Source: an uncultured Eubacteriales bacterium
GTDB taxonomy: Bacteria > Bacillota > Clostridia > Lachnospirales > Lachnospiraceae
DNA length: 64,000 nt
NCBI GenBank assembly: GCA_949283695.1
Contig: CASDTX010000063.1
Coordinates: 1 to 64,000, forward strand
Direction: 5' to 3'
The stretch's first letter is position 1; the number at the start of each line of letters is the position of its first letter. Below are positions 1 through 64,000 of this stretch, in pieces. The translations under genes were made by a program, and so were the position numbers. The notes below the pieces were generated by a model. It saw only the letters and a program-made list of their open reading frames with translations, made no database searches and was not told the origin of the DNA.

Positions 1-899
1 GAAAAGCTGTCTATACTGCAGAGGGGGATTTTAAAGATAGAGCGTACATAGATGTGAAAGAGGAAGAAATTCCTGCATCCGGCCATGCATACGGAACACC
101 AGAGTTTATCTGGTCTGAAGATTGTAAGACCTGTACAGCAGTATTTATCTGTGAATCCTGTGGGGATGAACAGAAACTGGAATGTGAAGTAACCAGCGAG
201 ACAACGGATCCGACTTGTACAGAAGATGGAAAGACGGTTTATACAGCTACGGCAGCATTTGAGGACCAAGCATATACCGATACGAAGGAAGAGACAATAT
301 CTGCAGTCGGTCATACCTATGAGTATACGGATAATGGAGACGGAACACATACGAAAATGTGCAAAGTAGGAGATGACACAGCAACAGAACCGCATACTTA
401 TGAGGACGGCACATGTACATACTGTGGAGCAGAAGAACCGGAAGACCACACACATAAGTACGGGGAGCCGAAGTTTACCTGGTCGGATGACTACAGTAGT
501 TGTACAGCTATGTTTACATGTATGGATGGAGATGATCAGCAGATAGTGGAATGCACAGTAACATCAAAAGATCATGAAGATGGAACTGTAACGTATACGG
601 CAGTGGCTGAATTTAACGGCGAATCTTATGTCACAGAGAAAACGATTGATATTCAAGATGAGCCGGATAACAAACCAGAGGGTGGAAAGCCGTCAGGAGG
701 CGGAAATGAGAATCATTCAGGAAATTCAGCGGATGGTAACAAAGGATCTTCTGAAAGTGACGCAAAGAAAACATCTGTATCGAATGTTAAGACAGGGGAT
801 AATAGTGATCTTGTTTTGTGGAGTTTGTTGATGGTTTCAATGGTTAGCGCAGGTGTTATCGTTCTTCTGATCCGGAAGAAAAAGAATGATACAAAATAG
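1..899 (+). CDS. Cell-wall-anchored repeat surface protein, 5' end outside window
   Basis: The reading frame is open from base 3, so the start lies upstream; the GTG at 54 is internal. About 298 residues of C-terminus are visible. Two copies of a roughly 100-residue repeat can be seen. Each has a His-Tyr-Gly, a Phe-x-Trp-Ser, a CTA-x-F-x-C core and a YTA-x-A-x-F strand, with paired Cys and many Asp/Glu/Thr. A Gly/Asn/Ser/Lys linker follows, then VKTGD, a hydrophobic segment of about 20 residues and a basic RKKK tail. That is a sortase-type sorting signal, although the motif is VKTGD rather than LPXTG. The protein is probably covalently anchored at the cell surface; the ligand is unknown. It is followed by a strong hairpin. 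The repeat family was not identified by name. Confidence 0.8.
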   Translation, partial: KAVYTAEGDFKDRAYIDVKEEEIPASGHAYGTPEFIWSEDCKTCTAVFICESCGDEQKLECEVTSETTDPTCTEDGKTVYTATAAFEDQAYTDTKEETISAVGHTYEYTDNGDGTHTKMCKVGDDTATEPHTYEDGTCTYCGAEEPEDHTHKYGEPKFTWSDDYSSCTAMFTCMDGDDQQIVECTVTSKDHEDGTVTYTAVAEFNGESYVTEKTIDIQDEPDNKPEGGKPSGGGNENHSGNSADGNKGSSESDAKKTSVSNVKTGDNSDLVLWSLLMVSMVSAGVIVLLIRKKKNDTK

Positions 900-916
900 T
901 TATTTTTAAATCTGTT

Positions 917-957
917 ATATGCTGCAAGCGAAAGTTCTGCTTTCGCTTGCAGCATAT
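917..957. terminator. Hairpin after surface protein gene
   Basis: Perfect 18-bp inverted repeat (arms 917-934 and 940-957, loop 935-939) starting 17 bases after the stop codon. No long T-run follows, so it may act as a terminator in both directions or as an mRNA 3' end. Part of the 324-base stretch between genes; the rest holds the DUF4143 fragment described next. Confidence 0.75.
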
Positions 958-998
958 GCTTTATGGGGAAAATCCGTTTTCAGGACAGCCCTAAGGGA

Positions 999-1211
999 TT
1001 AGAGCAGTTCGGCCATGTACAGCGGCAGATGGATGATCCCATCTTTGATCATGACGTCTTTGGTATAGAGAATATATGAGTTTCCAATGACGGATGAGAA
1101 CTGCTTTCGGAATTTATCCAGGGAAGAATGGGAACGGTAGTTCCCGGATTTAACTTCTACAGGGGATACCTTCTTCCCTTCGGCAATCAGAAAACATTCC
1201 AGTATTGTATT
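999..1211 (-). pseudogene. C-terminal remnant of a DUF4143 AAA+ ATPase
   Basis: Reading the minus strand from 1211 to the stop at 999-1001 gives about 70 residues. They contain GKKVSPVEVKSG, then YRSHSSLDKF, then a KDVMIKDGIIHLPLYM tail. This matches the C-terminal DUF4143 portion of a widespread family of archaeal/bacterial AAA+ ATPases, where the VEVKSG motif is nuclease-like. An in-frame TGA at 1212-1214 cuts the frame and no Walker motif lies upstream; the TetR gene takes over instead. It is a decayed fragment, with no start codon or ribosome site. The family call is by recall of the typical tail. Confidence 0.7.
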
Positions 1212-1223
1212 TCACATATAGTT

Positions 1224-1793
1224 CTAAAGAATCGTGCCGCCTGCAAGGGTATCATTCACCTGGTGCTCGAGGATACTGACAATGTCTGAAGCGGATTCCC
1301 GCTTGCCGTGTTCCAGCCATGCCTGTACAATCCCAATAAATATACCTATGCGGATATAAATGTAATAGTCACATTCTGCACTGTCATACAGATGATAATT
1401 CTTTATGTGATCCGTAATAATGTGTGCATTGGCTCTGAAACAGTTATAAATGATATCAATCCGTTTTATCTGGATCAGAAGTTCAAGGATTTCTGTGTTT
1501 TCCATCCACCGCTGAAAAATCTGCAGCAGAAAGTCCATACGATCTTCCGTGGACTCCGTGTGGTCCACACATTCCCGCAGTACTGAAGAAAAACGCTGGT
1601 CGCATTTCCAATACAGAACATCCGTTATACAGTCAAAATTCCTGTAAAAGGTTGCCCTGCTGACAGTGGATTCCTTTGAAATGTCCGATACGGTGATTTC
1701 ATCAAAGCTTTTCCGCTTTATACAGGAACAAAGCCCCTGATACAGCATTTCTGAAGATTTTAAGAATCGTGCATCATTTTTAATATGAAACAA
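1224..1793 (-). CDS. TetR/AcrR-family transcriptional regulator
   Basis: 189 residues, usual for the family. The N-terminal third is a TetR-type HTH: a helix around LYQGLCSCIKRKSFDEITVSDIS, then VSRATFYRNF as recognition helix. The C-terminal part is the variable ligand/dimer domain with a run of aromatic residues. The start is TTG at 1793-1791: AGGAGG lies at 1801-1806 on the plus-strand coordinates, 7 bases upstream, and no ATG is better placed. It is divergent from the 1925-2644 gene across a 46-bp palindrome, which is very probably its operator. It therefore likely represses both itself and that gene. The inducer is not known. Confidence 0.9.
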   Translation of the reverse strand: MFHIKNDARFLKSSEMLYQGLCSCIKRKSFDEITVSDISKESTVSRATFYRNFDCITDVLYWKCDQRFSSVLRECVDHTESTEDRMDFLLQIFQRWMENTEILELLIQIKRIDIIYNCFRANAHIITDHIKNYHLYDSAECDYYIYIRIGIFIGIVQAWLEHGKRESASDIVSILEHQVNDTLAGGTIL

Positions 1794-1817
1794 AATGTGC
1801 CCTCCTGTCCTATATTT

Positions 1818-1863
1818 ATGAGACTATTGTAACATAAATATAGTTATGTTACAATAGTCTCAT
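1818..1863. promoter_or_regulatory. Symmetric divergent promoter/operator
   Basis: Two perfect 20-base arms (1818-1837, 1844-1863) around a 6-base centre. The same palindrome encodes two face-to-face promoters. Plus: TTGTAA (1827-1832), 17 bases, TACAAT (1850-1855). Minus: TTGTAA (1854-1849), 17 bases, TACAAT (1831-1826). A TetR dimer bound here would block both. Function is inferred from symmetry and position. Confidence 0.85.
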
Positions 1864-1924
1864 AATAAATCAAAAAATATTGCATCAGTCTTGGAACAAT
1901 CATAAAAGAAAGGAAGAAAATGCC

Positions 1925-2644
1925 ATGTTCAAATCCGTACATATGAACGCTAAGCTGCGCCAAAACCACCGTCTCGCCCGCAAGGCTCTGAAAACTGCCG
2001 GCACACTTGCTTTTAAGCCCGAAAGCTCTGCAAAATGGGTCGACATCAGCAGATCCTGGAAAGGAACGGTTCTCGTCCAAATTGATCACGACAATGTAAA
2101 AAACGTCACTCCTGAAATGATTTGCTGGTGGTTCAAAAATCTTTCTCGTTCAACGACATGGAACGGGAAGGATTTCAGCGGTCCCGAAATTCCCCTTTAT
2201 CACCTCTGGCATCACAGAGATCATATAGCTGTCACACCATTGACAAATGGCAGGAACGGGGCAGTTAACCACGGATTTCTGGAGGGCGCGGACAGCAGGA
2301 TTGAGGAACGGTTCAACGAGACCCATTTCCACGTACATACACGGATGCATACAACTGTGCTGAATAACGAAGAATTTACGTTTCATATTATGATTGCCGG
2401 TATCCCCTTCGGGCATATCACACACCTCTATGCCCAGGAGGAAGACGGCTGCTCTTTTTATGCCGAGACAGAAATGGGATGTCGCATTCCCGTGATCGGC
2501 TGGCTGATTAACTGGCTTCTTATGCCGTTTATTTACAACAAAAAGACTGCAGAGCACTGGGTTCGTCACAATATTGAGGAAACAGGACGGACGGAGGACA
2601 TTCTGCCTGTCATCTATGAAAATCGTCAGCAATACGAGGCGTGA
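1925..2644 (+). CDS. DAPG hydrolase (PhlG)-like family protein
   Basis: 239 residues from the ATG at 1925, chosen because AGGAAG lies at 1911-1916, 8 bases upstream; the in-frame ATG at 1880 has no ribosome site. The order of motifs is PEMICWWF, then YHLWHHRDH, a central His-rich stretch (ETHFHVHTRMH) and a hydrophobic C-terminal segment near GWLINWLLMPF. The WWF plus LWH-x-x-DH pattern resembles the PhlG family, whose founder is a zinc-dependent C-C hydrolase acting on 2,4-diacetylphloroglucinol. The true substrate here is unknown. The divergent TetR regulator suggests induction by a small aromatic or related compound. The family assignment rests on motif resemblance only. Confidence 0.6.
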   Translation: MFKSVHMNAKLRQNHRLARKALKTAGTLAFKPESSAKWVDISRSWKGTVLVQIDHDNVKNVTPEMICWWFKNLSRSTTWNGKDFSGPEIPLYHLWHHRDHIAVTPLTNGRNGAVNHGFLEGADSRIEERFNETHFHVHTRMHTTVLNNEEFTFHIMIAGIPFGHITHLYAQEEDGCSFYAETEMGCRIPVIGWLINWLLMPFIYNKKTAEHWVRHNIEETGRTEDILPVIYENRQQYEA

Positions 2645-2731
2645 AACGTGTCACAGGGGCACAATTGATGCAGCAGAGGGCGGCGGGAATGCCCCGCCTA
2701 AGGCTTGTTCTCTCCTCTCCCTTGTACTTTG

Positions 2732-2769
2732 ACGCCAGATGGGATTCTGATTCCAATACTGGCGTTTTT
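2732..2769 (+). terminator. Intrinsic terminator
   Basis: ACGCCAG (2732-2738) pairs with CTGGCGT (2759-2765) around a partly paired loop and is followed by a TTTTT run to 2769. It ends transcription of the 1925-2644 gene and overlaps the last codons of the convergent PucR-type gene. A second, weaker hairpin is at 2682-2698. Confidence 0.65.
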
Positions 2770-4324
2770 ACAGTTTGTTTTCATCAATGATAAAGGAAAG
2801 AATCAACCGGCTGATTTCCAGCGGGTCATCGAAGCAGATCCCTGTCATTTCCCGGATACAGCTGAGCCGGTAATTCATCGTATTCCGGTGGATGTAAAGA
2901 AGGGCAGAAGCTTCTTTTATGCTGCACCCGCAGTTAAGCCATACTTTTAAGGTATGGTACAGACTGGTGGAATTCTGGCAGTCGTAATGTTTCAGAATGG
3001 ACAGGGCCGGATGGCAAAACATCTTCCGCGCGTCAGCGTCTTCTGCAAGGCCTGCCAGATAGGACAGGGCACAGCTGCGGTAAGCGTGGATCCTCAGTTC
3101 GCAAGAGCCATTCTCCGAAGGCAAATGGGAGGAGCCGGTGTTCGCGACAGCATAATAAGCCTGCTGATAGTAAAGCGGGAAATCCAAAGGATCCGTGAAA
3201 ACGTCTGAGAATCCTATATGCAGGCGGTATTCTTCTGCAAAAGAGCCAAAATAATCGCAAAGCGCAATCTCAGAGACAGAAGGATTCTCATGCTGCATGA
3301 TGCCGGTGATCCCGCCTTTATAAAATACGATCTGCATTTCGGGATATTTCTTCGCGAAGGCAGCGGCAATGTGCTTATAAAGGAATTTGCGGGAGATTGA
3401 TGTATCCGGCTGTTCTCTGGGAATGCAGACGCAGTACATATATTTGGGAAAATACATTCCTTTCATGCGCAGAGCGAGCTGTTCCCGCGGAGCGCCTGCA
3501 AGCATGTCGTATAGAGTTCTTTGATAAATGTTTCTTCCCGAGATGAGATAAGGCGTGTAGTGATACAGGATTTCGGCTGCTGCCCGTGCGATAACGGGCA
3601 GATATTCCATGTGGAGGGAAGAAATACTTTCATTTTGTTCAGGCATGATGACCATGCCGAGACAATCTTTATTAAGAAAGACGTATTGTACAAGGAGCCT
3701 TTCGGAGGACTCAGGCAGCGACAATACGAAAGGCGGTTCACCGGGGAGCAGGGAGTGCTTCTGGGTGTCAAAAAAAGTGGCGTAATATCCGTAAGCCAGA
3801 TACCCGTTGGAAAGGACGCTTTGCCAGAAGGGATCCGTAATAGGGAAGATTGTGGAATGACTGATCAGATTCATATCATTGCCAAAAAGAAATAAGGGAT
3901 TTCCGACAAAAGACGCGGCAGTATTGGTACCGTATTCCATGGAATCATAATTGCGCATACCGATGCTGAGCAGGGTGCGATAGATCCCTTCATTCCCCGG
4001 TATGGAGATGCTTCTGTGAGCTTCATTGACGACAAAAAAGAGATCATCGCTGCTTATTAACGCTATATTCTGTTCGTTCTGTTCGGATACAGAAAGAGGA
4101 AGATCTTCGTATGCGGAACAGTCTTTTGCTGCCAGGATACATTGCGGCGGATACTGCCCGGTTTTTATTTGTTCATGATAACCAAAGTATAAGGTTGTGT
4201 CTGCGAAAAATGTTTCCCTTCCATCTAGAAATCCAATACTGCATATTTCGGAATGAAGGTGATTACTGATTGTATTTACACTGATTTTCAAGGAAATCTT
4301 TTCTATAAAATCGCAAAAGAACAT
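2768..4324 (-). CDS. PucR/CdaR-type transcriptional regulator
   Basis: 518 residues from the ATG at 4324. The longer frame from 4366 starts inside the promoter, between its -10 and -35, and so cannot be translated. The C-terminus holds the PucR-type HTH: LYHTLKVWLNCGCSIKEASALLYIHRNTMNYRLSCI, written here as consecutive pieces of one helix-turn-helix region. A GGDEF-like middle region and a large N-terminal sensory half precede it. PucR-type regulators usually activate catabolic genes in response to a substrate. It is divergent from the oxidoreductase-hypA-hypB operon, so that operon is the likely target. No transmembrane segment is obvious. Confidence 0.85.
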   Translation of the reverse strand: MFFCDFIEKISLKISVNTISNHLHSEICSIGFLDGRETFFADTTLYFGYHEQIKTGQYPPQCILAAKDCSAYEDLPLSVSEQNEQNIALISSDDLFFVVNEAHRSISIPGNEGIYRTLLSIGMRNYDSMEYGTNTAASFVGNPLFLFGNDMNLISHSTIFPITDPFWQSVLSNGYLAYGYYATFFDTQKHSLLPGEPPFVLSLPESSERLLVQYVFLNKDCLGMVIMPEQNESISSLHMEYLPVIARAAAEILYHYTPYLISGRNIYQRTLYDMLAGAPREQLALRMKGMYFPKYMYCVCIPREQPDTSISRKFLYKHIAAAFAKKYPEMQIVFYKGGITGIMQHENPSVSEIALCDYFGSFAEEYRLHIGFSDVFTDPLDFPLYYQQAYYAVANTGSSHLPSENGSCELRIHAYRSCALSYLAGLAEDADARKMFCHPALSILKHYDCQNSTSLYHTLKVWLNCGCSIKEASALLYIHRNTMNYRLSCIREMTGICFDDPLEISRLILSFIIDENKL

Positions 4325-4354
4325 AGGATTACCCCCGACTGCTGTTATGTGCTT

Positions 4355-4383
4355 ATTATAGTGCATGATGCATAATAAGACAA
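4355..4383 (-). promoter_or_regulatory. Promoter of the PucR-type gene
   Basis: On the minus strand: -35 TTGTCT (4383-4378), 17-base spacer, perfect -10 TATAAT (4360-4355). A small TGCATGATGCA near-palindrome lies between them (4362-4372) and may be an operator. The position fixes the start codon downstream at 4324. Confidence 0.75.
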
Positions 4384-4515
4384 TACGGTTTTGTGTGTGA
4401 AATATATGGAGGAAAAAAGAGCGGATTGATATGATTGAAATTAAACAGGACGCGCTGATGAATGATGATGTGTTTATTTCATCAGCAGTACAAGAATGAA
4501 GAAAGGAGCCGAAGG

Positions 4516-7266
4516 ATGAAAAAGGAGGATTTCACACCAAAAGAATGGGAATTGATGCAGGATTACATGAAATATGCTCCGAAAGAGCCGCGTGCAAATT
4601 TAATACAGCTGATCGGAAATATAGATCCCAGGGAGATGGAGAAGGGAGCGGACAGCTGGGCGTATATTTTCTGGAACAGGCAGTTAAGTGATGATCAGGT
4701 GGATTTTCTGCTGAATTTTAAGTTAAGAGTTCCGCTGTATATGGATGAACTGGCGGCGAAGGCTGATATGACGGTCCGGGAAGCTGCGCTTATGGCAGAT
4801 GAATTAGCCCACATCGGAATTATTGAGTATTGGGCAGATGAAAAAGGGGTAGAACGAGTCACGCTTCCTATTTTCTGTGTCGGCAGTTTTGAGCAGGCTA
4901 TGGGAAATGACTGGCGGATGCAGAAGTACCCTGAAATGACGGTGGCATTTACCCATTACACAACAGAGTCGTCAACGACGAATGGTCCGTACCTGCCTAT
5001 GAGTAATCACGGGGTTCACCGCGTCGTTCCGGTGGAGGCTTCGATTGAGAATGAAACACGCAGGGCGGATTGGGAAGAAATATCAACGCTGATAGAAAAT
5101 AGTGGGGATATTTATGCGGTATCGAAATGTGTGTGCCGAAAAATGTCTGAGCAGCGGGGCAAAGCGGCAGGGGAGACAGATTATGAGTGGTGCCTTTCCA
5201 TCGGACATTTCGCAGACTATCTGATCCGCACCGGAAAAGGGAAAAAAATCACGAAGGAGCAGTTCCTGGAGAAAATCAAACAGGCAGAGGAGCGGGGATT
5301 TGTCCACAATATCAGTAATGCGAATGGCACAATGCCGATCGAATATATCTGCAATTGTGACTATCAGACATGCTATACGATCCGTGCGGCAATGTATTCC
5401 CATAACCCGAGTCTGTGCCGCTCGAATTTCGTGGCAGAAGTGGATGAGACAAAATGTATGGCATGCGGCAGCTGTACCGAAGTCTGTCCGGCAAATGCGG
5501 TCCGGCTGGGGCAAAAGCTGCCGGATAAAATCTCAGGAGAAATTGTCTATGAAGACAGTAAAAATCCACATAATGAACTGATCTGGGGAGCAGAGCATCA
5601 TGATCCGGATTTCCTGCTCCACAGAGAAAACACGTGGTCAGAGACCGGAACCGCGCCTTGTAAATCAAATTGTCCGGCCCATATCGGCATTGCCGGATAT
5701 ATGCAGCTTGCGGCGCGCGGAAAATATCGTGAGGCTCTGGAACTGATCAAGAAGGACAACCCATTTCCGGCAATCTGCGGTTCGATCTGCAACCGGCGGT
5801 GTGAGCACGTATGTACCAGAGGCAGTCTGGATGAAGCGGTTGCGATTGACGAAGTAAAGAAATTTGTCGCATGGCAGGAACTGAAGGAAGAGAATCGTTA
5901 TGTGCCGAAGAAGATACACAATAAGGGCCATAAGATCGCAGTCATCGGCTCCGGACCGGCAGGTCTTTCCTGTGTGTATTATCTGGCAGTCTTAGGGCAT
6001 GATGTGACCGTATTCGAAAAGGAAGGCCAGCTTGGCGGTATGCTTCGCTATGGAATTCCGTCCTTCCATTTGGAGAAAGAGATTATAGACGCGGAGATTG
6101 ACGTACTCAGAAAACTCGGCGTGACATTCAGCCTTCGTATAGAAATCGGAAAAGACCGTACAATTGAAGAATTAAGACAGGATGGTTTCAAAGCGTTCTA
6201 TCTGGCAATCGGAGCACAGGCCGGCAGAAGGCTTAACATTGCGGGAGAAGATGCGGACGGCGTGATGACAGGTCTTGATTTCATGCGCAGGGCCGCGTTT
6301 GATGAGAAGGATCTGTCAGGCGGAAATGTGGTTGTGATCGGGGGCGGCAATGTTGCTGTAGATATCGCCAGGACCGCGGTCAGATGCGGTGCCGGCAGTG
6401 TCCGGATGTTCTGTCTGGAATCCCGGGAGATGATGCCTGCGTCTCCGGATGAAATCGCGCAGGCAGAGGAAGAGGGGATTCAGATCTGTCCCGGATGGGG
6501 ACCGAAAGAGATAACCGGGCAGGATGGAAAAGTAAAAGCAATACAATTCAAAAAATGTTTGAATACATTGGATGAACAAGGAAGATTCCGTCCTGAGTAT
6601 GACGAAAAAGAGACGTGTGAAGAGACGGCGGATCTTGTCATCACATGCGCGGGCCAAGTGATAGACTGGGGCGGGCTGCTTAAGAACAGTGAAGTAGAGA
6701 TCAGAGAGAACCGGACAGTCATAGCAGATCCTTTCACCTATCAGACAAAAGAAAAAGATATCTTTGCCGGCGGCGATGTATATACAGGGCCTAAATTTGC
6801 GATTGACGCGATCGCTGCAGGAAAGCAGGGCGCTCAATCACTTCACCGTTTCGTATGGGGACATGACCTCAGAAGAGGACGTGACAGGCTTGATTATCAT
6901 ACATATATGGATGCAGATCAGCTCGATTTAAGCCAGTATGATACCGCGAAGCGAGAAAAGGCAGAGATCGATGTAAAGAAGAAACTGACATTCATGGATG
7001 ACAGAAAAATCTTCACGCCGGAGCAGGTGAGAAAGGAAACCAGCCGCTGTCTGCACTGCGGCAAAGCGCATGTGGATCATGGGATGTGTTTGGGATGCGG
7101 TGTGTGCACAACCCGCTGCAAGTTTGACGCAATTCATTTGAAAAAGGTATTTGACTGTACACCTGTGCCCAGAGAGCGGTTGGGGGCGGATGTCGGCATG
7201 GAGATTGCAAGGCGGAAAGAACTGCTCGCAGGCAAGATGAAGGAAAAGGAAGAAACTCATGCATGA
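4516..7266 (+). CDS. Multidomain FeS/FAD NAD(P)-dependent oxidoreductase (GltD-like core)
   Basis: 916 residues from the ATG at 4516; AAAGGAG sits at 4502-4508. Order of parts: an N-terminal winged-helix-like region and Cys-rich segment; a ferredoxin motif CMACGSCTEVCP near residues 314-325; a GltD/dihydropyrimidine-dehydrogenase type domain (CKSNCPAHI, then CGSICNRRCEHVC); an FAD Rossmann motif IGSGPAGLSC near 475; a second dinucleotide fold IGGGNVAVDIA near 606; and a C-terminal ferredoxin (RCLHCGKA, then CLGCGVCTTRC near 857-868). It should pass electrons between NAD(P)H and a ferredoxin-like partner through several clusters. It overlaps hypA by 8 bases. A 9-bp hairpin (4454-4462/4478-4486) lies in the leader. 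The physiological partner is unknown. Confidence 0.85.
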   Translation: MKKEDFTPKEWELMQDYMKYAPKEPRANLIQLIGNIDPREMEKGADSWAYIFWNRQLSDDQVDFLLNFKLRVPLYMDELAAKADMTVREAALMADELAHIGIIEYWADEKGVERVTLPIFCVGSFEQAMGNDWRMQKYPEMTVAFTHYTTESSTTNGPYLPMSNHGVHRVVPVEASIENETRRADWEEISTLIENSGDIYAVSKCVCRKMSEQRGKAAGETDYEWCLSIGHFADYLIRTGKGKKITKEQFLEKIKQAEERGFVHNISNANGTMPIEYICNCDYQTCYTIRAAMYSHNPSLCRSNFVAEVDETKCMACGSCTEVCPANAVRLGQKLPDKISGEIVYEDSKNPHNELIWGAEHHDPDFLLHRENTWSETGTAPCKSNCPAHIGIAGYMQLAARGKYREALELIKKDNPFPAICGSICNRRCEHVCTRGSLDEAVAIDEVKKFVAWQELKEENRYVPKKIHNKGHKIAVIGSGPAGLSCVYYLAVLGHDVTVFEKEGQLGGMLRYGIPSFHLEKEIIDAEIDVLRKLGVTFSLRIEIGKDRTIEELRQDGFKAFYLAIGAQAGRRLNIAGEDADGVMTGLDFMRRAAFDEKDLSGGNVVVIGGGNVAVDIARTAVRCGAGSVRMFCLESREMMPASPDEIAQAEEEGIQICPGWGPKEITGQDGKVKAIQFKKCLNTLDEQGRFRPEYDEKETCEETADLVITCAGQVIDWGGLLKNSEVEIRENRTVIADPFTYQTKEKDIFAGGDVYTGPKFAIDAIAAGKQGAQSLHRFVWGHDLRRGRDRLDYHTYMDADQLDLSQYDTAKREKAEIDVKKKLTFMDDRKIFTPEQVRKETSRCLHCGKAHVDHGMCLGCGVCTTRCKFDAIHLKKVFDCTPVPRERLGADVGMEIARRKELLAGKMKEKEETHA

Positions 7267-7600
7267 GATAGGACTGCTTTATCAGACTGCAAAAACGGCA
7301 TCCCGCTTTGCGCAAGAACATGAGATCGAACGAATTTATGCGATCGAGCTGGAGATCGGAGAACTGACAGGAGTACTGCCGGATGTTTTTGAGGAGTATT
7401 TCCCGTATGTAGCGGGGCAGTTCCCTGTTTTGAAGGATGCGGTTTTAAAACTGGATATGATAGAAGCGCGCGGAATCTGCGAGCAGTGTCATGCGGTATA
7501 TAATATCATGAAGCACCGGGGCATCTGTCCCAATTGTGGAAGCAGTGAAAAGATGATTCTTGGCGGAAATCAGATGCTGATACGCCAGATAGAATATTAG
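7259..7600 (+). CDS. hypA: HypA/HybF nickel metallochaperone
   Basis: 113 residues, normal for HypA. It begins with the conserved Met-His-Glu nickel site and has the zinc loop as two CxxC pairs (C74/C77 and C90/C93). HypA delivers nickel, with HypB, to the [NiFe]-hydrogenase large subunit or sometimes to urease. Its start codon lies inside the end of the oxidoreductase gene and the stop is followed 72 bases later by hypB, so the three form one operon. No hypC-F or hydrogenase subunit gene is in the window, so the nickel client must be elsewhere or unusual. Confidence 0.95.
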   Translation: MHEIGLLYQTAKTASRFAQEHEIERIYAIELEIGELTGVLPDVFEEYFPYVAGQFPVLKDAVLKLDMIEARGICEQCHAVYNIMKHRGICPNCGSSEKMILGGNQMLIRQIEY

Positions 7601-7672
7601 CATGCTGCCCCTTATACATCGGCGCTGAGAATCCGGAAGCATAAGAGAACAAAATCAGTTGGAGGGATGAAA

Positions 7673-8341
7673 ATGGAGACGTTTCGCGTATTGGAAGTGA
7701 AACAGAGTATCTTCGAGGATAATGATCGTGACGCAGAAAAGTTAAGAGAGCAATTACGAGAACAGGGGACATTTCTTATTAATTTAATGTCCTCTCCGGG
7801 AGCGGGGAAAACATCAACATTGATGAGGACCATTGACGCTCTGGGAGATAAAATGAAGATCGGAATCATGGAGGCAGATATTGATTCTGATGTAGATGCA
7901 CGTACCATCTCACAGACGAACGCAAAAGTGATACAGCTTCATACCGGAGGAATGTGTCATTTGGACGCGGAGATGACACGGCAGGGGATCGAGGAGCTAA
8001 AAGCAGATGGGCTGGATCTGGTCGTTCTTGAGAATGTGGGAAATCTCGTGTGTCCCGCTGAGTTTGATACAGGGGCGGCGAAAAATGTTATGATTCTTTC
8101 TGTCCCGGAAGGACATGACAAACCATTAAAATATCCGCTTATTTTTCAGGTCTGCGACGTACTGCTTGTCAATAAGATGGATGTACTTCCGTATTTCGAT
8201 TTTGATCTGGAGAAACTAAAGGAGTACGCGCTCATGCGCAATCCGAATCTGAAGATCATTCCTATTTCTGCCAGAACAGGAGAGGGGATGAATGAGTGGA
8301 CAAACTGGCTGCAGAGCCAAATTGATGAATTCAAAAAATAA
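7673..8341 (+). CDS. hypB: HypB GTPase, nickel insertion
   Basis: 222 residues from the ATG at 7673; GGAGG at 7661-7665 is 7 bases away, whereas the ATG at 7667 is too close. P-loop SSPGAGKTS (40-48), nickel/zinc-binding Cys95-His96 in GGMCHLDA, Cys127 in ENVGNLVCP and the guanine-specificity motif NKMD (167-170) are all present, so the enzyme should be active. There is no His-rich N-terminal nickel store of the kind seen in some HypB proteins. The gene ends the operon in front of a strong hairpin. Confidence 0.95.
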   Translation: METFRVLEVKQSIFEDNDRDAEKLREQLREQGTFLINLMSSPGAGKTSTLMRTIDALGDKMKIGIMEADIDSDVDARTISQTNAKVIQLHTGGMCHLDAEMTRQGIEELKADGLDLVVLENVGNLVCPAEFDTGAAKNVMILSVPEGHDKPLKYPLIFQVCDVLLVNKMDVLPYFDFDLEKLKEYALMRNPNLKIIPISARTGEGMNEWTNWLQSQIDEFKK

Positions 8342-8344
8342 ACG

Positions 8345-8385
8345 GTAAAACAAACAGGGCTGGTTTCCGGTCCTGTTTGTTTTAC
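8345..8385. terminator. Bidirectional terminator between hypB and a LysR gene
   Basis: Perfect 14-bp arms (8345-8358, 8372-8385) with A-rich left and T-rich right flanks, so it can stop transcription from both sides. It lies between the convergent hypB and LysR genes. Confidence 0.85.
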
Positions 8386-8402
8386 TGTTTGAAAACGATG
8401 GA

Positions 8403-9317
8403 TTATAACAATCCATTCCAGTATTGTTTGGCCAATGATATAAAGTATTCAGCAGGTTTGCTCAGGTAACTTCCGCGCTTATATGAAGCTGCCAGGTTCC
8501 AATGAGGATGCGTAGTCAGTGATAAGAATGTTACCCCTTTTATGTGCTCCATGGATTCTGAATCCGGTACGATACTGCAGCAGAGTTCAGAAGAGACCAT
8601 TGTCAATATGGTAGCCGCCCGGCTGGTCTCAAATAACACATTTGGGGTAAATCCGGCTTCGCGGAAAATCTGTTTGGTACATTCATAAATTGTAGAATCT
8701 TTATAGATTAAAGCAAAAGTGTCATCTTTAAATAAAGTTAATTCAACTTCGGGATATTTGGATTTTTTATTTTTTTTGGCTTTTTTGCCGGCAGGATGAT
8801 TTGACGGCACCACAAGGATAAGCTCTTCCTGGCAGATGGGGAGATAAGTGTCGCCAGTCTGCTGGTTTGGCTGAAGTGTTAAAAAACCGATATCAATTTC
8901 TCCCTTTGCAATAAGGTTCTGCTGAGAACGGACTGGGGTTTCTTTGACAGTTACAATGACTTCCGGATATCTTTTGTGGAAGACTGGATAAACGTGTGTA
9001 AACATATGGGATCCTCGTTCTGGCGGAAATCCAACTGTTAAAAATCCTTTTTGGTTGTTTACGGTATCCTGAAGCTGATGATAGGTTTCTTTTTTTATTC
9101 TTAAAATTTCATAAGCCCCGTTTAGATATATTTTCCCTGCTTCTGTGGGGATCCATCCGGTCCGAATTCTTTGGAATAATTGTGTTCCGATCTCCTTTTC
9201 TAAATGTAAAAGCTGTTGATTCAATGCGGATGGAGTAATAAATAATTTTTCTGCCGCATGAGTAACATTTCCTTCTTCGGCAATTTTAACAATGTATTCG
9301 ATTTCTTTTAAATTCAT
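8403..9317 (-). CDS. LysR-family transcriptional regulator
   Basis: 304 residues. N-terminal winged HTH (EIEYIVKIAEEGNVTHAAEK, then LFITPSALNQQLLHLE), followed by the periplasmic-binding-like LysR substrate domain. It is divergent from the IlvD-family/gntP operon (start 9559), with an AT-rich 240-base gap, and is the natural candidate activator of that operon. The effector is probably a sugar acid or an intermediate, which is inference from the neighbours. Confidence 0.9.
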   Translation of the reverse strand: MNLKEIEYIVKIAEEGNVTHAAEKLFITPSALNQQLLHLEKEIGTQLFQRIRTGWIPTEAGKIYLNGAYEILRIKKETYHQLQDTVNNQKGFLTVGFPPERGSHMFTHVYPVFHKRYPEVIVTVKETPVRSQQNLIAKGEIDIGFLTLQPNQQTGDTYLPICQEELILVVPSNHPAGKKAKKNKKSKYPEVELTLFKDDTFALIYKDSTIYECTKQIFREAGFTPNVLFETSRAATILTMVSSELCCSIVPDSESMEHIKGVTFLSLTTHPHWNLAASYKRGSYLSKPAEYFISLAKQYWNGLL

Positions 9318-9467
9318 AAGCGATATCCTTTGTGTATATTTGCTAAATTATAATCTACAACATACGAAATATCAAGCGTAAAAACGAATAAAATTAGAAA
9401 AATTAACAGAAGTATTAAAACTATTAAATTTACTTATTGTAAAAAGGCAGATATTATGAACTTGGAG

Positions 9468-9523
9468 TTGGTGTACAGCAAGGGGGAATAAGGCTGAAGC
9501 GGCGCTGCCCCCTTGTACACCAA
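9468..9523. promoter_or_regulatory. Paired operator-like inverted repeat before the IlvD-family gene
   Basis: TTGGTGTACA (9468-9477) plus a G-run, and later CCCCCTTGTACACCAA (9508-9523), form an inverted repeat with a 2-base bulge. Each arm contains the core GGTGTACA. The same core occurs at the GntR/FadR-type gene at 43637-43648 and, as GGTATACC, twice at 42816-42861. It could be an operator pair, or a hairpin in the leader, or both. Confidence 0.55.
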
Positions 9524-9558
9524 CGAGAAGCAAGGGATGGAAAAGGAGGAAGGAGAAA

Positions 9559-11262
9559 GTGAATCTTGAACAGGAATTTCAAGTGAAGGACAGCAAGTAC
9601 CGAAGCAGTACTTTAACAAACGGACTTGGGAAATCAGGCCAGAGGGCTCTTCTCTATGCAGCGGGAATGGACGACGAGGATATGAAAAAACCATTTGTTG
9701 CGGTGATCGGATCGTTTAGTGAGATGGTTCCTGGACATGTACACCTGAGGGAGCTTGCAGACTATGTAAAGCAAGGAGTTATTGAAGCGGGCGGAGTACC
9801 CAGACAGTCAGAAACGATAGCGATCTGTGACGGTCTGTGTCAGGGGCATAAAGGAATGTGCTATCCACTGGCAAGCAGAGATTTGATTGCGGACTCAGTG
9901 GAAATGGTGGCGGAAGCCCATCATTTCGATGCTATGGTCCTGCTTCCCGGCTGTGACAAGATTATTCCCGGTATGCTGATGGCGGCAGCAAGACTGGATA
10001 TCCCTGCAATTATTGTTCCCGGAGGGCCCATGATGCCGGGGAACGTGGGGGGAAATCCTCTGTTCTGCTCCAGTGAATTAAGAGAATATCCGGGACGTGT
10101 AGAAGCAGGAAAAGTAACCGTACAGGAAATGAAAGAAGCAGAAAGAGCGGCACTTCCGACTGTGGGAAGCTGTGCGCATCTGGGAACTGCAAATTCCATG
10201 TGTATGCTTACAGAAGTGCTTGGTATGGCACTCCCGGGAGCTGGTACAGCACCGGCAGTTTCAAATAAGAGAAAAAGAATCGCAAAAGCATCCGGCCGAC
10301 AGGTTATGGAAATGCTGAAAACAGGGCTGACTCCCAGAAAAATCTTAACGAGAGAAACTCTATTAAACGGAGTAGCCGGAGCAATGGCCACAGGCTCGTC
10401 CACGAATCTGGTACTTCATCTCATGGCGATTGCCCATGAAGCCGGAGTGGAATTAACATTGAATGATTTCGATGAGATCAGCAGAAAAGTACCGTTTATT
10501 TGTAATCTGCAGCCATCCGGGAAGTATCCGATCGTGTCATTGGATGCCAGCGGCGGTATTCCTGCGGTTATGAAAACAATAGAAGAACGGCTGCACAGCG
10601 ATGTACTTACTGTGACAGGAAAACAATGGAAAGAACAGCTGGAGAAGGTAAGCGTCTGTCCGGACGACGTGCTTCGAACGATGGAAAGTCCACAGAAGCC
10701 GGAAGGCGGAATCGCCGTTTTGTATGGAAATCTTGCGCCAAAAGGGGCTGTCGTAAAACAGTCAGGTGTCCGTGAGGATATGTACTATTTTAAAGGAAAA
10801 GCAAGGGTATTCAATTCCATGGAAGAGGCAGATGCTGCGGTCAGCGCGGATACCATTGAAAAAGGAACCGTTATTGTTATACGGTATGAGGGACCAAAAG
10901 GCGGCCCGGGAATGAGAGAGATGCTGTCAACAACAGCGTTGATCATGGGAAGAGGAATGGATACAGATTGTGCATTGATCACAGACGGCAGATTTTCAGG
11001 CGCGACGCATGGACCATGCATCGGTCATATCTCTCCGGAAGCGGCTGCAGGCGGTCCGATCGCTTTTGTTCAGGATGGAGATGAGATCGAGATTGATATC
11101 AACAACCGGACTTTGAAGATTGATGTATCAGAAGAGGAATTCGAAAAGAGAAAAAAAGACTGGGTACCGATTGTGAAACCGAGAAAGCCGGCACTGGCGA
11201 AATATGCTGCAATGGTCAGTTCAGCAGATACCGGAGCGGTGATTGATGTTTCGCAGCTGTAG
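9559..11262 (+). CDS. IlvD/Edd-family dehydratase (probable sugar-acid dehydratase)
   Basis: 567 residues, full length. GTG start at 9559 with AAGGAGGA at 9543-9550. It has the family hallmarks: SFSEMVPGHVHL, cluster cysteines C132 (PGCDKIIPG) and C205 (GSCAHLGTANSM), and the active-site region GRFSGATHGPCIGH. The family includes dihydroxy-acid dehydratase (branched-chain amino acid synthesis), 6-phosphogluconate dehydratase and aldonate dehydratases, all removing water with an FeS cluster. A gluconate-type permease follows 15 bases later, no ilv gene is nearby, and GSCAHL differs from the usual GSCSGM or GACGGM. I therefore favour an aldonate dehydratase, but IlvD activity cannot be excluded. 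Confidence 0.8.
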   Translation: MNLEQEFQVKDSKYRSSTLTNGLGKSGQRALLYAAGMDDEDMKKPFVAVIGSFSEMVPGHVHLRELADYVKQGVIEAGGVPRQSETIAICDGLCQGHKGMCYPLASRDLIADSVEMVAEAHHFDAMVLLPGCDKIIPGMLMAAARLDIPAIIVPGGPMMPGNVGGNPLFCSSELREYPGRVEAGKVTVQEMKEAERAALPTVGSCAHLGTANSMCMLTEVLGMALPGAGTAPAVSNKRKRIAKASGRQVMEMLKTGLTPRKILTRETLLNGVAGAMATGSSTNLVLHLMAIAHEAGVELTLNDFDEISRKVPFICNLQPSGKYPIVSLDASGGIPAVMKTIEERLHSDVLTVTGKQWKEQLEKVSVCPDDVLRTMESPQKPEGGIAVLYGNLAPKGAVVKQSGVREDMYYFKGKARVFNSMEEADAAVSADTIEKGTVIVIRYEGPKGGPGMREMLSTTALIMGRGMDTDCALITDGRFSGATHGPCIGHISPEAAAGGPIAFVQDGDEIEIDINNRTLKIDVSEEEFEKRKKDWVPIVKPRKPALAKYAAMVSSADTGAVIDVSQL

Positions 11263-11277
11263 GAAGGAGAAAAGAGG

Positions 11278-12654
11278 ATGAATCAGGAAACTCAAATGCT
11301 TATGGGCTTATTCTTAGGAATCGCTTTGATGATCGTATTGGTAATGAAGACGAAGACGCATACCTTTATCGCACTTCTTCTTGCAGCAGCAGTAGCAGGT
11401 TTAGTTGGCGGCATGGAACCGGCTGACGCAGTTTCGGCCATTTCGTCGGGCTTTGGAAATACACTGGCAAGTACCGGGATCATTATTGGCCTCGGTGTTA
11501 TGCTGGGAGGTGTCCTGGAGAAAACAGGAGCGGCAGAGCGCCTTGCTTACAGTGTGATTAAACTCATCGGGAGCGGGAAGGAAGAATGGGCGCTTGGTGT
11601 GACCGGCTGGATTGTTTCAATACCGGTATTTGCGGACTCTGCACTTGTAATTTTCCGTCCGCTGACAAAAGCTTTGTCAAGAGTGACTGGAAAATCAGTG
11701 ATCGGATTAGCGCTGGCGTTGGCGTGCGGACTTCAATGTACCCACACCATGGTGCCTCCGACTCCGGGACCGCTGACCGCAGCCGGAATGATGGGCGTAG
11801 ATGTAGGGCAGATGATACTGGTCGGCGCGGGGCTTTCCATACCGATTTTGATCGTATCCGTTCTTTATTCCAAGTGGATCGGGAAGAAAATCTATCAGAT
11901 TCCCAATATAGACGGTACCTATGACAGAAAAGAGTTTAAAGCAGAGTATATTAAGAAATTGAATGAGCTGGATTCTGTTATGAACGATAAAGATCTGCCG
12001 GGACTGCTTCCTTCCGTAGCTCCGATTGTCGTTCCGCTGATTCTGATCTTTCTGAAAACAGGAATCGGTCTTACCTCTATTGACAGTGGGATTTTATATT
12101 ATGTGATAAGTTTCCTTGGAGAACCAATTGTTGCATTGAGCATCGGAACAACACTTGCTGTGTATGGACTGGCCGGGAAGATGGGTCAGAAAGAACTCAT
12201 CGGGATTATGAATGAGAGTATAAAAGATACTGGTATTATTATGCTTATTACCGGTGCCGGCGGTGCTCTGGGAAATGTTGTAAAAGTAAGCGGTATTGGT
12301 GATGTCCTTGGTGAGATGGTTGTAAGCTGGCCGATCCCGGCAATTCTGATCCCGGTGATCATTGCCGCAATGATGAGGATCGCTCTGGGCTCTGCGACAG
12401 TTGCTATTACAACGGCAGCTTCATTGACAGCGCCGCTTCTCGGAGCACTTGGAATTGCTCCTGTAATTCTTGCCCAGGCATGTTGTATCGGCGCGTTTTC
12501 TTTTGGGTATTTTAACGACAGCGGGTTCTGGGTATTTAATGGAATGTTCGGTCTGTCAGAGATGAAAGACCAGCTAAGGTGCAAGACTGCTGTATCCATG
12601 ATTATGGCCGGTGTTGGCGTGGTTGAACTGCTCATATTAAATTTATTTTTGTGA
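11278..12654 (+). CDS. gntP: GntP-family gluconate/sugar-acid:H+ symporter
   Basis: 458 residues with about 12-14 hydrophobic segments. It carries the GntP signatures SIPVFADSALVIFRPL and THTMVPPTPGPLTAAG and the C-terminal CCIGAFSFGYFNDSGFW. It imports gluconate-like acids with protons. It is the last gene of the operon with the dehydratase, 15 bases behind it, with its own ribosome site (GGAAGGAG). Exact substrate specificity cannot be read from sequence; ketogluconate, idonate or glycerate are alternatives. Confidence 0.9.
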   Translation: MNQETQMLMGLFLGIALMIVLVMKTKTHTFIALLLAAAVAGLVGGMEPADAVSAISSGFGNTLASTGIIIGLGVMLGGVLEKTGAAERLAYSVIKLIGSGKEEWALGVTGWIVSIPVFADSALVIFRPLTKALSRVTGKSVIGLALALACGLQCTHTMVPPTPGPLTAAGMMGVDVGQMILVGAGLSIPILIVSVLYSKWIGKKIYQIPNIDGTYDRKEFKAEYIKKLNELDSVMNDKDLPGLLPSVAPIVVPLILIFLKTGIGLTSIDSGILYYVISFLGEPIVALSIGTTLAVYGLAGKMGQKELIGIMNESIKDTGIIMLITGAGGALGNVVKVSGIGDVLGEMVVSWPIPAILIPVIIAAMMRIALGSATVAITTAASLTAPLLGALGIAPVILAQACCIGAFSFGYFNDSGFWVFNGMFGLSEMKDQLRCKTAVSMIMAGVGVVELLILNLFL

Positions 12655-12679
12655 TGATAAATTGAAAACGGATTCAGAC

Positions 12680-12730
12680 GGGGCTGCCGCACGAATGATG
12701 ATTTATTTCATCCTTTCGTGCGGCAGCCCC
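12680..12730 (+). terminator. Long GC-rich hairpin after gntP
   Basis: Perfect 16-bp arms (12680-12695, 12715-12730) beginning GGGGCTGCCGCA. The tail is only weakly T-rich. A closely similar hairpin lies at 33518-33563. Confidence 0.7.
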
Positions 12731-12752
12731 TTACACTCAATTGGACAATGAT

Positions 12753-12881
12753 TTATTTAGGGCCTGGTATGTGACATTCCCGGTGGCCGACCCAATCGCC
12801 GGACAAATCGTGATCGCGGTTCTTTTTCGGCAGCGGTTCGCCCATTGCAAGCAGTGCTACTACCTGTTCCAGCCATATCAT
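12753..12881 (-). pseudogene. Remnant of a RelE/YafQ-family toxin
   Basis: Minus strand from the ATG at 12881 to the TAA at 12753-12755. The 42 residues include EQVVALLAMGEPLPKK, then RDHDLSGDW, then HRECHI. This is the core of YafQ/RelE-type mRNA interferases (usual pattern: LPEKYRDH-x-L-x-G-x-W-x-x-RECH-x-x-PDWLL). The N-terminal half is missing and the catalytic C-terminal strand is lost: it stops at IPGPK where PDWLLVY would be expected. There is no antitoxin gene next to it. It is a dead fragment left between gntP and the LysR gene. Confidence 0.75.
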
Positions 12882-12921
12882 CAACCCCTTTCTGCTGGCG
12901 CTTTTAGTATATGCTATTTTT

Positions 12922-13827
12922 TTAATTCTTTTTGTATTCTTGGAGGAACCTCTTTTTCCCTTCAGATAAAAGTAACTCCATGAAAGCCTGTATATTCGGC
13001 GTCAGGTATTTCCGCTTGTGATAGATGAGGTTCAGATCACGGTACAGAGGCTGGGCAAGGGGGACGGTGCAGACGGTCCCTTCTTCGAGATCTTTCTGAA
13101 CCAGCAGGCGGGGAAGTACAGCTACGCCCAGGTTCTCGGCCACCCCGCGGACGATGGCCTGCGTGCTGGAACTCTCCCAGAGCGGGCGGACGCTGATGCC
13201 GAGGACCGCGAAGCAGGCGTCCAGGATCTCCCGTCCGGCGCTGCCCCTCTCCCGCATGAGGAAGGGAAATTGTGCCATCTGCTCCAGCGTGATTTCCTCA
13301 TATGCTGTCAGAGGATGTCCCGGGGGAAGGATGGCGCATAAAGCGTCTTTGGAGAATGGAATCGGGAGAAGATCCGGATGCTCCGGCTGGGTTTCAATCA
13401 GCCCGAGATCAATTTCGTTATTCAGGATCTGCTGCTCAATGGCCGCGGATTGGCGGATCGTCACCTCGGCCCGAAGGTCGGGAAAGCGTTCCTGATATTT
13501 CTTCAGCAGAGGCGGGAGAAGATGAGTTCCGATGGTGATGCTGGCACCGATGCGGATCGTTCCCAGAGTATCCCAGTTGCGGATCTTGGTCTCCATTTCT
13601 TCAAATACCGAGACGATGTGCAGTGCATATCCATAGAATTCCCGTCCGCATTCGGTGGGAGAGATGCGGCGTCCGATTCGCTCGAACAGCTGAATTCCAT
13701 AATAATCCTCCAGTTCCCTGACCGCAGTGCTGACCGAAGGCTGAGCCAGGTGCAGCTCTTCTGCTGCCCGGGTGATATTGCTGTGCCGGAATACAGAGAC
13801 AAAGATTTTCATATGGCGCAGAGTCAT
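12922..13827 (-). CDS. LysR-family regulator of the ChrA pair
   Basis: 301 residues with an N-terminal LysR HTH (FRHSNITRAAEELHLAQPSV, then STAVRELEDYYG) and a C-terminal effector domain. It is divergent from the two chrA genes with a 114-base AT-rich gap that contains several dyads of AT type. This arrangement of a LysR gene next to paired half-size ChrA genes is also known from Bacillus (ywrC-ywrB-ywrA-like). It probably controls the transporter. The effector is unknown. Confidence 0.9.
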   Translation of the reverse strand: MTLRHMKIFVSVFRHSNITRAAEELHLAQPSVSTAVRELEDYYGIQLFERIGRRISPTECGREFYGYALHIVSVFEEMETKIRNWDTLGTIRIGASITIGTHLLPPLLKKYQERFPDLRAEVTIRQSAAIEQQILNNEIDLGLIETQPEHPDLLPIPFSKDALCAILPPGHPLTAYEEITLEQMAQFPFLMRERGSAGREILDACFAVLGISVRPLWESSSTQAIVRGVAENLGVAVLPRLLVQKDLEEGTVCTVPLAQPLYRDLNLIYHKRKYLTPNIQAFMELLLSEGKKRFLQEYKKN

Positions 13828-13941
13828 AGAGGAACCCTCCTATATAATGAAAATATTATATATTTTATAGAATAATAGTATTATACATATAAATCAAGAA
13901 GAACTATACTGTAAAAGGGAACGATCCGGAGGTGAATCAAC

Positions 13942-14508
13942 ATGGAGAAAAGAAGAAATGTGCTTTTGAAATTATTTGTTTCCGCTCTGTATCTGAGCGC
14001 ATTTACGTTTGGCGGCGGATATGTCATCGTCACATTGATGAAGAAAAAGTTCGTAGACGAATATCACTGGATTGCGGAGGATGAAATGCTGGATCTGATC
14101 GCTATTGCCCAGTCGTCTCCGGGGGCCGTCGCGGTGAACGGGGCCATTGTGACCGGATATAAACTGGCGGGAATCGCAGGAGCCGTCACAGCGGTGACTG
14201 CCACGATTCTTCCGCCGTTTCTTGTGATTTCTCTGATTTCGGTCTTTTATCAGGTGTTTCAGGACAGCTTCCTGATCAGCCGGATGCTGGAGGGGATGCA
14301 GGCCGGAGTAGGCGCCGTGATTGCGGCAGTGGTATTTGAGATGGCAGAGGGCGTTGTCAGGGGGAAGGATCCGCTGTCTGCAGCGGTTATGATTCTTGCG
14401 TTTGCAGCGGCCTGTTTGTTCGGGGTAAACGTGATCTATATCGTGCTTGTCTGCGGGGGAATCGGACTGCTGAGAACGGGGATGCGGAAAGGTAGGGAGA
14501 AGAGATGA
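13942..14508 (+). CDS. chrA: Half-size ChrA-family transporter, subunit 1
   Basis: 188 residues, one CHR domain with about five or six hydrophobic segments and the signature TFGGGYVIVTLMKK near the N-terminus. Short ChrA proteins occur as pairs that together make the equivalent of one long ChrA. The family exports chromate or moves related oxyanions. It overlaps its partner by 4 bases (ATGA). Ribosome site CGGAGGTG precedes the ATG at 13942. Confidence 0.9.
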   Translation: MEKRRNVLLKLFVSALYLSAFTFGGGYVIVTLMKKKFVDEYHWIAEDEMLDLIAIAQSSPGAVAVNGAIVTGYKLAGIAGAVTAVTATILPPFLVISLISVFYQVFQDSFLISRMLEGMQAGVGAVIAAVVFEMAEGVVRGKDPLSAAVMILAFAAACLFGVNVIYIVLVCGGIGLLRTGMRKGREKR

Positions 14509-15071
14509 GGATCTGTCTGGAACTGTTCTGGAGTTTTCTTAAGATCGGGCTGTTCAGCTTCGGCGGCGGATATGCCGCGATGCCGCTGATCCAGGGAGAG
14601 GTTGTCACGAGCCGCAGCTGGCTCAGCATGAAAGAGTTTACGGATCTGGTTACGATCTCGCAGATGACCCCGGGGCCCATCGCGGTCAACTCCGCTACAT
14701 TTGTAGGGATCAAAATCGCCGGACTGCCGGGTGCGCTGGCTGCCACCGCAGGATGTATCCTTCCGTCCTGCATCATTGTGACGCTGCTGGCAAAGCTGTA
14801 TATGCGGTACCGGAACATGGATGTCCTTCAGGGGATTCTGGCCACGCTCAGACCGGCTGTCGTCGCTTTGATCGCGTCAGCCGGAGTGTCGATCCTGATC
14901 ACGGCATTCTGGGGGAGCCAGGGAACGATAGAACTCGCGAAGACAGACTGGCTCATGGCAGCAATATTCGCCGCCGCACTGGTGCTGCTGCGCAGGTTTC
15001 GGATGAATCCGATCCTGGTAATGATTCTGGCAGGGGCGGTAAATACTGCAGTGTCTGCGCTGGGAGGCTGA
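14505..15071 (+). CDS. chrA: Half-size ChrA-family transporter, subunit 2
   Basis: 188 residues with the CHR signature SFGGGYAAMPLIQGE and the conserved MTPGPIAVNSATFVG. Same length as subunit 1 and translationally coupled to it. The pair probably forms an antiparallel heterodimer, as proposed for other two-gene ChrA systems. A 16-base perfect palindrome (15072-15087) follows its stop codon directly. Confidence 0.9.
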   Translation: MRICLELFWSFLKIGLFSFGGGYAAMPLIQGEVVTSRSWLSMKEFTDLVTISQMTPGPIAVNSATFVGIKIAGLPGALAATAGCILPSCIIVTLLAKLYMRYRNMDVLQGILATLRPAVVALIASAGVSILITAFWGSQGTIELAKTDWLMAAIFAAALVLLRRFRMNPILVMILAGAVNTAVSALGG

Positions 15072-15148
15072 CGTCTGACGTCAGACGCGCGCGGCGCAGC
15101 CTTCCGGGCAGTGCGGATGGGAACGGAAACCCCTGTTCACGGATCCGG

Positions 15149-15193
15149 CGGTACAGGAATGAACGGTACAAGAATAAACGGTACAGGAATGAA
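15149..15193 (+). repeat. Three 15-bp tandem repeats
   Basis: CGGTACAGGAATGAA, CGGTACAAGAATAAA and CGGTACAGGAATGAA follow one another without gaps at 15149, 15164 and 15179. They are part of the 308-base gap between chrA and the LacI-type gene. No open frame of note crosses it. Confidence 0.85.
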
Positions 15194-15224
15194 TCTTGTG
15201 CCTGCCTGTCAAATGTAGTAGAAT

Positions 15225-15332
15225 GAAACTGCATCCCGGGAGCAGGAGCGAAATTGCAGCAGAAGGAAACTGCATCCCGGGAACAGGAGCGAAATTGCAG
15301 CAGAAGGAAACTGCGTTCCGGGAACAGGAGCG
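15225..15332 (+). repeat. 2.6 copies of a 41-bp tandem repeat
   Basis: Copies begin at 15225, 15266 and 15307 with GAAACTGCATCCCGGGA or a close variant. Spacing is exactly 41 bases; the third copy is partial. Each unit contains the SmaI-like CCCGGG palindrome and a GAAATTGCAGC half that can pair with GAAACTGCA-type sequence. Function unknown; it could fold into repeated hairpins in the leader of the downstream LacI-type gene. Confidence 0.85.
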
Positions 15333-15379
15333 TAATCCGGACGGTAATTCACGAACAGAGACGAAAGTGGTAGAAGAAG

Positions 15380-16414
15380 ATGACGATAAAGGAGATCGCG
15401 CAGCTTGCAGGGGTGTCCAGCGCTGCTGTATCAAGATATTTAAACGGCGGGTACGTCAGTGAAGAGAAGAAAGAACAGATCAAGAAGGTAATCCAGGAGA
15501 CCGGCTACCAGCCTTCTGCGCAGGCCCGGATCCTGCGGACGAAGAAGGCGTGTCTTGTGGGCGTTGTGGTGCCGAAGATTAATTCGGAGTCGATCAGCAG
15601 GGTAACTGCCGGGATCGAGCAGGTGATTTCCCGCCGGGGATATCAGATGCTTCTTGCCAGTACGGACAATAATCCGGAGAAGGAGATTACCTATCTGAAG
15701 CTGTTTGAGAATTATCCGGTGGACGGGATCATCCTGATCGGAACGGTTATCACGGGTGAACACCGGAAATTCCTGAAGAGCACGAAGGTTCCCGTGGTAG
15801 TGGTGGGCCAGTACACCAAATATGCCAACTGTATCTACCATGATGATTATGGGGCAGGAAAGGCGATGGGAAGGATTGCGGCGCAGGCGGCTGACGGCGG
15901 GAAGGTGGCTTATATTGGGGTTACCAGAGAAGATAAGGCGGTAGGAATCTCACGCATGGACGGTTTCTGCGCAGGTATGAAGGCAGCCGGAGCCGAGCTG
16001 AGTGAGGATTATATCAGACAGGCCGAGTTCACAATGGATTCCGGATACCAGGCCGCGCTGGAACTTCTGGAAGAGAAGAAGGATATCCGGGTCATATCCT
16101 GCGCGACCGATACCATTGCGGCGGGAGCCATTGAGGCCCTGCTTTCCCACAGCCGGAGAGAGATCCCGAAGGAAGCGGAAAACGCAGGCGGCCGGATGCA
16201 GTATATTCTGAGCAGCTCGCCGGTTCAAGTGACTGGGTTTGGTGATAACCAGCTGCTCAAAGCCGTGACCGGAGGCATTCCCACGGTGCATTTTGGCTAC
16301 AAGACGAGCGGAATCCGCGGGGCGGAGCTGCTGTTGGATGTGATTGAGAGAGGGGAGAAGATCCCCATTGAGATGAAACTCGGATTCCGGGTGGTAGAGA
16401 AAGAGAACCCTTAA
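15380..16414 (+). CDS. scrR: LacI-family repressor, probable sucrose operon regulator
   Basis: 344 residues. N-terminal LacI HTH (TIKEIAQLAGVSSAAVSRYL with the hinge YQPSAQARILRT), then a periplasmic-binding-type sugar domain. It lies directly upstream of the sucrose PTS and GH32 genes on the same strand. Two CG-centred operator-like sites, at 16491 and 16704, flank the intervening gap and would suit autoregulation and looping. The ribosome site (AGAAGAAG) is weak. Likely effector: fructose or sucrose-6-phosphate, by analogy to ScrR. Confidence 0.85.
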   Translation: MTIKEIAQLAGVSSAAVSRYLNGGYVSEEKKEQIKKVIQETGYQPSAQARILRTKKACLVGVVVPKINSESISRVTAGIEQVISRRGYQMLLASTDNNPEKEITYLKLFENYPVDGIILIGTVITGEHRKFLKSTKVPVVVVGQYTKYANCIYHDDYGAGKAMGRIAAQAADGGKVAYIGVTREDKAVGISRMDGFCAGMKAAGAELSEDYIRQAEFTMDSGYQAALELLEEKKDIRVISCATDTIAAGAIEALLSHSRREIPKEAENAGGRMQYILSSSPVQVTGFGDNQLLKAVTGGIPTVHFGYKTSGIRGAELLLDVIERGEKIPIEMKLGFRVVEKENP

Positions 16415-16445
16415 AGTGGAACACATTTTAAGGGTTCTCTTTCTC
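16397..16445 (+). terminator. Terminator after the LacI-type gene
   Basis: Perfect 16-bp arms (16397-16412, 16430-16445); the left arm is the 3' end of the coding region. The right arm ends TTCTCTTTCTC. It separates the repressor transcript from the PTS promoter. Confidence 0.8.
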
Positions 16446-16490
16446 TTGCGGATCTTCTTAGGGAGAAAACCGCTTTTCTGTCGATAAATA

Positions 16491-16504
16491 TGATATCGAT
16501 TTCT
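16491..16504. promoter_or_regulatory. Upstream LacI-type operator candidate
   Basis: TGATATCGATTTCT, a CG-centred dyad typical of LacI-family operators, 213 bases upstream of a similar site at 16704. This spacing would allow repressor looping. Function is inferred. Confidence 0.5.
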
Positions 16505-16660
16505 TATTTTCTGAGCAGAGTTTTCACAATATAAGGGTTGATCATTTGGGGCCTTAAAGGTGAAAAACGAGGTTTGCATTTGATTAAAATTCTTTTAAAT
16601 TCCATTATTATAGTGCAATATAGACAAAAATGCGGGCGCAAAATCAGTGAAAATTCCCAC

Positions 16661-16718
16661 TTTACAAATACTGCCTGTAAAGGTATTATTTAGACAGAAA
16701 ATATGAAATCGATTACAG
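16661..16718 (+). promoter_or_regulatory. scrA promoter with operator
   Basis: -35 TTTACA (16661-16666), 17-base spacer, -10 TATTAT (16684-16689). The start of transcription would be near 16696. A LacI-type dyad TGAAATCGATTACAG (16704-16718) lies just downstream, where a repressor would block RNA polymerase. Confidence 0.75.
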
Positions 16719-16743
16719 ATTTCTGAATGGAAGGAGAGTTATT

Positions 16744-18684
16744 ATGGATTACAGAAAGACCGCGCAGGAAATTCTGGATAAGGTAGGCGGCAGCAAGAAC
16801 ATTGTATCAGCCGCGCATTGTGCAACCCGTCTCCGCCTTGTGATCGCAGATAACAGCAAGGCAGACAAGACGGCGTTAGAGAACGTTGACGGGGTGAAGG
16901 GAGTGTTCGAGGCATCCGGACAGCTCCAGATTATCCTGGGAACAGGAACCGTGAATAAAGTATTTGACGATTTTATTTCTATCGCAGGAATCACGGCCAG
17001 CTCCAAGGCAGAGGCAAAGGAGGCTGCGGCACAGAAGCAGAACGTGTTCATGAGGGCAATCAAGCTTCTGGGCGACGTCTTCGTCCCGATTATCCCGGCA
17101 ATCGTGGCCAGCGGTTTCCTCATGGGAATCATGAATTCTCTGGATTTCATGATTAACAACGGCTTCCTGAATATGGACACGAACAGTTCGATCTATGTAT
17201 TTGCCAATCTGTTCAGCAACACAGCGTATACATTCCTGCAGATCCTGATCGCATTCTCGGCGGCGAAAGCCTTCGGCGCGAACCCCTATCTGGGCGCGGT
17301 GATCGGTATGATTATGATCAACCCGGCGCTGCAGAACGCGTATACTGTAGCAACAGAAGGCGTGCAGCAGACACAGTCCGTATTCTTCGGATTGTATGAG
17401 ATCGACATGGTAGGATATCAGGGACACGTCATTCCGGTTGTAATTGCAGTCTGGCTGCTCTCGGTGATTGAGAAGAGACTGCACAAGATTGTACCGGAAG
17501 TGCTGGATCTGTTCGTAACTCCACTGGTAAGTGTTTTCGTGACAGGCTACCTGACTCTGTCAGTGATCGGACCGGTCTTCGTGTGGGCTGAGAATGCAGT
17601 TCTGGATGGAATTCAGTGGCTGCTGACGCTTCCGCTGGGACTTGGAAGCCTTGTAATGGGTGCCCTGTACGCGCCCACTGTTGTTACAGGTATTCATCAG
17701 ATGTATACAGCCATTGATATCGGACAGATTGCCGAGTATGGGGTTACATACTGGCTGCCTCTTGCAAGTGCGGCGAACATCGCACAGGGAGCAGCGGCTC
17801 TGGCAGTCGCTCTGAAGTCCAAGGATAAGAAGGTGAAATCCCTGGCGCTTCCGTCTTCTCTGAGTGCATTTATGGGAATCACAGAGCCGGCAATCTTCGG
17901 TGTGAACTTAAGATTCTTCAAGCCCTTCATCGCAGGATGTATCGGAGGCGGATGCGGAGCGCTCTATGCTTCGATCGTACATCTGGGCGCAAGAGGAACC
18001 GGTGTGACCGGTATTTTCGGAATCCTGCTCTGTCTGGATCAGCCGGTACAGTACCTGATCGAGATGATCATTGCAGTGGGCGTCGCGTTTGCGATTTCCT
18101 TCGCACTTTATAAGGATCAGGCGCCCCAGGCTGCCGGCGCAGGCACCGCATCAGATCCATCTGCGGCAGACAATCATTCCGCAGCGGCACTTCCGGAGGC
18201 GGATGCCCAGGCAGAGGAAGCAGGAAAAAGTGAAGAAACTCTGGGAAGCCCGGTAAATGGAATGGTGGTTCCCCTCTCTCAGGTGAGCGATCCTACATTC
18301 GCATCAGAAATGCTGGGAACAACGGTTGCAGTTGAGCCTTCAGACGGGAAGATTGTTGCGCCCTGTGACGGTGAAGTGATCAATATCTTTGACACCGGAC
18401 ATGCGGTATGCCTGACCACACAGGCCGGAGGAGAGCTTCTGATCCATGTGGGAGTAGATACTGTGAAAATGGATGGAAAAGGATTCACGAAGAAGGTTTC
18501 CGACGGAGACCATGTGAAGGCAGGAGATCTGCTGATCGAAGCGGATCTGAATACCATCAAAGAGGCGGGCTATCCTGCCACGACCATGTTCATACTGACC
18601 AACGCAGACCAGTTCGGCAAAGTGGAGAAAGCAGAGCCCGGACAGGTCAAAGCGGGCGGAAAGCTCATGGAGATTGCAAAATAG
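16744..18684 (+). CDS. scrA: Sucrose-type PTS enzyme IIBCA
   Basis: 646 residues in the order IIB-IIC-IIA. The IIB phosphocysteine is C26 in AHCATRLRLV. The IIC part (about 100-460) has about ten membrane segments. The IIA domain (about 490-640) is of the glucose/Crr type with the phosphorylated His near 568 in LLIHVGVDTVKMDG. It imports and phosphorylates a disaccharide. Sucrose is inferred from the adjacent GH32 enzyme; a trehalose or beta-glucoside permease is less likely. Regulated by the LacI repressor upstream. Confidence 0.9.
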   Translation: MDYRKTAQEILDKVGGSKNIVSAAHCATRLRLVIADNSKADKTALENVDGVKGVFEASGQLQIILGTGTVNKVFDDFISIAGITASSKAEAKEAAAQKQNVFMRAIKLLGDVFVPIIPAIVASGFLMGIMNSLDFMINNGFLNMDTNSSIYVFANLFSNTAYTFLQILIAFSAAKAFGANPYLGAVIGMIMINPALQNAYTVATEGVQQTQSVFFGLYEIDMVGYQGHVIPVVIAVWLLSVIEKRLHKIVPEVLDLFVTPLVSVFVTGYLTLSVIGPVFVWAENAVLDGIQWLLTLPLGLGSLVMGALYAPTVVTGIHQMYTAIDIGQIAEYGVTYWLPLASAANIAQGAAALAVALKSKDKKVKSLALPSSLSAFMGITEPAIFGVNLRFFKPFIAGCIGGGCGALYASIVHLGARGTGVTGIFGILLCLDQPVQYLIEMIIAVGVAFAISFALYKDQAPQAAGAGTASDPSAADNHSAAALPEADAQAEEAGKSEETLGSPVNGMVVPLSQVSDPTFASEMLGTTVAVEPSDGKIVAPCDGEVINIFDTGHAVCLTTQAGGELLIHVGVDTVKMDGKGFTKKVSDGDHVKAGDLLIEADLNTIKEAGYPATTMFILTNADQFGKVEKAEPGQVKAGGKLMEIAK

Positions 18685-18706
18685 AAGTGTGAATATAGAA
18701 TATCCG

Positions 18707-18739
18707 CGGCCCGGACAGAAAAGAATCTCTGCCGGGCCG
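18707..18739 (+). other. Intercistronic hairpin between scrA and scrB
   Basis: CGGCCCGG (18707-18714) pairs with CCGGGCCG (18732-18739), extended by partly paired AGA/TCT inside. There is no T-run. It is probably an RNA stability or processing element between the two coding regions rather than a terminator. Confidence 0.6.
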
Positions 18740-18760
18740 TGACAGACAGGAGAGTATAGG

Positions 18761-20173
18761 ATGAGCACATTGGCAAAAGATCTGAGTAAGCTGATCACAC
18801 AGGAAGAAGAGCGCGCAGGCCTGCAGACGAGATTCCGTCAGAAGTTCCATCTGATGCCTCCAGTGGGCTGGCTGAATGATCCCAACGGGCTCTGCCAGTT
18901 TCAGGGAGTCTATCATGCATATTTCCAGTATTCCCCGCTGAATCCCGGGGGAGGAGTCAAGGTGTGGGGGCATTATACAGGAACGAACATGATTGACTGG
19001 GAATATCAGGGTGTTGTTCTGTATCCGGACCAGCCCTTCGACTGCAGCGGGGTCTACTCCGGATCCGCACTGACAGAAGACGGGAAGATGTACATATATT
19101 ATACGGGAAATGTCAAACTGGAAGACCGGGAAGACTATGACTATATCAACAGCGGACGGGAGGCCAATACCGTCCTTGTGACAAGCAGCGACGGACAGCA
19201 TTTCAGCAGGAAGAAGCTGCTCATGACGAACGCGGATTATCCTTCTGATCTGACCCTTCATGTCCGGGATCCGAAAGTCTGGAAGGAACAGGGAACCTAT
19301 TACATGCTCCAGGGTGCGCGGACGAAGGAGGATATCGGGCAGGCGCTGATCTTTGAGTCTGCGGATCTGACGGAATGGAAGTTCAGGAGCCGCGTGGAAA
19401 CAGAGAAGCCATTCGGATATATGTGGGAATGCCCGGATTATTTCGAGACGGACGGTGTCCGGATCTTCTCGGCTTCTGTTCAGGGACTGGAAGGGGAAGA
19501 GTGGGAAGACCGCAATGTCTACCAGTCCGGATATTTCGAGGTGGACGGAGAGATCCTGGGGGAGTACGGATTGTCTGAGTACCGCCTGTGGGATTATGGA
19601 TTTGATTATTACGCGCCGCAGAGCTTCGAGACCGAGGACGGCAGACGGATCCAGATCGGCTGGATGGGTATGCCGGACTGTGAGGAGTATACGAACCGGA
19701 CGACCGCAGACGGATGGCAGCACTGCTTCACCATTCCAAGAGAAGTATATGCGAAGGACGGAGCGGTCTGCCAGCGCCCGGTCCGGGAGCTGGATGCCCG
19801 GAAACAATCTGTAAGATCCGCACATGACAGGATCGAAGCGGAGGGGTATGCGGCATATGACCTGATCATTTCTGATATCAAAGACAGCCGGTTCCGGGCT
19901 GTGCTGGGGGAGGAGCTGGTACTGGAATACAGAGACGGACGATTCGAGATGCGGTTCACGGATCAGGATCAAGCTTCGGTCTCCGGCGGGCGCGGGCTTC
20001 GATACGCAGCCATGGAGAATGTGGAACATGTGAGAATCCTGGCAGACGTATCTTCGGTTGAGGTTTTCGTCAATGACGGCAGGTATGTATTCACGACCCG
20101 GTATTATCCGGAGAGAGAGAGGATCTGCGTGCAGGCAGAAGGAGCAGCGATTCAGCTGTTTGAGATCGGATAG
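18761..20173 (+). CDS. scrB: GH32 beta-fructosidase (sucrose-6-phosphate hydrolase)
   Basis: 470 residues, cytosolic (no signal peptide). All three GH32 catalytic motifs are present: nucleophile D40 in WLNDPNG, transition-state D170 in RDPKVW and acid/base E223 in WECPDYF. It has a C-terminal beta-sandwich. With a PTS in front, the natural substrate is sucrose-6-phosphate, giving glucose-6-phosphate and fructose. No fructokinase gene follows in this operon. Confidence 0.93.
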   Translation: MSTLAKDLSKLITQEEERAGLQTRFRQKFHLMPPVGWLNDPNGLCQFQGVYHAYFQYSPLNPGGGVKVWGHYTGTNMIDWEYQGVVLYPDQPFDCSGVYSGSALTEDGKMYIYYTGNVKLEDREDYDYINSGREANTVLVTSSDGQHFSRKKLLMTNADYPSDLTLHVRDPKVWKEQGTYYMLQGARTKEDIGQALIFESADLTEWKFRSRVETEKPFGYMWECPDYFETDGVRIFSASVQGLEGEEWEDRNVYQSGYFEVDGEILGEYGLSEYRLWDYGFDYYAPQSFETEDGRRIQIGWMGMPDCEEYTNRTTADGWQHCFTIPREVYAKDGAVCQRPVRELDARKQSVRSAHDRIEAEGYAAYDLIISDIKDSRFRAVLGEELVLEYRDGRFEMRFTDQDQASVSGGRGLRYAAMENVEHVRILADVSSVEVFVNDGRYVFTTRYYPERERICVQAEGAAIQLFEIG

Positions 20174-20176
20174 AGG

Positions 20177-20232
20177 ACTGCCGCGAAAGGAGAGAGAGTT
20201 TCATCTTCTGCTTTCGCGGCAGTTCTGTTTTC
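20177..20232 (+). terminator. Terminator after scrB
   Basis: Perfect 13-bp arms (20177-20189, 20211-20223) followed by TCTGTTTTCT. It ends the sucrose operon. Confidence 0.85.
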
Positions 20233-20257
20233 TGCCGGGATCGGCGCGAAACAGTTC

Positions 20258-20286
20258 TTGCAACCGGACTCCTGTTTGACTATAAT
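20258..20286 (+). promoter_or_regulatory. Promoter of the carboxypeptidase gene
   Basis: -35 TTGCAA (20258-20263), 17-base spacer, perfect -10 TATAAT (20281-20286), 51 bases before the start codon. Confidence 0.75.
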
Positions 20287-20336
20287 TAAAGACGTCTGTA
20301 AGGGACAGGAGATCATCAGGATGATCGGAGGATAAT

Positions 20337-21848
20337 ATGAAAAGAACTGTAAAACGGCTGATGGCAGCAGCGCTTATGCTGACGTCTGTACTGACATCTG
20401 CTTACACGGCGTATGCGGATGATACTGAGGATGGAACGCTGACGTACGAGGAGGCGCTGCAGGCATCTTATGATATAATACCAGATACGAATCAGATCGA
20501 GGGCTGGCCCCAGGGCCCCCAGGTGTACGGCAATTCCGCGATTGTGATGGATATGGACAGCGGGGCTGTCCTGTATGAGAAGAAGGCTGACGACAGGCAT
20601 TATCCGGCCAGTATTACGAAGATTCTTACAGCGCTGGTGGCGCTGGAGAACTCCCAGCCGGAGGATGAGGTGTACTTTTCGGATGACAGTGTTTCTTTCC
20701 TGGAATACGGCGATGCCAGTATCGGCATGCGGCCGGGGGAGATCCTGACCAGAAAGGACGCCATGTACGGGATGCTTCTGGCTTCGGCCAATGAGGTATC
20801 CTATGCCATTGCCGAGAACGTGGGAAAAGAAATGGACGGCGATTATCAGACGTTTATTCAGGCCATGAACGACCGGGCGCAGGAGCTGGGCTGTACAGGA
20901 TCGCACTGGGTGAATGCCAACGGACTGCATGACGAGCAGCATTATACGACGGCCCGGGACATGGCGCTGATCGCGTCAGCGGTGTATCAGTTTGAAGAAT
21001 TCCGCACGGTTACGCAGACCTTGGAATACACGATCGGGACCACCAATCTTGTGAACGAGACGAGAACATTCCAGCAGAATCATAAGATGCTCTGGCCGGG
21101 AAGCTATTACTATTATGAATCCTGTACCGGGGGGAAAACCGGATATACGGACCAGTCACGGACCACCCTTGTCACGATGGCCGAGAACAACGGCCTTCGG
21201 CTCGCGGCAGTGATTCTCCAGGATGACGGGGATGTGTATATAGATACCCGGGCGATGTTCGATTATGCATACAGCAGTTTTACGAAGACGCTGTTAAGTG
21301 ATCAGGAGAAGCCGGACGAGGTTCTCACCTACGACGATGCAGATGCTTATGTGCTGCTTCCCGCCGGCGTGGAGTTCTCTTCTCTGGAGAGTGAGATCAC
21401 GGTGACGGACGAGAAGAAGGCAGAAGGCACGGTTACTTATTATTATGAAGGGCAGAATGTAGGCAGTGCGGATGTCACACTGACAGAGGAGGCTCTTGCA
21501 GGAAAAGCAGAGGACGCCCAGACCCCGCAGTCTGACGCCGCGGACGGCACCGCGCAGAAGGCGGAGAAGGACCCGCAGCAGGAAACAGCGGCAATCCTGA
21601 CCCGGATGCTGACCTGTGCGGGCGTGGCGATTTTCGTTTTGATTGTGTTCCTGCTCATGCTTCTCAGGTATCGGATTGTAAAGCAGAGACGAAGACGGAT
21701 GGCTATGGCGAGACGGAGACAGCGGATTCAGAATTCCGGGAGGAGTGCTGACTGGCGAAGCGAAAGACCTGCCGGAACGCAGAGGCGGCAGATGAGATCC
21801 GGCAGAGAAGAGCGCGGAGTCCGGGACCGGAACGGACGGTATCGGTAA
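20337..21848 (+). CDS. D-alanyl-D-alanine carboxypeptidase (DacF-type PBP)
   Basis: 503 residues. A signal peptide (about 1-27, ending AYA) is followed by the S11 serine-peptidase domain with SxxK at S92-K95, SxN at 150-152 (SAN) and KTG at 267-269. All catalytic motifs are intact, so it should trim the terminal D-Ala of peptidoglycan stem peptides. After a beta-rich domain and an Ala/Asp-rich linker comes a membrane helix near 420-440 and a strongly basic cytoplasmic tail of about 60 residues. Here the anchor is a true membrane span rather than the usual amphipathic helix. The ribosome site GGAGG is 5 bases from the ATG. Confidence 0.92.
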   Translation: MKRTVKRLMAAALMLTSVLTSAYTAYADDTEDGTLTYEEALQASYDIIPDTNQIEGWPQGPQVYGNSAIVMDMDSGAVLYEKKADDRHYPASITKILTALVALENSQPEDEVYFSDDSVSFLEYGDASIGMRPGEILTRKDAMYGMLLASANEVSYAIAENVGKEMDGDYQTFIQAMNDRAQELGCTGSHWVNANGLHDEQHYTTARDMALIASAVYQFEEFRTVTQTLEYTIGTTNLVNETRTFQQNHKMLWPGSYYYYESCTGGKTGYTDQSRTTLVTMAENNGLRLAAVILQDDGDVYIDTRAMFDYAYSSFTKTLLSDQEKPDEVLTYDDADAYVLLPAGVEFSSLESEITVTDEKKAEGTVTYYYEGQNVGSADVTLTEEALAGKAEDAQTPQSDAADGTAQKAEKDPQQETAAILTRMLTCAGVAIFVLIVFLLMLLRYRIVKQRRRRMAMARRRQRIQNSGRSADWRSERPAGTQRRQMRSGREERGVRDRNGRYR

Positions 21849-21851
21849 TCC

Positions 21852-23084
21852 ATGCCGGAATCCGGAGGCGAGGTGGCGGAAATAGAAGATCGGACTTATT
21901 TTTTAAAACATATCGCAGAGCTTCTGCACACAGGGATTATCACGGAACAAGAGGGCAGGATCACGTCCTATGAGGAGAATCCTCAGTATAATCCGCTCTG
22001 CAGGAACGAAGCTCTGCGCAGGCGTCTGAGAGAGACGGCAGATTCTATGGAACTGCCTGTGATTATCAAAGACGATTATGAAGTTTATTTTGTGTGTATC
22101 CGCATGGGAGCGGACGAATACTGTATGGCCGGCCCCATGGCGGCTGTGGGGATGAACCGGGTAGAGAGACACCGGTTCTACCACGCATACGGCATCGAAG
22201 AGCGATGGGAGAAAGGGCTGCATTACCGGCCGGTGATGGATGTCTTCCTCACCGCGGGAATGCTGGCAGAACGGCTCACCGGCAGGACCTATACGGAGCG
22301 CTGTCTTGTGGAGGCGAACCGGCTGTCCGCGATATCGGAAGATGAGGAGAAGAATGCCCGGGCAAGATTCGAGATCAAGGAAGAGGACGCAGACATATAC
22401 CGCCACAGTTATCAGGAGGAGCGGCGGCTGCTGGATATGGTGCGGGAAGGAAATGTGGAAGAGGCGGTCCGGATCTCGAAGCAGATGGACCCGGAGATCG
22501 GCAGGCTGGGGAAGCGCGAAATCGAGCACTGGCGCAATGTCCTTGTCATAGCGGCTACCCTGTGCGCGCGGGCGGCCATTGAGGGCGGAGTGATGCCGTA
22601 TGTAGCCTACCGGGTCAGCGGCTTCTACATTAACAAAGGATCGGAGTGCACGAATGCGACGGAGATCCTTACCTATCGGAATCATGCGGTTGAGGAACTG
22701 GCGCGCCGGGTCAGAGAAGCGCGGACGAAACGGCATACATCCAGCTACACGGAGCAGTGCAGGGATTATGTCCAGAAGCATTACCGGGAGAAGATCTATC
22801 TGGAAGAGATTGCGGAAAGTCTCGGGATCAGTGTCAGTTATCTATCCCGGCTGTTTCGGAAGGAGACGGGGATGCGGTTCCAGGACTATGTGACAGAGGT
22901 CCGGATCGAGCGCGCGGCCAATCTTCTCATTTATTCAGAAGAGTCCCTTCCCAGGATCGCGGAGTATGTGAATTTTCCGTCCCAGAGTTATTTCGGAAAG
23001 GTGTTTAAAGAGAAGAAGCACATGACCCCGCGGCAGTACAGAGAGATGTATAAACCATTGGAATTTTATGAGAAAAAGGAATAG
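21852..23084 (+). CDS. AraC-family transcriptional regulator
   Basis: 410 residues. The C-terminal 100 residues carry two HTHs (EEIAESLGISVSYLSRLFRK, then RIAEYVNFPSQSYFGKVFKE) of AraC type. The N-terminal 290 residues are a YesN-like sensory region without a clear receiver. The start is uncertain: the ATG at 21852 has no ribosome site, whereas the GTG at 21873 follows GGAGG (21864-21868). A strong terminator separates it from the glycosidase genes, which are its probable targets. Confidence 0.88.
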   Translation: MPESGGEVAEIEDRTYFLKHIAELLHTGIITEQEGRITSYEENPQYNPLCRNEALRRRLRETADSMELPVIIKDDYEVYFVCIRMGADEYCMAGPMAAVGMNRVERHRFYHAYGIEERWEKGLHYRPVMDVFLTAGMLAERLTGRTYTERCLVEANRLSAISEDEEKNARARFEIKEEDADIYRHSYQEERRLLDMVREGNVEEAVRISKQMDPEIGRLGKREIEHWRNVLVIAATLCARAAIEGGVMPYVAYRVSGFYINKGSECTNATEILTYRNHAVEELARRVREARTKRHTSSYTEQCRDYVQKHYREKIYLEEIAESLGISVSYLSRLFRKETGMRFQDYVTEVRIERAANLLIYSEESLPRIAEYVNFPSQSYFGKVFKEKKHMTPRQYREMYKPLEFYEKKE

Positions 23085-23140
23085 AGATCAATATCATGTC
23101 ATAAATGTCAAAATAACGATATGATATTGATCTCTTTTTT
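23083..23140 (+). terminator. Terminator after the AraC-type gene
   Basis: Perfect 15-bp arms (23083-23097, 23121-23135) followed by a T-run to 23140. It also rules out translation starts of the next gene before 23140. Confidence 0.9.
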
Positions 23141-23201
23141 GATAGCATTGGAAACAGATCAGCCAGACAGAAATCGTTCAATGAATGGAGGAGTGGAAGC
23201 C

Positions 23202-25511
23202 ATGCAGGATTATAGGAAGGACACAGAATGGATATGGGATCCCCAGTGGAGCGCGCAGGATAAGGAACGTGCATGCATCGTACTGTTCCGCAGGACCGCG
23301 GAGCTGATGTCAGATCCGGCGGCGGGAATGATCCGCATCTCGGCGGATACCCGATATAAACTGTACGTGAATGAACGACTGATCGAGGTGGGGCCGAGCA
23401 GAGGAGACCGTCAGATCTGGTTCTGCGATACCATCGATCTCTGCCCTTATTTAAAGAAGGGGAAAAACATCATCGCGGTCCGTGTGCTCCGGTATCCGGA
23501 GGATCCGTCCGCGGGCAATCACGGCATGTTCCGCACGCCGGTGCCCGGCCTCTATGTGAAAGGAGCAATCACGGATACAGATGGAACGGTCTGTGATCTT
23601 ACGGCAAATGGGGAATGGCGGTGCAGAAAGGATGAAAATATCTCTTTCTGCCGGGAGGAAGAGCGGTTCGCGCCTCTGATCGTCCACGAGCGCGCTGCGG
23701 GCAGTCCGGAGCTGTTTGGCTGGCTCTCGGAGGAGTACGATGACAGCGGGTGGAGACCGGCCAGACCGTATCTGAGAATGCAGGTACCCGAGGCCGTGAG
23801 TCCGGGCAATCTGACTCCCCGCAGCATTCCGTTTCTCTACCGGAAGAAGGGACAGCTGGAACATGTGATGGAGATCCGCCGGTCCTGCCATGGCGAAGGG
23901 GACTGGCTGGCCTTTCTAACAAGGGAGAAGGCGCTTGTCATCCCGGCGCATACGGAAGAGACTGTGGTCTTCCATGCCGGTGTGGAGAAGACGGCATACA
24001 TCCGGGCAGAAGTTTCCGGCGGAGCGGACGCGCAGATGAATCTGCTATATTCCGAGGCCTATGTTCAGGACAGGTTCGAGGGACCGGAGCGCATTCCGGT
24101 GAAGAAAGACCGCATGGATCAGGAGAACGGGCATCTGCAGGGATATGAGGACTTCTATACTGTCGGCGGGTTCGGCACGGAAGAAAGGCCGGAAGTATAC
24201 GAGCCATATTGGTTCCGTACCTTCCGCTTCCTGCGGCTTCAGATCCGGACGAAGGAGGAACCGCTGACGCTGCGGCGGCTGGATTATGAAGAGACGGGGT
24301 ATCCGCTGCAGACAGAGACCTGTGTGGAAACTTCGGATCAGAGCCTGAAGAATATCTGGGAAATCAGCGAGCGTACCCTGCGGCTGTGTATGCACGAGAC
24401 TTACGAGGACTGCCCATTCTATGAACAGCTTCAGTATATTATGGATTCCAGGACGCAGATCCTCTATACCTACGCGGTCAGCGCGGATGACAGGCTGGCG
24501 AGGAAATGCATGGATGACCTGAGAAGATCTCAGAGATACGACGGACTTCTGAACTGCTCTTATCCGAACTGCAATCCCAATGTGATACCGGGATTTTCCA
24601 TCTACTATATTCTCATGATCTATGATCACATGATGTATTTCGGAGACCGGGAGCTTGTGGCGGATCATCTGCCGGCGGTGGAACAGATCCTTCATTTCTT
24701 CGGGCGTCATCTGACGAAAGAAGGATATGTGGAGAAGGTGGGCGGCATAAATATGAACGCCAGATTCTGGTCCTTTATCGACTGGGCAAAGGAGTGGAAT
24801 GACACCAGCGGAATGCCCGCAGCTGGTCTGAAAGGGCCGATTACCATGGAAAGTCTCCTCTATATCTACGGACTGCAGCACGCGGCGAAGCTGATGGACT
24901 ATCTGGGAAGAAGCGAGGATGCGAAAGGACTCACAAAACGTGCCCAGGATGTCCAGGCAGCAGTCCGGCAATACTGCGTGGGAAACAGCGGCATGATTCA
25001 GGACGGACCGGGCGTTGATGAGTACAGCCAGCACTGCCAGGTGTTCGCCTTGCTCACAGATACGGTGGATCTGGAGCAGGGGCGCAGAAATCTTCTGGCG
25101 ACGATCGAAGAGGACGGCTATACACAGTGTACTGTGGCCATGCGTTTCTATCTGTTCCGGGCGCTGGAAAAAGCCGGTCTCTATGAATATACAGATCAAT
25201 ACTGGGAGACCTGGCGGAATATGATTGCCAGACGCTGCACCACCTGCGTGGAGGCAGAGGCGTATGCCAGAAGCGAATGCCACGGGTGGGGAGCATTGAT
25301 TCTCTACGAGCTGCCAACCATTACCCTGGGCGTACGTCCGGCAGCACCGGGCTATCAGAAGGTCAGAATCGCGCCGGTTCCCGGCTATCTGACCTCTGCC
25401 GCCGGGAAGGTAATAACACCGGTGGGAGAAGTGAAGGTATCATGGAAGATCGAGAACGGTGCCTTCAGAATGGACTATGAAGTTCCTCAGAATATCGAAG
25501 TAGTCAGATAA
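23202..25511 (+). CDS. GH78-like alpha-L-rhamnosidase
   Basis: 769 residues from the ATG at 23202, preceded by GGAGG; an upstream in-frame ATG at 23121 lies in the terminator. N-terminal jelly-roll regions contain the SADTRYKLYVNE motif. The (alpha/alpha)6 barrel begins near ETCVETSDQSLKNIWEI, with the conserved acidic YEDCPFYEQLQYIMDSR. The C-terminal beta-domain (LGVRPAAPGYQKVRI) is typical of bacterial rhamnosidases. There is no signal peptide, so it acts in the cytoplasm on imported rhamnosides. First gene of the glycoside operon. Confidence 0.85.
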   Translation: MQDYRKDTEWIWDPQWSAQDKERACIVLFRRTAELMSDPAAGMIRISADTRYKLYVNERLIEVGPSRGDRQIWFCDTIDLCPYLKKGKNIIAVRVLRYPEDPSAGNHGMFRTPVPGLYVKGAITDTDGTVCDLTANGEWRCRKDENISFCREEERFAPLIVHERAAGSPELFGWLSEEYDDSGWRPARPYLRMQVPEAVSPGNLTPRSIPFLYRKKGQLEHVMEIRRSCHGEGDWLAFLTREKALVIPAHTEETVVFHAGVEKTAYIRAEVSGGADAQMNLLYSEAYVQDRFEGPERIPVKKDRMDQENGHLQGYEDFYTVGGFGTEERPEVYEPYWFRTFRFLRLQIRTKEEPLTLRRLDYEETGYPLQTETCVETSDQSLKNIWEISERTLRLCMHETYEDCPFYEQLQYIMDSRTQILYTYAVSADDRLARKCMDDLRRSQRYDGLLNCSYPNCNPNVIPGFSIYYILMIYDHMMYFGDRELVADHLPAVEQILHFFGRHLTKEGYVEKVGGINMNARFWSFIDWAKEWNDTSGMPAAGLKGPITMESLLYIYGLQHAAKLMDYLGRSEDAKGLTKRAQDVQAAVRQYCVGNSGMIQDGPGVDEYSQHCQVFALLTDTVDLEQGRRNLLATIEEDGYTQCTVAMRFYLFRALEKAGLYEYTDQYWETWRNMIARRCTTCVEAEAYARSECHGWGALILYELPTITLGVRPAAPGYQKVRIAPVPGYLTSAAGKVITPVGEVKVSWKIENGAFRMDYEVPQNIEVVR

Positions 25512-25565
25512 CACCATAACAAAAAAGATTTCGGAAGCAATCAGAAAGAAACGGAGGAAGAAGTG

Positions 25566-26804
25566 ATGAGATCAGAACGATTTTTCGGAATGGGGGAGCC
25601 TCTGATCCAGCGAGAGAGAGATACGCAGGTCAGAGCGGAGGAATATCTGGAACTGGTGCAGGCGCTGGGGTGTACTGCCTACCGGTCATGGATGCACCTT
25701 ACAGAGGTGCTCAAAGACCCGGTGACGCCCAATGAAGAGGCAGTGGAAGCGCACCGCCGTCTGCTTGGCCGGGCGGCGGAACTGGATCTTGAGGTGACGG
25801 GGATGAGTCATGAGTGGTTCCTGCCGGAGGGCTGCCGCCAGCGCACCGGCCATGCCATGCCGGCCAGAGATTTAAATGAGGGGAGCCTCTACATGCAGGC
25901 GCTTCAGATGCTGGAACAGTCCTGGTACACAATGGTGTCGCTCTTTCCCCAGGTAGCGATCTGGGAGATCGGGAATGAGTGGAACTTAAATGCGTTTCTC
26001 CATCCGGACGGGTTCCTTGAAAGCGATATGTCTCATCCGTTCACAGCCGATGAGAAGATGGATATTGCTGTGGATATGATGTACTTTGCGGCCAGGGGCG
26101 TAAGGCGGGCGAATCCAAACGCAAAGGTGACCTGCTGTTCGTGGGCCTTAAGCACGCCGTGGCTGGGAGGCAGCCTGCCGGATTATCTGCCGCCCATGTA
26201 CGGCATCGCCTGGACACTGGATCAGATGTATGAACGGATTACCTCCGGCAGATTCTGGTCAGCAGATCCGGATGATTATTTCGACCTGCTGGCATGGCAT
26301 CCTTATCAGATGAGTACGAACCAGCATGAGAAGGACAAGGATCTGTTCCTTAACATCTTCGAGCCGGACCATCTGTGGAAAGACTATAATGACGCCGCTT
26401 ACCGCGTAATGTGCAAGTACGGCGACCAGGATAAGCAGGTGATCTTAACGGAAGTGGGATTCACAGACTGCGGAGAGGAAGAACGGGAAGAGCGCACGGC
26501 GCAGTATACGGAAAAGCTGCTCCTGCTTGCACAGGAACTGCCGTATGTGCGCACAATCTATAACTTCCGTCTGCTGACAGAAGAAGGGATGCTGAAGAAA
26601 GCCGGCATCGAGGACAACCAGATCGGCGGGCTGGCAGAAGTCTATTTCGGGTATTTCCAGGAGCCCTGGAATGAATGCCGTCCGAGGAAGAAAGCTTATG
26701 TCCTTCAGAAAATGACCGGCAGTACAGCGGATCTCGCGGCGGTGGGAAGGAAGGTCGCGGGAAAGCGTATGCAAAAAGTAGTGAATGAGACAATAAAAGT
26801 ATAA
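25566..26804 (+). CDS. Clan GH-A-type glycoside hydrolase, family not assigned
   Basis: 412 residues from the ATG at 25566 (GGAGG about 8 bases upstream; the GTG at 25563 is an alternative). It is a TIM-barrel-like protein with the clan A acid/base motif VAIWEIGNEWN and a later strand ending in QVILTEVGFTD, whose Glu fits the nucleophile position. The hydrophobic LLAWHPYQM strand is also typical. No signal peptide. It lies 54 bases after the rhamnosidase gene and probably takes the next sugar from the same glycoside. GH5-, GH39- or GH42-type activity cannot be told apart by eye. Confidence 0.7.
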   Translation: MRSERFFGMGEPLIQRERDTQVRAEEYLELVQALGCTAYRSWMHLTEVLKDPVTPNEEAVEAHRRLLGRAAELDLEVTGMSHEWFLPEGCRQRTGHAMPARDLNEGSLYMQALQMLEQSWYTMVSLFPQVAIWEIGNEWNLNAFLHPDGFLESDMSHPFTADEKMDIAVDMMYFAARGVRRANPNAKVTCCSWALSTPWLGGSLPDYLPPMYGIAWTLDQMYERITSGRFWSADPDDYFDLLAWHPYQMSTNQHEKDKDLFLNIFEPDHLWKDYNDAAYRVMCKYGDQDKQVILTEVGFTDCGEEEREERTAQYTEKLLLLAQELPYVRTIYNFRLLTEEGMLKKAGIEDNQIGGLAEVYFGYFQEPWNECRPRKKAYVLQKMTGSTADLAAVGRKVAGKRMQKVVNETIKV

Positions 26805-26881
26805 AATAAGCAAAATAAAGACATATAAAATAATATATTTGTATTATAGTAACATCACAAACAAGAGAAAGGAGTGGAAAT

Positions 26882-28351
26882 ATGAGCGATTATGTAGTGG
26901 AAACCACTGCCGGGAAAGTCAAAGGATACTTAAGAGACAACAAGATCGAATACCTTGGAATCCCATTTGCAAGACCGCCTGTCGGAGAACTGCGGTTTAA
27001 AAGAGCCCGCGCTGCCGCATCTTGGGAAGGAATCTTTGAGGCAAAAGAATACGGAGCGCCGTCCGTGCAGCTTGACGGGGAGACCTGTAAAGGAAGTGAA
27101 GACTGTCTGACCGTGAATGTGCAGCGCCCGGCAGAAGGTGAGAATCTTCCGGTCATGGTATGGATCCATGGCGGCGGCTACAATACGGGATGCGCATCTG
27201 ACCCGCTGACAGCAGGGGATGCGTTTGTAAAGGCGGGGATTGTATATGTCTCTTTGCAGTACAGACTGAATGTACTGGGGTTCTATGATTTCACGACTTA
27301 TCCCGGCTGTGAGGATTTTGAGAGCAACTGCGGTCTCTCGGATCAGATCTTGGGATTGAAATGGGTGCATGAGAATATTGCTGCGTTCGGAGGTGATCCG
27401 GAGCGTGTGACCATTTTCGGCGAGTCAGCAGGAGGCGCCTCTGTAGTAAATATGCTCGCGGTTCCAAGTGTCAGGGGATGCTTTCAGCAAGTGATCGCGG
27501 AGAGTGCTCTTCCAAACTGCGTGATGACGCATGAGACGGCGCGGAAGAATATTGACCTGTTCATAGAAGGGATGGGGTGGACAGAAGAAGACCTGCCAAA
27601 ACTGCGTACCATAGATCCGTTTGAGCTTCAGAAGGGGAATTCTTATGTAGCGTCAAAGCACCAGTATGAGAATCCGGGCATATTCCTGCCCGGGCCGATA
27701 CAGGATGATCTGATGCCGGAACGACCCATTGACGCCATCAGGAATGGCAGCGCAGAAGGAGTAAAGCTTATGATTGGAACGAACATGCATGAAGGAACCA
27801 TGTTCGTCCATCCGGATAATACAGGATTCCCTAACTGCTGGTCAATGATCGCGGAGATGTTTGAGAAGAACAATCATGCGGACGCACTGCCGTCAGTGAT
27901 CGATTATTATCATTCATCCTCCAATGATCCGTTCATCGAATTTGCCACAGACTATGCGTTCCAGATGCCGTCGGTGAAAGTGGCAGACGCACAGCGTAAG
28001 TATGCAGATGTATGGATGTATCGGTTTGAGTTTGTCTCGAAGTCAGGAGAGAAGACGGGATGGAAGGCCTCACATGCATTCGAACTGCCATGCGTGTTCG
28101 GTGTGCGTGATCACGAGTTCAGTCGTTTCGTCTTCGACGGAGAGAGTCAGGAGACATTTGAGAAACTGACATCAGATATTCAGACTCCATGGATCAATTT
28201 CGTAAAAAATGGTGATCCTGGAGAGTTCTGGCCGAAGGTTACAGGATATCTTTCTCCGGTGATGATCTTTGACCGTGAATCGAAAGTAAGACAGCTTGAC
28301 CGGAGACTTTTGATGGACGTATGGGGAGATATGAGATTTTATGAAGAATAG
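26882..28351 (+). CDS. Type B carboxylesterase
   Basis: 489 residues, alpha/beta hydrolase of the para-nitrobenzyl-esterase class. It has the N-terminal LGIPFARPPVGELRF, the oxyanion strand VMVWIHGGGYNTG, the nucleophile elbow FGESAGGAS (Ser) and a late His region (KASHAFELPCVFG). There is no signal peptide. It should remove acyl or aryl esters. Its place between glycosidases suggests that the substrate is an acylated or phenolic plant glycoside. A 77-base AT-rich gap in front could hold a secondary promoter. Confidence 0.88.
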   Translation: MSDYVVETTAGKVKGYLRDNKIEYLGIPFARPPVGELRFKRARAAASWEGIFEAKEYGAPSVQLDGETCKGSEDCLTVNVQRPAEGENLPVMVWIHGGGYNTGCASDPLTAGDAFVKAGIVYVSLQYRLNVLGFYDFTTYPGCEDFESNCGLSDQILGLKWVHENIAAFGGDPERVTIFGESAGGASVVNMLAVPSVRGCFQQVIAESALPNCVMTHETARKNIDLFIEGMGWTEEDLPKLRTIDPFELQKGNSYVASKHQYENPGIFLPGPIQDDLMPERPIDAIRNGSAEGVKLMIGTNMHEGTMFVHPDNTGFPNCWSMIAEMFEKNNHADALPSVIDYYHSSSNDPFIEFATDYAFQMPSVKVADAQRKYADVWMYRFEFVSKSGEKTGWKASHAFELPCVFGVRDHEFSRFVFDGESQETFEKLTSDIQTPWINFVKNGDPGEFWPKVTGYLSPVMIFDRESKVRQLDRRLLMDVWGDMRFYEE

Positions 28352-28422
28352 GGAGGTATTCAGCCTGTATCTGACGGGAGCCGAATACATATCGGAAGGA
28401 ATTTTAGAAGGAGGATATTAGC

Positions 28423-29943
28423 ATGCGGCAGTATGAGATGTTTGAACTGACCTTTCAGGGAAAGGAACCAGAAGGGTCCTATGTTAAAGTGGATCTCCAG
28501 GCCAGGTTCCGCTGCGAGGAAAACAGTTGGACGGTGAAGGGATTTTATGCAGGCAGCGGTACGTATAAAGTGCGTTTTCTGCCTCGGCAAACAGGTGTGT
28601 ATGAGTGGGAAGTGACGGGGATGATCCAGGCCTCCGGGCAAGAAGCGTGTGTTCCTGCTGACAATAAACATCATGGAATGGTCCGGACAGAAGGGATGCA
28701 TTTTGTTTATGAGGATGGGACAACATATCTTCCTTTTGGCACAACTGTCTATGCGCTGGCGCATCAGCCGGAGAGATTGATCGCGCAGACCATGGATACG
28801 CTGAAAGAGTCCCCGTTCAATAAGGTGCGCCACTGCATTTTCCCAAAGCATTATCTCTATAACAGGAATGAGCCGCAGTTCTTTCCTTTTAAAAAGGACG
28901 GGCAGGGGAACTGGGATGTGAACCGGCCGTGCATGAAGTTCTGGGAGCACTTTGAAGCTGTCGTAGAACAGCTTGGCGGGATGGGGATTGAGACAGATTT
29001 GATTTTGTTCCACTCATATGACAGATGGGGATTTTCTCTCCTGACTATGGACGAATGGAAAATTTATCTGGATTATGCCATCCGCAGGCTGGCCGCGTAT
29101 CCGTGTATCTGGTGGAGTCTGGCCAATGAGTATGATCTGTTATTTAACAGGACAATAGAAGACTGGTATGAGATCGAAGAATATGTGGCAGAGGAAGATC
29201 CGTATGGACATTTGCTCAGCAACCACAACTGTGTTCATTTCTATGACTTCGCACGCGGCAATATAACCCACTGCAGTGTGCAGTCATCAGGAATGTATAA
29301 AGCGGCTGTCTGGAGAGAGCGGTATAAAAAGCCGCTCATTTACGATGAGTGCTGTTATGAAGGCAATATTTTTATGCCGTGGGGCAATATTTCTGCCTTT
29401 GAAATGGTAAACCGCTTCTGGTGCGGCGTTTCCCTCGGAGCGTACGTAACTCACGGAGAAACCTATCTCTCTGGGGACGAGGTGCTCTGGTGGGCAAAAG
29501 GCGGTGTGTTAAAAGGAGAGAGCGTACCCAGGATCGGCTTCCTGAAAGAAATCCTGTATTCATTGCCCGGCCATCTGGAACCGTGGCAGGAGCCTGTAGA
29601 TGTAGATCTGACGGAGATCAATCTGACCGCCGGGACGCTTGCTGATCCCAATGAAGGGTTTAAGCGTCTGTATCTGTCAGCTACAGACGAAGACAGAGAG
29701 ATATCGGCGGCAAAGGAAACCACGTATTACGGGCACTGCAAAGATGAGGTCTTCCTGAAATACTTCGCAAGGCAGTGCGTCGCGCAGACGACGATCGAGC
29801 TGCCGAAAGACCGGAACTACAGAATAGAAATGATCGATGTATGGGAAATGACAACGACGGTAATCGCAGAAAATGCCTCCGGGACAACAGCGCTGAATCT
29901 CCCGGGGAAAGAAGGAATCGCAGTGCTTGCCACGGCAAAGTGA
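28423..29943 (+). CDS. Apiosidase-like glycoside hydrolase (DUF5060/DUF4038/DUF5605 type)
   Basis: 506 residues. Beta-sandwich N-terminus (FELTFQGKEP, then VKGFYAGSGTYKVRFLP) as in DUF5060; a TIM barrel with FGTTVYALAHQP, CIWWSLANEYDLL (the Glu is the likely acid/base) and KPLIYDECCYEG (the Glu is the likely nucleophile) as in the apiosidase-like DUF4038 group; and a C-terminal beta-domain. Ribosome site AAGGAGG precedes the ATG. The founding GH140 enzyme releases apiose from pectin. Combined with a rhamnosidase, this suggests pectin side-chain or flavonoid apioside/rhamnoside use; which one is not decided by sequence. Confidence 0.75.
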   Translation: MRQYEMFELTFQGKEPEGSYVKVDLQARFRCEENSWTVKGFYAGSGTYKVRFLPRQTGVYEWEVTGMIQASGQEACVPADNKHHGMVRTEGMHFVYEDGTTYLPFGTTVYALAHQPERLIAQTMDTLKESPFNKVRHCIFPKHYLYNRNEPQFFPFKKDGQGNWDVNRPCMKFWEHFEAVVEQLGGMGIETDLILFHSYDRWGFSLLTMDEWKIYLDYAIRRLAAYPCIWWSLANEYDLLFNRTIEDWYEIEEYVAEEDPYGHLLSNHNCVHFYDFARGNITHCSVQSSGMYKAAVWRERYKKPLIYDECCYEGNIFMPWGNISAFEMVNRFWCGVSLGAYVTHGETYLSGDEVLWWAKGGVLKGESVPRIGFLKEILYSLPGHLEPWQEPVDVDLTEINLTAGTLADPNEGFKRLYLSATDEDREISAAKETTYYGHCKDEVFLKYFARQCVAQTTIELPKDRNYRIEMIDVWEMTTTVIAENASGTTALNLPGKEGIAVLATAK

Positions 29944-30040
29944 GATCATCTGTCTGCGGCATATGAATTATGTGCTGCAGGGGATATATGACGGATTCCC
30001 TCTCAACATTACAATGAATTAAGAAAGAAGGAAGAGAAGA

Positions 30041-31426
30041 ATGAAAAAAGAACTGGGAAAAGATATAAACGGTGTTCAGAAAGTGATGCACGCTGGGAAT
30101 TATTTTACAGATGCTCTTGGACAGTTCCCGTTGAATACGATCACGATTCTGGCGGGGCAGATGACATATTTTTATACCAATAAAGTCGGCATGTCTGCAG
30201 CAGCAGTCGGTACGGTACTCCTGATTGCAAAGATTGTGGATGCTCTGACGGATCTGGTTATGGGGAAGATTGTTGATAATACAAACACAAAATACGGTAA
30301 GGCAAGACCATGGCTGCTCCGTATGCTTGTTCCTACAGTGCTTGCCATTGTGCTGCTCTTTACGGTACCGGCAGGATCGCCTGCAATGCAGAACGGATAT
30401 GCGCTCCTGACGAATATTTTTGCATCTGCGATTTGCTACACTGCAGTTGCAGTACCCTTCTATACAATGATGGCGTATACGACGAAGAGCAGTGAAGAGA
30501 AAGGGAAAATGGGTACATACAGGTCAGCGGTCGGATATGCGATCGGTGTGGGACTTGGGATTAGTCTGATCCCGATCACAGATGCTCTTGGCGGCGACCA
30601 GGCAGCATGGGTAAAATTTGCAGTGATCATGGCAGCGCTTTCCGGTATCGGACTTTTTGTAGCATTTAAAGGGGCTAACGAACGTTTTCACGAAGACGAG
30701 CAGGAGCAGGCAAAAGAGAAAGAGATCTCTATTTTCAAAGGGATCGGCATGCTTCTGAAAAATACATACTGGGTGAAGATCACCGTGTTCGGAGTTTGTA
30801 TGAATATTATGTACGCGATGATTATGGCTGCCCCCATTTATTATGCGCAGTGTATCGTAGAAAACCCGGGATTCTACAGTATCATTAATACAGTTAATAT
30901 CATTCCGTCTGTGATCGGCTTCCTGACAGTCGGCATTGTAATTAAGAAATTCGGACTTGCAAAAACAGCGAAAATTGCCAGCGTTATCGGTATCATAGGA
31001 TGTGTCGTCAGATGTATTTTCCCGGCAAGCGTACCGGTTACCCTGATCTTCGGTTCTGTCGTGATGTATGCGACGATCCCGCTGATCTCTGTTCTGCCGG
31101 CTATGGTACTCAATACGTCTGAGATCAATATGAAAAACTATGGTGTGAGGATCACAGGTATGACAAACGCATCCAACAGTTTCGTCGGAAAGATCGGTTC
31201 AGGTCTTGGAGGCGCAGCGATCGGCTGGGTGCTGGCAGCAGGCGGATTTGACGCAGTGGCAGCAGGCGGCGCTGTGACGGAGGGAGTGAAGACAGCGGTT
31301 TATGCGCTTAATATCTATATCCCGCTGGCGATGTTCATCATCATGCTCATCATTCTGGCGAAATATGATCTGGAAGAGAAGCTTCCTCAAATGATCGCAG
31401 AGAATGAAAGCAAAGGTGTGAAATAA
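30041..31426 (+). CDS. GPH-family sugar:cation symporter
   Basis: 461 residues and about 12 membrane helices, of the MelB/glycoside-pentoside-hexuronide group. Typical signatures are DALTDLVMGKIVDNT and KYGKARPWLLR in the first half. It imports intact glycosides with Na+ or H+, which fits the absence of signal peptides on the hydrolases upstream. It is the only transporter of the locus. Confidence 0.9.
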   Translation: MKKELGKDINGVQKVMHAGNYFTDALGQFPLNTITILAGQMTYFYTNKVGMSAAAVGTVLLIAKIVDALTDLVMGKIVDNTNTKYGKARPWLLRMLVPTVLAIVLLFTVPAGSPAMQNGYALLTNIFASAICYTAVAVPFYTMMAYTTKSSEEKGKMGTYRSAVGYAIGVGLGISLIPITDALGGDQAAWVKFAVIMAALSGIGLFVAFKGANERFHEDEQEQAKEKEISIFKGIGMLLKNTYWVKITVFGVCMNIMYAMIMAAPIYYAQCIVENPGFYSIINTVNIIPSVIGFLTVGIVIKKFGLAKTAKIASVIGIIGCVVRCIFPASVPVTLIFGSVVMYATIPLISVLPAMVLNTSEINMKNYGVRITGMTNASNSFVGKIGSGLGGAAIGWVLAAGGFDAVAAGGAVTEGVKTAVYALNIYIPLAMFIIMLIILAKYDLEEKLPQMIAENESKGVK

Positions 31427-31498
31427 TTACGGAGGCTTCTGTTGGAAGAAGAAACTTCAGACTGGCAGGTGACAGACCTGAGAAAGAGAGGAGACGGC

Positions 31499-33445
31499 AT
31501 GATCCGCAACTATCCGAATCTATGCAAACCGATTACCCTGGGCCGGGTGACATTCAGAAACCGGATGTTCTCCGCGCCCATGGGCGGAACAGATATTACA
31601 AATGACGGCTGCATCGGCCCGAAGTCCGCGGCTTTCTATGAGCTCAGGGGAAAGGGCGGGGCCGGCGCTGTCACGGTAAGCGAACTGATGGTGCACCCGA
31701 AGACAGACGGGTCTCACGCGTACCATCTCGACACATCCATTCTGAATTCGCTGGCTTCAGCCACATATGCGGCGGATGCGATCCGCCGCCACGGCGCCAT
31801 CCCAAGTATCGAGCTGTCTCATTCGGGCATGTATGCAGGAACCTATATGACGGACAAGAGCCGGCAGCAATCCATGCATCAGTGGGGACCGTCGGATACG
31901 GTGAGACCGGACGGCGTGGAAGTAAAGGCACTCTCCGCGGAAATGCTGGCAGAGATCGTGGAAGCATACGGAAGAGCTGCTGGACTTGCGAAACGGGCCG
32001 GGTTTGAGATGGTGATGATCCACGGCGGCCACGGCTGGCTGATCAATCAGTTCCTGTCGCCGTATTTCAACAAGAGAACGGACAATTACGGAGGGTCTCT
32101 GGAAAACCGCTGCCGTCTGGCTGTGGAAGTGCTGAAATCAGTCCGCGCGGCAGTCGGCCCGGGATTCCCCATCGAATTCCGAATGAGCGGCTCCGAACTC
32201 TTCGAGGGCGGTTATGACCTGGAAGAGGGGGGCAGGATTGCGCAGCAGATCGAGCCCTATATAGATCTGCTCCATGTCTCTGCCGGCACATACCAGCGGG
32301 GCTTCGGAGATACCCATCCGTCCATGTTCAAAGAGCACGGCTGTAATGTGTATCTTGCCGCAGAGATCAAAAAGCATGTCTCCGTACCGGTGGCCGCCAT
32401 CGGCGCGCTCAATGATCCCCGGCAGATGGAAGAGATCATTGCCGGCGGCAAAGCGGATGTGGTCTATATGGCCAGGGCCCTTCTGGCGGATCCTTATCTC
32501 CCGAGAAAGGTAATGGAAAACCGGGAGGACGAGATCGTGAAATGTCTCCGCTGTTTTACCTGTATGGCAGAGCGGGCGCAGACGTCTACGCGCAGATGTA
32601 CGGTGAATCCGCTGATCGGGCGTGAACTGGAGGGCGATGAGATCATTCCCGCCAGGGAGAAGAAGAACGTCCTTGTGGCGGGCGGCGGTCCGGGCGGCCT
32701 GTACGCAGCTTACACTGCGGCAAGAAGAGGACACAATGTGACGCTCTGTGAGAAAGAGTCGGAGGTGGGCGGCATCCTGAAGAGCGAGCAGGCGCTGCCG
32801 TTTAAGCACGAGATGTACGAGCTCTCCGGGACCTATCGGCTGCTGGCAGAGAGGGCCGGGGTCAGGATCCTTACGAATACGGAAGTAACGCCGGAATACG
32901 TGGAGAAAGAAGCGCCGGATGCCCTGATTATCGCTGTCGGCTCGGAACCGCTTGTCCCGCCGATCAAAGGGCTGGACGGCGGCAATGTGGTAATCGTCAA
33001 TGATTATTATCTGAAGAAAGAGCAGGTGACAGATGAAGTCGTGGTCTTCGGCGGCGGTCTGGCCGGGTGCGAGTGCGCCATTCATCTGGGAATGGAAGGG
33101 AAGAAGGTCCGCCTGGTTGAGATGCGCGATGAACTTGCACCGGACGCAAATGTGAGGCACCGTCCCCTTCTCCTGAAAGAGATCGGGAAGTACGCGGAGG
33201 TCTATACCGGATATAAAGGGCTGGAAGTGACGAAAGAGGGCGTGCTCTGTGAGACAAAGGACAAAGAACGGGTTATGGTTCCGGGAGCGACCGTGATCTG
33301 CGCTCTCGGACAGCGCTCACGGAGCAGCGCCGTGGATGCGCTCAGAGACAGTGCGCCTTATGTGGCGGTGATCGGAGACGCAGCCAAAGTATCCACCATT
33401 ACCAATGCGGTGTACTGGGGATACCATGCGGCTCTGGATATATAA
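31499..33445 (+). CDS. Old-Yellow-Enzyme-type NADH:flavin ene-reductase (FadH-like)
   Basis: 648 residues from the ATG at 31499 (AGAGGAGA upstream); the in-frame TTG at 31442 is unlikely. N-terminal FMN barrel (RVTFRNRMFSAPMGG, HGGHGWLINQFLSPYFNKRTD), a [4Fe-4S] site (CLRCFTCMAE, then RRC near 348-366), then two dinucleotide folds (GGGPGGLYAAYTA near 393 and GGGLAGCECAIHLG near 516). Members reduce activated C=C bonds (2,4-dienoyl-CoA, enoates, flavones, bile-acid intermediates). Placed last in a glycoside operon, it could reduce the aglycone that the hydrolases set free; this is inference. Confidence 0.88.
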   Translation: MIRNYPNLCKPITLGRVTFRNRMFSAPMGGTDITNDGCIGPKSAAFYELRGKGGAGAVTVSELMVHPKTDGSHAYHLDTSILNSLASATYAADAIRRHGAIPSIELSHSGMYAGTYMTDKSRQQSMHQWGPSDTVRPDGVEVKALSAEMLAEIVEAYGRAAGLAKRAGFEMVMIHGGHGWLINQFLSPYFNKRTDNYGGSLENRCRLAVEVLKSVRAAVGPGFPIEFRMSGSELFEGGYDLEEGGRIAQQIEPYIDLLHVSAGTYQRGFGDTHPSMFKEHGCNVYLAAEIKKHVSVPVAAIGALNDPRQMEEIIAGGKADVVYMARALLADPYLPRKVMENREDEIVKCLRCFTCMAERAQTSTRRCTVNPLIGRELEGDEIIPAREKKNVLVAGGGPGGLYAAYTAARRGHNVTLCEKESEVGGILKSEQALPFKHEMYELSGTYRLLAERAGVRILTNTEVTPEYVEKEAPDALIIAVGSEPLVPPIKGLDGGNVVIVNDYYLKKEQVTDEVVVFGGGLAGCECAIHLGMEGKKVRLVEMRDELAPDANVRHRPLLLKEIGKYAEVYTGYKGLEVTKEGVLCETKDKERVMVPGATVICALGQRSRSSAVDALRDSAPYVAVIGDAAKVSTITNAVYWGYHAALDI

Positions 33446-33447
33446 CA

Positions 33448-33479
33448 GTTCAGTCCGCGCCATTCGCAAAGCCGCACTG
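33448..33479 (+). repeat. Dispersed repeat, copy A
   Basis: 32 bases just after the ene-reductase stop codon. The reverse complement of this stretch recurs at 60085-60116 with one mismatch. The core is CGCGCCATTCGCAAAGCCGC. It lies outside coding sequence in both places. Confidence 0.75.
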
Positions 33480-33517
33480 ATACGGCCAGTGTGCCGGATG
33501 ATGAATCGAAAAGGAAT

Positions 33518-33563
33518 GGAGCTGCCGCATCTATGATTTTTTAATCATTGATGCAGCAGCCCC
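33518..33563 (+). terminator. Hairpin after the ene-reductase gene
   Basis: 21-base arms (33518-33538, 33543-33563) with three mismatches. It starts GGAGCTGCCGCAT and is related to the hairpin at 12680-12730. It is also placed to stop the convergent 33567-34457 gene. Confidence 0.65.
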
Positions 33564-33566
33564 GTT

Positions 33567-34457
33567 CTATTTAACTTTAGTAGCATTGTCAGTTTCGATC
33601 TTATTCGGAACATTTTTCGATTTTTGATGCGCCGTATCATACCATTTCAGGAAATCCCCGAAAAGCTTTTCTTCCGCTTCGGCTCTGGCTTCCGCCGCAT
33701 CGTCAATCTGGTCATAGCCGCCCAGGTAATAGCATTTTTGCTGAAACATAATCTGGGCGATCCATTTATGGCGTTTCTTGCTGTAGTAAACGCCCCGCAC
33801 TCCGCTGGTATTTGTTTTATACATAATGCCAGGCTGAATCATCTCCACGCAGGTGCCGTTTTCATAGTGAAGATTATTTTGGGGCTGACGCAGGCATCCG
33901 CAGCTTCTTGTCCATCCGTTCTGCAGGTGAGACTGGCGTACATCCAGTTCCTTTCCACAGTCGCATTTGCAGTGCCAGAAATGGAATCCGTTCTCTTTGC
34001 GGGCATAAGACAGTACCGTCAATGCGCCGAAACGTTTCCCTATCCAGTCTTTTAAAGGCGGCTTTTTCCCACAGCCGCAGCTTCTCACTCCGCCGGTAAT
34101 CAGTCTTCGTTTTGTCGTCTCGATTTCCTTCCCGCACTCACATTGGCAGAGCCAGAGAGGATTGCCGTCCCTGGCTTTATTCCCGGAGCGGCCTTTGACC
34201 AACAGTTTCCCAAATTGATGTCCCGTTAAATCTTTGATTCCATCATAGGGAGAGGGTTCGCAGCCGCAGCTGAAAATGGCGCCCGGCTTTAACCGGCGGC
34301 TTTCCACGAACAGTTCCTCTCCGCATTCACAGCGGCAGCGCCATACCACGGCATCCCGCACACGCTGGTCTGTAGGCTCCAATACAGTCAGTTTTCCAAA
34401 ACGTTGTCCGGTAAGATCTTTTCCTTTCAAAACCTCACCCCCATCAACATCTGGCAT
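33567..34457 (-). CDS. Triple Cys-rich-repeat protein with AP2-like C-terminus
   Basis: 296 residues from the ATG at 34457; a TTG at 34430 behind GGGGGTGAGG is an alternative start. Three repeats of about 60 residues each read roughly (D/W)-[LI]-(T/G)-G-x-x-F-G-x-L-x-V, W-x-C-x-C-x-CG, and SCGC. They look like zinc-binding knuckles common in phage and homing-type proteins. The C-terminal 70 residues (TSGVRGVYYSKKRHKWIAQI, then YYLGGYDQIDDAAEARAEAE) are an AP2/integrase-like DNA-binding fold. It lies 23 bases behind the next gene, at the 3' end of the RiPP-like operon. Role unknown; a DNA-binding function is inferred from the fold only. Confidence 0.7.
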   Translation of the reverse strand: MPDVDGGEVLKGKDLTGQRFGKLTVLEPTDQRVRDAVVWRCRCECGEELFVESRRLKPGAIFSCGCEPSPYDGIKDLTGHQFGKLLVKGRSGNKARDGNPLWLCQCECGKEIETTKRRLITGGVRSCGCGKKPPLKDWIGKRFGALTVLSYARKENGFHFWHCKCDCGKELDVRQSHLQNGWTRSCGCLRQPQNNLHYENGTCVEMIQPGIMYKTNTSGVRGVYYSKKRHKWIAQIMFQQKCYYLGGYDQIDDAAEARAEAEEKLFGDFLKWYDTAHQKSKNVPNKIETDNATKVK

Positions 34458-34480
34458 TCATCATCGAAAAAGAAAACATC

Positions 34481-34849
34481 TTAAATATTTTTACTGTTAG
34501 TATTTCTATATTCTCGCAGCCGGCGGTAGAAGGTGGCTTCCGCCATGCCGCTTCGCCGCAGCGCTTCTTTTGTAGTGATGGCCTTATTCTCCAGTGCGTT
34601 TACAATGTCCGGAAAATCGTCCGGCGGCTCCACTCTCGGCCGTCCGAATTTCACGCCTTTGGCCTTTGCCGCTGCGATCCCATCCATCTGGCGCTGGTAA
34701 TCTCTGCCTTTATAATCACTCGGATCAATTCCGGCCTCATGCAGCCACACTGTTACAATGTGAACATCCGTTTCCAGGATATCGGCGATTTTTTTTGCCG
34801 TCATTCCTGTCTTTCCCAGGTTATGGGCAATGGTTTCGATCTCTGTCAT
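34481..34849 (-). CDS. HTH protein with serine-recombinase-like tail, no catalytic domain
   Basis: 122 residues. Residues 1-50 form a first HTH-like unit (MTAKKIADILETDVHIVTVW). Residues 52-71 (QRQMDGIAAAKAKGVKFGRP) and 90-113 (ALRRSGMAEATFYRRLREY) match the linker and DNA-binding helices at the end of Hin/resolvase-type serine recombinases. The catalytic N-terminal domain with its YxRVS motif is absent, so it cannot recombine DNA itself. It may regulate the operon or assist a recombinase in trans. The gene follows the second pqqD-type gene by 49 bases. Confidence 0.65.
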   Translation of the reverse strand: MTEIETIAHNLGKTGMTAKKIADILETDVHIVTVWLHEAGIDPSDYKGRDYQRQMDGIAAAKAKGVKFGRPRVEPPDDFPDIVNALENKAITTKEALRRSGMAEATFYRRLREYRNTNSKNI

Positions 34850-34898
34850 AAATGATGAAATACCGTCCTTTTCCTTTTTCTTGATCTGTTTCCGGCTG

Positions 34899-35165
34899 TT
34901 ACTCTTCTACGAATCCCAATAATTTCATCTCTTTGATCAGTCCTTCGACATCCGTTCTGGCAGTTTCTTCCTCCACATCAAAATGCTCTAATACAAGCCT
35001 GACCATTTCTTCTGTATCAGTTACTTCGTCGATATGCTCCCAAATAAAGACTGCCGTCCGATTAGGCGAAAATAACCCGTTAAAATTTTTCGTAGCCTCT
35101 CCGGCCGGAACGAGAATTGATTCCCCGGCGACTTTTCGGAGGATAAAATTTTTATTTCTTTTCAT
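34899..35165 (-). CDS. PqqD-family RiPP recognition protein 2
   Basis: 88 residues, the standard size of a stand-alone PqqD. Typical features are LRKVAGESILVPAGEAT, NRTAVFIWEHIDEVTD, and a C-terminal helix ending EMKLLGFVEE. Such proteins bind the leader of a ribosomal peptide and present it to a radical SAM maturase. It lies 33 bases behind the kinase-like gene, fourth after the precursor. Confidence 0.88.
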   Translation of the reverse strand: MKRNKNFILRKVAGESILVPAGEATKNFNGLFSPNRTAVFIWEHIDEVTDTEEMVRLVLEHFDVEEETARTDVEGLIKEMKLLGFVEE

Positions 35166-35198
35166 AATCTCTGATTTCTCCCATCTTTTTTGTGCGGA

Positions 35199-36104
35199 TC
35201 ATATTCCGCTTTCTCTCATCTGCACAGACTCCAATGCAGGGCTTTCATATAAAACTTTCTCTAATGTATCTACAGCTCCCGGAGTTTTCGTGCACAGAAA
35301 GCGGTAGATCTTTATTTCATCTGATAATTCCGTGACCCAATTCAAGGTTTTTCGCACAAATGCGTCATTCCAGCTGTTCACTGTTAATTCACTGTATATT
35401 GCGGTAAACGCTGGATGCCCGTAAATTCGTTCGGCGTGATCTTCCGGCGCCTGCCGCAGGACCACAATGGCTTTGATCGGCGCCTGCCGGTTCAGATGGA
35501 TATTGGAGGTACCGCAAAACGGCGCCCCATAAGCATGCCAGATGCCGTTTCTTTTGCGGATGATGGTACGGTCTCCGTTAATAATCTCCGCGCCTCTGTA
35601 CATCCGCCACAGATCCCCCTGTGTTGATTTTCCCGTGCCGGAGGGAGCTGTGAACAGAATCGCCTGCCCGTCTTTCTGTATATGGCAGCTGTGCAGGACC
35701 ATGGCGTCAAATCTCATCAGAAGCTTTTCAATGCAAAAAAAGTTCTCCAGATGATTTCCCCGCTCAATTTCTTCTTTCAGCCATTCCACACTCAGATAAT
35801 GGCAGACACCGCTGTCTGCTCCTAGAATGGTAACGGCATGATAATATCCATCATGGATATGAAAGCAGGCCTCCATCCCTTCTGGATCCTGATAGTAGTG
35901 GAATTTGGCGATTTCCCCGACGAAAACAGGATATTGTTCCAGAAAGGAAGGGATATTATCCGTCTGGCAGAATGTCAATGTATAATCCGGTTCACACGGC
36001 TCCACAAGGAACTCTCGCATATAACTGTTTTGTGCCGGGAAAACAAAATCAAACACCACACGCAGTACAAGATCTGCGATCCGGTAATAGGCTTCGCTGC
36101 TCAT
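35199..36104 (-). CDS. HPr-kinase-like ATPase of a RiPP cluster
   Basis: 301 residues. P-loop APSGTGKS (153-160), GDR (177-179) and GAPFCGTS (193-200) match the C-terminal half of HPr kinase/phosphorylase. The N-terminal 140 residues are unlike HprK, and the HPr-binding signature was not seen. HprK-like proteins occur next to PqqD and radical SAM genes in other RiPP clusters, and in paeninodin-type lasso clusters one phosphorylates the precursor's last Ser. The candidate precursor here also ends in Ser. The start overlaps the maturase stop by 4 bases, so translation is coupled. Confidence 0.8.
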   Translation of the reverse strand: MSSEAYYRIADLVLRVVFDFVFPAQNSYMREFLVEPCEPDYTLTFCQTDNIPSFLEQYPVFVGEIAKFHYYQDPEGMEACFHIHDGYYHAVTILGADSGVCHYLSVEWLKEEIERGNHLENFFCIEKLLMRFDAMVLHSCHIQKDGQAILFTAPSGTGKSTQGDLWRMYRGAEIINGDRTIIRKRNGIWHAYGAPFCGTSNIHLNRQAPIKAIVVLRQAPEDHAERIYGHPAFTAIYSELTVNSWNDAFVRKTLNWVTELSDEIKIYRFLCTKTPGAVDTLEKVLYESPALESVQMRESGI

Positions 36105-37243
36105 AGGGATCCCTCCGCTTTCCTAAGCTGTGCAAGTTCCTCCTGAAGAAGGGCTGAATAATGGCGGCAGAATTCACACAGGTATTCCGGCTCCCCGTCA
36201 ACCGCTCCGGTCTCACACAATGCTCCGGCGGCACAGACAGGACAGATGCCAAGATACCGGCAGGTGCTGCACTTTATAGAAAGCTGGACTTCCCGCGTAT
36301 AGCGTGATATTGCTTTCCACGCATCCGCAAAGCTTTCCGTCTCCAGGCTGTGGATATCATCGTCCGCCACACCGCAGCCAGACACTTCCCCTTTCCAGTT
36401 GATCCAGAACGCGCTGACGCCGCTGCGGCAATGCATGTGCGGATCTCCATAATGGCGGTGGTTTTCCGGATGTTCGATATCCCTGCAGGCAGCTTCCAAA
36501 AAGTCCCGCCAGATCTTCCTGTCCCCGCCGCTTTGATCTCTGCGGTAACGCAGCGCTGTCTTTGCCATCTCTTCAGGAGTAAACCGTTCCTGCTCCACAG
36601 GTTTCTCTGCTTCTTTCCGCAGAGGCGGAAACATATAATAAGAAAGCTGCATCGGAACCTGAAACTGATTGCAGATCTCCTTCATCTTTTCATAATCGTC
36701 CATCATAGAGGGCACCAGTACTCCGTGGACACGGAACGGGATATTGTATTCCTTTAAGAGAGAAAATGCCCGTATTACCCGCTCATATCCGTCACGCCGT
36801 CCGGTTAAGCGTTCGTAAGTTTCCGGCGAAGCTCCATAAAGAGAAATATTCAAACGGCGCGGAGGCTCCTTTGCCAGCCACTCCACCGTATCGCGGTCCA
36901 GCATCGTACCATTGGTATTGAGTACGATATGGATTCCTTTTTGCTTCAGTTTCGTATACAGTGTACGAAAGCCGGGATAGGTGAAAATCTCGCCGCCTGT
37001 CAGCAGGCAAAACAGCATCCCCGCTTCTATGGCCTGATCAACCGCATTCTCCCAGAAATCGATCGACTTTAATCCGCCATGCGCAAGAACCGCCTCTTGA
37101 TTCTGACGGACGTAACACATCTTACAATCCAGGTTGCAGACGGGCGTCAGCTCAATCGTCCCCATCAAAGGCAGATTCATGGAATCTGCTTTTCGAAATA
37201 AAAACTCATTATAGGTCTCCCGGAATTCATCGGCCATATCCAT
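36101..37243 (-). CDS. Radical SAM/SPASM peptide maturase
   Basis: 380 residues. The radical SAM cluster motif is CNLDCKMC (C36, C40, C43) following IELTPV. A GGE-type SAM motif is at LLTGGEIFTYP. The C-terminal SPASM region holds nine Cys, including CSTC, GICPVC and CEFC, enough for two auxiliary FeS clusters. Enzymes of this type make C-C, C-S or epimer modifications in ribosomal peptides. Its gene is separated from the precursor gene by 94 bases with a hairpin. The residue modified cannot be deduced. Confidence 0.9.
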   Translation of the reverse strand: MDMADEFRETYNEFLFRKADSMNLPLMGTIELTPVCNLDCKMCYVRQNQEAVLAHGGLKSIDFWENAVDQAIEAGMLFCLLTGGEIFTYPGFRTLYTKLKQKGIHIVLNTNGTMLDRDTVEWLAKEPPRRLNISLYGASPETYERLTGRRDGYERVIRAFSLLKEYNIPFRVHGVLVPSMMDDYEKMKEICNQFQVPMQLSYYMFPPLRKEAEKPVEQERFTPEEMAKTALRYRRDQSGGDRKIWRDFLEAACRDIEHPENHRHYGDPHMHCRSGVSAFWINWKGEVSGCGVADDDIHSLETESFADAWKAISRYTREVQLSIKCSTCRYLGICPVCAAGALCETGAVDGEPEYLCEFCRHYSALLQEELAQLRKAEGSL

Positions 37244-37281
37244 ATCACTTCACACCCTTTCCGCATCATGCATAAGACAAC

Positions 37282-37312
37282 AAAAGGAAGGCAGTCGGAC
37301 CACCCTCCTTTT
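37282..37312 (-). terminator. Attenuator-like hairpin between precursor and maturase
   Basis: On the minus strand AAAAGGA pairs with TCCTTTT around a GC-rich middle, followed by TTGTTGTC. It would end most transcripts after the precursor gene and let some read through. This is a common way to make more peptide than enzyme. Confidence 0.55.
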
Positions 37313-37337
37313 CATTGCTTAATTTCCATATAATCTA

Positions 37338-37817
37338 TTAGCTTCCTACATTTACTTCTTCAATACTTGTACCGTATAAAGGTGCAATCTGAACATGATA
37401 GTTTGTGCCGCCGCCATGACCACCATGACCGCCGCCAAAACCGTTGCTATGATTTGTCGTATGTGTAAGCACGCCATTCTCCACACTAAAGCAACTTGTG
37501 CCACCAGCTGAACAGTAGTAGAGCAGTCCAATCGCACCAGATGGGGCGGTATATGTACGATTTCCTCCCGAGCTTCCCCATGTCCCTCCGGAATGATTAG
37601 AATGGCTAAAAGAATTCGATGCCAAGGCTTGTGTCGCGCTTGTCGTTCCTGCCACTCTGGAACAACTTGTTGTAAGTACATTTGTAGTATCAGTTTGCGG
37701 ACCAATCATACAATCGAACACAATAGGTTTATCCACCTCATCACCACATGCAGCAATCGCTCTGTTAACGGTAAATTCTTCTACCATTATCATTGGGCGT
37801 TCATATACCTCTTTCAT
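37338..37817 (-). CDS. Candidate RiPP precursor, 159 residues
   Basis: Not recognised as a named family. The first 25 residues (MKEVYERPMIMVEEF, then TVNRAIAACG) look like the leader of a class of Clostridia peptides that start MKK-x-YEKP-x-x-x-x-EEF. The rest is Ser/Thr/Asn/Gly-rich with five Cys (C24, C36, C52, C102, C109). There is a His-rich stretch around 71-75 and a Gly/His run at 126-141 (GFGGGHGGHGGG). The last residue is Ser. The long core region is unusual, since most precursors are under 80 residues. Its ATG overlaps the stop of the upstream pqqD-type gene by 4 bases. A Gly-rich structural or metal-binding peptide is possible. Confidence 0.7.
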   Translation of the reverse strand: MKEVYERPMIMVEEFTVNRAIAACGDEVDKPIVFDCMIGPQTDTTNVLTTSCSRVAGTTSATQALASNSFSHSNHSGGTWGSSGGNRTYTAPSGAIGLLYYCSAGGTSCFSVENGVLTHTTNHSNGFGGGHGGHGGGTNYHVQIAPLYGTSIEEVNVGS

Positions 37818-38236
37818 AATTTGTTTACCTCCTCTAATATCTTACATTCCAATGCATCTGCTGCGAAGCTTTCTACTGAGCTTCGCATTTTATCTTCTGC
37901 CACACCATATTCCAGCATTCCCCGGATGACTACATCTTCCAGAGTACTGGGCTGTTCAAAACTCTTCCAGATAAAAACTGCCGAACTGTCTGGGGCCGTC
38001 ACCGTGTTCTCCGGCAGGGCTTCACATTCCGTTCCGGCCGGGACAATCGCATATTCTCCGGCGATTTCCCTGATTATGTACCCCGATTTGATCCGGTAGT
38101 TCTTCTTTTCCCTTTGATAACTGTCACCGCTGAGATGTCTGGATAACTCGTCATCGGACAGCTTTGCAAGTTCGCTGCCGCTCAGTCCGCCTGGATTACG
38201 GACAAAGTGGTATTCCGGTCTTTTATATTCTTTCAC
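37814..38236 (-). CDS. PqqD-family RiPP recognition protein 1, with N-terminal extension
   Basis: 140 residues from a GTG at 38236 (AAGGTG about 6 bases upstream). Residues about 50-140 are PqqD-like (IIREIAGEYAIVPAGTE, SSAVFIWKSFEQP). The first 50 residues are an extra part starting MKEYKRPEYHF and containing LSGSELAKLSDDELSRHLSG. That start echoes the start of the precursor (MKEVYERP). It is the first gene of the operon and lies directly downstream of the inverted-repeat segment at 38284-38452. Confidence 0.8.
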   Translation of the reverse strand: MKEYKRPEYHFVRNPGGLSGSELAKLSDDELSRHLSGDSYQREKKNYRIKSGYIIREIAGEYAIVPAGTECEALPENTVTAPDSSAVFIWKSFEQPSTLEDVVIRGMLEYGVAEDKMRSSVESFAADALECKILEEVNKL

Positions 38237-38283
38237 GTAACACCTTCTTTGATTTACAAGATATCTCTTATGAAGGGATACCA

Positions 38284-38452
38284 GTCAAATAGTACACTTT
38301 ATGACTGTTGACGAAATCTGTTTCCATTCCTCTTCCAAATGTTGGAAAAGCAAGATTATTCTCCCAGATAAACTAAAAAAAGCTTGCGTTTCCAGGAATC
38401 ATGAAGTATAATGTTATCTGTAATTTTACTGTTATAAAGTGTACTATTTGAC
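38284..38452. repeat. 169-bp inverted-repeat-bounded segment: candidate invertible promoter
   Basis: Perfect 19-bp inverted repeats (38284-38302 and 38434-38452, outer ends GTCAAATAGTACACTTTAT; 22 bp with one mismatch). Between them lie a strong plus-strand promoter and a 15-bp dyad TTCCAAATGTTGGAA (38333-38347). No obvious target-site duplication flanks it. Possible identities: a recombinase-inverted promoter switch for the RiPP-like operon, or a MITE-like element. The outward ends read TTGAC, a usable -35. Confidence 0.7.
38384..38412 (+). promoter_or_regulatory. Promoter inside the inverted-repeat segment, facing away from the operon
   Basis: -35 TTGCGT (38384-38389), 17-base spacer, perfect -10 TATAAT (38407-38412). 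It points to the right, where the nearest genes are all on the minus strand. No equally good minus-strand promoter was seen in the segment. Confidence 0.7.
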
Positions 38453-38455
38453 AAT

Positions 38456-38704
38456 TTATTTTTTCGCTGTTTTGTACATCCTTGCCCTCCGGTAAAACGT
38501 GGATTCCCTCATTCCGCACCGTTTAAGGGCTTCCGGGATGTTTTTTTTCTGCTCACGGCTGGTGACACGGATAGAACCATGCGCTGCTGTCAATAGTTCC
38601 TCCTTTCCTGACGGACCAAAGGAAAAAGTTCCTGTCCGCCCCGTTCTGTGTGCCTGCTTCTCGCCGGAAAGCAAAAAAAGACAGTGCATCGTCTTCTGAC
38701 ACAC
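38456..38704 (-). CDS. Small protein with recombinase-like C-terminal HTH, possibly a remnant
   Basis: 82 residues. The last 35 (NIPEALKRCGMRESTFYRRA region) match the DNA-binding end of serine recombinases, as in the 34481-34849 protein. The first half (GEKQAHRTGRTGTFSFGPSG) looks like a degraded version of the AKAKGVKFGRP linker. No ribosome site was seen at the ATG. It may be a relic of a second copy of that gene or a real small regulator. Confidence 0.4.
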   Translation of the reverse strand: MCQKTMHCLFLLSGEKQAHRTGRTGTFSFGPSGKEELLTAAHGSIRVTSREQKKNIPEALKRCGMRESTFYRRARMYKTAKK

Positions 38705-38769
38705 TGCCTTTCTGGATGTTACCAGATTCGTTCCAACTTTTCTATTTTCTGCTGTCTCCCAGGGAAATT

Positions 38770-39774
38770 TTAGATTTTATATGCGGTGTACTGCCTGCGG
38801 TAATCCGTGGGCAGTATATTCATGATCTCTTTAAAGGCCGCGGAGAACTTGCTCTGGCTCTCATATCCCACCGCCCGGGCTACAGAGGCGATGCTCTGGT
38901 CGCTGTTTCGCAGCAGCTCCGCTGCCTTTGTGATGCGGTAATGCTTCATATACGCGGCTACCGGCATGCCGTAGACGGATTTGAAGACACTCTTCAGTGC
39001 AGCCGTATTCATGAGATATTCTTTCGCAAGGGCGTCGATGGTATATCGTTTCTCCGGATGCGCGGTGAGCCGGCCGTGGATCTGCCGGATCAGTGCTACC
39101 TGCTCGGAGTAGTGGGCGTCCAGGGCGTTCTCTGCTGCTGGTTCCGTCATATCGAGGAACATCAGGAGTTCCTGGCACTTCAGTTTCAGATAGGGCAGCT
39201 TCATCTGATCCGGCAGCTCATATACCTCGGAGAAGATATGCTCGATCCGGCTGCTGGCGGGAAGCGCGGCGGTTTCCCTGTCCCCGCAGAATTTCCGGCA
39301 GAGGGCCGAGGCGTCCACACCCGCCTCTCTTAAGAGATCCGGGGCGCTGTCTCCGAGAACTTCAAGGTCCAGGGCGACAGTGAGCCCTTCATAGTATCCC
39401 AGGGGAAGTGTGATCACGGAATCCGAACATTTATCCGTATAATGAAAGGACAGATCCCCGTTTCCGAAGTACAGGCTTAAGCCTCCCTGCATCTCCCAGC
39501 CGATCCTTCCCGCACGGCAGTGATCGATCGAGAGCACGGAGACGCCGTGGCTGTGGCAGACATGGAACTGATCCGCCAGATAGCAGTGGAAAGAGAGTTC
39601 AATGCCGGGGTAGAGTTCAAAGGTCTCAGATCTCAGTCTGGCGCCGGCGGGGACATCCTTGGCGGATACTGTCCGGACAGCGTTTGCCCGGCCGGGCCGG
39701 TGGAGTATCTCGACGCAGCTTCCGGCCGCTACGTCTTCCAGTTTCTTTGTAATCGTACACAGCGGTTTTTCCAT
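38770..39774 (-). CDS. AraC-family regulator (YqhC/PchR-like)
   Basis: 334 residues from the ATG at 39774, which shares its A with the TAA of the ArsR-family gene (TAATG) and follows GAGGAG by 8 bases. The longer frame to 39984 runs across the other gene and is not used. C-terminal double HTH (LAKEYLMNTAALKSVFKSVY, then VARAVGYESQSKFSAAFKEI). The N-terminal domain has no known ligand motif. Co-transcribed with a metal sensor, so it may act on metal or siderophore genes. Confidence 0.88.
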   Translation of the reverse strand: MEKPLCTITKKLEDVAAGSCVEILHRPGRANAVRTVSAKDVPAGARLRSETFELYPGIELSFHCYLADQFHVCHSHGVSVLSIDHCRAGRIGWEMQGGLSLYFGNGDLSFHYTDKCSDSVITLPLGYYEGLTVALDLEVLGDSAPDLLREAGVDASALCRKFCGDRETAALPASSRIEHIFSEVYELPDQMKLPYLKLKCQELLMFLDMTEPAAENALDAHYSEQVALIRQIHGRLTAHPEKRYTIDALAKEYLMNTAALKSVFKSVYGMPVAAYMKHYRITKAAELLRNSDQSIASVARAVGYESQSKFSAAFKEIMNILPTDYRRQYTAYKI

Positions 39775-40148
39775 TAGAATGACTCCTCTTTGGGACAGGT
39801 GATCCTGCCAAGTTTTTCGATCATATGATGCAGCATCTGCGCCAGTTCCGTATCTGCGGTCTTGTAATACATTTCTTTGCCCTCTCTGCGGCTGACGATC
39901 AGTCCGCTGCTCTTTAAGATCCGCAGGTGGTGGGAGACCGCGGGACTGCTCATATTCACAATGGCAGCGATGTTGAGGACGCATTCTTCACAGTGGCACA
40001 GAAGCCAGAAGATCCGCAGTCTGCTGGGATCGCCGAGCTGCTTCATGGCTTCGGATACGCCTGCGATCTCTGCCTCCTCCGGCAGATGATTTCGGATGCT
40101 TTCTACATTATTATGCCCGTGATCATGGGGCAGTTTCTGTTCATTCAT
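39774..40148 (-). CDS. ArsR/SmtB-family metal-sensing repressor
   Basis: 124 residues. Winged HTH with VNMSSPAVSHHLRILKSSGLI. The metal motif in the third helix is CHCEEC (C51, C53, C56), as in CadC-type sensors. The C-terminal helix (DTELAQMLHHMIEKL) holds Asp/His residues like the zinc site of CzrA-type sensors. An N-terminal HDHGH adds further ligands. It is divergent from the HMA protein and P-type ATPase genes and probably represses them until Cd, Zn or Pb is bound. Confidence 0.92.
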   Translation of the reverse strand: MNEQKLPHDHGHNNVESIRNHLPEEAEIAGVSEAMKQLGDPSRLRIFWLLCHCEECVLNIAAIVNMSSPAVSHHLRILKSSGLIVSRREGKEMYYKTADTELAQMLHHMIEKLGRITCPKEESF

Positions 40149-40208
40149 AGGTCATTGCTCCAATCAGAAATATTTTTCGCCCAAACGGAAATAGTATCCG
40201 CACTGCTC

Positions 40209-40265
40209 TTGACTAATTATAAAATCAGAAGTACATTATAGTCAACAATTAAATAATCATTTAAT
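40209..40265 (+). promoter_or_regulatory. Metal-efflux promoter with ArsR-type operator
   Basis: -35 TTGACT (40209-40214), 17-base spacer, -10 TACATT (40232-40237). The near-perfect dyad ATTAAATAATCATTTAAT (40248-40265) sits at the expected transcription start and resembles known CadC/CzrA operators. Confidence 0.7.
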
Positions 40266-40297
40266 CGTAAACAACAACCCCGGAGGAGGTAAATGGG

Positions 40298-40516
40298 ATG
40301 AAAAAGACTTATAAGATTGATGTTGACTGCGCAAACTGTGCGAATAAAATGGAGCAGGCTGCGAAAGCTACAGCCGGAGTGAAGGACGCTGTTGTCAACT
40401 TTATGACCCTGAAGATGAATGTGGAGTTTGAAGAAGGCCAGGACGCAAAGGCAGTGATGCAGGAAGTGCGCAGAAACTGTAAGAAAGTGGAAGACGACTG
40501 CGAGATCTTTCTGTAG
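40298..40516 (+). CDS. HMA-domain metallochaperone
   Basis: 72 residues, one heavy-metal-associated domain with the CxxC site CANC (C11, C14). It delivers a soft metal, probably to the P-type ATPase encoded 215 bases downstream, which itself lacks an N-terminal HMA domain. It can be seen as that pump's metal-binding domain encoded separately. Ribosome site GGAGGAGG precedes the ATG. Confidence 0.92.
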   Translation: MKKTYKIDVDCANCANKMEQAAKATAGVKDAVVNFMTLKMNVEFEEGQDAKAVMQEVRRNCKKVEDDCEIFL

Positions 40517-40599
40517 GCAGGAAACGATCTGTTAAGCAGGAAACGTTCTGTGATTGTCAGAAAAGGGGCAGGGTGCCTCGAACCGCTGACAGGATCTGG

Positions 40600-40630
40600 T
40601 TCCCCGGGATCTATAGAAGATTCCGGGGAA
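40600..40630 (+). other. Hairpin in the HMA-ATPase gap
   Basis: TTCCCCGG (40600-40607) pairs with CCGGGGAA (40623-40630). The 215-base gap also has two near-identical GCAGGAAACG words (40517 and 40539). There is no T-run, so it is more likely an mRNA stability or attenuating element than a full terminator. Confidence 0.45.
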
Positions 40631-40731
40631 GCCCATGAGATACAAATAAATGATTAAGCATATATTTAATAGAATGAATTTATAAAAGGAACTCGAAAAA
40701 GAAGTGATTTTACAGAAGGGAGGAATACGCG

Positions 40732-42615
40732 ATGACAAAAAAGCAGAAAAAAATGCTGATCAGAATCGCAGCCGCATCGGCGCTTCTGATCGGTTTTCAC
40801 TTTCTCCCCTTTGGCGGGGCGGCCCGTTTTGTGCTTTACTTGATTCCCTATCTGGTGATCGGGTATGATATCCTGATCAAGGCATTCAAAGGAATCAGAA
40901 ACCGCCAGCCATTTGACGAGAGTCTGCTCATGGCCATCGCCACAATCGGCGCCATGGCCATTGCGGTCTATGAAGACGGGGATTATATAGAGGCCATTGC
41001 CGTAATGCTGTTCTACCAGATCGGTGAGTGGTTCCAGAGCTACGCGGTGGGCAAGAGCCGCAGAAATATCAGCGATCTGATGGATATCCGGCCGGATTAC
41101 GCGAATATTGAAACAGGCGGGAAGCTGGAGCAGATCGATCCCGATGAAGTGGAGATCGGCTCGGTGATCGTCGTGCAGCCGGGGGAAAAAGTGCCTATCG
41201 ACGGTGTGATTATTGAGGGAAGTTCGTCTCTGAATACAAGCGCCCTTACGGGGGAGAGCCTTCCGCGGGATGCCCGGGAAGGGGATGAGATCATCAGCGG
41301 CTGCATCAATATGACAGGCGTGCTTAAGATTCGGACCACGAAAGAGTTCGGAGAATCCACGGTATCCAGAATCCTGGACCTGGTAGAAAACGCAAGTTCC
41401 AGAAAATCAAAATCCGAGGATTTCATCACCAAATTTGCCAGGATCTACACCCCGGCAGTTGTGTACAGCGCCATTGCGCTGGCCGTGATCCCGCCGCTGG
41501 TACGGATGTTCGGCATGGGTGTGCCGGCAGCATGGGGAACCTGGATTTACCGTGCGCTGACGTTTCTTGTCATCAGCTGTCCGTGTGCCCTTGTGATCAG
41601 TATTCCGCTGAGCTTCTTTGCGGGCATCGGCGGCGCCAGCAACGCAGGCGTGCTGGTAAAGGGATCCAATTATCTGGAGACACTCTCTCAGACAAAATAT
41701 GTGGTATTCGACAAAACCGGCACTCTGACGCAGGGTGTATTTGAGGTAAACGCGGTCCATCATAATAAACTGGAACAGGAGCAGCTGCTCGAATACGCGG
41801 CTCTGGCTGAGAGTGCTTCCTCCCACCCGATCAGTAAGAGCCTGCAGAGGGCATTCGGCCGGGAACTTGACCGCAGCCGTGTGACCGAGATCCAGGAGAT
41901 CAGCGGAAACGGAGTGACGGCCAGGGTGGACGGCATTCCGGTGGCAGCAGGCAATACAAAGCTGATGAAGAAACTGGGTGTGGAATGGATCGACTGTCAC
42001 CACGCGGGAACCATTATCCACATGGCAGTCAACGGCGAATATGCGGGACATATCGTTATCTCGGATATCGAAAAGCCGCACGCCAAAGAAGCAGTGCAGG
42101 CACTGAAAGCGGCCGGTGTGGAGCGGACGGTCATGCTGACCGGAGACTCGGAGAAAGTGGCCCGGCGGGTGGCAGAAGATCTGGGAATCGATGAAGTATA
42201 CGCGGAGCTCCTTCCCGGGGATAAAGTCTCAAAAGTCGAAGAACTGCTGAAACAAAAACCGGAGAAAGGCAGACTGGCCTTTGTGGGAGACGGGATCAAT
42301 GACGCGCCCGTTCTCTCCCGGGCAGATATCGGTATCGCTATGGGCGCCATGGGATCGGATGCGGCGATCGAAGCGGCGGACATCGTTCTGATGGACGATG
42401 ATCCGATGAAGATCTCCAAGGCCATCCGCATTTCAAGAAAATGCCTTCGCATTGTATACGAAAATATCTGGTTCGCCATCGGCATTAAGCTGATCTGCCT
42501 GGTGCTCGGCGCGGTGGGCATCGCCAATATGTGGCTTGCCATTTTCGCGGATGTGGGGGTTATGATCATCGCGGTGCTCAACGCGATCCGGGCCCTGTTC
42601 GTAAAGAGGCTGTAG
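40732..42615 (+). CDS. cadA: P1B-type heavy-metal ATPase (Zn/Cd/Pb exporter)
   Basis: 627 residues. Membrane CPC motif in ISCPCALVISIPLS near residue 284, phosphorylation site DKTGTLT at about 327, TGES loop (ALTGESLPR), and hinge GDGINDAPVLSRADIG near 520. CPC plus the C-terminal membrane segments suit the P1B-2 (Zn2+/Cd2+/Pb2+) class. It has no own HMA domain, as noted for the 72-residue protein upstream. It exports metal at the cost of ATP, and control by the divergent ArsR protein is likely. Confidence 0.93.
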   Translation: MTKKQKKMLIRIAAASALLIGFHFLPFGGAARFVLYLIPYLVIGYDILIKAFKGIRNRQPFDESLLMAIATIGAMAIAVYEDGDYIEAIAVMLFYQIGEWFQSYAVGKSRRNISDLMDIRPDYANIETGGKLEQIDPDEVEIGSVIVVQPGEKVPIDGVIIEGSSSLNTSALTGESLPRDAREGDEIISGCINMTGVLKIRTTKEFGESTVSRILDLVENASSRKSKSEDFITKFARIYTPAVVYSAIALAVIPPLVRMFGMGVPAAWGTWIYRALTFLVISCPCALVISIPLSFFAGIGGASNAGVLVKGSNYLETLSQTKYVVFDKTGTLTQGVFEVNAVHHNKLEQEQLLEYAALAESASSHPISKSLQRAFGRELDRSRVTEIQEISGNGVTARVDGIPVAAGNTKLMKKLGVEWIDCHHAGTIIHMAVNGEYAGHIVISDIEKPHAKEAVQALKAAGVERTVMLTGDSEKVARRVAEDLGIDEVYAELLPGDKVSKVEELLKQKPEKGRLAFVGDGINDAPVLSRADIGIAMGAMGSDAAIEAADIVLMDDDPMKISKAIRISRKCLRIVYENIWFAIGIKLICLVLGAVGIANMWLAIFADVGVMIIAVLNAIRALFVKRL

Positions 42616-42697
42616 TGTCTTCCCGGGGGACAGAAGGTATGCCGGGTGGAAGGGAGAAGCCGTCCAATCAAGAAAATAGGATATAGACAATAAGTGG

Positions 42698-42738
42698 CTG
42701 CGGCCGGAACAGATACGTTCCGGCCGCAGTTTTCTTTT
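42698..42738 (+). terminator. Terminator after the metal ATPase
   Basis: Perfect 13-bp arms (42698-42710, 42717-42729) followed by TTTTCTTTT. It ends the metal-efflux operon. The 334-base gap to the GntR-type gene also holds the promoter and gntR-type terminator listed next. Confidence 0.9.
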
Positions 42739-42811
42739 ATCGAGTTCATTGCTGTTTTGCACAAAAAGAAAGAATGATAATTGTAAAAATATCCGAAGAT
42801 CCATGAAAGAA

Positions 42812-42861
42812 TTGACTGGTATACCAGTTGGTGATAAGATAAAACAAAACTGGTATACCAG
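42812..42861 (+). promoter_or_regulatory. Promoter with two FadR-type operators, antisense to the GntR-type gene
   Basis: -35 TTGACT (42812-42817), 17-base spacer, -10 TAAGAT (42835-42840). Two identical palindromes CTGGTATACCAG lie at 42816-42827 (in the spacer) and 42850-42861 (at the transcription start). Their centres are 34 bases apart, about three helical turns. It faces right, into the 3' end of the oppositely oriented GntR/FadR-type gene; only a 12-codon frame (42862-42900) follows directly. Confidence 0.8.
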
Positions 42862-42907
42862 ATGAGCGACGGAAAGATTATAACGCAGATTGATTCGTAA
42901 AAAAAGA

Positions 42908-42928
42908 CCGCACCGTTTGCCGGTGCGG
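42908..42928 (-). terminator. Terminator of the GntR-type gene
   Basis: CCGCACCG (42908-42915) pairs with CGGTGCGG (42921-42928). On the minus strand it is followed by a run of seven T (complement of the A-run at 42899-42905), so it works leftward. Confidence 0.85.
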
Positions 42929-42949
42929 CCGCATAAGATTCGATTATTT

Positions 42950-43606
42950 TTAACGGATCAGGCCCAGAGAAATTCTGGTGGGTGAGGAGATATGCTGCTG
43001 CAGCCAGTCATTGATCCGGGCAGTGTCGCCTGCTTCAATGATGTGACAGATATCAACGTGCTCGCTTACGGAACGGCGGATCCGTTCGGATTCCGTGAGG
43101 GTCATTTTGGTCATTGTATGCAGCTGGCGGACATATTTCTGGAAGGCTTCTGTAAACCATGCGTTTTCGATGCCGGCGACAACCAGCTCATGAAACCGGC
43201 AGTCCAGATCAACATAAGAGGATATGTCATCTGAGGATTTCAGATACTGTTCCTGAGCGCTGACGTTTTCTTTAAGCTTTTCCAGGGTTTGAAGGGTCTG
43301 CTGTGAATCTGGGTAACAGGCGTACTGATGAAGGCAGAAACTTTCGATGGCGGTGCGCATCTGATGCATGGAAATAATATCCTTCTTTGTCAGGGAGTGA
43401 ATCCGGAATCCGCGCTTCGGCAGCACATCAACGTATTCTTCCTGACTTAATCTCTGAAGTGCGTCTCTTATGGGAGCTCTGGATATATTCAGCTCCTGAG
43501 ACAGCTGACGTTCAGAGTAGAGCTTATTTTCATCCAGCTGACCGCTGATAATTATATTTTTAAGATAGTCATAAGCATATTGCTGAAGAGAAGTGGCGTT
43601 TGACAT
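42950..43606 (-). CDS. GntR-family (FadR subfamily) regulator
   Basis: 218 residues from the ATG at 43606 (AAAGGAG about 7 bases upstream); the longer frame to 43660 begins inside its own promoter. N-terminal GntR winged HTH (LYSERQLSQELNISRAPIRD, then ALQRLSQEEYVDVLPKRGF), C-terminal all-helical FCD domain with the metal-ligand-like DLDCRFHELVVAG. This subfamily often controls sugar-acid and amino-acid catabolism. It is divergent from the enolase-superfamily operon, and its own leader contains the operator core shared with 9468-9523 and 42816-42861. Confidence 0.92.
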   Translation of the reverse strand: MSNATSLQQYAYDYLKNIIISGQLDENKLYSERQLSQELNISRAPIRDALQRLSQEEYVDVLPKRGFRIHSLTKKDIISMHQMRTAIESFCLHQYACYPDSQQTLQTLEKLKENVSAQEQYLKSSDDISSYVDLDCRFHELVVAGIENAWFTEAFQKYVRQLHTMTKMTLTESERIRRSVSEHVDICHIIEAGDTARINDWLQQHISSPTRISLGLIR

Positions 43607-43636
43607 AAGGCATCTCCTTTCTGGGACGATAGGCCC

Positions 43637-43687
43637 CTTGTACACCGACGCTACCATCATTTTATCAATTTACCCATAATTTGACAA
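43637..43687 (-). promoter_or_regulatory. Promoter and operator of the GntR-type gene
   Basis: Minus strand: -35 TTGTCA (43687-43682), 17-base spacer, -10 TAAAAT (43664-43659). The operator-like TCGGTGTACAAG (43648-43637) follows at the transcription start, which suits autorepression. Confidence 0.7.
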
Positions 43688-43842
43688 GAAAGAAAGGATA
43701 AAACGTTCCTGGCCAGGACTTTTTATATCACGGTTCACGCGTCTGAAGAAGGCAGGCTGGCTCATGCCTGCATGAGAGGCAGACCGTCCTTTGGCAGACG
43801 CTTTTGTGAACTGCAAAATACGAAAGCAAAGGAGCTGATGAC

Positions 43843-45015
43843 ATGAAGATTGTATCTGTAGATGTATTTCTGCTGAACTGCGGCACCGCTGACTGGAGAC
43901 CGGTGGTCTGCCGTGTCAATACCGATGAAGGGATCAGCGGATATGGTGAAGCTTCGGTAGGGTTTGACTCAGGAGCACCGGCCGCCTATGCCATGATCAA
44001 AGACATAGCGCCCATCATCATCGGAATGGACGCCATGGCTCATGAAGCGGTGTGGGATCGGCTGTTCCGGCAGACATTCTGGGCGCAGGCAGGCGGTGTG
44101 ATCGTCTTTTCCGCGATCAGCGCCATCGACATGGCCTTGTGGGATATCAAGGGCAAGGCGCTGGGCGTGCCTCTGTACCAGCTGCTGGGCGGGAAACTAT
44201 CAGAGAACCTGCGCTGCTATGCGAGCCAGCTTCAGTTTGGCTGGGGAAGCAATATGGGCAGAGCTGTGACAGATGAGGCGCTTGCGGACGCCTGCCGCAA
44301 AGCCGTGGAGGAAGGGTTCGACGCCCTGAAGATTAACTTTATTACCTTCGATGACGCGGGCGGCCGTGTGGGATTCCTGAGGGGGCCCATTCCGGTTCAG
44401 CACCGGAAAATGATTGAGCGCAGGGCTCAGGCCGTACGCCGGGCTGTGGGGGACCAGGTAGATCTCATTGTGGAAAACCACGCCCGCACGGACGCGGTAT
44501 CTGCGGTGGAGATGAGCAGAGTGCTGGAACCATATGGGATTCTGTTTCTCGAGGAAGCTGCCACGCCGCTCAACCCCGATGTTATGAAGGTGATCCGCAG
44601 CGGCAGCAGGATTCCGCTGGCTGGCGGTGAGCGTATTTTCGGGCGCTGGGGCTTTCTGAAGTTCTTCCAGGATGACACTATTCAGGTCGCCCAGCCGGAT
44701 ATCGGCACCTGCGGCGGGATCAGCGAAGCGAAGAAAATCTGCGATATGGCGCACGCATTTGATGTGGGTGTGCAGATCCATGTATGCGGAAGTCCGATTT
44801 CGATTGCCGCATCGCTGCATATGGAAGCATCGATCCCGAATTTTGTAATACACGAGCATCACGTGATCAATCGGTCCCGGATGAATATCGATCTGGGACT
44901 CTATGACTATGCGCCGGTGAACGGAAGAATCGCCATACCGGATCGGCCCGGACTCGGACAGGAGCTTTCGGAAAAGGCGATGAAAGAAGCACTGGCGTCC
45001 TGTACGGTGAAGTAA
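43843..45015 (+). CDS. Mandelate racemase/enolase-superfamily protein
   Basis: 390 residues. N-terminal capping domain, then the (beta/alpha)7-beta barrel with EGFDALKINF (base Lys, with Asn where KxK enzymes have the second Lys), metal ligands in LIVENHARTD, LFLEEAATP and LAGGERIF, QPDIGTCGG (Asp) and QIHVCGSPIS (His). The Asp-His pair points to the mandelate racemase/acid-sugar dehydratase subgroup. The operon partners (an amino-acid-type permease and an M20 amidohydrolase) would also suit a racemase or dehydratase of an acylated substrate. The reaction is not settled. Ribosome site AAAGGAG precedes the ATG. Confidence 0.85.
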   Translation: MKIVSVDVFLLNCGTADWRPVVCRVNTDEGISGYGEASVGFDSGAPAAYAMIKDIAPIIIGMDAMAHEAVWDRLFRQTFWAQAGGVIVFSAISAIDMALWDIKGKALGVPLYQLLGGKLSENLRCYASQLQFGWGSNMGRAVTDEALADACRKAVEEGFDALKINFITFDDAGGRVGFLRGPIPVQHRKMIERRAQAVRRAVGDQVDLIVENHARTDAVSAVEMSRVLEPYGILFLEEAATPLNPDVMKVIRSGSRIPLAGGERIFGRWGFLKFFQDDTIQVAQPDIGTCGGISEAKKICDMAHAFDVGVQIHVCGSPISIAASLHMEASIPNFVIHEHHVINRSRMNIDLGLYDYAPVNGRIAIPDRPGLGQELSEKAMKEALASCTVK

Positions 45016-45087
45016 GGATGGAAAGCAGCGTCGCGTACAATGGACAGCACGCTGTGATGTTATCAGAATAAAAAGGAGGAGAAATCT

Positions 45088-46419
45088 ATGAGCGGTAATA
45101 ACAGTGGTTCCGGCTTAAAGCGTGAGATGGGACTCTTTTCAGCGGTATCAGTTCTGGTTGGATGTGTGATCGGATCGGGAATCTTCACAACTCCCGGCAA
45201 AATCGCGGCGGCAGCAGGATCTTTCGGCCCGAATATGCTTGCCTGGATCCTTGCGGGCGTCTGCGGCATCCTGTGCGCGCTGGTCTATGCTGAGCTGGCA
45301 CCGGATCTGCCGAAGGCAGGCGGTTCCTATGTATATATTGATGAGGCGTTCGGCCACGGTCCGTCGTTTATGTACGGCTGGTCCATGTTCTTCGGGAACT
45401 TCCCGGCCACGATTGCTATGATGGCGACTGCGTTTGCGAGCAATTTCGGAGTGCTCTTTCCGGGGCTGAATCTGGGCGTGACGGAGCAGAGAATTGTGGG
45501 AACGATCGTGATTATCGTATTATCGCTGGTAAATGTTTTCGGAGTAAAGAGCGGCTCTGCGGTTCAGAATATTTTCGCCGTGGCGAAGATCGGGGTCCTC
45601 TGTATCGTGATTATCGGCGGTATCTTTATGATCCGTCCGGAGAACTTTACGACCATGACGACCGAGTCTGTGGAGTGGGGGAGTGCGTTTACAGCGGCAG
45701 TACCGGCACTGACGGCATTTGGAGGATATTATACCCTCTCCTACATGAGCGGAGAGATCAAGAATCCCCAGAAGACCCTGCCGCTGGCGACGATCATTGG
45801 CATGAGCATCGTAATTGTCATCAATATGCTGCTTACCATCGCGTGTGTGGGCTCTGTCGGCTTCGCGGACCTGGCCGGTTCTGACACTCCGGTGAGTGCG
45901 GCGGCGCAGGTGATTTTCGGCGGCGTAGGCGCAAGTCTGGTTACCTTTGGGGCAATGATATCGATCTTCGGGGCTGTCAACGGAGCTTTGCTGGGGATGC
46001 CTCGTGTAGCTTACAGTATGTCGGAGAATAAGATGATGTTTCCGTTCTTCGGAAAGTCGCATCCCAAATATCGGACCCCTTATGTTGCCATTCTGATCTA
46101 TGCGGTTGTGGCGATCGTGTTTGTGTGGACCGGGAACTTCATGACATTGCTGATGATGGGAACCTTCGTCAGCCGTATGTGGGAAGTCGTGATCTGCCTT
46201 TCTCTGATTGTCCTGCGGAAGAAGCAGCCGGGACTGGAACGCCCGTTCAAGATGTGGGGATACCCAGTTACGACCATACTGGCGGCAGTGATTACATTTA
46301 TCCTTGTCTGCAATGTGGATCCGCAGCAGATCATCAACGGACTGCTTCTGATGCTGACATCTGTACCGGCATATTTCATTTACTGTAAGGTGATGGGAAA
46401 GAAGAAAGAGGAGCAGTGA
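45088..46419 (+). CDS. APC-family amino acid permease
   Basis: 443 residues, about 12 membrane helices. Family signatures are GCVIGSGIFTTPGKIAA in helix 1, PKAGGSYVYIDEAFG and FGGYYTLSYMSGEIKNPQKT. It takes up an amino acid or related compound, by symport or exchange. Second gene of the operon, preceded by AAAAGGAGGAG. Its partners suggest that the substrate is what the M20 hydrolase or the enolase-type protein acts upon. Confidence 0.9.
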   Translation: MSGNNSGSGLKREMGLFSAVSVLVGCVIGSGIFTTPGKIAAAAGSFGPNMLAWILAGVCGILCALVYAELAPDLPKAGGSYVYIDEAFGHGPSFMYGWSMFFGNFPATIAMMATAFASNFGVLFPGLNLGVTEQRIVGTIVIIVLSLVNVFGVKSGSAVQNIFAVAKIGVLCIVIIGGIFMIRPENFTTMTTESVEWGSAFTAAVPALTAFGGYYTLSYMSGEIKNPQKTLPLATIIGMSIVIVINMLLTIACVGSVGFADLAGSDTPVSAAAQVIFGGVGASLVTFGAMISIFGAVNGALLGMPRVAYSMSENKMMFPFFGKSHPKYRTPYVAILIYAVVAIVFVWTGNFMTLLMMGTFVSRMWEVVICLSLIVLRKKQPGLERPFKMWGYPVTTILAAVITFILVCNVDPQQIINGLLLMLTSVPAYFIYCKVMGKKKEEQ

Positions 46420-46428
46420 GGACATATT

Positions 46429-47619
46429 ATGGAAAGAAGGGAATGCTGTATAACACAGGAACTGCTGGATTATGTTGCAGACATCAGGCACAGGATCCAC
46501 CAGGAACCGGAACTCTCTATGCAGGAATATGAGACCACAGAGCTGATCTGCAGGGAGCTGGAGGAGTTCGGCCTGGAAGTGATCCGCTGGCCGGATCTGA
46601 CCGGGGCAGTTGGGGTTCTGAGAGGGGCTGGTCCGGGCCCGGCCATCGCGTTCCGGGCGGATATAGACGCCCTGCCGATCCGCGAAAACAGCGGATCCAA
46701 ATGGACTTCCAGAAAGGAAGGCGTGATGCACGCCTGTGCGCATGACGGGCATACAGCGCTTCTGCTGGGATTGGCGAAGTATTATGCGGAGAGAAGAGAA
46801 GAACTGGCCGGAGTGATAAAATTCATCTTCCAGCCGGGAGAGGAGCTTCCGCCGGGCGGCGCTCTGAAAATGATCGAAAAGGGCATATTGGACAACCCTC
46901 CGGTAAAAGCGGTTTTCGGACTGCATCACGCGACAGAAAATAAGACCGGGGATATCGGAGTCCTTGCCGGGCCGTTCCTGGCTGGTTCGGATTCATTCAC
47001 CCTGACCATTCACGTCAAAGGGGGCGGCGGCTCCGCCCCGCATAAAGGCGTGGACGGGATTATGGTGGGCGCAGAAATTGTAACTGCCATTGAAGTTGAG
47101 ATGACCAGACAGATCGATCCGCTGAAGCCGGGCCTGGTTTCTTTCGGGACGTTTCATGCGGGAACCGCATTTAATATCCTGGCGGGACAGGTCGTTATCA
47201 CCGGTACAGTACGTTTCTTCGACGACGATACCGGGGAGCGAATTCACAGACTGATCAGAGACGTTTCCCGGTCCATTGCCGAACGTTACGGAGGAACTGC
47301 AGAACTGGACTATCAGCGCGGCTACCCGGGCGTCATCAATGATGAGCGGATGACAGAGCTTGTCCGGCAGGCGGCTGAGAATGTGCTGGGCCCTGAACAT
47401 GTGAAGCGGGCAGAGCCGCTGATGGCCGGAGACGATATGGCATATTTCCTCCGGGAGGTGCCGGGAAGCTACTACTGGTGGGGCATCACCCCGGAGGAGG
47501 GAATGATCGCGCCGGCGCATACGGAGAAGTTTGACTTCGATGAAAATGCCTTTAGCACGGCGCTGAAGGTCAATATTGAGATTGTCAGAATGGCTTTGGA
47601 GCGCCTTGCTGAGGAATGA
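46429..47619 (+). CDS. M20-family amidohydrolase
   Basis: 396 residues, of the hippurate hydrolase/N-acyl-amino-acid amidohydrolase group. Metal-site regions: HACAHDGHTALL (about 101-112), FQPGEELPPGGA, GLHHATENKTG and the C-terminal APAHTEKF His. The lid/dimer domain is in the middle. It should hydrolyse an N-acyl amino acid. It starts 10 bases after the permease stop codon. Its last 35 bases overlap the 3' end of the convergent helicase-fusion gene. Confidence 0.9.
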   Translation: MERRECCITQELLDYVADIRHRIHQEPELSMQEYETTELICRELEEFGLEVIRWPDLTGAVGVLRGAGPGPAIAFRADIDALPIRENSGSKWTSRKEGVMHACAHDGHTALLLGLAKYYAERREELAGVIKFIFQPGEELPPGGALKMIEKGILDNPPVKAVFGLHHATENKTGDIGVLAGPFLAGSDSFTLTIHVKGGGGSAPHKGVDGIMVGAEIVTAIEVEMTRQIDPLKPGLVSFGTFHAGTAFNILAGQVVITGTVRFFDDDTGERIHRLIRDVSRSIAERYGGTAELDYQRGYPGVINDERMTELVRQAAENVLGPEHVKRAEPLMAGDDMAYFLREVPGSYYWWGITPEEGMIAPAHTEKFDFDENAFSTALKVNIEIVRMALERLAEE

Positions 47620-50600
47620 GGCGGTGCTTCTGCAGCTCTTTATAAAGGCTGAGAATGCCGTCATCATTTCCGCCATACAGGAAATAATAATCAATCTGCC
47701 CGGGGCCTTCTGTGTACACATAGGTTCCATATAAAGGAACACCGCAGCACAGGACAGTTTCTTCTGCCGCGATCCCCAGGCCATATCCGTATTTGGACAC
47801 GATCAGAGGCATCCGGAGAATCTTTCCGCCGAAACTGATGTAGCGGGCTTTGTTGCTGAGGGGTTCCCGGTCTTGATCCAGGATTCCCTTGGCGGAGATC
47901 TTTTCCTCTTTGAACCAGTCAAAATAGTTCCATGTCCGGATCTTCTGTCCGTGTTCGATCCGCCGGGGGAGAGCTCTTGACTCAGTCAGGAGCTTTCTTC
48001 CTGTTTGATCCAGGAACCGCATAGCCCCGCTTCTTCTGTCAATCTGTACGATGATCTGCCCGGCAGTAAGTTCTGCCAGAGCTTTTCCTGCCCGCGCGGT
48101 CCATGTGCAGCGATTCTCCGGGCCATAATCCCAGTGCCCGGGAGCGGGAGGCGTGTTTCCGGCGGCAAACTGGACCCGGATGACAGACTCATGCACAGGG
48201 GTCAGACGGAGGACACCGGCATTGCTGAACAGATCAAGGGAGTGCCTGGTACGTTTGATCTCCCGGATGGAGAGATCCGCCGGAGGAGCACTGCCGGCGG
48301 CGTTCCCCTGGCGCAGCAGGCTGCCGTCAGGGATGGAGCCGAAGGGATGGGGCGACGGATTGACCGGAAGAGCTGCCGTTCGCTTTGGCTCAGCTGTTCT
48401 GCGTCCCGCCATCTGAACCCTGGGTTCCGCCGTTCCTGCTATTTGAGACTCAGGCTCCGATGTTCCCGGCAGCTGTTTCTGTTCCCTTTTTGGCGCCGGT
48501 TTGGCGATCAAGTCTGTCAGATCCCCCGTGTGAACCACAGCCAGCTCGTGGAGGGCCCGGGTCGCTGCCACGTAAAGGAGCTTCACATACTCGTCTTGCG
48601 CGGGATAGCTGTCAGACGAAGGACAGTAGAGGAGCACGGCGTCGAATTCAAGCCCTTTCGTATATTCGACCGGAAGTACCATGATCCCTTCTGTGAACCT
48701 GGCGGTCTCGGGATCGGTGTCTGCAAGCGTCAGCTCTCTGCTGAGCGCTTCCTTTACGGCAGAGGCCTCTTCTTCATCCCGGCAGATCACGGCGATGGTT
48801 TCTCGACCCTCTGACTGCCACTGCCGGATCGCTGCAGTTACATGCCGGTTCAGGGATTCCGTATCTTCGCATGCTGTCACACAGACGGGACTGCCGTGGC
48901 GCCTGATCGGGTCTGCCGGATAGACAGGAAAGCTTCCGTGCCGCAGGATCTCAGCAGCGAAGTCTGCGATCTCCACGGTGTTGCGGTAACTTTTCTTCAG
49001 CACGCAGAAGCTCCGTGGGTTTCCGCCCAGGATCAGGGCTTTCAGATCTTCCCAGTCGTTCAGCCCATAGCCGAAATGAATATTCTGTGAGACGTCTCCC
49101 ATGACGGTATACGTACAGCCGCGGAGACAGTACGCAAGGGCACCGTACGCCATCATGCCGAAATCCTGGGCTTCGTCTATGATCACATGGCTTGCCTCGC
49201 GGATGCCGTCTGTTTCTTTGATGCGCTTATAAAGGTAGGCAAGCGCGGCCAGGTCGTAGAGATCAAACTCGTGATCCGGAACAGGGAAGTTCAGTCCTTT
49301 CGCTGCCTGTGTCTTCAGGAACTCATCATAGATCTGGTAAATAGATCCTTTCCAGACGTCACTGCCGAAATGCCGCCGGTACTTTTTGCAGAGCTCCTTT
49401 CTCACATCCGGGGGATAGGCGATATCTTTCCCGGTTATTTCGTTTTCCAGCCGGGCCATAAGAGCTGCATTGAGCATGTTGATCTTGCCCTGCATGGAGA
49501 CGAGGGGATGGTCTTCAAGACAGCTGCGGATCGTGGATGCCCGAAGGATCAGGACGCCGTTTTCCAGAACCACTTCTTTCTCAGAGATAGAAGCCCGTTC
49601 CAGATCGCGGCAGAACTGCTCCAAATCATGGAACCACTGATAGCTGCCTTTGATTCGGGCGGCTTCTTCCTTCTTGCTGATATGCCGGATGGAGTGAAGG
49701 TTTGGGTCCCAGTCTTCATACAGCAGGCGTACAAACAGCTGCTCCATCGTCATCTGCGAGATCCCGTATACGTCCAGATCCGGGAGCACACTGGTGATAT
49801 AGTTCAGAAGGATGCGGTTGCTTCCGATAATATAGAAGTCTTCCGGACGGAATTCCTCTTCATAGTTATACAGGATATAAGAGATCCGGTGCATGGCCAC
49901 AGTTGTTTTCCCCGATCCGGCGGCTCCCTGGACGATGAGGTTCATTTTCGGAGATCTTCGGATGACTGCGTTCTGTTCTTTCTGGATTGTGGCGATGATC
50001 TCTCCGAGTACAGCGCTTTTGTTTCTGGCGAGATATTTGGTCAGAAGTTCGTCATTTGCCACCACATCAGAATCAAAGAAATCGATCAGACGGTCGCCGG
50101 AGATTTCGTAAGTACGTTTCCGCTTCAGATCAATCTCGCAGGAACCTTCATTTTTCACAGTGTAGCTGCAGCGCCCCATTCCATTTTCATAATACACAGA
50201 GGCAATGGGAGCTCTCCAGTCGATGACCACAGGGTCGGATCCGTTTTCGGCAATGCCGACCCGTCCTACATAGTATGATTCTGCATAGGGAATCTTCGGG
50301 TCACGGAAATCAATCCGTCCGAAATAGGGTTTGCTCCGTGCCTTGCGGCAGCGCAGAAGATCCCGCTCATTTTCCCGCAGCTGGGACTGGGTATTGTGGA
50401 AAAGAGAGAGAGCCTCCTTATCCTTGGTTCCGTAAGTTTCCATCAGTTCATGGAGCTCTTCTGCTAACTTTGCACCGTCCTTTTCCGTCTTCTCGAGATT
50501 GCACTGCGCGATTTTTGTGATCCTGCGAAGCTGCTCTTCCTCGGCTTCGCGGCTAAGCCCCGGGATGGGACGGAAAGATTTCTTCTTCTGTTGGGTCACT

Positions 50601-50623
50601 GTTGGTTCACCTGCCTTAATCAT
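47585..50623 (-). CDS. HelD-type UvrD-like helicase fused to a GH31 N-terminal-like domain
   Basis: 1012 residues in one frame. Residues 1-705 are a HelD/UvrD-like motor: N-terminal coiled coil (about 25-95), Walker A GAAGSGKTT (233-241), Walker B VIIDEAQDFG (480-489) and motif VI YVAATRALHE (684-693). HelD frees stalled RNA polymerase. Residues 706-785 are a Pro/Ala/Glu linker with degenerate repeats of type TAEP-x-x-Q-x-AG. Residues 788-1000 match the beta-sandwich in front of the GH31 alpha-glucosidase barrel (VIRVQFA, IVQIDRRSGAMRF, LRMPLIVSKYGYGL, DYYFLYGG). The catalytic barrel is absent. Usual HelD proteins are about 700-780 residues. Why a sugar-enzyme domain follows is unknown. Confidence 0.8.
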   Translation of the reverse strand: MIKAGEPTVTQQKKKSFRPIPGLSREAEEEQLRRITKIAQCNLEKTEKDGAKLAEELHELMETYGTKDKEALSLFHNTQSQLRENERDLLRCRKARSKPYFGRIDFRDPKIPYAESYYVGRVGIAENGSDPVVIDWRAPIASVYYENGMGRCSYTVKNEGSCEIDLKRKRTYEISGDRLIDFFDSDVVANDELLTKYLARNKSAVLGEIIATIQKEQNAVIRRSPKMNLIVQGAAGSGKTTVAMHRISYILYNYEEEFRPEDFYIIGSNRILLNYITSVLPDLDVYGISQMTMEQLFVRLLYEDWDPNLHSIRHISKKEEAARIKGSYQWFHDLEQFCRDLERASISEKEVVLENGVLILRASTIRSCLEDHPLVSMQGKINMLNAALMARLENEITGKDIAYPPDVRKELCKKYRRHFGSDVWKGSIYQIYDEFLKTQAAKGLNFPVPDHEFDLYDLAALAYLYKRIKETDGIREASHVIIDEAQDFGMMAYGALAYCLRGCTYTVMGDVSQNIHFGYGLNDWEDLKALILGGNPRSFCVLKKSYRNTVEIADFAAEILRHGSFPVYPADPIRRHGSPVCVTACEDTESLNRHVTAAIRQWQSEGRETIAVICRDEEEASAVKEALSRELTLADTDPETARFTEGIMVLPVEYTKGLEFDAVLLYCPSSDSYPAQDEYVKLLYVAATRALHELAVVHTGDLTDLIAKPAPKREQKQLPGTSEPESQIAGTAEPRVQMAGRRTAEPKRTAALPVNPSPHPFGSIPDGSLLRQGNAAGSAPPADLSIREIKRTRHSLDLFSNAGVLRLTPVHESVIRVQFAAGNTPPAPGHWDYGPENRCTWTARAGKALAELTAGQIIVQIDRRSGAMRFLDQTGRKLLTESRALPRRIEHGQKIRTWNYFDWFKEEKISAKGILDQDREPLSNKARYISFGGKILRMPLIVSKYGYGLGIAAEETVLCCGVPLYGTYVYTEGPGQIDYYFLYGGNDDGILSLYKELQKHRLIPQQGAPKPF

Positions 50624-50776
50624 CTATCTGTCTTTTCCTCTTCGGTCATTTGCTTTTCTCATTATCTTATCATGTTCCTCTAAAAGTAAAAAGTAGAATC
50701 CGTTTCGTTTTTGGTTCTCAAATTTATTTCAAATATAGAATTGTATATGAAAACTACAATTTTGTTGGCCGCAGTC

Positions 50777-50806
50777 TTGACAATATATTGCAAAAACAAT
50801 TAAAAT
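50777..50806 (+). promoter_or_regulatory. Promoter of the 60-residue gene
   Basis: Perfect -35 TTGACA (50777-50782), 18-base spacer, -10 TAAAAT (50801-50806), 22 bases before the start codon. Confidence 0.75.
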
Positions 50807-50827
50807 ATAAAGCGGAGGAAAATTGAC

Positions 50828-51010
50828 ATGCATGGATATTATAGAAATAATTATACAACAGATATAAAGCTGCAGACAAAAGCAGAGGGCAGAAAGTACG
50901 ACTGGAATTCTTTTTCTGGTGCGTTAAAAAATCGGAAAATCAATTGTTCCTCTGGCAGGGTGATTGGAGATATTAATCCCGAAATGGACAGGATTATGGG
51001 AAGAAACTGA
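50828..51010 (+). CDS. Small protein of unknown function, 60 residues
   Basis: Not recognised. It has its own strong promoter and GGAGG at 50814-50818, 9 bases before the ATG, so it is probably translated. The sequence is polar, with an aromatic N-terminus (MHGYYRNNYTTD), a Lys/Arg/Ser/Asn-rich middle and NPEMDRIMGRN at the end. There is no signal peptide or membrane segment. It is followed by a hairpin that overlaps the promoter of the ileS leader. It could be a regulatory or ribosome-associated peptide, but this is speculation. Confidence 0.6.
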   Translation: MHGYYRNNYTTDIKLQTKAEGRKYDWNSFSGALKNRKINCSSGRVIGDINPEMDRIMGRN

Positions 51011-51037
51011 AATTGAAAATTAAAGTAACATATTTGA

Positions 51038-51073
51038 AACCCCTTGACTTATCAGGGGGTTCTTTATTATAAT
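51038..51073 (+). promoter_or_regulatory. ileS leader promoter, overlapping a terminator-like hairpin
   Basis: -35 TTGACT (51044-51049), 18-base spacer, perfect -10 TATAAT (51068-51073). AACCCC (51038-51043) and GGGGGTT (51055-51061) form a small hairpin followed by CTTTATT; it can end the transcript of the 60-residue gene just where the ileS transcript begins. Confidence 0.75.
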
Positions 51074-51089
51074 AGCCTTTGTATAATTT

Positions 51090-51353
51090 CAAAAGCAAAG
51101 GCAATAACGGAGACAGTAGATATCCGTCGAACGTTTCAGCGAGCCGGGGACGGTGCAAGCCCGGTATCAGTAGCGGATGATCGAAGATCACTCCCGAGCT
51201 GCAGTCTCTGAAATGGATGCAGAGTAAGGGCTGACGTCGGTTCCCGCGTTAGGGGAACGCATATGAAGGGCAAAGATGCCCGAGTATGTTGTAACAGGTG
51301 GTTGAAACGAGAGTGATGGCTTTCGTCCTTTTACAGGACGGGAGCCTTTTTTT
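51090..51353 (+). promoter_or_regulatory. T-box riboswitch, isoleucine
   Basis: A leader of about 265 bases between promoter and ileS. Stem I apical part GAGCCGGGGACGGTGCAAGC, a candidate Ile specifier ATC at 51165-51167, a T-box-like stretch AACAGGTGGTTGAAACGAG (51293-51311) whose TGGT can pair with the ACCA end of tRNA-Ile, and a terminator at 51318-51346 followed by seven T. Uncharged tRNA-Ile would favour the antiterminator and so raise ileS expression. The T-box core differs somewhat from the usual GGGTGGNACCGCG. Confidence 0.85.
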
Positions 51354-51419
51354 CGGATAGGCAGAAAGCCCCATCTCTCCCGGTTTTGATTCAATGATAT
51401 TATAGAAAGGAAAATCAAG

Positions 51420-54400
51420 ATGTACAAGAAAGTTCCCACAGATATGAATTTTGTCGGCAGGGAAAAAGAAGTGGAAAAGTTCTGGGACGAGAACCACATC
51501 TTCGAGAAGAGTATCGAAGAGCGCGAAGGATGTCCGGACTATATCTTCTACGATGGTCCGCCGACAGCGAACGGCAAACCGCATATCGGTCATGTGCTCA
51601 CACGTGTCATCAAGGATATGATCCCCAGATACCGTACTATGAAGGGCTATATGGTCCCGAGAAAAGCGGGATGGGATACCCATGGCCTCCCGGTCGAGCT
51701 GGAAGTAGAGAAAGCGCTGGGCCTGGATGGAAAGGATCAGATCGAAGAGTATGGTCTGGAGCCGTTTATTGACAAATGTAAAGAAAGCGTATGGAAATAT
51801 AAAGGGATGTGGGAGGATTTCTCCGGAACAGTCGGCTTCTGGGCTGATATGGAGAATCCTTATGTAACCTACCACAACAGCTTTATTGAGTCTGAGTGGT
51901 GGGCGCTGAAACAGATCTGGGATAAGGATCTGCTCTACAAAGGATTTAAGATCGTGCCCTACTGCCCGCGCTGCGGTACGCCTCTGTCTGCCCAGGAAGT
52001 TGCGCAGGGCTACAAGGATGTCAAAGAGCGCTCTGCGATTGTAAGGTTTAAGGTAAAGGATGAGGACGCATACATCCTTGCATGGACGACCACACCGTGG
52101 ACCCTGCCGTCCAACCTGGCGCTCTGTATGCACCCGAAGGAGGACTATGCGAAGGTGAAAGCCGCGGACGGCAATGTTTACTACATGGCCTGCGCGCTGC
52201 TTGACACAGTGCTCGGGAAGCTGGCAGAAGAAGGGAAACCTGCATACGAAGTGCTTGAAGTTTATAAAGGAACAGAACTGGAAGGCAAGGAGTACGAGCC
52301 GCTGTTCCAGTGCGCGGCGGACGCTGCGGCGAAACAGAATAAGAAAGCGTTCTACGTGGTATGCGATGAGTATGTAACACTGACAGATGGTACCGGAGTG
52401 GTTCATATCGCGCCGGCATTCGGTGAGGACGACGCGAATGTGGGAAGAAAGTATGGTCTTCCGTTCGTGCAGCTCGTCGATGAGAAGGGAAATATGGCAG
52501 AGTCTACGCCGTTTGCGGGGCTGTTTGTCAAGAAGGCGGATCCGGAAGTGCTGAAGGATCTGGACGCGAGAGGACTGCTCTTCGACGCGCCGAAGTTCGA
52601 GCACAGCTATCCGCACTGCTGGAGATGCGATACACCGCTGATCTACTATGCGCGTGAGTCCTGGTTTATCAAGATGACGGCTGTCAGAGAGGACCTGATT
52701 GCCAATAACAATACAATTAACTGGATCCCGGAGAGCATCGGCAAAGGCCGCTTCGGCGACTGGATCGAGAATGTGCAGGACTGGGGCATCAGCCGGAACC
52801 GTTACTGGGGAACTCCGCTCAATATCTGGGAGTGTGAGTGCGGACACATGCACTCGATCGGCAGTATTGCAGAGCTTAAGGAAATGTCCGACAACTGCCC
52901 GGATGACATTGAACTGCACCGTCCGTATATTGACGCGGTTACCATCAAGTGTCCGAAATGCGGCAAAGAGATGCACAGAGTGCCGGAGGTAATTGACTGC
53001 TGGTTTGACAGTGGTTCGATGCCGTTCGCTCAGCATCACTATCCGTTCGAGAACAAAGAGCTCTTCGAGAAGCAGTTTCCGGCGGACTTTATCTCCGAGG
53101 CGGTGGACCAGACGAGAGGATGGTTCTACTCCCTGCTGGCGATCTCTACGCTGATCTTCAACAAGGCTCCGTATAAGAATGTTATCGTGCTGGGACACGT
53201 GCAGGACGAGAACGGCCAGAAGATGAGCAAATCCAAAGGAAATGCAGTCGATCCGTTCGATGCACTGGAGAAATACGGTGCGGACGCGATCCGCTGGTAC
53301 TTCTATATCAACAGTGCTCCGTGGCTGCCGAACCGGTTCCACGGCAAGGCGGTGACAGAGGGACAGAGAAAGTTCATGGGAACCCTGTGGAATACGTATG
53401 CGTTCTTTGTTCTCTATGCGAATATTGACGAATTTGACGCCACAAAATATACCTTAGAGTACGACAAGCTTTCGGTAATGGATCGATGGCTGCTGTCCAA
53501 GATGAACACAATGGTAAAAGCTGTGGACGACAATCTCGACAATTACCGGATCCCGGAGGCAGCGCGCGCCCTTCAGGAGTTCGTGGATGATATGAGCAAC
53601 TGGTATGTAAGAAGAAGCCGCGAGCGTTTCTGGGCAAAGGGTATGGAGCAGGATAAGATCAATGCATACATGACCCTGTATACCGCACTTGTGACAGTAT
53701 CTAAGGCAGCGGCTCCGATGATTCCGTTCATGACAGAGGAGATCTATCAGAACCTTGTGCGCGGCATAGACAAAGACGCGCCGGAGAGCATCCATCTGTG
53801 TATGTTCCCGGAGGTGAACGAGGATCAGATCGATGCAGAGCTGGAGAAGAACATGGACAGCGTGCTGAAACTGGTCGTTATGGGACGTGCCTGCAGAAAT
53901 GCATCCAATATCAAGAACCGTCAGCCGATCGGCCAGATGTTCGTGAAAGCCGGCTTTACTCTGCCGGATTTCTATCAGGATATCGTCGCGGATGAGCTGA
54001 ATGTGAAGAATGTGAAGTTTACGGACGACGTAAGAGACTTTACTTCATATACTTTTAAACCACAATTAAAGACAGTCGGCCCCAAATATGGTAAAATGTT
54101 AGGCGGGATCAAGGCAGCTCTTGACGGCCTGGACGGAAACGCGGCCATGGACGAGGTCAATCAAACCGGAGCACTCAAACTGGATGTGAACGGTCAGGAG
54201 ATCACGCTCTTTAAAGAAGATCTGCTCATTGATACCGCTCAGATGGAGGGCTATGTCTCTGAGAATGATAACGGCATCACGGTTGTTCTGGATACGAACC
54301 TGACGCCGGAGCTTCTCGAGGAAGGCTTTGTCCGCGAGATCATCAGCAAGGTTCAGACCATGAGAAAAGAAGCAGACTTCGAGGTGATGGACCGGATCTG

Positions 54401-54575
54401 CGTGACATACAGCGGAACAGAGAAGGCAGAGGCTGTCTTCGCAAAATACGCGGCACAGATCAGCGGCGAGGTGCTGGCTGATGAAGTTATAAAGGCAGAA
54501 CCGTGCGGTTATACAAAGGAATGGAAGATCAACGGCGAAGCAGTTATAATGGGTGTGGAGAAGAAAGGAAATTAA
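51420..54575 (+). CDS. ileS: Isoleucyl-tRNA synthetase
   Basis: 1051 residues. HIGH motif in TANGKPHIGHVLTR, the Trp-rich class I core, editing domain with WTTTPWTLPSN, and KMSKSKG. Cytoplasmic; charges tRNA-Ile. Size and the N-terminal motif suit the longer, IleRS2-like (eukaryote-like) type that is often less sensitive to mupirocin; this is family knowledge and was not tested here. Preceded by a T-box leader. glgP starts 3 bases after the stop codon. Confidence 0.97.
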   Translation: MYKKVPTDMNFVGREKEVEKFWDENHIFEKSIEEREGCPDYIFYDGPPTANGKPHIGHVLTRVIKDMIPRYRTMKGYMVPRKAGWDTHGLPVELEVEKALGLDGKDQIEEYGLEPFIDKCKESVWKYKGMWEDFSGTVGFWADMENPYVTYHNSFIESEWWALKQIWDKDLLYKGFKIVPYCPRCGTPLSAQEVAQGYKDVKERSAIVRFKVKDEDAYILAWTTTPWTLPSNLALCMHPKEDYAKVKAADGNVYYMACALLDTVLGKLAEEGKPAYEVLEVYKGTELEGKEYEPLFQCAADAAAKQNKKAFYVVCDEYVTLTDGTGVVHIAPAFGEDDANVGRKYGLPFVQLVDEKGNMAESTPFAGLFVKKADPEVLKDLDARGLLFDAPKFEHSYPHCWRCDTPLIYYARESWFIKMTAVREDLIANNNTINWIPESIGKGRFGDWIENVQDWGISRNRYWGTPLNIWECECGHMHSIGSIAELKEMSDNCPDDIELHRPYIDAVTIKCPKCGKEMHRVPEVIDCWFDSGSMPFAQHHYPFENKELFEKQFPADFISEAVDQTRGWFYSLLAISTLIFNKAPYKNVIVLGHVQDENGQKMSKSKGNAVDPFDALEKYGADAIRWYFYINSAPWLPNRFHGKAVTEGQRKFMGTLWNTYAFFVLYANIDEFDATKYTLEYDKLSVMDRWLLSKMNTMVKAVDDNLDNYRIPEAARALQEFVDDMSNWYVRRSRERFWAKGMEQDKINAYMTLYTALVTVSKAAAPMIPFMTEEIYQNLVRGIDKDAPESIHLCMFPEVNEDQIDAELEKNMDSVLKLVVMGRACRNASNIKNRQPIGQMFVKAGFTLPDFYQDIVADELNVKNVKFTDDVRDFTSYTFKPQLKTVGPKYGKMLGGIKAALDGLDGNAAMDEVNQTGALKLDVNGQEITLFKEDLLIDTAQMEGYVSENDNGITVVLDTNLTPELLEEGFVREIISKVQTMRKEADFEVMDRICVTYSGTEKAEAVFAKYAAQISGEVLADEVIKAEPCGYTKEWKINGEAVIMGVEKKGN

Positions 54576-54578
54576 TAT

Positions 54579-57053
54579 ATGTTCAGCAAAAGATTTGAGA
54601 AAGAAACATTTAAGCAGACAGTAAAGGACAATATCAGGACTTTATACAGAAAAACAATCGACGAAGCCAGCCCGCAGCAGGTGTTTCAGGCGGTGTCCTA
54701 CGCGGTGAAGGACGTGATCTTTGACGACTGGTTCGCGACACAGAAGGCTTATGACGAGGCAGACGCCAAGACAGTATACTACATGTCCATGGAGTTCCTG
54801 ATGGGACGTGCGCTGGGAAATAACCTGATCAATATGACCGCTTATAAGGACGTGAAGGAAGCCCTGGAGGAGATGGGAATTGACCTGAACGTTGTGGAGG
54901 ATGAAGAGCCGGATGCAGCGCTCGGCAACGGAGGACTGGGCCGTCTGGCGGCGTGTTTCCTGGATTCCCTCGCGACACTGAATTATCCGGCGTACGGCTG
55001 CGGTATCCGCTACCGTTACGGAATGTTCAAGCAGAAGATTGTGGACGGCTACCAGAAGGAAGTTCCGGATGACTGGCTGAAGGAAGGCAACCCCTTCGAG
55101 CTGCGCAGAGAAGAGTATGCGAAAGAGGTCCGTTTCGGAGGAAATATCCGTTTCGAGCGGGATCCTGCAACCGGAAAGGACATCTTTATCCAGGAGAATT
55201 ATGAATCGGTTCTTGCGATCCCGTATGATATGCCGATCGTAGGATACGGAAATCATGTGGTCAACACCCTCCGCGTGTGGGACGCAAAGGCGATCACGGA
55301 CTTCAAGCTGGATGAGTTTGACAGAGGAAACTACCACAAGGCGGTAGAGCAGGAGAACCTTGCGAAACTGATCGTAGATGTTCTCTATCCCAATGACAAC
55401 CACTATTCAGGCAAAGAGCTCCGTCTGAAACAGCAGTATTTCTTCATCTCTGCAAGTCTTCAGGCGCTGATCGCGAAATATAAAAAGAAACACAGCGATG
55501 TCCGCAGACTTCACGAAAAAGTGGTCATCCAGATGAATGACACCCATCCCACAGTAGCGGTTCCGGAACTGATGCGTCTTCTGATTGACCAGGAAGGCCT
55601 GACCTGGGAGGAAGCATGGGATGTAACGACGAAGACCTGTGCGTACACGAATCACACAATTATGGCAGAAGCTCTCGAGAAATGGCCGATCGACCTGTTC
55701 TCACGCCTGCTTCCGCGTATTTACCAGATCGTGCAGGAGATTGACCGCCGGTTCCTGATCAAAGTCCGCGAGATGTATCCGGGCAATGAGCACAAAGTGA
55801 AGAAGATGGCGATTCTTATGGACGGCCAGGTGCGCATGGCGAACATGGCGATTGTTGCCGGCTTCTCTGTAAACGGTGTTGCAAGACTCCATACAGATAT
55901 CCTTAAGACTCAGCAGCTGAGAGACTTCTACGAGATGATGCCGGAGAAGTTCAATAATAAGACGAACGGAATCACGCAGAGAAGGTTCCTTGCACACGGC
56001 AATCCGCTGCTCTCCGACTGGATCACAGACAAGATCGGCGACGGCTGGATCACAGATCTGTCCCAGATCGCGAAACTGAAACCTTATGTGGAGGACGAGA
56101 ACGCAAGACGCGAGTTCATGCAGATCAAGTATCAGAATAAGATCCGACTTGCCAAATATATCAAGGAGCACAACGGCATTGACGTGGATCCGAGATCCAT
56201 CTTCGATGTACAGGTAAAACGTCTCCATGAGTACAAGCGTCAGTTCCTGAACATCCTGCATATTATGTATCTGTACAACCAGATTAAGGAACACCCGGAG
56301 ATCTCTTTCTACCCGAGAACCTTCATCTTCGGAGCGAAAGCAGCGGCAGGTTATTTAAGAGCAAAGGAGACGATCAAGCTGATCAACTCCGTTGCAGATG
56401 TTGTGAACAATGACCGCAGCATTAACGGCAAGCTGAAAGTCGTATTTATCGAAGACTACCGCGTATCCAACGCAGAGATTATCTTTGCGGCGGCGGATGT
56501 CAGCGAGCAGATCTCCACGGCATCCAAGGAAGCATCCGGTACAGGAAATATGAAGTTCATGCTGAACGGCGCTCCCACACTGGGAACCATGGACGGTGCG
56601 AACGTCGAGATCGTTCAGGAAGTCGGCGCTGAGAATGCGTTTATCTTCGGTCTCAGCTCAGAAGAGGTCATTAACTACGAGAACCACGGCGGCTACCATC
56701 CACAGGACATCTACTTCAATGACTGGGAGCTGAAGCGGGTGGTTGATCAGCTGATGGACGGCACGTATTCACACGGCGATCATAATATGTACAGAAACCT
56801 TTATAACTCTCTGCTGAATACCCAGAGCACAGACCGGCCGGATATGTATTTCATCCTGAAAGATTTCCGCTCCTATGCAGATGCGCAGAGAAGAGTAGAG
56901 GAAGCGTACAGAGACCAGCAGAGATGGTCACGCATGGCAATGCTGCAGACTGCATGCAGCGGCAAATTCTCATCAGACAGAACAATTGAGGAGTATGTAG
57001 AGGACATCTGGCATCTGGATAAAGTAGAAGTTCCGTCCGGACAGGAAGAATAG
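54579..57053 (+). CDS. glgP: Glycogen/starch/alpha-glucan phosphorylase
   Basis: 824 residues, GT35 family. It has MEFLMGRALGNNL, NGGLGRLAACFLDSLATL and the pyridoxal-phosphate site EASGTGNMKFMLNGAPTLGT (Lys near 657). It frees glucose-1-phosphate from alpha-1,4-glucans. It lies only 3 bases after ileS and its ribosome site (AAAGGA) is inside the ileS end, so it may be co-transcribed and even partly under T-box control. That link between tRNA charging and glycogen use would be unusual. Confidence 0.97.
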   Translation: MFSKRFEKETFKQTVKDNIRTLYRKTIDEASPQQVFQAVSYAVKDVIFDDWFATQKAYDEADAKTVYYMSMEFLMGRALGNNLINMTAYKDVKEALEEMGIDLNVVEDEEPDAALGNGGLGRLAACFLDSLATLNYPAYGCGIRYRYGMFKQKIVDGYQKEVPDDWLKEGNPFELRREEYAKEVRFGGNIRFERDPATGKDIFIQENYESVLAIPYDMPIVGYGNHVVNTLRVWDAKAITDFKLDEFDRGNYHKAVEQENLAKLIVDVLYPNDNHYSGKELRLKQQYFFISASLQALIAKYKKKHSDVRRLHEKVVIQMNDTHPTVAVPELMRLLIDQEGLTWEEAWDVTTKTCAYTNHTIMAEALEKWPIDLFSRLLPRIYQIVQEIDRRFLIKVREMYPGNEHKVKKMAILMDGQVRMANMAIVAGFSVNGVARLHTDILKTQQLRDFYEMMPEKFNNKTNGITQRRFLAHGNPLLSDWITDKIGDGWITDLSQIAKLKPYVEDENARREFMQIKYQNKIRLAKYIKEHNGIDVDPRSIFDVQVKRLHEYKRQFLNILHIMYLYNQIKEHPEISFYPRTFIFGAKAAAGYLRAKETIKLINSVADVVNNDRSINGKLKVVFIEDYRVSNAEIIFAAADVSEQISTASKEASGTGNMKFMLNGAPTLGTMDGANVEIVQEVGAENAFIFGLSSEEVINYENHGGYHPQDIYFNDWELKRVVDQLMDGTYSHGDHNMYRNLYNSLLNTQSTDRPDMYFILKDFRSYADAQRRVEEAYRDQQRWSRMAMLQTACSGKFSSDRTIEEYVEDIWHLDKVEVPSGQEE

Positions 57054-57065
57054 GAGGCATGATAG

Positions 57066-57938
57066 ATGGACTTTGGTTACGATTATGGATATCAGTACGA
57101 AGTTCCTATGACATATCACAGCGGCATAAGTGATTCGGTCGCGGCGGCGATTCTGTCGATTTATCTGATCGTACTGACGGTAGTTTTGATCTTTACACTG
57201 ACAAGTTATATTTTTCATTCCATCGGTCTGTACACCATCGGGAAACGGCTTGGGAAAGAGCATCCGTGGCTGGCATTCATCCCCTTTGCCCGAGATTATT
57301 TCCACGGGGAACTGGCCGGAGAGATCGTTTTGAAAAACCGGTCCATTAAGAATCCGGGGATCTGGAAGCTGGTGCTGCCGATCGCATTTAACGTGGTAAC
57401 AGGGATCTTTGTCGGAATCGTGGTCCTTGCGGCTGTGCTCGGAATCCTCGGCGGAGGATTCGGAGTCGGCATACTGACGATCGTGATGCTGTATGCCCTG
57501 CTCCTGATTCTGATCATTGTATATAATGCAGCATTTATGACATTCCGGATCTTCATTAATCTGCAGATCTATGAGAGATTTACGACCCATAACATGGGGC
57601 TCGTACATGCGGTCCTGTCAGTGCTGCTTCCGCTGTACGAAGCGATCTGCCTGTTTATCATGAGAAATCGTGACTTTATCCCGGGCAGGGAGCCGAAGCT
57701 CGGACCGCCGCCGGTGATGCCGGTGTATCCGGGCGGCCCGGTTCTGCCGCAGGTTCCCCCTGCGGAGCCGCCGATCCCGTCAGCGGAGCCGGAGCATGGA
57801 CCAGCAGCGGAGCCGCCGGCACCCGGCACCGGACAGGAGACACCTGTGCCGGCTGCAGAGGAAAGACCGGTTCCTCCTGCGGAGCCGCATCCGGCGGAAG
57901 TTCCGGAAGAGGAGAAGCATCCTGAGACAATAGAATGA
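57066..57938 (+). CDS. Membrane protein with Pro/Glu-rich cytoplasmic tail
   Basis: 290 residues, not recognised. Four or five hydrophobic segments (about 27-60, 95-130, 138-165 and 180-205), with the conserved-looking stretch KEHPWLAFIPFARDYFHGELAGE between the first two. The last 85 residues are Pro, Glu, Ala and Gly (PPVMPVYPGGPVLPQVPP and on), low complexity. It lies 12 bases after glgP. Its role is unknown; proteins of this shape are common in Lachnospiraceae, often near spore or cell-wall genes. Confidence 0.65.
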   Translation: MDFGYDYGYQYEVPMTYHSGISDSVAAAILSIYLIVLTVVLIFTLTSYIFHSIGLYTIGKRLGKEHPWLAFIPFARDYFHGELAGEIVLKNRSIKNPGIWKLVLPIAFNVVTGIFVGIVVLAAVLGILGGGFGVGILTIVMLYALLLILIIVYNAAFMTFRIFINLQIYERFTTHNMGLVHAVLSVLLPLYEAICLFIMRNRDFIPGREPKLGPPPVMPVYPGGPVLPQVPPAEPPIPSAEPEHGPAAEPPAPGTGQETPVPAAEERPVPPAEPHPAEVPEEEKHPETIE

Positions 57939-57972
57939 CGGACAGAACCTGCCATACAGGTCTGAAAAGAGG

Positions 57973-58006
57973 CAGCCCTTCATATACTGAGTGATATGGA
58001 GGGCTG
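57973..58006 (+). other. Hairpin covering the spoIID ribosome site
   Basis: 13-bp arms (57973-57985, 57994-58006, one wobble pair). The right arm contains GGAGGG, the ribosome site of the gene starting at 58013, followed by TTTGTT. It can act as a weak terminator for upstream transcripts and as a lid on translation of read-through mRNA. Confidence 0.6.
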
Positions 58007-58012
58007 TTTGTT

Positions 58013-59032
58013 ATGAAGCGATACAGGATCGAGCAGAAGTTTAAGACGCTGGCGGCTTTTCTTGTGATTCTCATCCTCCTTCCGTATATTATCTCCGTAT
58101 TTGTAAATGGTGTAAATATAGCAGCAGAAGATGGCGGAGGAGCCTTTTATGTCAGGGTACGTGTCCCTGATACAGAAGAGGCAGACGGGATCGCGGAGGT
58201 GGACTGGACAGAATATCTGGCAGGGATTCTGGCGCGGGACGTGCCTGAGGATACTGCGCCGGAAGCGATGAAGGCCCAGGCAGTTGTGATCCGTACCCAG
58301 ATCTACCGGGAGCTGGAGCAGTCCCAGGACAAGATACTGACGGAGACCTGGCTGTCCCGGGCGCAGCTGCAGAAACAGTGGGGACAGGGGGAGTTTCAGG
58401 CCAATTATCAGAAATACACAGACGCAGTGGAGCAGACGGATGATACTGTGCTGGTCTATGGCGAGAGCTATGCCTGGACTCCGTTTCATCAGTCCAGTAT
58501 CGGGAAGACCCGAAGCGCGGCCGAGGTGCTGGGGACCGAAGAATACCCCTACATCGCGGTGAGAGAATGTCCGCTGGACAAGGAAGCAGACGAGGAGATC
58601 CAGACAGCGGCATTCACCTGCAGACAGATCCAGGAGCTGTGCCGGGAGTTTCTCGTGGCGGCAGCGGACGGGGAGCAGGCTGAGCAAGGGTATTCGTTTG
58701 AGGATTTTGAGATCCTGTCTGCTGACTCTGCGGGGTATGTGAAAGAACTTCGGATCGGAGAGACCGTGTGCACGGGGGATTTATTCCGGGACGCGCTGTC
58801 TCTGCCCTCCAGTGCGTTTTCGTTTGCTGAGGAGGACAGCAGTGAAGAAGAGGGAGCCGGGCAGGAGACCGTGATCAAGATTACTACCACAGGGAAAGGG
58901 CACGGACTGGGGATGAGCCTGTGGACGGCAGAGCAGATGGCAGAGGAGGGAAAGACCTGCGACGAGATCCTGGCCTTTTTTTACGAGGGGACCCAGCTCC
59001 GCACGGATATGCCGGAGACAGATCTGTTCTGA
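58013..59032 (+). CDS. spoIID: Stage II sporulation protein D
   Basis: 339 residues. N-terminal membrane anchor (about 12-32), then the SpoIID/LytB domain: EYLAGILARDVPEDTAPEAM with the catalytic-type Glu, ALKAQAV-like AMKAQAVVIRTQIY, and the C-terminal GKGHGLGMSLWTAEQMA. SpoIID is a peptidoglycan lytic transglycosylase that works with SpoIIM/P in forespore engulfment. The next gene is spoIIQ-like, the same order as in Clostridioides, which supports the call. Confidence 0.9.
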   Translation: MKRYRIEQKFKTLAAFLVILILLPYIISVFVNGVNIAAEDGGGAFYVRVRVPDTEEADGIAEVDWTEYLAGILARDVPEDTAPEAMKAQAVVIRTQIYRELEQSQDKILTETWLSRAQLQKQWGQGEFQANYQKYTDAVEQTDDTVLVYGESYAWTPFHQSSIGKTRSAAEVLGTEEYPYIAVRECPLDKEADEEIQTAAFTCRQIQELCREFLVAAADGEQAEQGYSFEDFEILSADSAGYVKELRIGETVCTGDLFRDALSLPSSAFSFAEEDSSEEEGAGQETVIKITTTGKGHGLGMSLWTAEQMAEEGKTCDEILAFFYEGTQLRTDMPETDLF

Positions 59033-59103
59033 ACAACAAATCTTTCCTGCTTACAGAATAATACATTCACTTTCTGGCAAAAATACAGTCAGAGGTGATG
59101 ATA

Positions 59104-59910
59104 ATGAATAACAAAGAAAAACCGTCCTTTTTAAAAGGAAAAGGTGCTGCGGTCAGCGTGGTGATCTGCTTCGTGGCGGTAATAGGACTGGTAGGCGCTT
59201 ATACCTTCAACAATTACCGGAAGAATATCGAAGAGCAGACAGCGAGAGCTGAGGAGCAGACAGAACAGCTTACAGAAGAGAATACAGAAGAGACGACAGC
59301 GGATGACATCCTGCTTCCGGAGGCGGATGATCCGTCAGACACCGATGACGATGCATCCGGTTCTCTTTCTGATGACAGTGACGAAACCGCGCAGGGACAG
59401 GCTTCAGATGACGGCAGTTCGGCCGACGGACAGGACAGCGGGGCGGAGAATCCCGGAGACGCGGCAATGTCAGGGGCAGATACATTAGACGTATGGTTTA
59501 GTGAGGACAGCGTACTCGCATGGCCGGCCAGCGGCGCGGTGATCATGGGATACAGCATGGATCAGACCGTATTCTTCCAGACATTGGAGCAGTATCAGTA
59601 TAATCCGGCGATGATCATCGCAGGAGAAGTGGGAGAGACGATCGGCGCTTCCGCAGCCGGAATCGTCACAAAGATCGATGAGACGGCGCAGACAGGGACT
59701 ACCGTGACCCTGGATATGGGAAATGGTTATTCTGCCGTCTACGGACAGCTCACAGATGTGCCGGTTTCTGTCGGTGATTATGTAAATACGGGTGATATGT
59801 TAGGAAACTTGAACGAACCTACGAAATATTACAGCGTCGAAGGACCGAATCTCTATTTCGAGGTCCTCAAAGACGGAGATCCTGTAGACCCTATGAATTT
59901 CATGGAGTAA
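59104..59910 (+). CDS. spoIIQ: SpoIIQ-like M23-family protein
   Basis: 268 residues from the ATG at 59104; AGAGG lies 8 bases upstream, whereas GTG 59095 and ATG 59098 are too near to it. One membrane span (about 14-34), an acidic low-complexity linker (Glu/Thr/Asp/Ser, about 40-125), and a LytM/M23 domain (GETIGASAAGIVTKI, GYSAVYGQLTDVPVSVGDYV, NLYFEVLKDG). The zinc ligands are missing: the usual HLHFE reads NLYFE, and no HxxxD is present, so it should be inactive as a peptidase. SpoIIQ forms a channel with SpoIIIAH between mother cell and forespore. Confidence 0.85.
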   Translation: MNNKEKPSFLKGKGAAVSVVICFVAVIGLVGAYTFNNYRKNIEEQTARAEEQTEQLTEENTEETTADDILLPEADDPSDTDDDASGSLSDDSDETAQGQASDDGSSADGQDSGAENPGDAAMSGADTLDVWFSEDSVLAWPASGAVIMGYSMDQTVFFQTLEQYQYNPAMIIAGEVGETIGASAAGIVTKIDETAQTGTTVTLDMGNGYSAVYGQLTDVPVSVGDYVNTGDMLGNLNEPTKYYSVEGPNLYFEVLKDGDPVDPMNFME

Positions 59911-60084
59911 TCTTTCATGGAGTAACCGGGAAGGAGACGAAACAGATGGAACAGACGGAAGGGGGAGCCCGGTGCATTCTCCGGCTGCCTGTTCCTTTTC
60001 TGTTGAGAAATCTGCGGGGATCGGTTAAGATATACCTGTGCCGTTCTGCCCCCGGGCATGGCGGCGCAGCCGCGGTTCGCACGC

Positions 60085-60116
60085 CAGTGCGGCTTTGCGA
60101 ATGGCGCGGGCTGAAC
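60085..60116 (-). repeat. Dispersed repeat, copy B
   Basis: Reverse complement of 33448-33479 with one mismatch over 32 bases. It lies in the 239-base gap before the GIY-YIG gene; the gap also has GC-rich dyads (60052-60075). Confidence 0.75.
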
Positions 60117-60149
60117 GGGTACCATTTTGACGGCAGGATGGAGAGCGAG

Positions 60150-60395
60150 ATGAACTATACATACATTGTACGCTGCAGTGACGGAACATTGTATACCGGA
60201 TGGACCAACAATCTGGAAAAGCGGATCAAAGACCATAATTCTGGAAAAGGAGCGAAATATACCAAATCCCGGAGGCCGGTTGTGCTGGCTTATTATGAGG
60301 AGTTTGAGACCCGGGAGGAGGCCATGCGCCGGGAGTGGGAAGTGAAGCGGCTGACCAGAGCACAGAAATTAAGGATGATCAAGGCAGACAGCTGA
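60150..60395 (+). CDS. GIY-YIG nuclease-domain protein (YhbQ/UPF0213-like)
   Basis: 81 residues from the ATG at 60150 (GGAGAG just upstream). The same frame is open from 59946, but that part is not conserved-looking and carries a dispersed repeat. The domain starts YTYIVRCSDGTLYTGWTNN (Y-I-V and Y-T-G for GIY-YIG) with the conserved Arg in KRIKDHNSGKGAKYTKSRRP and Glu in YYEEFETREEAMRREWEVK. Proteins of this small family are single-domain and their DNA role is not clear. The coding end forms one arm of a terminator. Confidence 0.9.
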   Translation: MNYTYIVRCSDGTLYTGWTNNLEKRIKDHNSGKGAKYTKSRRPVVLAYYEEFETREEAMRREWEVKRLTRAQKLRMIKADS

Positions 60396-60424
60396 AGAGC
60401 GGCTGCTTTGATCATCCTTAATTT
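60366..60424. terminator. Terminator between convergent genes
   Basis: 22-bp arms (60366-60387, 60403-60424) with one mismatch; A-rich at one end and T-rich at the other, so it works in both directions. The left arm is coding. Confidence 0.85.
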
Positions 60425-60466
60425 ATAGAAGATTCTTTCGTTCTGTCCCTTTCCTTCCGCGGATCA

Positions 60467-61561
60467 TTACATCAGTCCCAGACCTTTTACCACAATCATA
60501 ATAAAGTCCTGCACATTGGTGACAATGGTGGTGGCTGCAAGACTGCCCCGGTCAAGGAGCTTGTTGACCACGAACTCATCGGCATCTACTGTGTAAAGGA
60601 ACACAGGACGTACGGTGCCGTCTTCGAGCACACGGTAAGAAGGCGTCATGTTGCCGGTGGCAATGGTGTGCAGCATGGTGGCCAGGCAGATGACCGTGGT
60701 GGCTTTCTTCACCATGCCCCGCATGGCGGTCTGTCCGTCATAAGCATTCCCGATCACCTCGGGGAGAGGACCGTCGTCTCGAATCGATCCTGTGAGTACG
60801 AAAGGAACCTGATTCTTGACACAGCTGTACATAATGCCGTCGCTGATCTGATAGTCATCAATGAACTTCGCGATGGAGCCGCTCTTTCGTACCCGGTTGA
60901 TGACGTCGAGATGATGATAGTGTCCGTTGGGCTGTGATTTCTGGGTATAAATATCCTGCCCCAGCGCGGTGTGGAACATGGCTCCTTCCAGATCGTGAGT
61001 TGCCAGTGCGTTGCCGGCCATCAGGCCGTCCACATAGCCGTTCTCTACCATGGCCTGCATGGCGCGCCGCGCGTCCGCATCGAATGAAAAGGCCGGCCCC
61101 ATGACCCACAGGATGCTGCCGTGTTCTTTCTCGTATTTCAGCAGTTCAAAGAGACGGTCATAGTCCCGGGCATAAGAAGTCTCCCGGCTTCTGCCCTGAC
61201 GGAACACGAACTGATCGCCGCCCGCTTCTTCCGGATCCTCGAACCCGGTACTGTGCAGATAGATGCCTTCTTCCGCGTTTTCGGTACGCCCGAGGATCAC
61301 TTTATCTCCGATCTCCAGGTTGCGGTTTTCGACGACTTTGAGCTCTCCGCCATCGCAGATTACGACACTGGAATCCATGCGGCTTTCTTTGGCCAGCGTC
61401 CATTTGCCGTCGATCTTAAAGTACTCTGGGAACATGGACGTACTGTGAAAGTTCTCCGGGGCTGTGCCCTTTACGGTCACCTTTTCCCACATGGCGTCCG
61501 GCGCCTTTGTGAACTTCTCTTCTGTAAAATCTGGTTCTCTGTATTCTGGTAAATGAAACAT
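60467..61561 (-). CDS. LOR/SDH-domain protein (ornithine cyclodeaminase-like, TIGR00300 type)
   Basis: 364 residues. An N-terminal LOR/SDH-like segment is followed by a nucleotide-binding part: VMGPAFSFDADARRAMQAMV, GYVDGLMAGNALATHDLEGA, GHYHHLDVINRVRKSGSIA, PFVLTGSIRDDGPLPEV. The family includes the C-terminal half of cyanobacterial AgrE/ArgZ and archaeal ornithine cyclodeaminases, which make proline and ammonia from ornithine using NAD. Second gene of a two-gene unit, 23 bases after an amidohydrolase gene. The substrate in this organism is not proved. Confidence 0.82.
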   Translation of the reverse strand: MFHLPEYREPDFTEEKFTKAPDAMWEKVTVKGTAPENFHSTSMFPEYFKIDGKWTLAKESRMDSSVVICDGGELKVVENRNLEIGDKVILGRTENAEEGIYLHSTGFEDPEEAGGDQFVFRQGRSRETSYARDYDRLFELLKYEKEHGSILWVMGPAFSFDADARRAMQAMVENGYVDGLMAGNALATHDLEGAMFHTALGQDIYTQKSQPNGHYHHLDVINRVRKSGSIAKFIDDYQISDGIMYSCVKNQVPFVLTGSIRDDGPLPEVIGNAYDGQTAMRGMVKKATTVICLATMLHTIATGNMTPSYRVLEDGTVRPVFLYTVDADEFVVNKLLDRGSLAATTIVTNVQDFIMIVVKGLGLM

Positions 61562-61584
61562 CCTTCAATCCTTCTTTCTGTCTG

Positions 61585-63270
61585 TTATTGTGCTTGTGCG
61601 GATTCGCGCTGATAGACGCGTTTCCCGCTGATGTAAGTTTCGGTGACGTTCACCTGATCGATCCTGTCGGACGGAATACACAGGAGATCCTCGCTGAGTA
61701 CAGCGAAGTCCGCCCGGTATCCGGGGGCCAGCATGCCCATATCCGGGAAGCCTGCGGCCAGTGCCGCGCCCCGTGTGTACAGCTCCACCGCGGTCTGGAT
61801 ATCCACGGCCTGATCCTTCCCGCAGTCAGTCCCGTCAGCGGCAGTGCGCGTGACCGCGAGCTTCAGTCCCGGGAAGGGATCTGACGGATCTGACCAGAAG
61901 GTAGCCGGAGCATCTGTGGAGAATCCCAGCAGTACGCCCTGGTCGAGCATATACCGGTAAGGATAGCACTGCTTCAGCCATTCTTTGCCCAGATTGGTCA
62001 GATAGCTCTTGCTCTCCGCATAGGGAAAGATCGGCTGAGAGAGGAACGAGATCCCGTGCCGGGCGGCTTTTTCCACTGCGTCTTTCGGCGGATCTGTGAC
62101 ATGCTCCACCCGTACATAGGGGATGGGAGCAGGTGTCCAGGCGGTTTCCTCACAGGCCCGGTTCACCATCCGCGAGATTGTCCGGCTGCCCATGGCGTGC
62201 ATGGATAGCTGGCAGTGGTGTTCCTTGCAGAATGCAATCGCAGTCTCCATCAGATGGCTGCTGCACACGGAGATACCATATTCATCGTCAGAACCGCGGT
62301 AAGGGCGGTCCATCCAGGCGGTCCGCCCGGAGATACTTCCGTCTCCGATCAGTTTCAGGCCGGCGGCGAAGATCTGGCGGTTTCGGTCCATCCTGTCCGC
62401 GGGGATCTGGAACCGGGGATTGTCCGCGAAGAAATCCCACATATAATACACCCCGACTTTCTGCCGGAACCCTTTCTTGGCAGCGGCTTCATAGATCGGG
62501 AAATTGTCGCTTTCGTCCAGATTCCCCATATCACAGATAGCGGTGATGCCCTGGGCGGTGAGAACTTCTCCCAGTTCCAGCAGGTTTTCCACCTTCTTCT
62601 CCGGTGTCTCCATCGGCAGCAGGTGAGCCAGCAGATTGCGGGCATTCTCTTTGAGCACGCCCGTAGGTTCCCCATCTGCGTCCCGCTCGATCTCACCGCC
62701 CGGGGGATCCGGGGTGTTTCTGTCGATGCCGGCCAGCTTCAGTGCCATGCTGTTGACACAGCGGATATGGGCACAGGTGCGCATGATGGAGACTGGGGCA
62801 TCGCTGCAGCCGCGGTCCAGGTCATAACGGGTGGGGGAACGCTTTTCCAGCAGTCCCTGCTCATCGTATCCCCATCCCAGGATCCACTGCCCGGGGCCCT
62901 GTTCTTCCCGGCGGGACCGGACTGCCTGTACCAGATCTTCGATGGAATTGATCTGCGGGGGCATGGCGGTGATCTGCCTGCGGAAGTCCGCCAGCATCAC
63001 CGGATGCATATGTGCATCCACAAAGCCGGGGATGACCCTGCGGCCCTGCAGATCTGTCACAGAGGAGGCACCCGTTTCGGCGGAAGGACCTTCCTGCATC
63101 TGCGAAGGTCGATATCCCGGTATCCTCCGGTAATCTTCCGGCATGTCCGATTCCTGGCCGATCCAGAGGATCCGGCCGTTCTCGGTGACCATACTGTCTG
63201 CATAGGGAAGCTGTTTATTTGAGGTAAAGATTTTCCCATTGATAAAAATATGTTGTTCAGATTGCTTCAT
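61585..63270 (-). CDS. YtcJ-like metal-dependent amidohydrolase
   Basis: 561 residues, amidohydrolase-3 family. Metal site GFVDAHMHPVM near the N-terminus, central RMVRTCAHIRC-like strand (SIMRTCAHIRCVNSMAL), LSMHAMGSRTISRMV, RVEHVTDPPKDAVEKA, and FSTDAPATFWSDP with the late Asp. It hydrolyses an unknown amide, imide or enamide bond. No signal peptide. It is divergent from the epimerase gene at 63500 and forms an operon with the LOR/SDH gene, which may point to nitrogen salvage. Confidence 0.88.
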   Translation of the reverse strand: MKQSEQHIFINGKIFTSNKQLPYADSMVTENGRILWIGQESDMPEDYRRIPGYRPSQMQEGPSAETGASSVTDLQGRRVIPGFVDAHMHPVMLADFRRQITAMPPQINSIEDLVQAVRSRREEQGPGQWILGWGYDEQGLLEKRSPTRYDLDRGCSDAPVSIMRTCAHIRCVNSMALKLAGIDRNTPDPPGGEIERDADGEPTGVLKENARNLLAHLLPMETPEKKVENLLELGEVLTAQGITAICDMGNLDESDNFPIYEAAAKKGFRQKVGVYYMWDFFADNPRFQIPADRMDRNRQIFAAGLKLIGDGSISGRTAWMDRPYRGSDDEYGISVCSSHLMETAIAFCKEHHCQLSMHAMGSRTISRMVNRACEETAWTPAPIPYVRVEHVTDPPKDAVEKAARHGISFLSQPIFPYAESKSYLTNLGKEWLKQCYPYRYMLDQGVLLGFSTDAPATFWSDPSDPFPGLKLAVTRTAADGTDCGKDQAVDIQTAVELYTRGAALAAGFPDMGMLAPGYRADFAVLSEDLLCIPSDRIDQVNVTETYISGKRVYQRESAQAQ

Positions 63271-63397
63271 TTAGTTTTCCACTCCTTTATCAACTATCAT
63301 ATCAGAACACAGCCGATTTGTCAGGCATAACCGCTAAAATAAAGTTCTGGCTGCAGCAGCCGCTCCGATAAGGGCACGTGAACGGTAACCCTAAAAA

Positions 63398-63446
63398 TGC
63401 ACAAATGTGCAAAATTCACCGAAAAGCTGAAAATGATTTTCCGGTG
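63398..63446. promoter_or_regulatory. Dyads in the divergent gap 63271-63499
   Basis: TGCACAAATGTGCA (63398-63411) is a perfect 6-2-6 palindrome. A second stem joins CACCGAAAA (63417-63425) and TTTTCCGGTG (63437-63446) with one bulge. Both lie upstream of the epimerase gene and are candidate operators. No clear -35/-10 pair was fixed. Confidence 0.4.
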
Positions 63447-63499
63447 TGATAGATTAATTTCACAAGAAAACAGCAATATTTTGAGGAAAGGAAGGGAAA

Positions 63500-64000
63500 A
63501 TGTACAATATTCACAAAAATCCCATCGGCATTTATGAGAAAGCGCTGCCGAACTCATTTACCTGGGAACAGAAGTTTACGGCAGCCCGCAAGGCCGGATT
63601 TGATTATATGGAGATATCCATCGACGAGTCTGACGAGCGGCTTGCAAGGCTGGACTGGACAGATGAAGAGATTCATGAGATCCGCAGAACCATGGAGCAG
63701 ACGGGGATGACGCTTCAGACCATGTGTCTGAGCGGACACCGCAGGTATCCTTTCGGCAGCAAAGATCCGGAGATCCGGAAACGGGCGATGGAGATCATGG
63801 AGAAGGCGATTATCCTGGCAGTAAAACTTGGGATCCGGTGTATCCAGCTGGCGACGTATGACGTCTATTACGAGCCTTCAGACCAGGAGACGAAGACACT
63901 CTTTCTCGAAGGGATGAAAGAGGCCGTCGCCATGGCGGCCAGGGCCGGTGTTGTTCTGGCGATGGAGATCATGGACACTCCGTTTGTGGGGACGATCGTA
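63500..64000 (+). CDS. L-ribulose-5-phosphate 3-epimerase-like protein (UlaE/SgbU), 3' end outside window
   Basis: 167 residues of the N-terminal part are visible, with ATG at 63500 behind GGAAAGGAAGGG. TIM-barrel of the AP-endonuclease-2/xylose-isomerase type: N-terminal GIYEKALP, AARKAGFDYMEISIDESD, LQTMCLSGHRRYPFGS, and LAMEIMDTPFVGTI with a metal-ligand Glu. UlaE/SgbU proteins carry this order (IGIYEKALP, ERL-x-RLDW). They change L-xylulose-5-phosphate to L-ribulose-5-phosphate in ascorbate or xylulose breakdown. The operon continues beyond the window. Confidence 0.85.
   Translation, partial: MYNIHKNPIGIYEKALPNSFTWEQKFTAARKAGFDYMEISIDESDERLARLDWTDEEIHEIRRTMEQTGMTLQTMCLSGHRRYPFGSKDPEIRKRAMEIMEKAIILAVKLGIRCIQLATYDVYYEPSDQETKTLFLEGMKEAVAMAARAGVVLAMEIMDTPFVGTIV

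Follow-up and report, generated by a model that had tools for sequence, protein, structure and literature searches.

The seven-gene operon at positions 33567 to 38236 of the window (the whole 64,000-nt stretch of DNA analysed) is a member of a RiPP operon family of gut Clostridia whose maturase is a radical SAM/SPASM enzyme. It apparently encodes a phosphorylated RiPP of the type known from linear polyphosphorylated peptides (LPP) and paeninodin, and is apparently phase-variable. On balance, and with some reserve, we regard it as a phase-variable RiPP operon whose product would be a phosphorylated peptide of a new kind, one made with a radical SAM enzyme. Relatives of the gene set occur widely; what was not found described in the literature searched is the combination of radical SAM enzyme, kinase and switch.

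Operon layout and related loci

The features of the operon and of the DNA just upstream are as follows (L numbers denote related loci).

33567..34457, minus strand: Cys-repeat/AP2-domain protein belonging to the cassette frame (Pfam AP2 5e-6, below cut-off)
34481..34849, minus strand: HTH protein, 122 aa, a stand-alone ORF related to the serine recombinase C-terminus
34899..35165, minus strand: PqqD2, second RRE protein, 88 aa (Pfam PqqD 6.9e-15; 76% identical to L061 6574-6840)
35199..36104, minus strand: HprK-like kinase, 301 aa (H138, G158-K159-x-T161, L165-W166, D178 and G198 invariant in 58 sequences)
36101..37243, minus strand: radical SAM/SPASM maturase, 380 aa (C36xxxC40xxC43 and seven further invariant Cys)
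37282..37312, minus strand: terminator-like hairpin of 14 pairs, a possible attenuator, between precursor and maturase
37338..37817, minus strand: precursor, 159 aa, with leader VYERPMIMVEEFTVNRAIAAC, a long Cys/Gly/Ser/His-rich core and a C-terminal Ser (VNVGS)
37814..38236, minus strand: PqqD1, RRE protein, 140 aa, GTG start (Pfam PqqD 2e-7; 71% identical to L085)
38284..38308, no strand: operon-side arm of an inverted repeat, TCAAATAGT-AC-ACTTTATGA
38384..38412, plus strand: promoter-like TTGCGT-17-TATAAT within the repeat, facing away from the operon (OFF)
38428..38452, no strand: recombinase-side arm of the repeat, partner of 38284-38308
38456..38704, minus strand: serine invertase remnant, most of the catalytic part missing

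All seven reading frames are open and lie on the minus strand where an earlier, sequence-only reading had placed them, and their coordinates confirm the short gaps and 4-base overlaps it described: the overlaps join PqqD1 to the precursor and the radical SAM gene to the HprK-like gene, while the remaining gaps are 94 (the site of the hairpin), 33, 49 and 23 bases. Terminator-like sites number three in the stretch, against a mean of 1.3 (sd 1.2) in shuffles. Among the domains named by that reading, both PqqDs and the radical SAM domain are recovered by Pfam, whereas SPASM, AP2 and the ATPase stay below the cut-offs. Its RiPP-like interpretation holds because the same genes are found together in many gut Clostridia, with a conserved precursor frame.

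Related loci were collected with the maturase as query, so its constancy is no argument either way; counts refer to the best 80 named loci. There, an HprK-like gene is present in 73, a PqqD gene in 64 and a precursor recognized by the strict motif in 60, a recurrence which indicates that the operon grouping is more than chance. The fullest relatives encode an RRE (PqqD), precursor, radical SAM enzyme, HprK-like kinase, NTP_transf_5, ABC exporter and S24-type peptidase, that is, the LPP gene set plus a radical SAM enzyme; an NTP transferase is found in 27 of the 80 loci, an MsbA-like transporter in 31 and a SpI peptidase in 28 (L061 encodes the peptidase). Family-type peptidase, exporter and NTP transferase are all absent from the window. 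A SpI is encoded in its own genome, which is 79% complete; searches there for family-type NTP transferases (at 1e-10) and ABC exporters (at 1e-60) found none. Among the 58 genomes of the window's genus (by inference Mediterraneibacter), 27 have a maturase match at E 1e-40, a count that takes in more distant subgroups too. Relatives of the window-type precursor are few (4 of 397 family genomes at E 0.001, the own genome counted); of the three matches beyond it, one (genome G184) aligned into the core.

Precursor, kinase, maturase and RRE proteins

Searches of Pfam and NCBIfam gave no match for the precursor. It is 61% identical by blastp to L061 3964-4407 (66% of aligned residues), with dN 0.28 and dS 0.72, and the two share five Cys; the lack of conservation that the sequence-only reading had named as evidence against itself thus did not occur. 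Its last residue is nearly invariant in the family: 85 of 89 distinct precursors picked by leader motif alone end in Ser, as compared to 15 of 479 other labelled genes of the same loci. With a first regular expression, 118 ORFs had been picked up close to the genes; 88 ended in Ser, and many of the others look like chance ORFs. The stricter motif that replaced it ignores the ORF end, discards ORFs overlapping labelled genes, and gave 97 ORFs, the 89 distinct ones comprising 73 in named loci and 16 solely outside them. The precursors of the window, L168, L171 and L172 are outside the 89 and end in VNVGS, QIS, SSSW and AKS, respectively, the distant window-type precursor of L171 being a counter-example. 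In five more distant HprK-bearing loci (L052, L057, L058, L059, L060) the precursor candidates are without the window-type leader and end in M, T, G, S and G. Because Ser, the target residue of paeninodin kinases, so regularly ends these precursors, we infer that it may be phosphorylated.

The candidate enzyme scores under every cut-off in Pfam and NCBIfam, with a weak match to the HprK profile, and a PDB sequence search with the window kinase alone gave a match at chance level; the family profile and the model did better. The predicted model (pLDDT 91) has a PEPCK/HPr-kinase fold, and the 50 structural matches listed (VIA-align) are all PEPCKs. Of the His-Lys-Asp-Asp motif of lasso kinases, H138, K159 and D178 are invariant in the 58 sequences; a second invariant Asp was not seen there. 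HprK went undetected in seven of the 80 loci, four of which still have Ser-ending precursors (L063, L081, L108 and L138, the last cut by a contig end); a fifth, L133, is added by a looser motif.

The maturase matches Pfam Radical_SAM at 5.5e-25 and SPASM weakly (0.042, below cut-off). The seven Cys C-terminal to CxxxCxxC (272, 290, 325, 328, 334, 337 and 356) do not vary among 20 aligned maturases. The closest solved structures by profile include SkfB (best), 5v1q, anSME and PqqE, and the protein resembles AlbA in NCBIfam. For maturase, PqqD2 and HTH, dN is far below dS, as estimated by a simple method that is near saturation for several genes; for HprK and AP2, dS was not computable.

A profile of 26 PqqDs gave a near tie between LppB (9x8z, the LppB-LppA complex; 2.5e-7) and TbiB1 (4e-7), and the predicted PqqD1 model resembles TbiB1. 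As PqqD2 occurs with the window precursor type (in L061, too, its companions are precursor, maturase and kinase), it is the most likely leader-binding RRE. PqqD1 is extended at its N terminus by about 45 aa, and this extension opens with a leader-like YxxP motif (MKEYKRPEYHF); the motif is also present in PqqD1-type extensions of L085, L108 and L123, and in L087 within a different extension. The idea that this extension mimics a leader and occupies its own RRE groove found no support in the model, in which residues 1-20 have low confidence (blocks 61 and 74) and form no strand.

The upstream inverted repeat and a possible mixed origin

An inverted repeat, a recombinase remnant and a possible promoter switch lie upstream of the operon and were absent from the sequence-only reading. 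The repeat is a 25-nt pair, 92% complementary, whose best 20-mer pair reaches 19/20 as compared to 12-16 in 60 shuffles. In switches of the Hin/Gin type, a small serine recombinase gene lies beside two inverted sites of 20 bp whose central dinucleotides are opposite, and these sites enclose a promoter-like segment. The element described here has the same parts; it differs in preceding a RiPP operon and, in the window, in that the local recombinase is a remnant. Full-length recombinase ORFs exist in L034, L040, L123 and L168 and on contig C47 of the own genome (C47:16476-17090, 78% identical to the L040 invertase), and the C47 invertase could act in trans on the window sites.

A similar promoter-like motif is found in L085, L123, L034 and L040; L168 is without the TTGCKT form. 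A consensus promoter scan did not list the proposed window promoter because its -35 hexamer matches just 3/6. The promoter-like segment occurs in both orientations when related loci are compared between species, rather than within a single strain, so that the operon promoter is apparently able to flip on and off. The L168 inner segment matches other loci in neither orientation, five of ten inner-segment pairs compare no better than shuffles, and the repeat search did not pick up the L040 pair. Seven distinct loci have a tyrosine-recombinase gene (nine ORFs, those of L087 and L117 being repeats of L037 and L039), and flanking repeats were not seen in three: L096 has a weak 20-nt repeat not flanking the gene, L037 none convincing, and L138 meets a contig end.

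The HTH protein had been taken for a recombinase tail, and its relation to the serine recombinase C-terminus stands; it is also a conserved stand-alone ORF, 72% identical to one of the same length in L085 (9018-9386; dN 0.18, dS 1.95), with a similar ORF of 123 aa in L168. The AP2 protein is 71-75% identical in L085, L123 and L040, and single-copy in the own genome. PqqD1, HTH and AP2 have counterparts of 71-74% identity in an Anaerostipes cassette, while those of precursor, radical SAM enzyme, kinase and PqqD2 (61-87%) lie on a Thomasclavelia contig. By this identity pattern, the operon looks chimeric: a precursor/maturase/kinase/PqqD2 block may have been swapped into a frame of invertase, switch, PqqD1, HTH and AP2, and such a module swap would best explain two PqqDs in one operon.

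Comparison with known systems and significance

The sequence-only reading could name no class for this gene set; the closest is now LPP, described in 2026 with the lpp cluster of Paenibacillus alginolyticus, in which an RRE and an HprK-like kinase accompany YxxP precursors of 35-200 aa, clusters include an NTP transferase, MsbA-like transporter and SpI peptidase, and multiple phosphorylation is the primary modification (PMC13381572). The window shares the discrete RRE of the LppB/TbiB1 kind, the kinase, the YxxP leader and the precursor length, and its fuller relatives also the NTP transferase, ABC exporter and S24-type peptidase, all of which would suit a plain LPP member whose radical SAM protein is one more accessory enzyme, with nothing else new. 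We consider this unlikely. The terms "radical SAM", "SPASM" and "rSAM" are absent from the LPP text; of the leader consensus YxxPxVLxHQxIxFETxxS only YxxP is present in the window (YERP), the remainder differing (YERPMIMVEEFTVNRAIAAC); and in LPP phosphorylation falls on S3 of the core, whereas the conserved Ser of the window family is the last residue (PMC13381572, in part). The operon further differs from LPP by its maturase, an IAAC-type leader end, the inverted-repeat promoter element and its gut Clostridia hosts. The pairing of a C-terminal Ser with an HprK-like kinase recalls paeninodin, where such a kinase phosphorylates this conserved residue, and pseudomycoidin, where an NTP transferase acts on the phosphate (PMC9266682, in part); the operon adds a radical SAM enzyme and a core of about 135 residues, and no Pfam match to lasso cyclase or B2 peptidase was found in the seven genes or the two ORFs just upstream.

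With SkfB, SuiB and PqqE the maturase shares CxxxCxxC plus seven further Cys and adjoining RRE proteins, at low sequence similarity, and a SPASM radical SAM maturase is also expected of sactipeptide and ranthipeptide operons. An ordinary thioether operon, its HprK-like protein a regulator or chaperone rather than a peptide kinase, would fit the proximity to SkfB and AlbA and the five shared Cys, but we hold it to be improbable: it leaves the C-terminal Ser bias unexplained and is at odds with the invariant kinase residues H138, K159 and D178, and typical sactipeptides are far shorter than the window precursor. Still less probable is a decaying, silent locus; the invertase remnant, the OFF promoter and the family-type exporter and NTP transferase not found in the incomplete genome speak for it, and the seven open frames, the low dN of maturase, PqqD2 and HTH, and the full-length invertase on C47, which could act in trans, speak against it. 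A PQQ-like cofactor pathway (PqqD plus radical SAM) was rejected as improbable because relatives retain long cores and a C-terminal Ser. A term search of PMC8326336 found neither "kinase" nor "phosphorylat".

In the favoured reading, a phase-variable operon for a radical SAM-modified phosphopeptide, the RRE, most likely PqqD2, would bind the YxxP leader and present the precursor to the radical SAM/SPASM enzyme, which would modify the core with its Cys residues, thioether or carbon crosslinks being the probable outcome. The HprK-like enzyme would add phosphate to the C-terminal serine; the leader would be cleaved near AAC and the product exported, functions which fuller relatives encode (S24-type peptidase, ABC exporter) and which the window cassette would have to borrow. 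Transcription would be set by the invertible promoter, which in the assembly faces away from the operon.

This would be a widespread RiPP group, for which no name was found in the literature searched, with a phosphate predicted on a nearly invariant C-terminal serine alongside radical SAM chemistry. It would also put a peptide natural product under a DNA-inversion switch, of which the same literature gave no report, and such a switch could account for silence in culture. A broader, speculative and rather doubtful reading is that gut Clostridia have a phase-variable system built of modules, which yields phosphorylated microproteins that are secreted or bound to the surface. If true, whole precursor/maturase/kinase blocks would be exchanged between frames; DNA inversion by serine or tyrosine recombinases would decide whether a precursor is produced and, in L061, which one; an envelope polymer would be joined at the phosphorylated C-terminal Ser, after extension by the NTP transferase in loci that have it; and antigenic variation would be carried by RiPPs.

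Gene content and distribution of the family

The sequence-only reading had described seven genes on one strand (33567..38236), encoding PqqD1, a 159-residue precursor, a radical SAM/SPASM maturase, an HprK-like kinase, PqqD2, an HTH protein and an AP2/Cys-repeat protein, and all seven are present on the minus strand of the window as described. Both small proteins score above the Pfam cut-off for PqqD and the maturase above that for Radical_SAM; the precursor has no match in Pfam or NCBIfam, none of ten relatives' precursors matched NCBIfam at 0.1, and among eight scanned against Pfam seven lacked a match and one matched below cut-off. CxxxCxxC and seven further cysteines are common to 20/20 aligned maturases, a pattern also found in enzymes with two auxiliary clusters; the best solved relatives of the maturase profile are SkfB, cytosylglucuronate decarboxylase, 5v1q, anSME, MoaA and PqqE.

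The maturase was used as query in 61 genomes; matches were found in 27 of 58 genomes of the genus at E 1e-40 and in 28 of 397 family genomes (own genome counted) at E 1e-100. Gene maps of related loci show the same gene sets recurring: in the best 80 of 500 maturase loci on named GTDB contigs, many of which end at contig edges, HprK is found in 73, PqqD in 64, precursors picked by leader motif in 60, ABC genes in 31, the S24-type peptidase SpI in 28 and an NTP transferase in 27. At one locus (L032), the 417-aa neighbour is NTP_transf_5 (2.4e-50) and the 595-aa neighbour an ABC exporter. The distinct precursors are either long (59; 125–157 aa) or short (30; 79–103 aa), and motifs such as CGxTHEA and HCTTNLDMDSWETAKS are common to one group of long cores. 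Of the short precursors (loci with short ones include L037, L038, L039 and L045), 16/30 have a co-oriented ORF of >800 aa no more than 1.5 kb away, versus 1/59 of the long ones; the ORF of L037 matches a bacterial Ig domain, and no sortase-type end was seen among those near short precursors. A further subgroup (L052, L056–L060) combines PqqD, radical SAM, HprK and ABC genes, the candidate precursors of the five examined (L052, L057–L060) being without a YxxP leader.

AP2/Cys-repeat proteins match at 1e-20 in 20/58 genus genomes. Copies of at least 65% identity adjoin such maturases, except for a lone fragment in genome G016 (L170); for the top copies of about 42–46% (G028, G033, G007, G080, G002), the genus search gave no maturase match on the same contig. 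Lower-identity AP2/Cys-repeat proteins follow HprK and radical SAM genes at L097 and L114, where a recombinase gene is absent.

None of the family's peptidase, exporter and NTP transferase genes is present in the window. In each of the three sister genomes that carry the cassette (G003, G019, G074), matches to all of them lie elsewhere, the peptidase at 30–32% identity; the window's own genome, 79% complete, matches the peptidase only. It is plausible that the cassette borrows the missing functions. Two further sets are found in that genome. The second (L051, contig C46) includes two PqqDs, a precursor of 102 aa with the ending NPNAS, a 363-aa maturase together with a 173-aa maturase fragment, HprK and an S24-type peptidase; the inversion-site pattern occurs inside its first PqqD ORF as a single palindromic copy without a partner. 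The third (L047, contig C23) comprises PqqD, radical SAM, a precursor ending DKS and HprK; next to it is a gene for a tyrosine recombinase, and the 23-nt inverted repeat there is perfect.

Probable mixed ancestry and possible recombinase switches

Two related loci resemble different parts of the operon. PqqD1, HTH and AP2 are 71%, 72% and 74% identical to those of L085 (Anaerostipes sp. 992a), the maturase 35%; L061, on a contig binned as Thomasclavelia but possibly misbinned, shares 61% with the precursor, 87% with the maturase, 80% with the kinase and 76% with PqqD2, while its other PqqD is 35% identical to PqqD1. The DNA is also similar to L061, at 34899–37400 and 37662–37822; the PqqD2 end and the precursor start bound this similarity, which is interrupted within the core. 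The simplest account of these identities is that a precursor-maturase-kinase-PqqD2 block may have been inserted into a recombinase/PqqD1/HTH/AP2 frame, which would have left two RREs (PqqD proteins) in one operon and makes PqqD2 the likely partner of the precursor. A YxxP leader-like motif opens the N-terminal extension of the RRE proteins at 37814–38236 in the window and at 1605–2030 in L087; the two extensions are otherwise dissimilar.

Upstream of PqqD1 lie:
38284–38308 and 38428–38452, arms of a 25-nt inverted repeat, 92% complementary and 119 nt apart
38456–38704, recombinase remnant

The best 20-mer pair of the repeat matches at 19/20, versus 12–16 in 60 shuffles. The cassette of recombinase, PqqD, precursor, radical SAM and AP2 is common to six distinct loci: the window, L034 (identical to L108, without HprK), L040, L085, L123 and L168; L169 is a decayed copy. 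Five of the six show paired 20-bp sites; in L085 the sites are degenerate and the recombinase frame is broken. The central dinucleotide is AC in one site and GT in the other; Hin/Gin-type inversion requires opposite central dinucleotides such as these. Between the sites, five loci carry TTGCTT or TTGCGT, 17 bases and TATAAT (TACAAT in L040). This motif faces the operon in three of them (L085, L123, L040) and away from the operon in the other two (L034 and the window); a promoter scan of the window did not list the proposed promoter. The L168 segment lacks the TTGCTT/TTGCGT form and has, by eye, TTGATT-17-TATAAT, also directed away. Orientation was judged in ten pairs among five loci from alignment scores against shuffles. 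Inverted and same-orientation scores were 98/28 for L085/window, 116/26 for L034/L123 and 69/40 for L034/L040; same-orientation and inverted scores were 92/45 for L040/L123 and 55/41 for L085/L123. Scores of the other five pairs, and of L168 with each other locus, were not above shuffles. The alignments support the view that inner segments exist in two orientations across loci. Little of the catalytic part remains in the window's own recombinase gene; a full-length homologue is encoded on contig C47 of the same genome, with no such operon near it in the 17.5 kb examined.

Tyrosine recombinases accompany other loci. In L061, such a gene (PF00589) is flanked by 30-nt inverted repeats (90% complementary); each arm is immediately upstream of its own precursor, the two precursors being encoded on opposite strands. 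From this arrangement, inversion could select which of two precursors is made. Flanking repeats were not seen in three of seven distinct tyrosine-recombinase loci (L037, L096, L138).

Other inverted repeats around a tyrosine recombinase gene beside the operon (length, complementarity)
L047 (own genome, C23): 23 nt, 100%
L101: 25 nt, 88%
L039: 29 nt, 83%

The C-terminal serine and relation to known systems

Among 89 distinct precursors selected by leader motif alone, 85 end in serine, the other four ending SV, SV, SA and SSI. The penultimate residue is much less constant (the commonest occurs in 20/89), which argues that the bias is not plain relatedness; of other labelled genes of the loci, 15/479 end in serine (13/450 with identical sequences removed). 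A C-terminal serine of this sort is the target of the paeninodin and pseudomycoidin kinases (PMC9266682), and S3 of the core is the residue phosphorylated by LppK, the kinase of linear polyphosphorylated peptides (LPP; PMC13381572). A universal serine-kinase rule is argued against by the candidates of L052 and L057–L060, which lack this leader and end M, T, G, S and G beside HprK-like genes, by the L171 precursor ending SSSW, and by four named loci (L063, L081, L108, L138) where HprK was not detected, yet the precursor picked by leader motif ends in serine.

The window differs from LPP both in cluster content and in the leader, which departs from the LPP consensus; because of these differences, and since phosphorylation, the main feature of LPP, is only predicted here, the operon is not assigned to that class. 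By analogy, it would work as an LPP/paeninodin-type system with an added radical SAM step.
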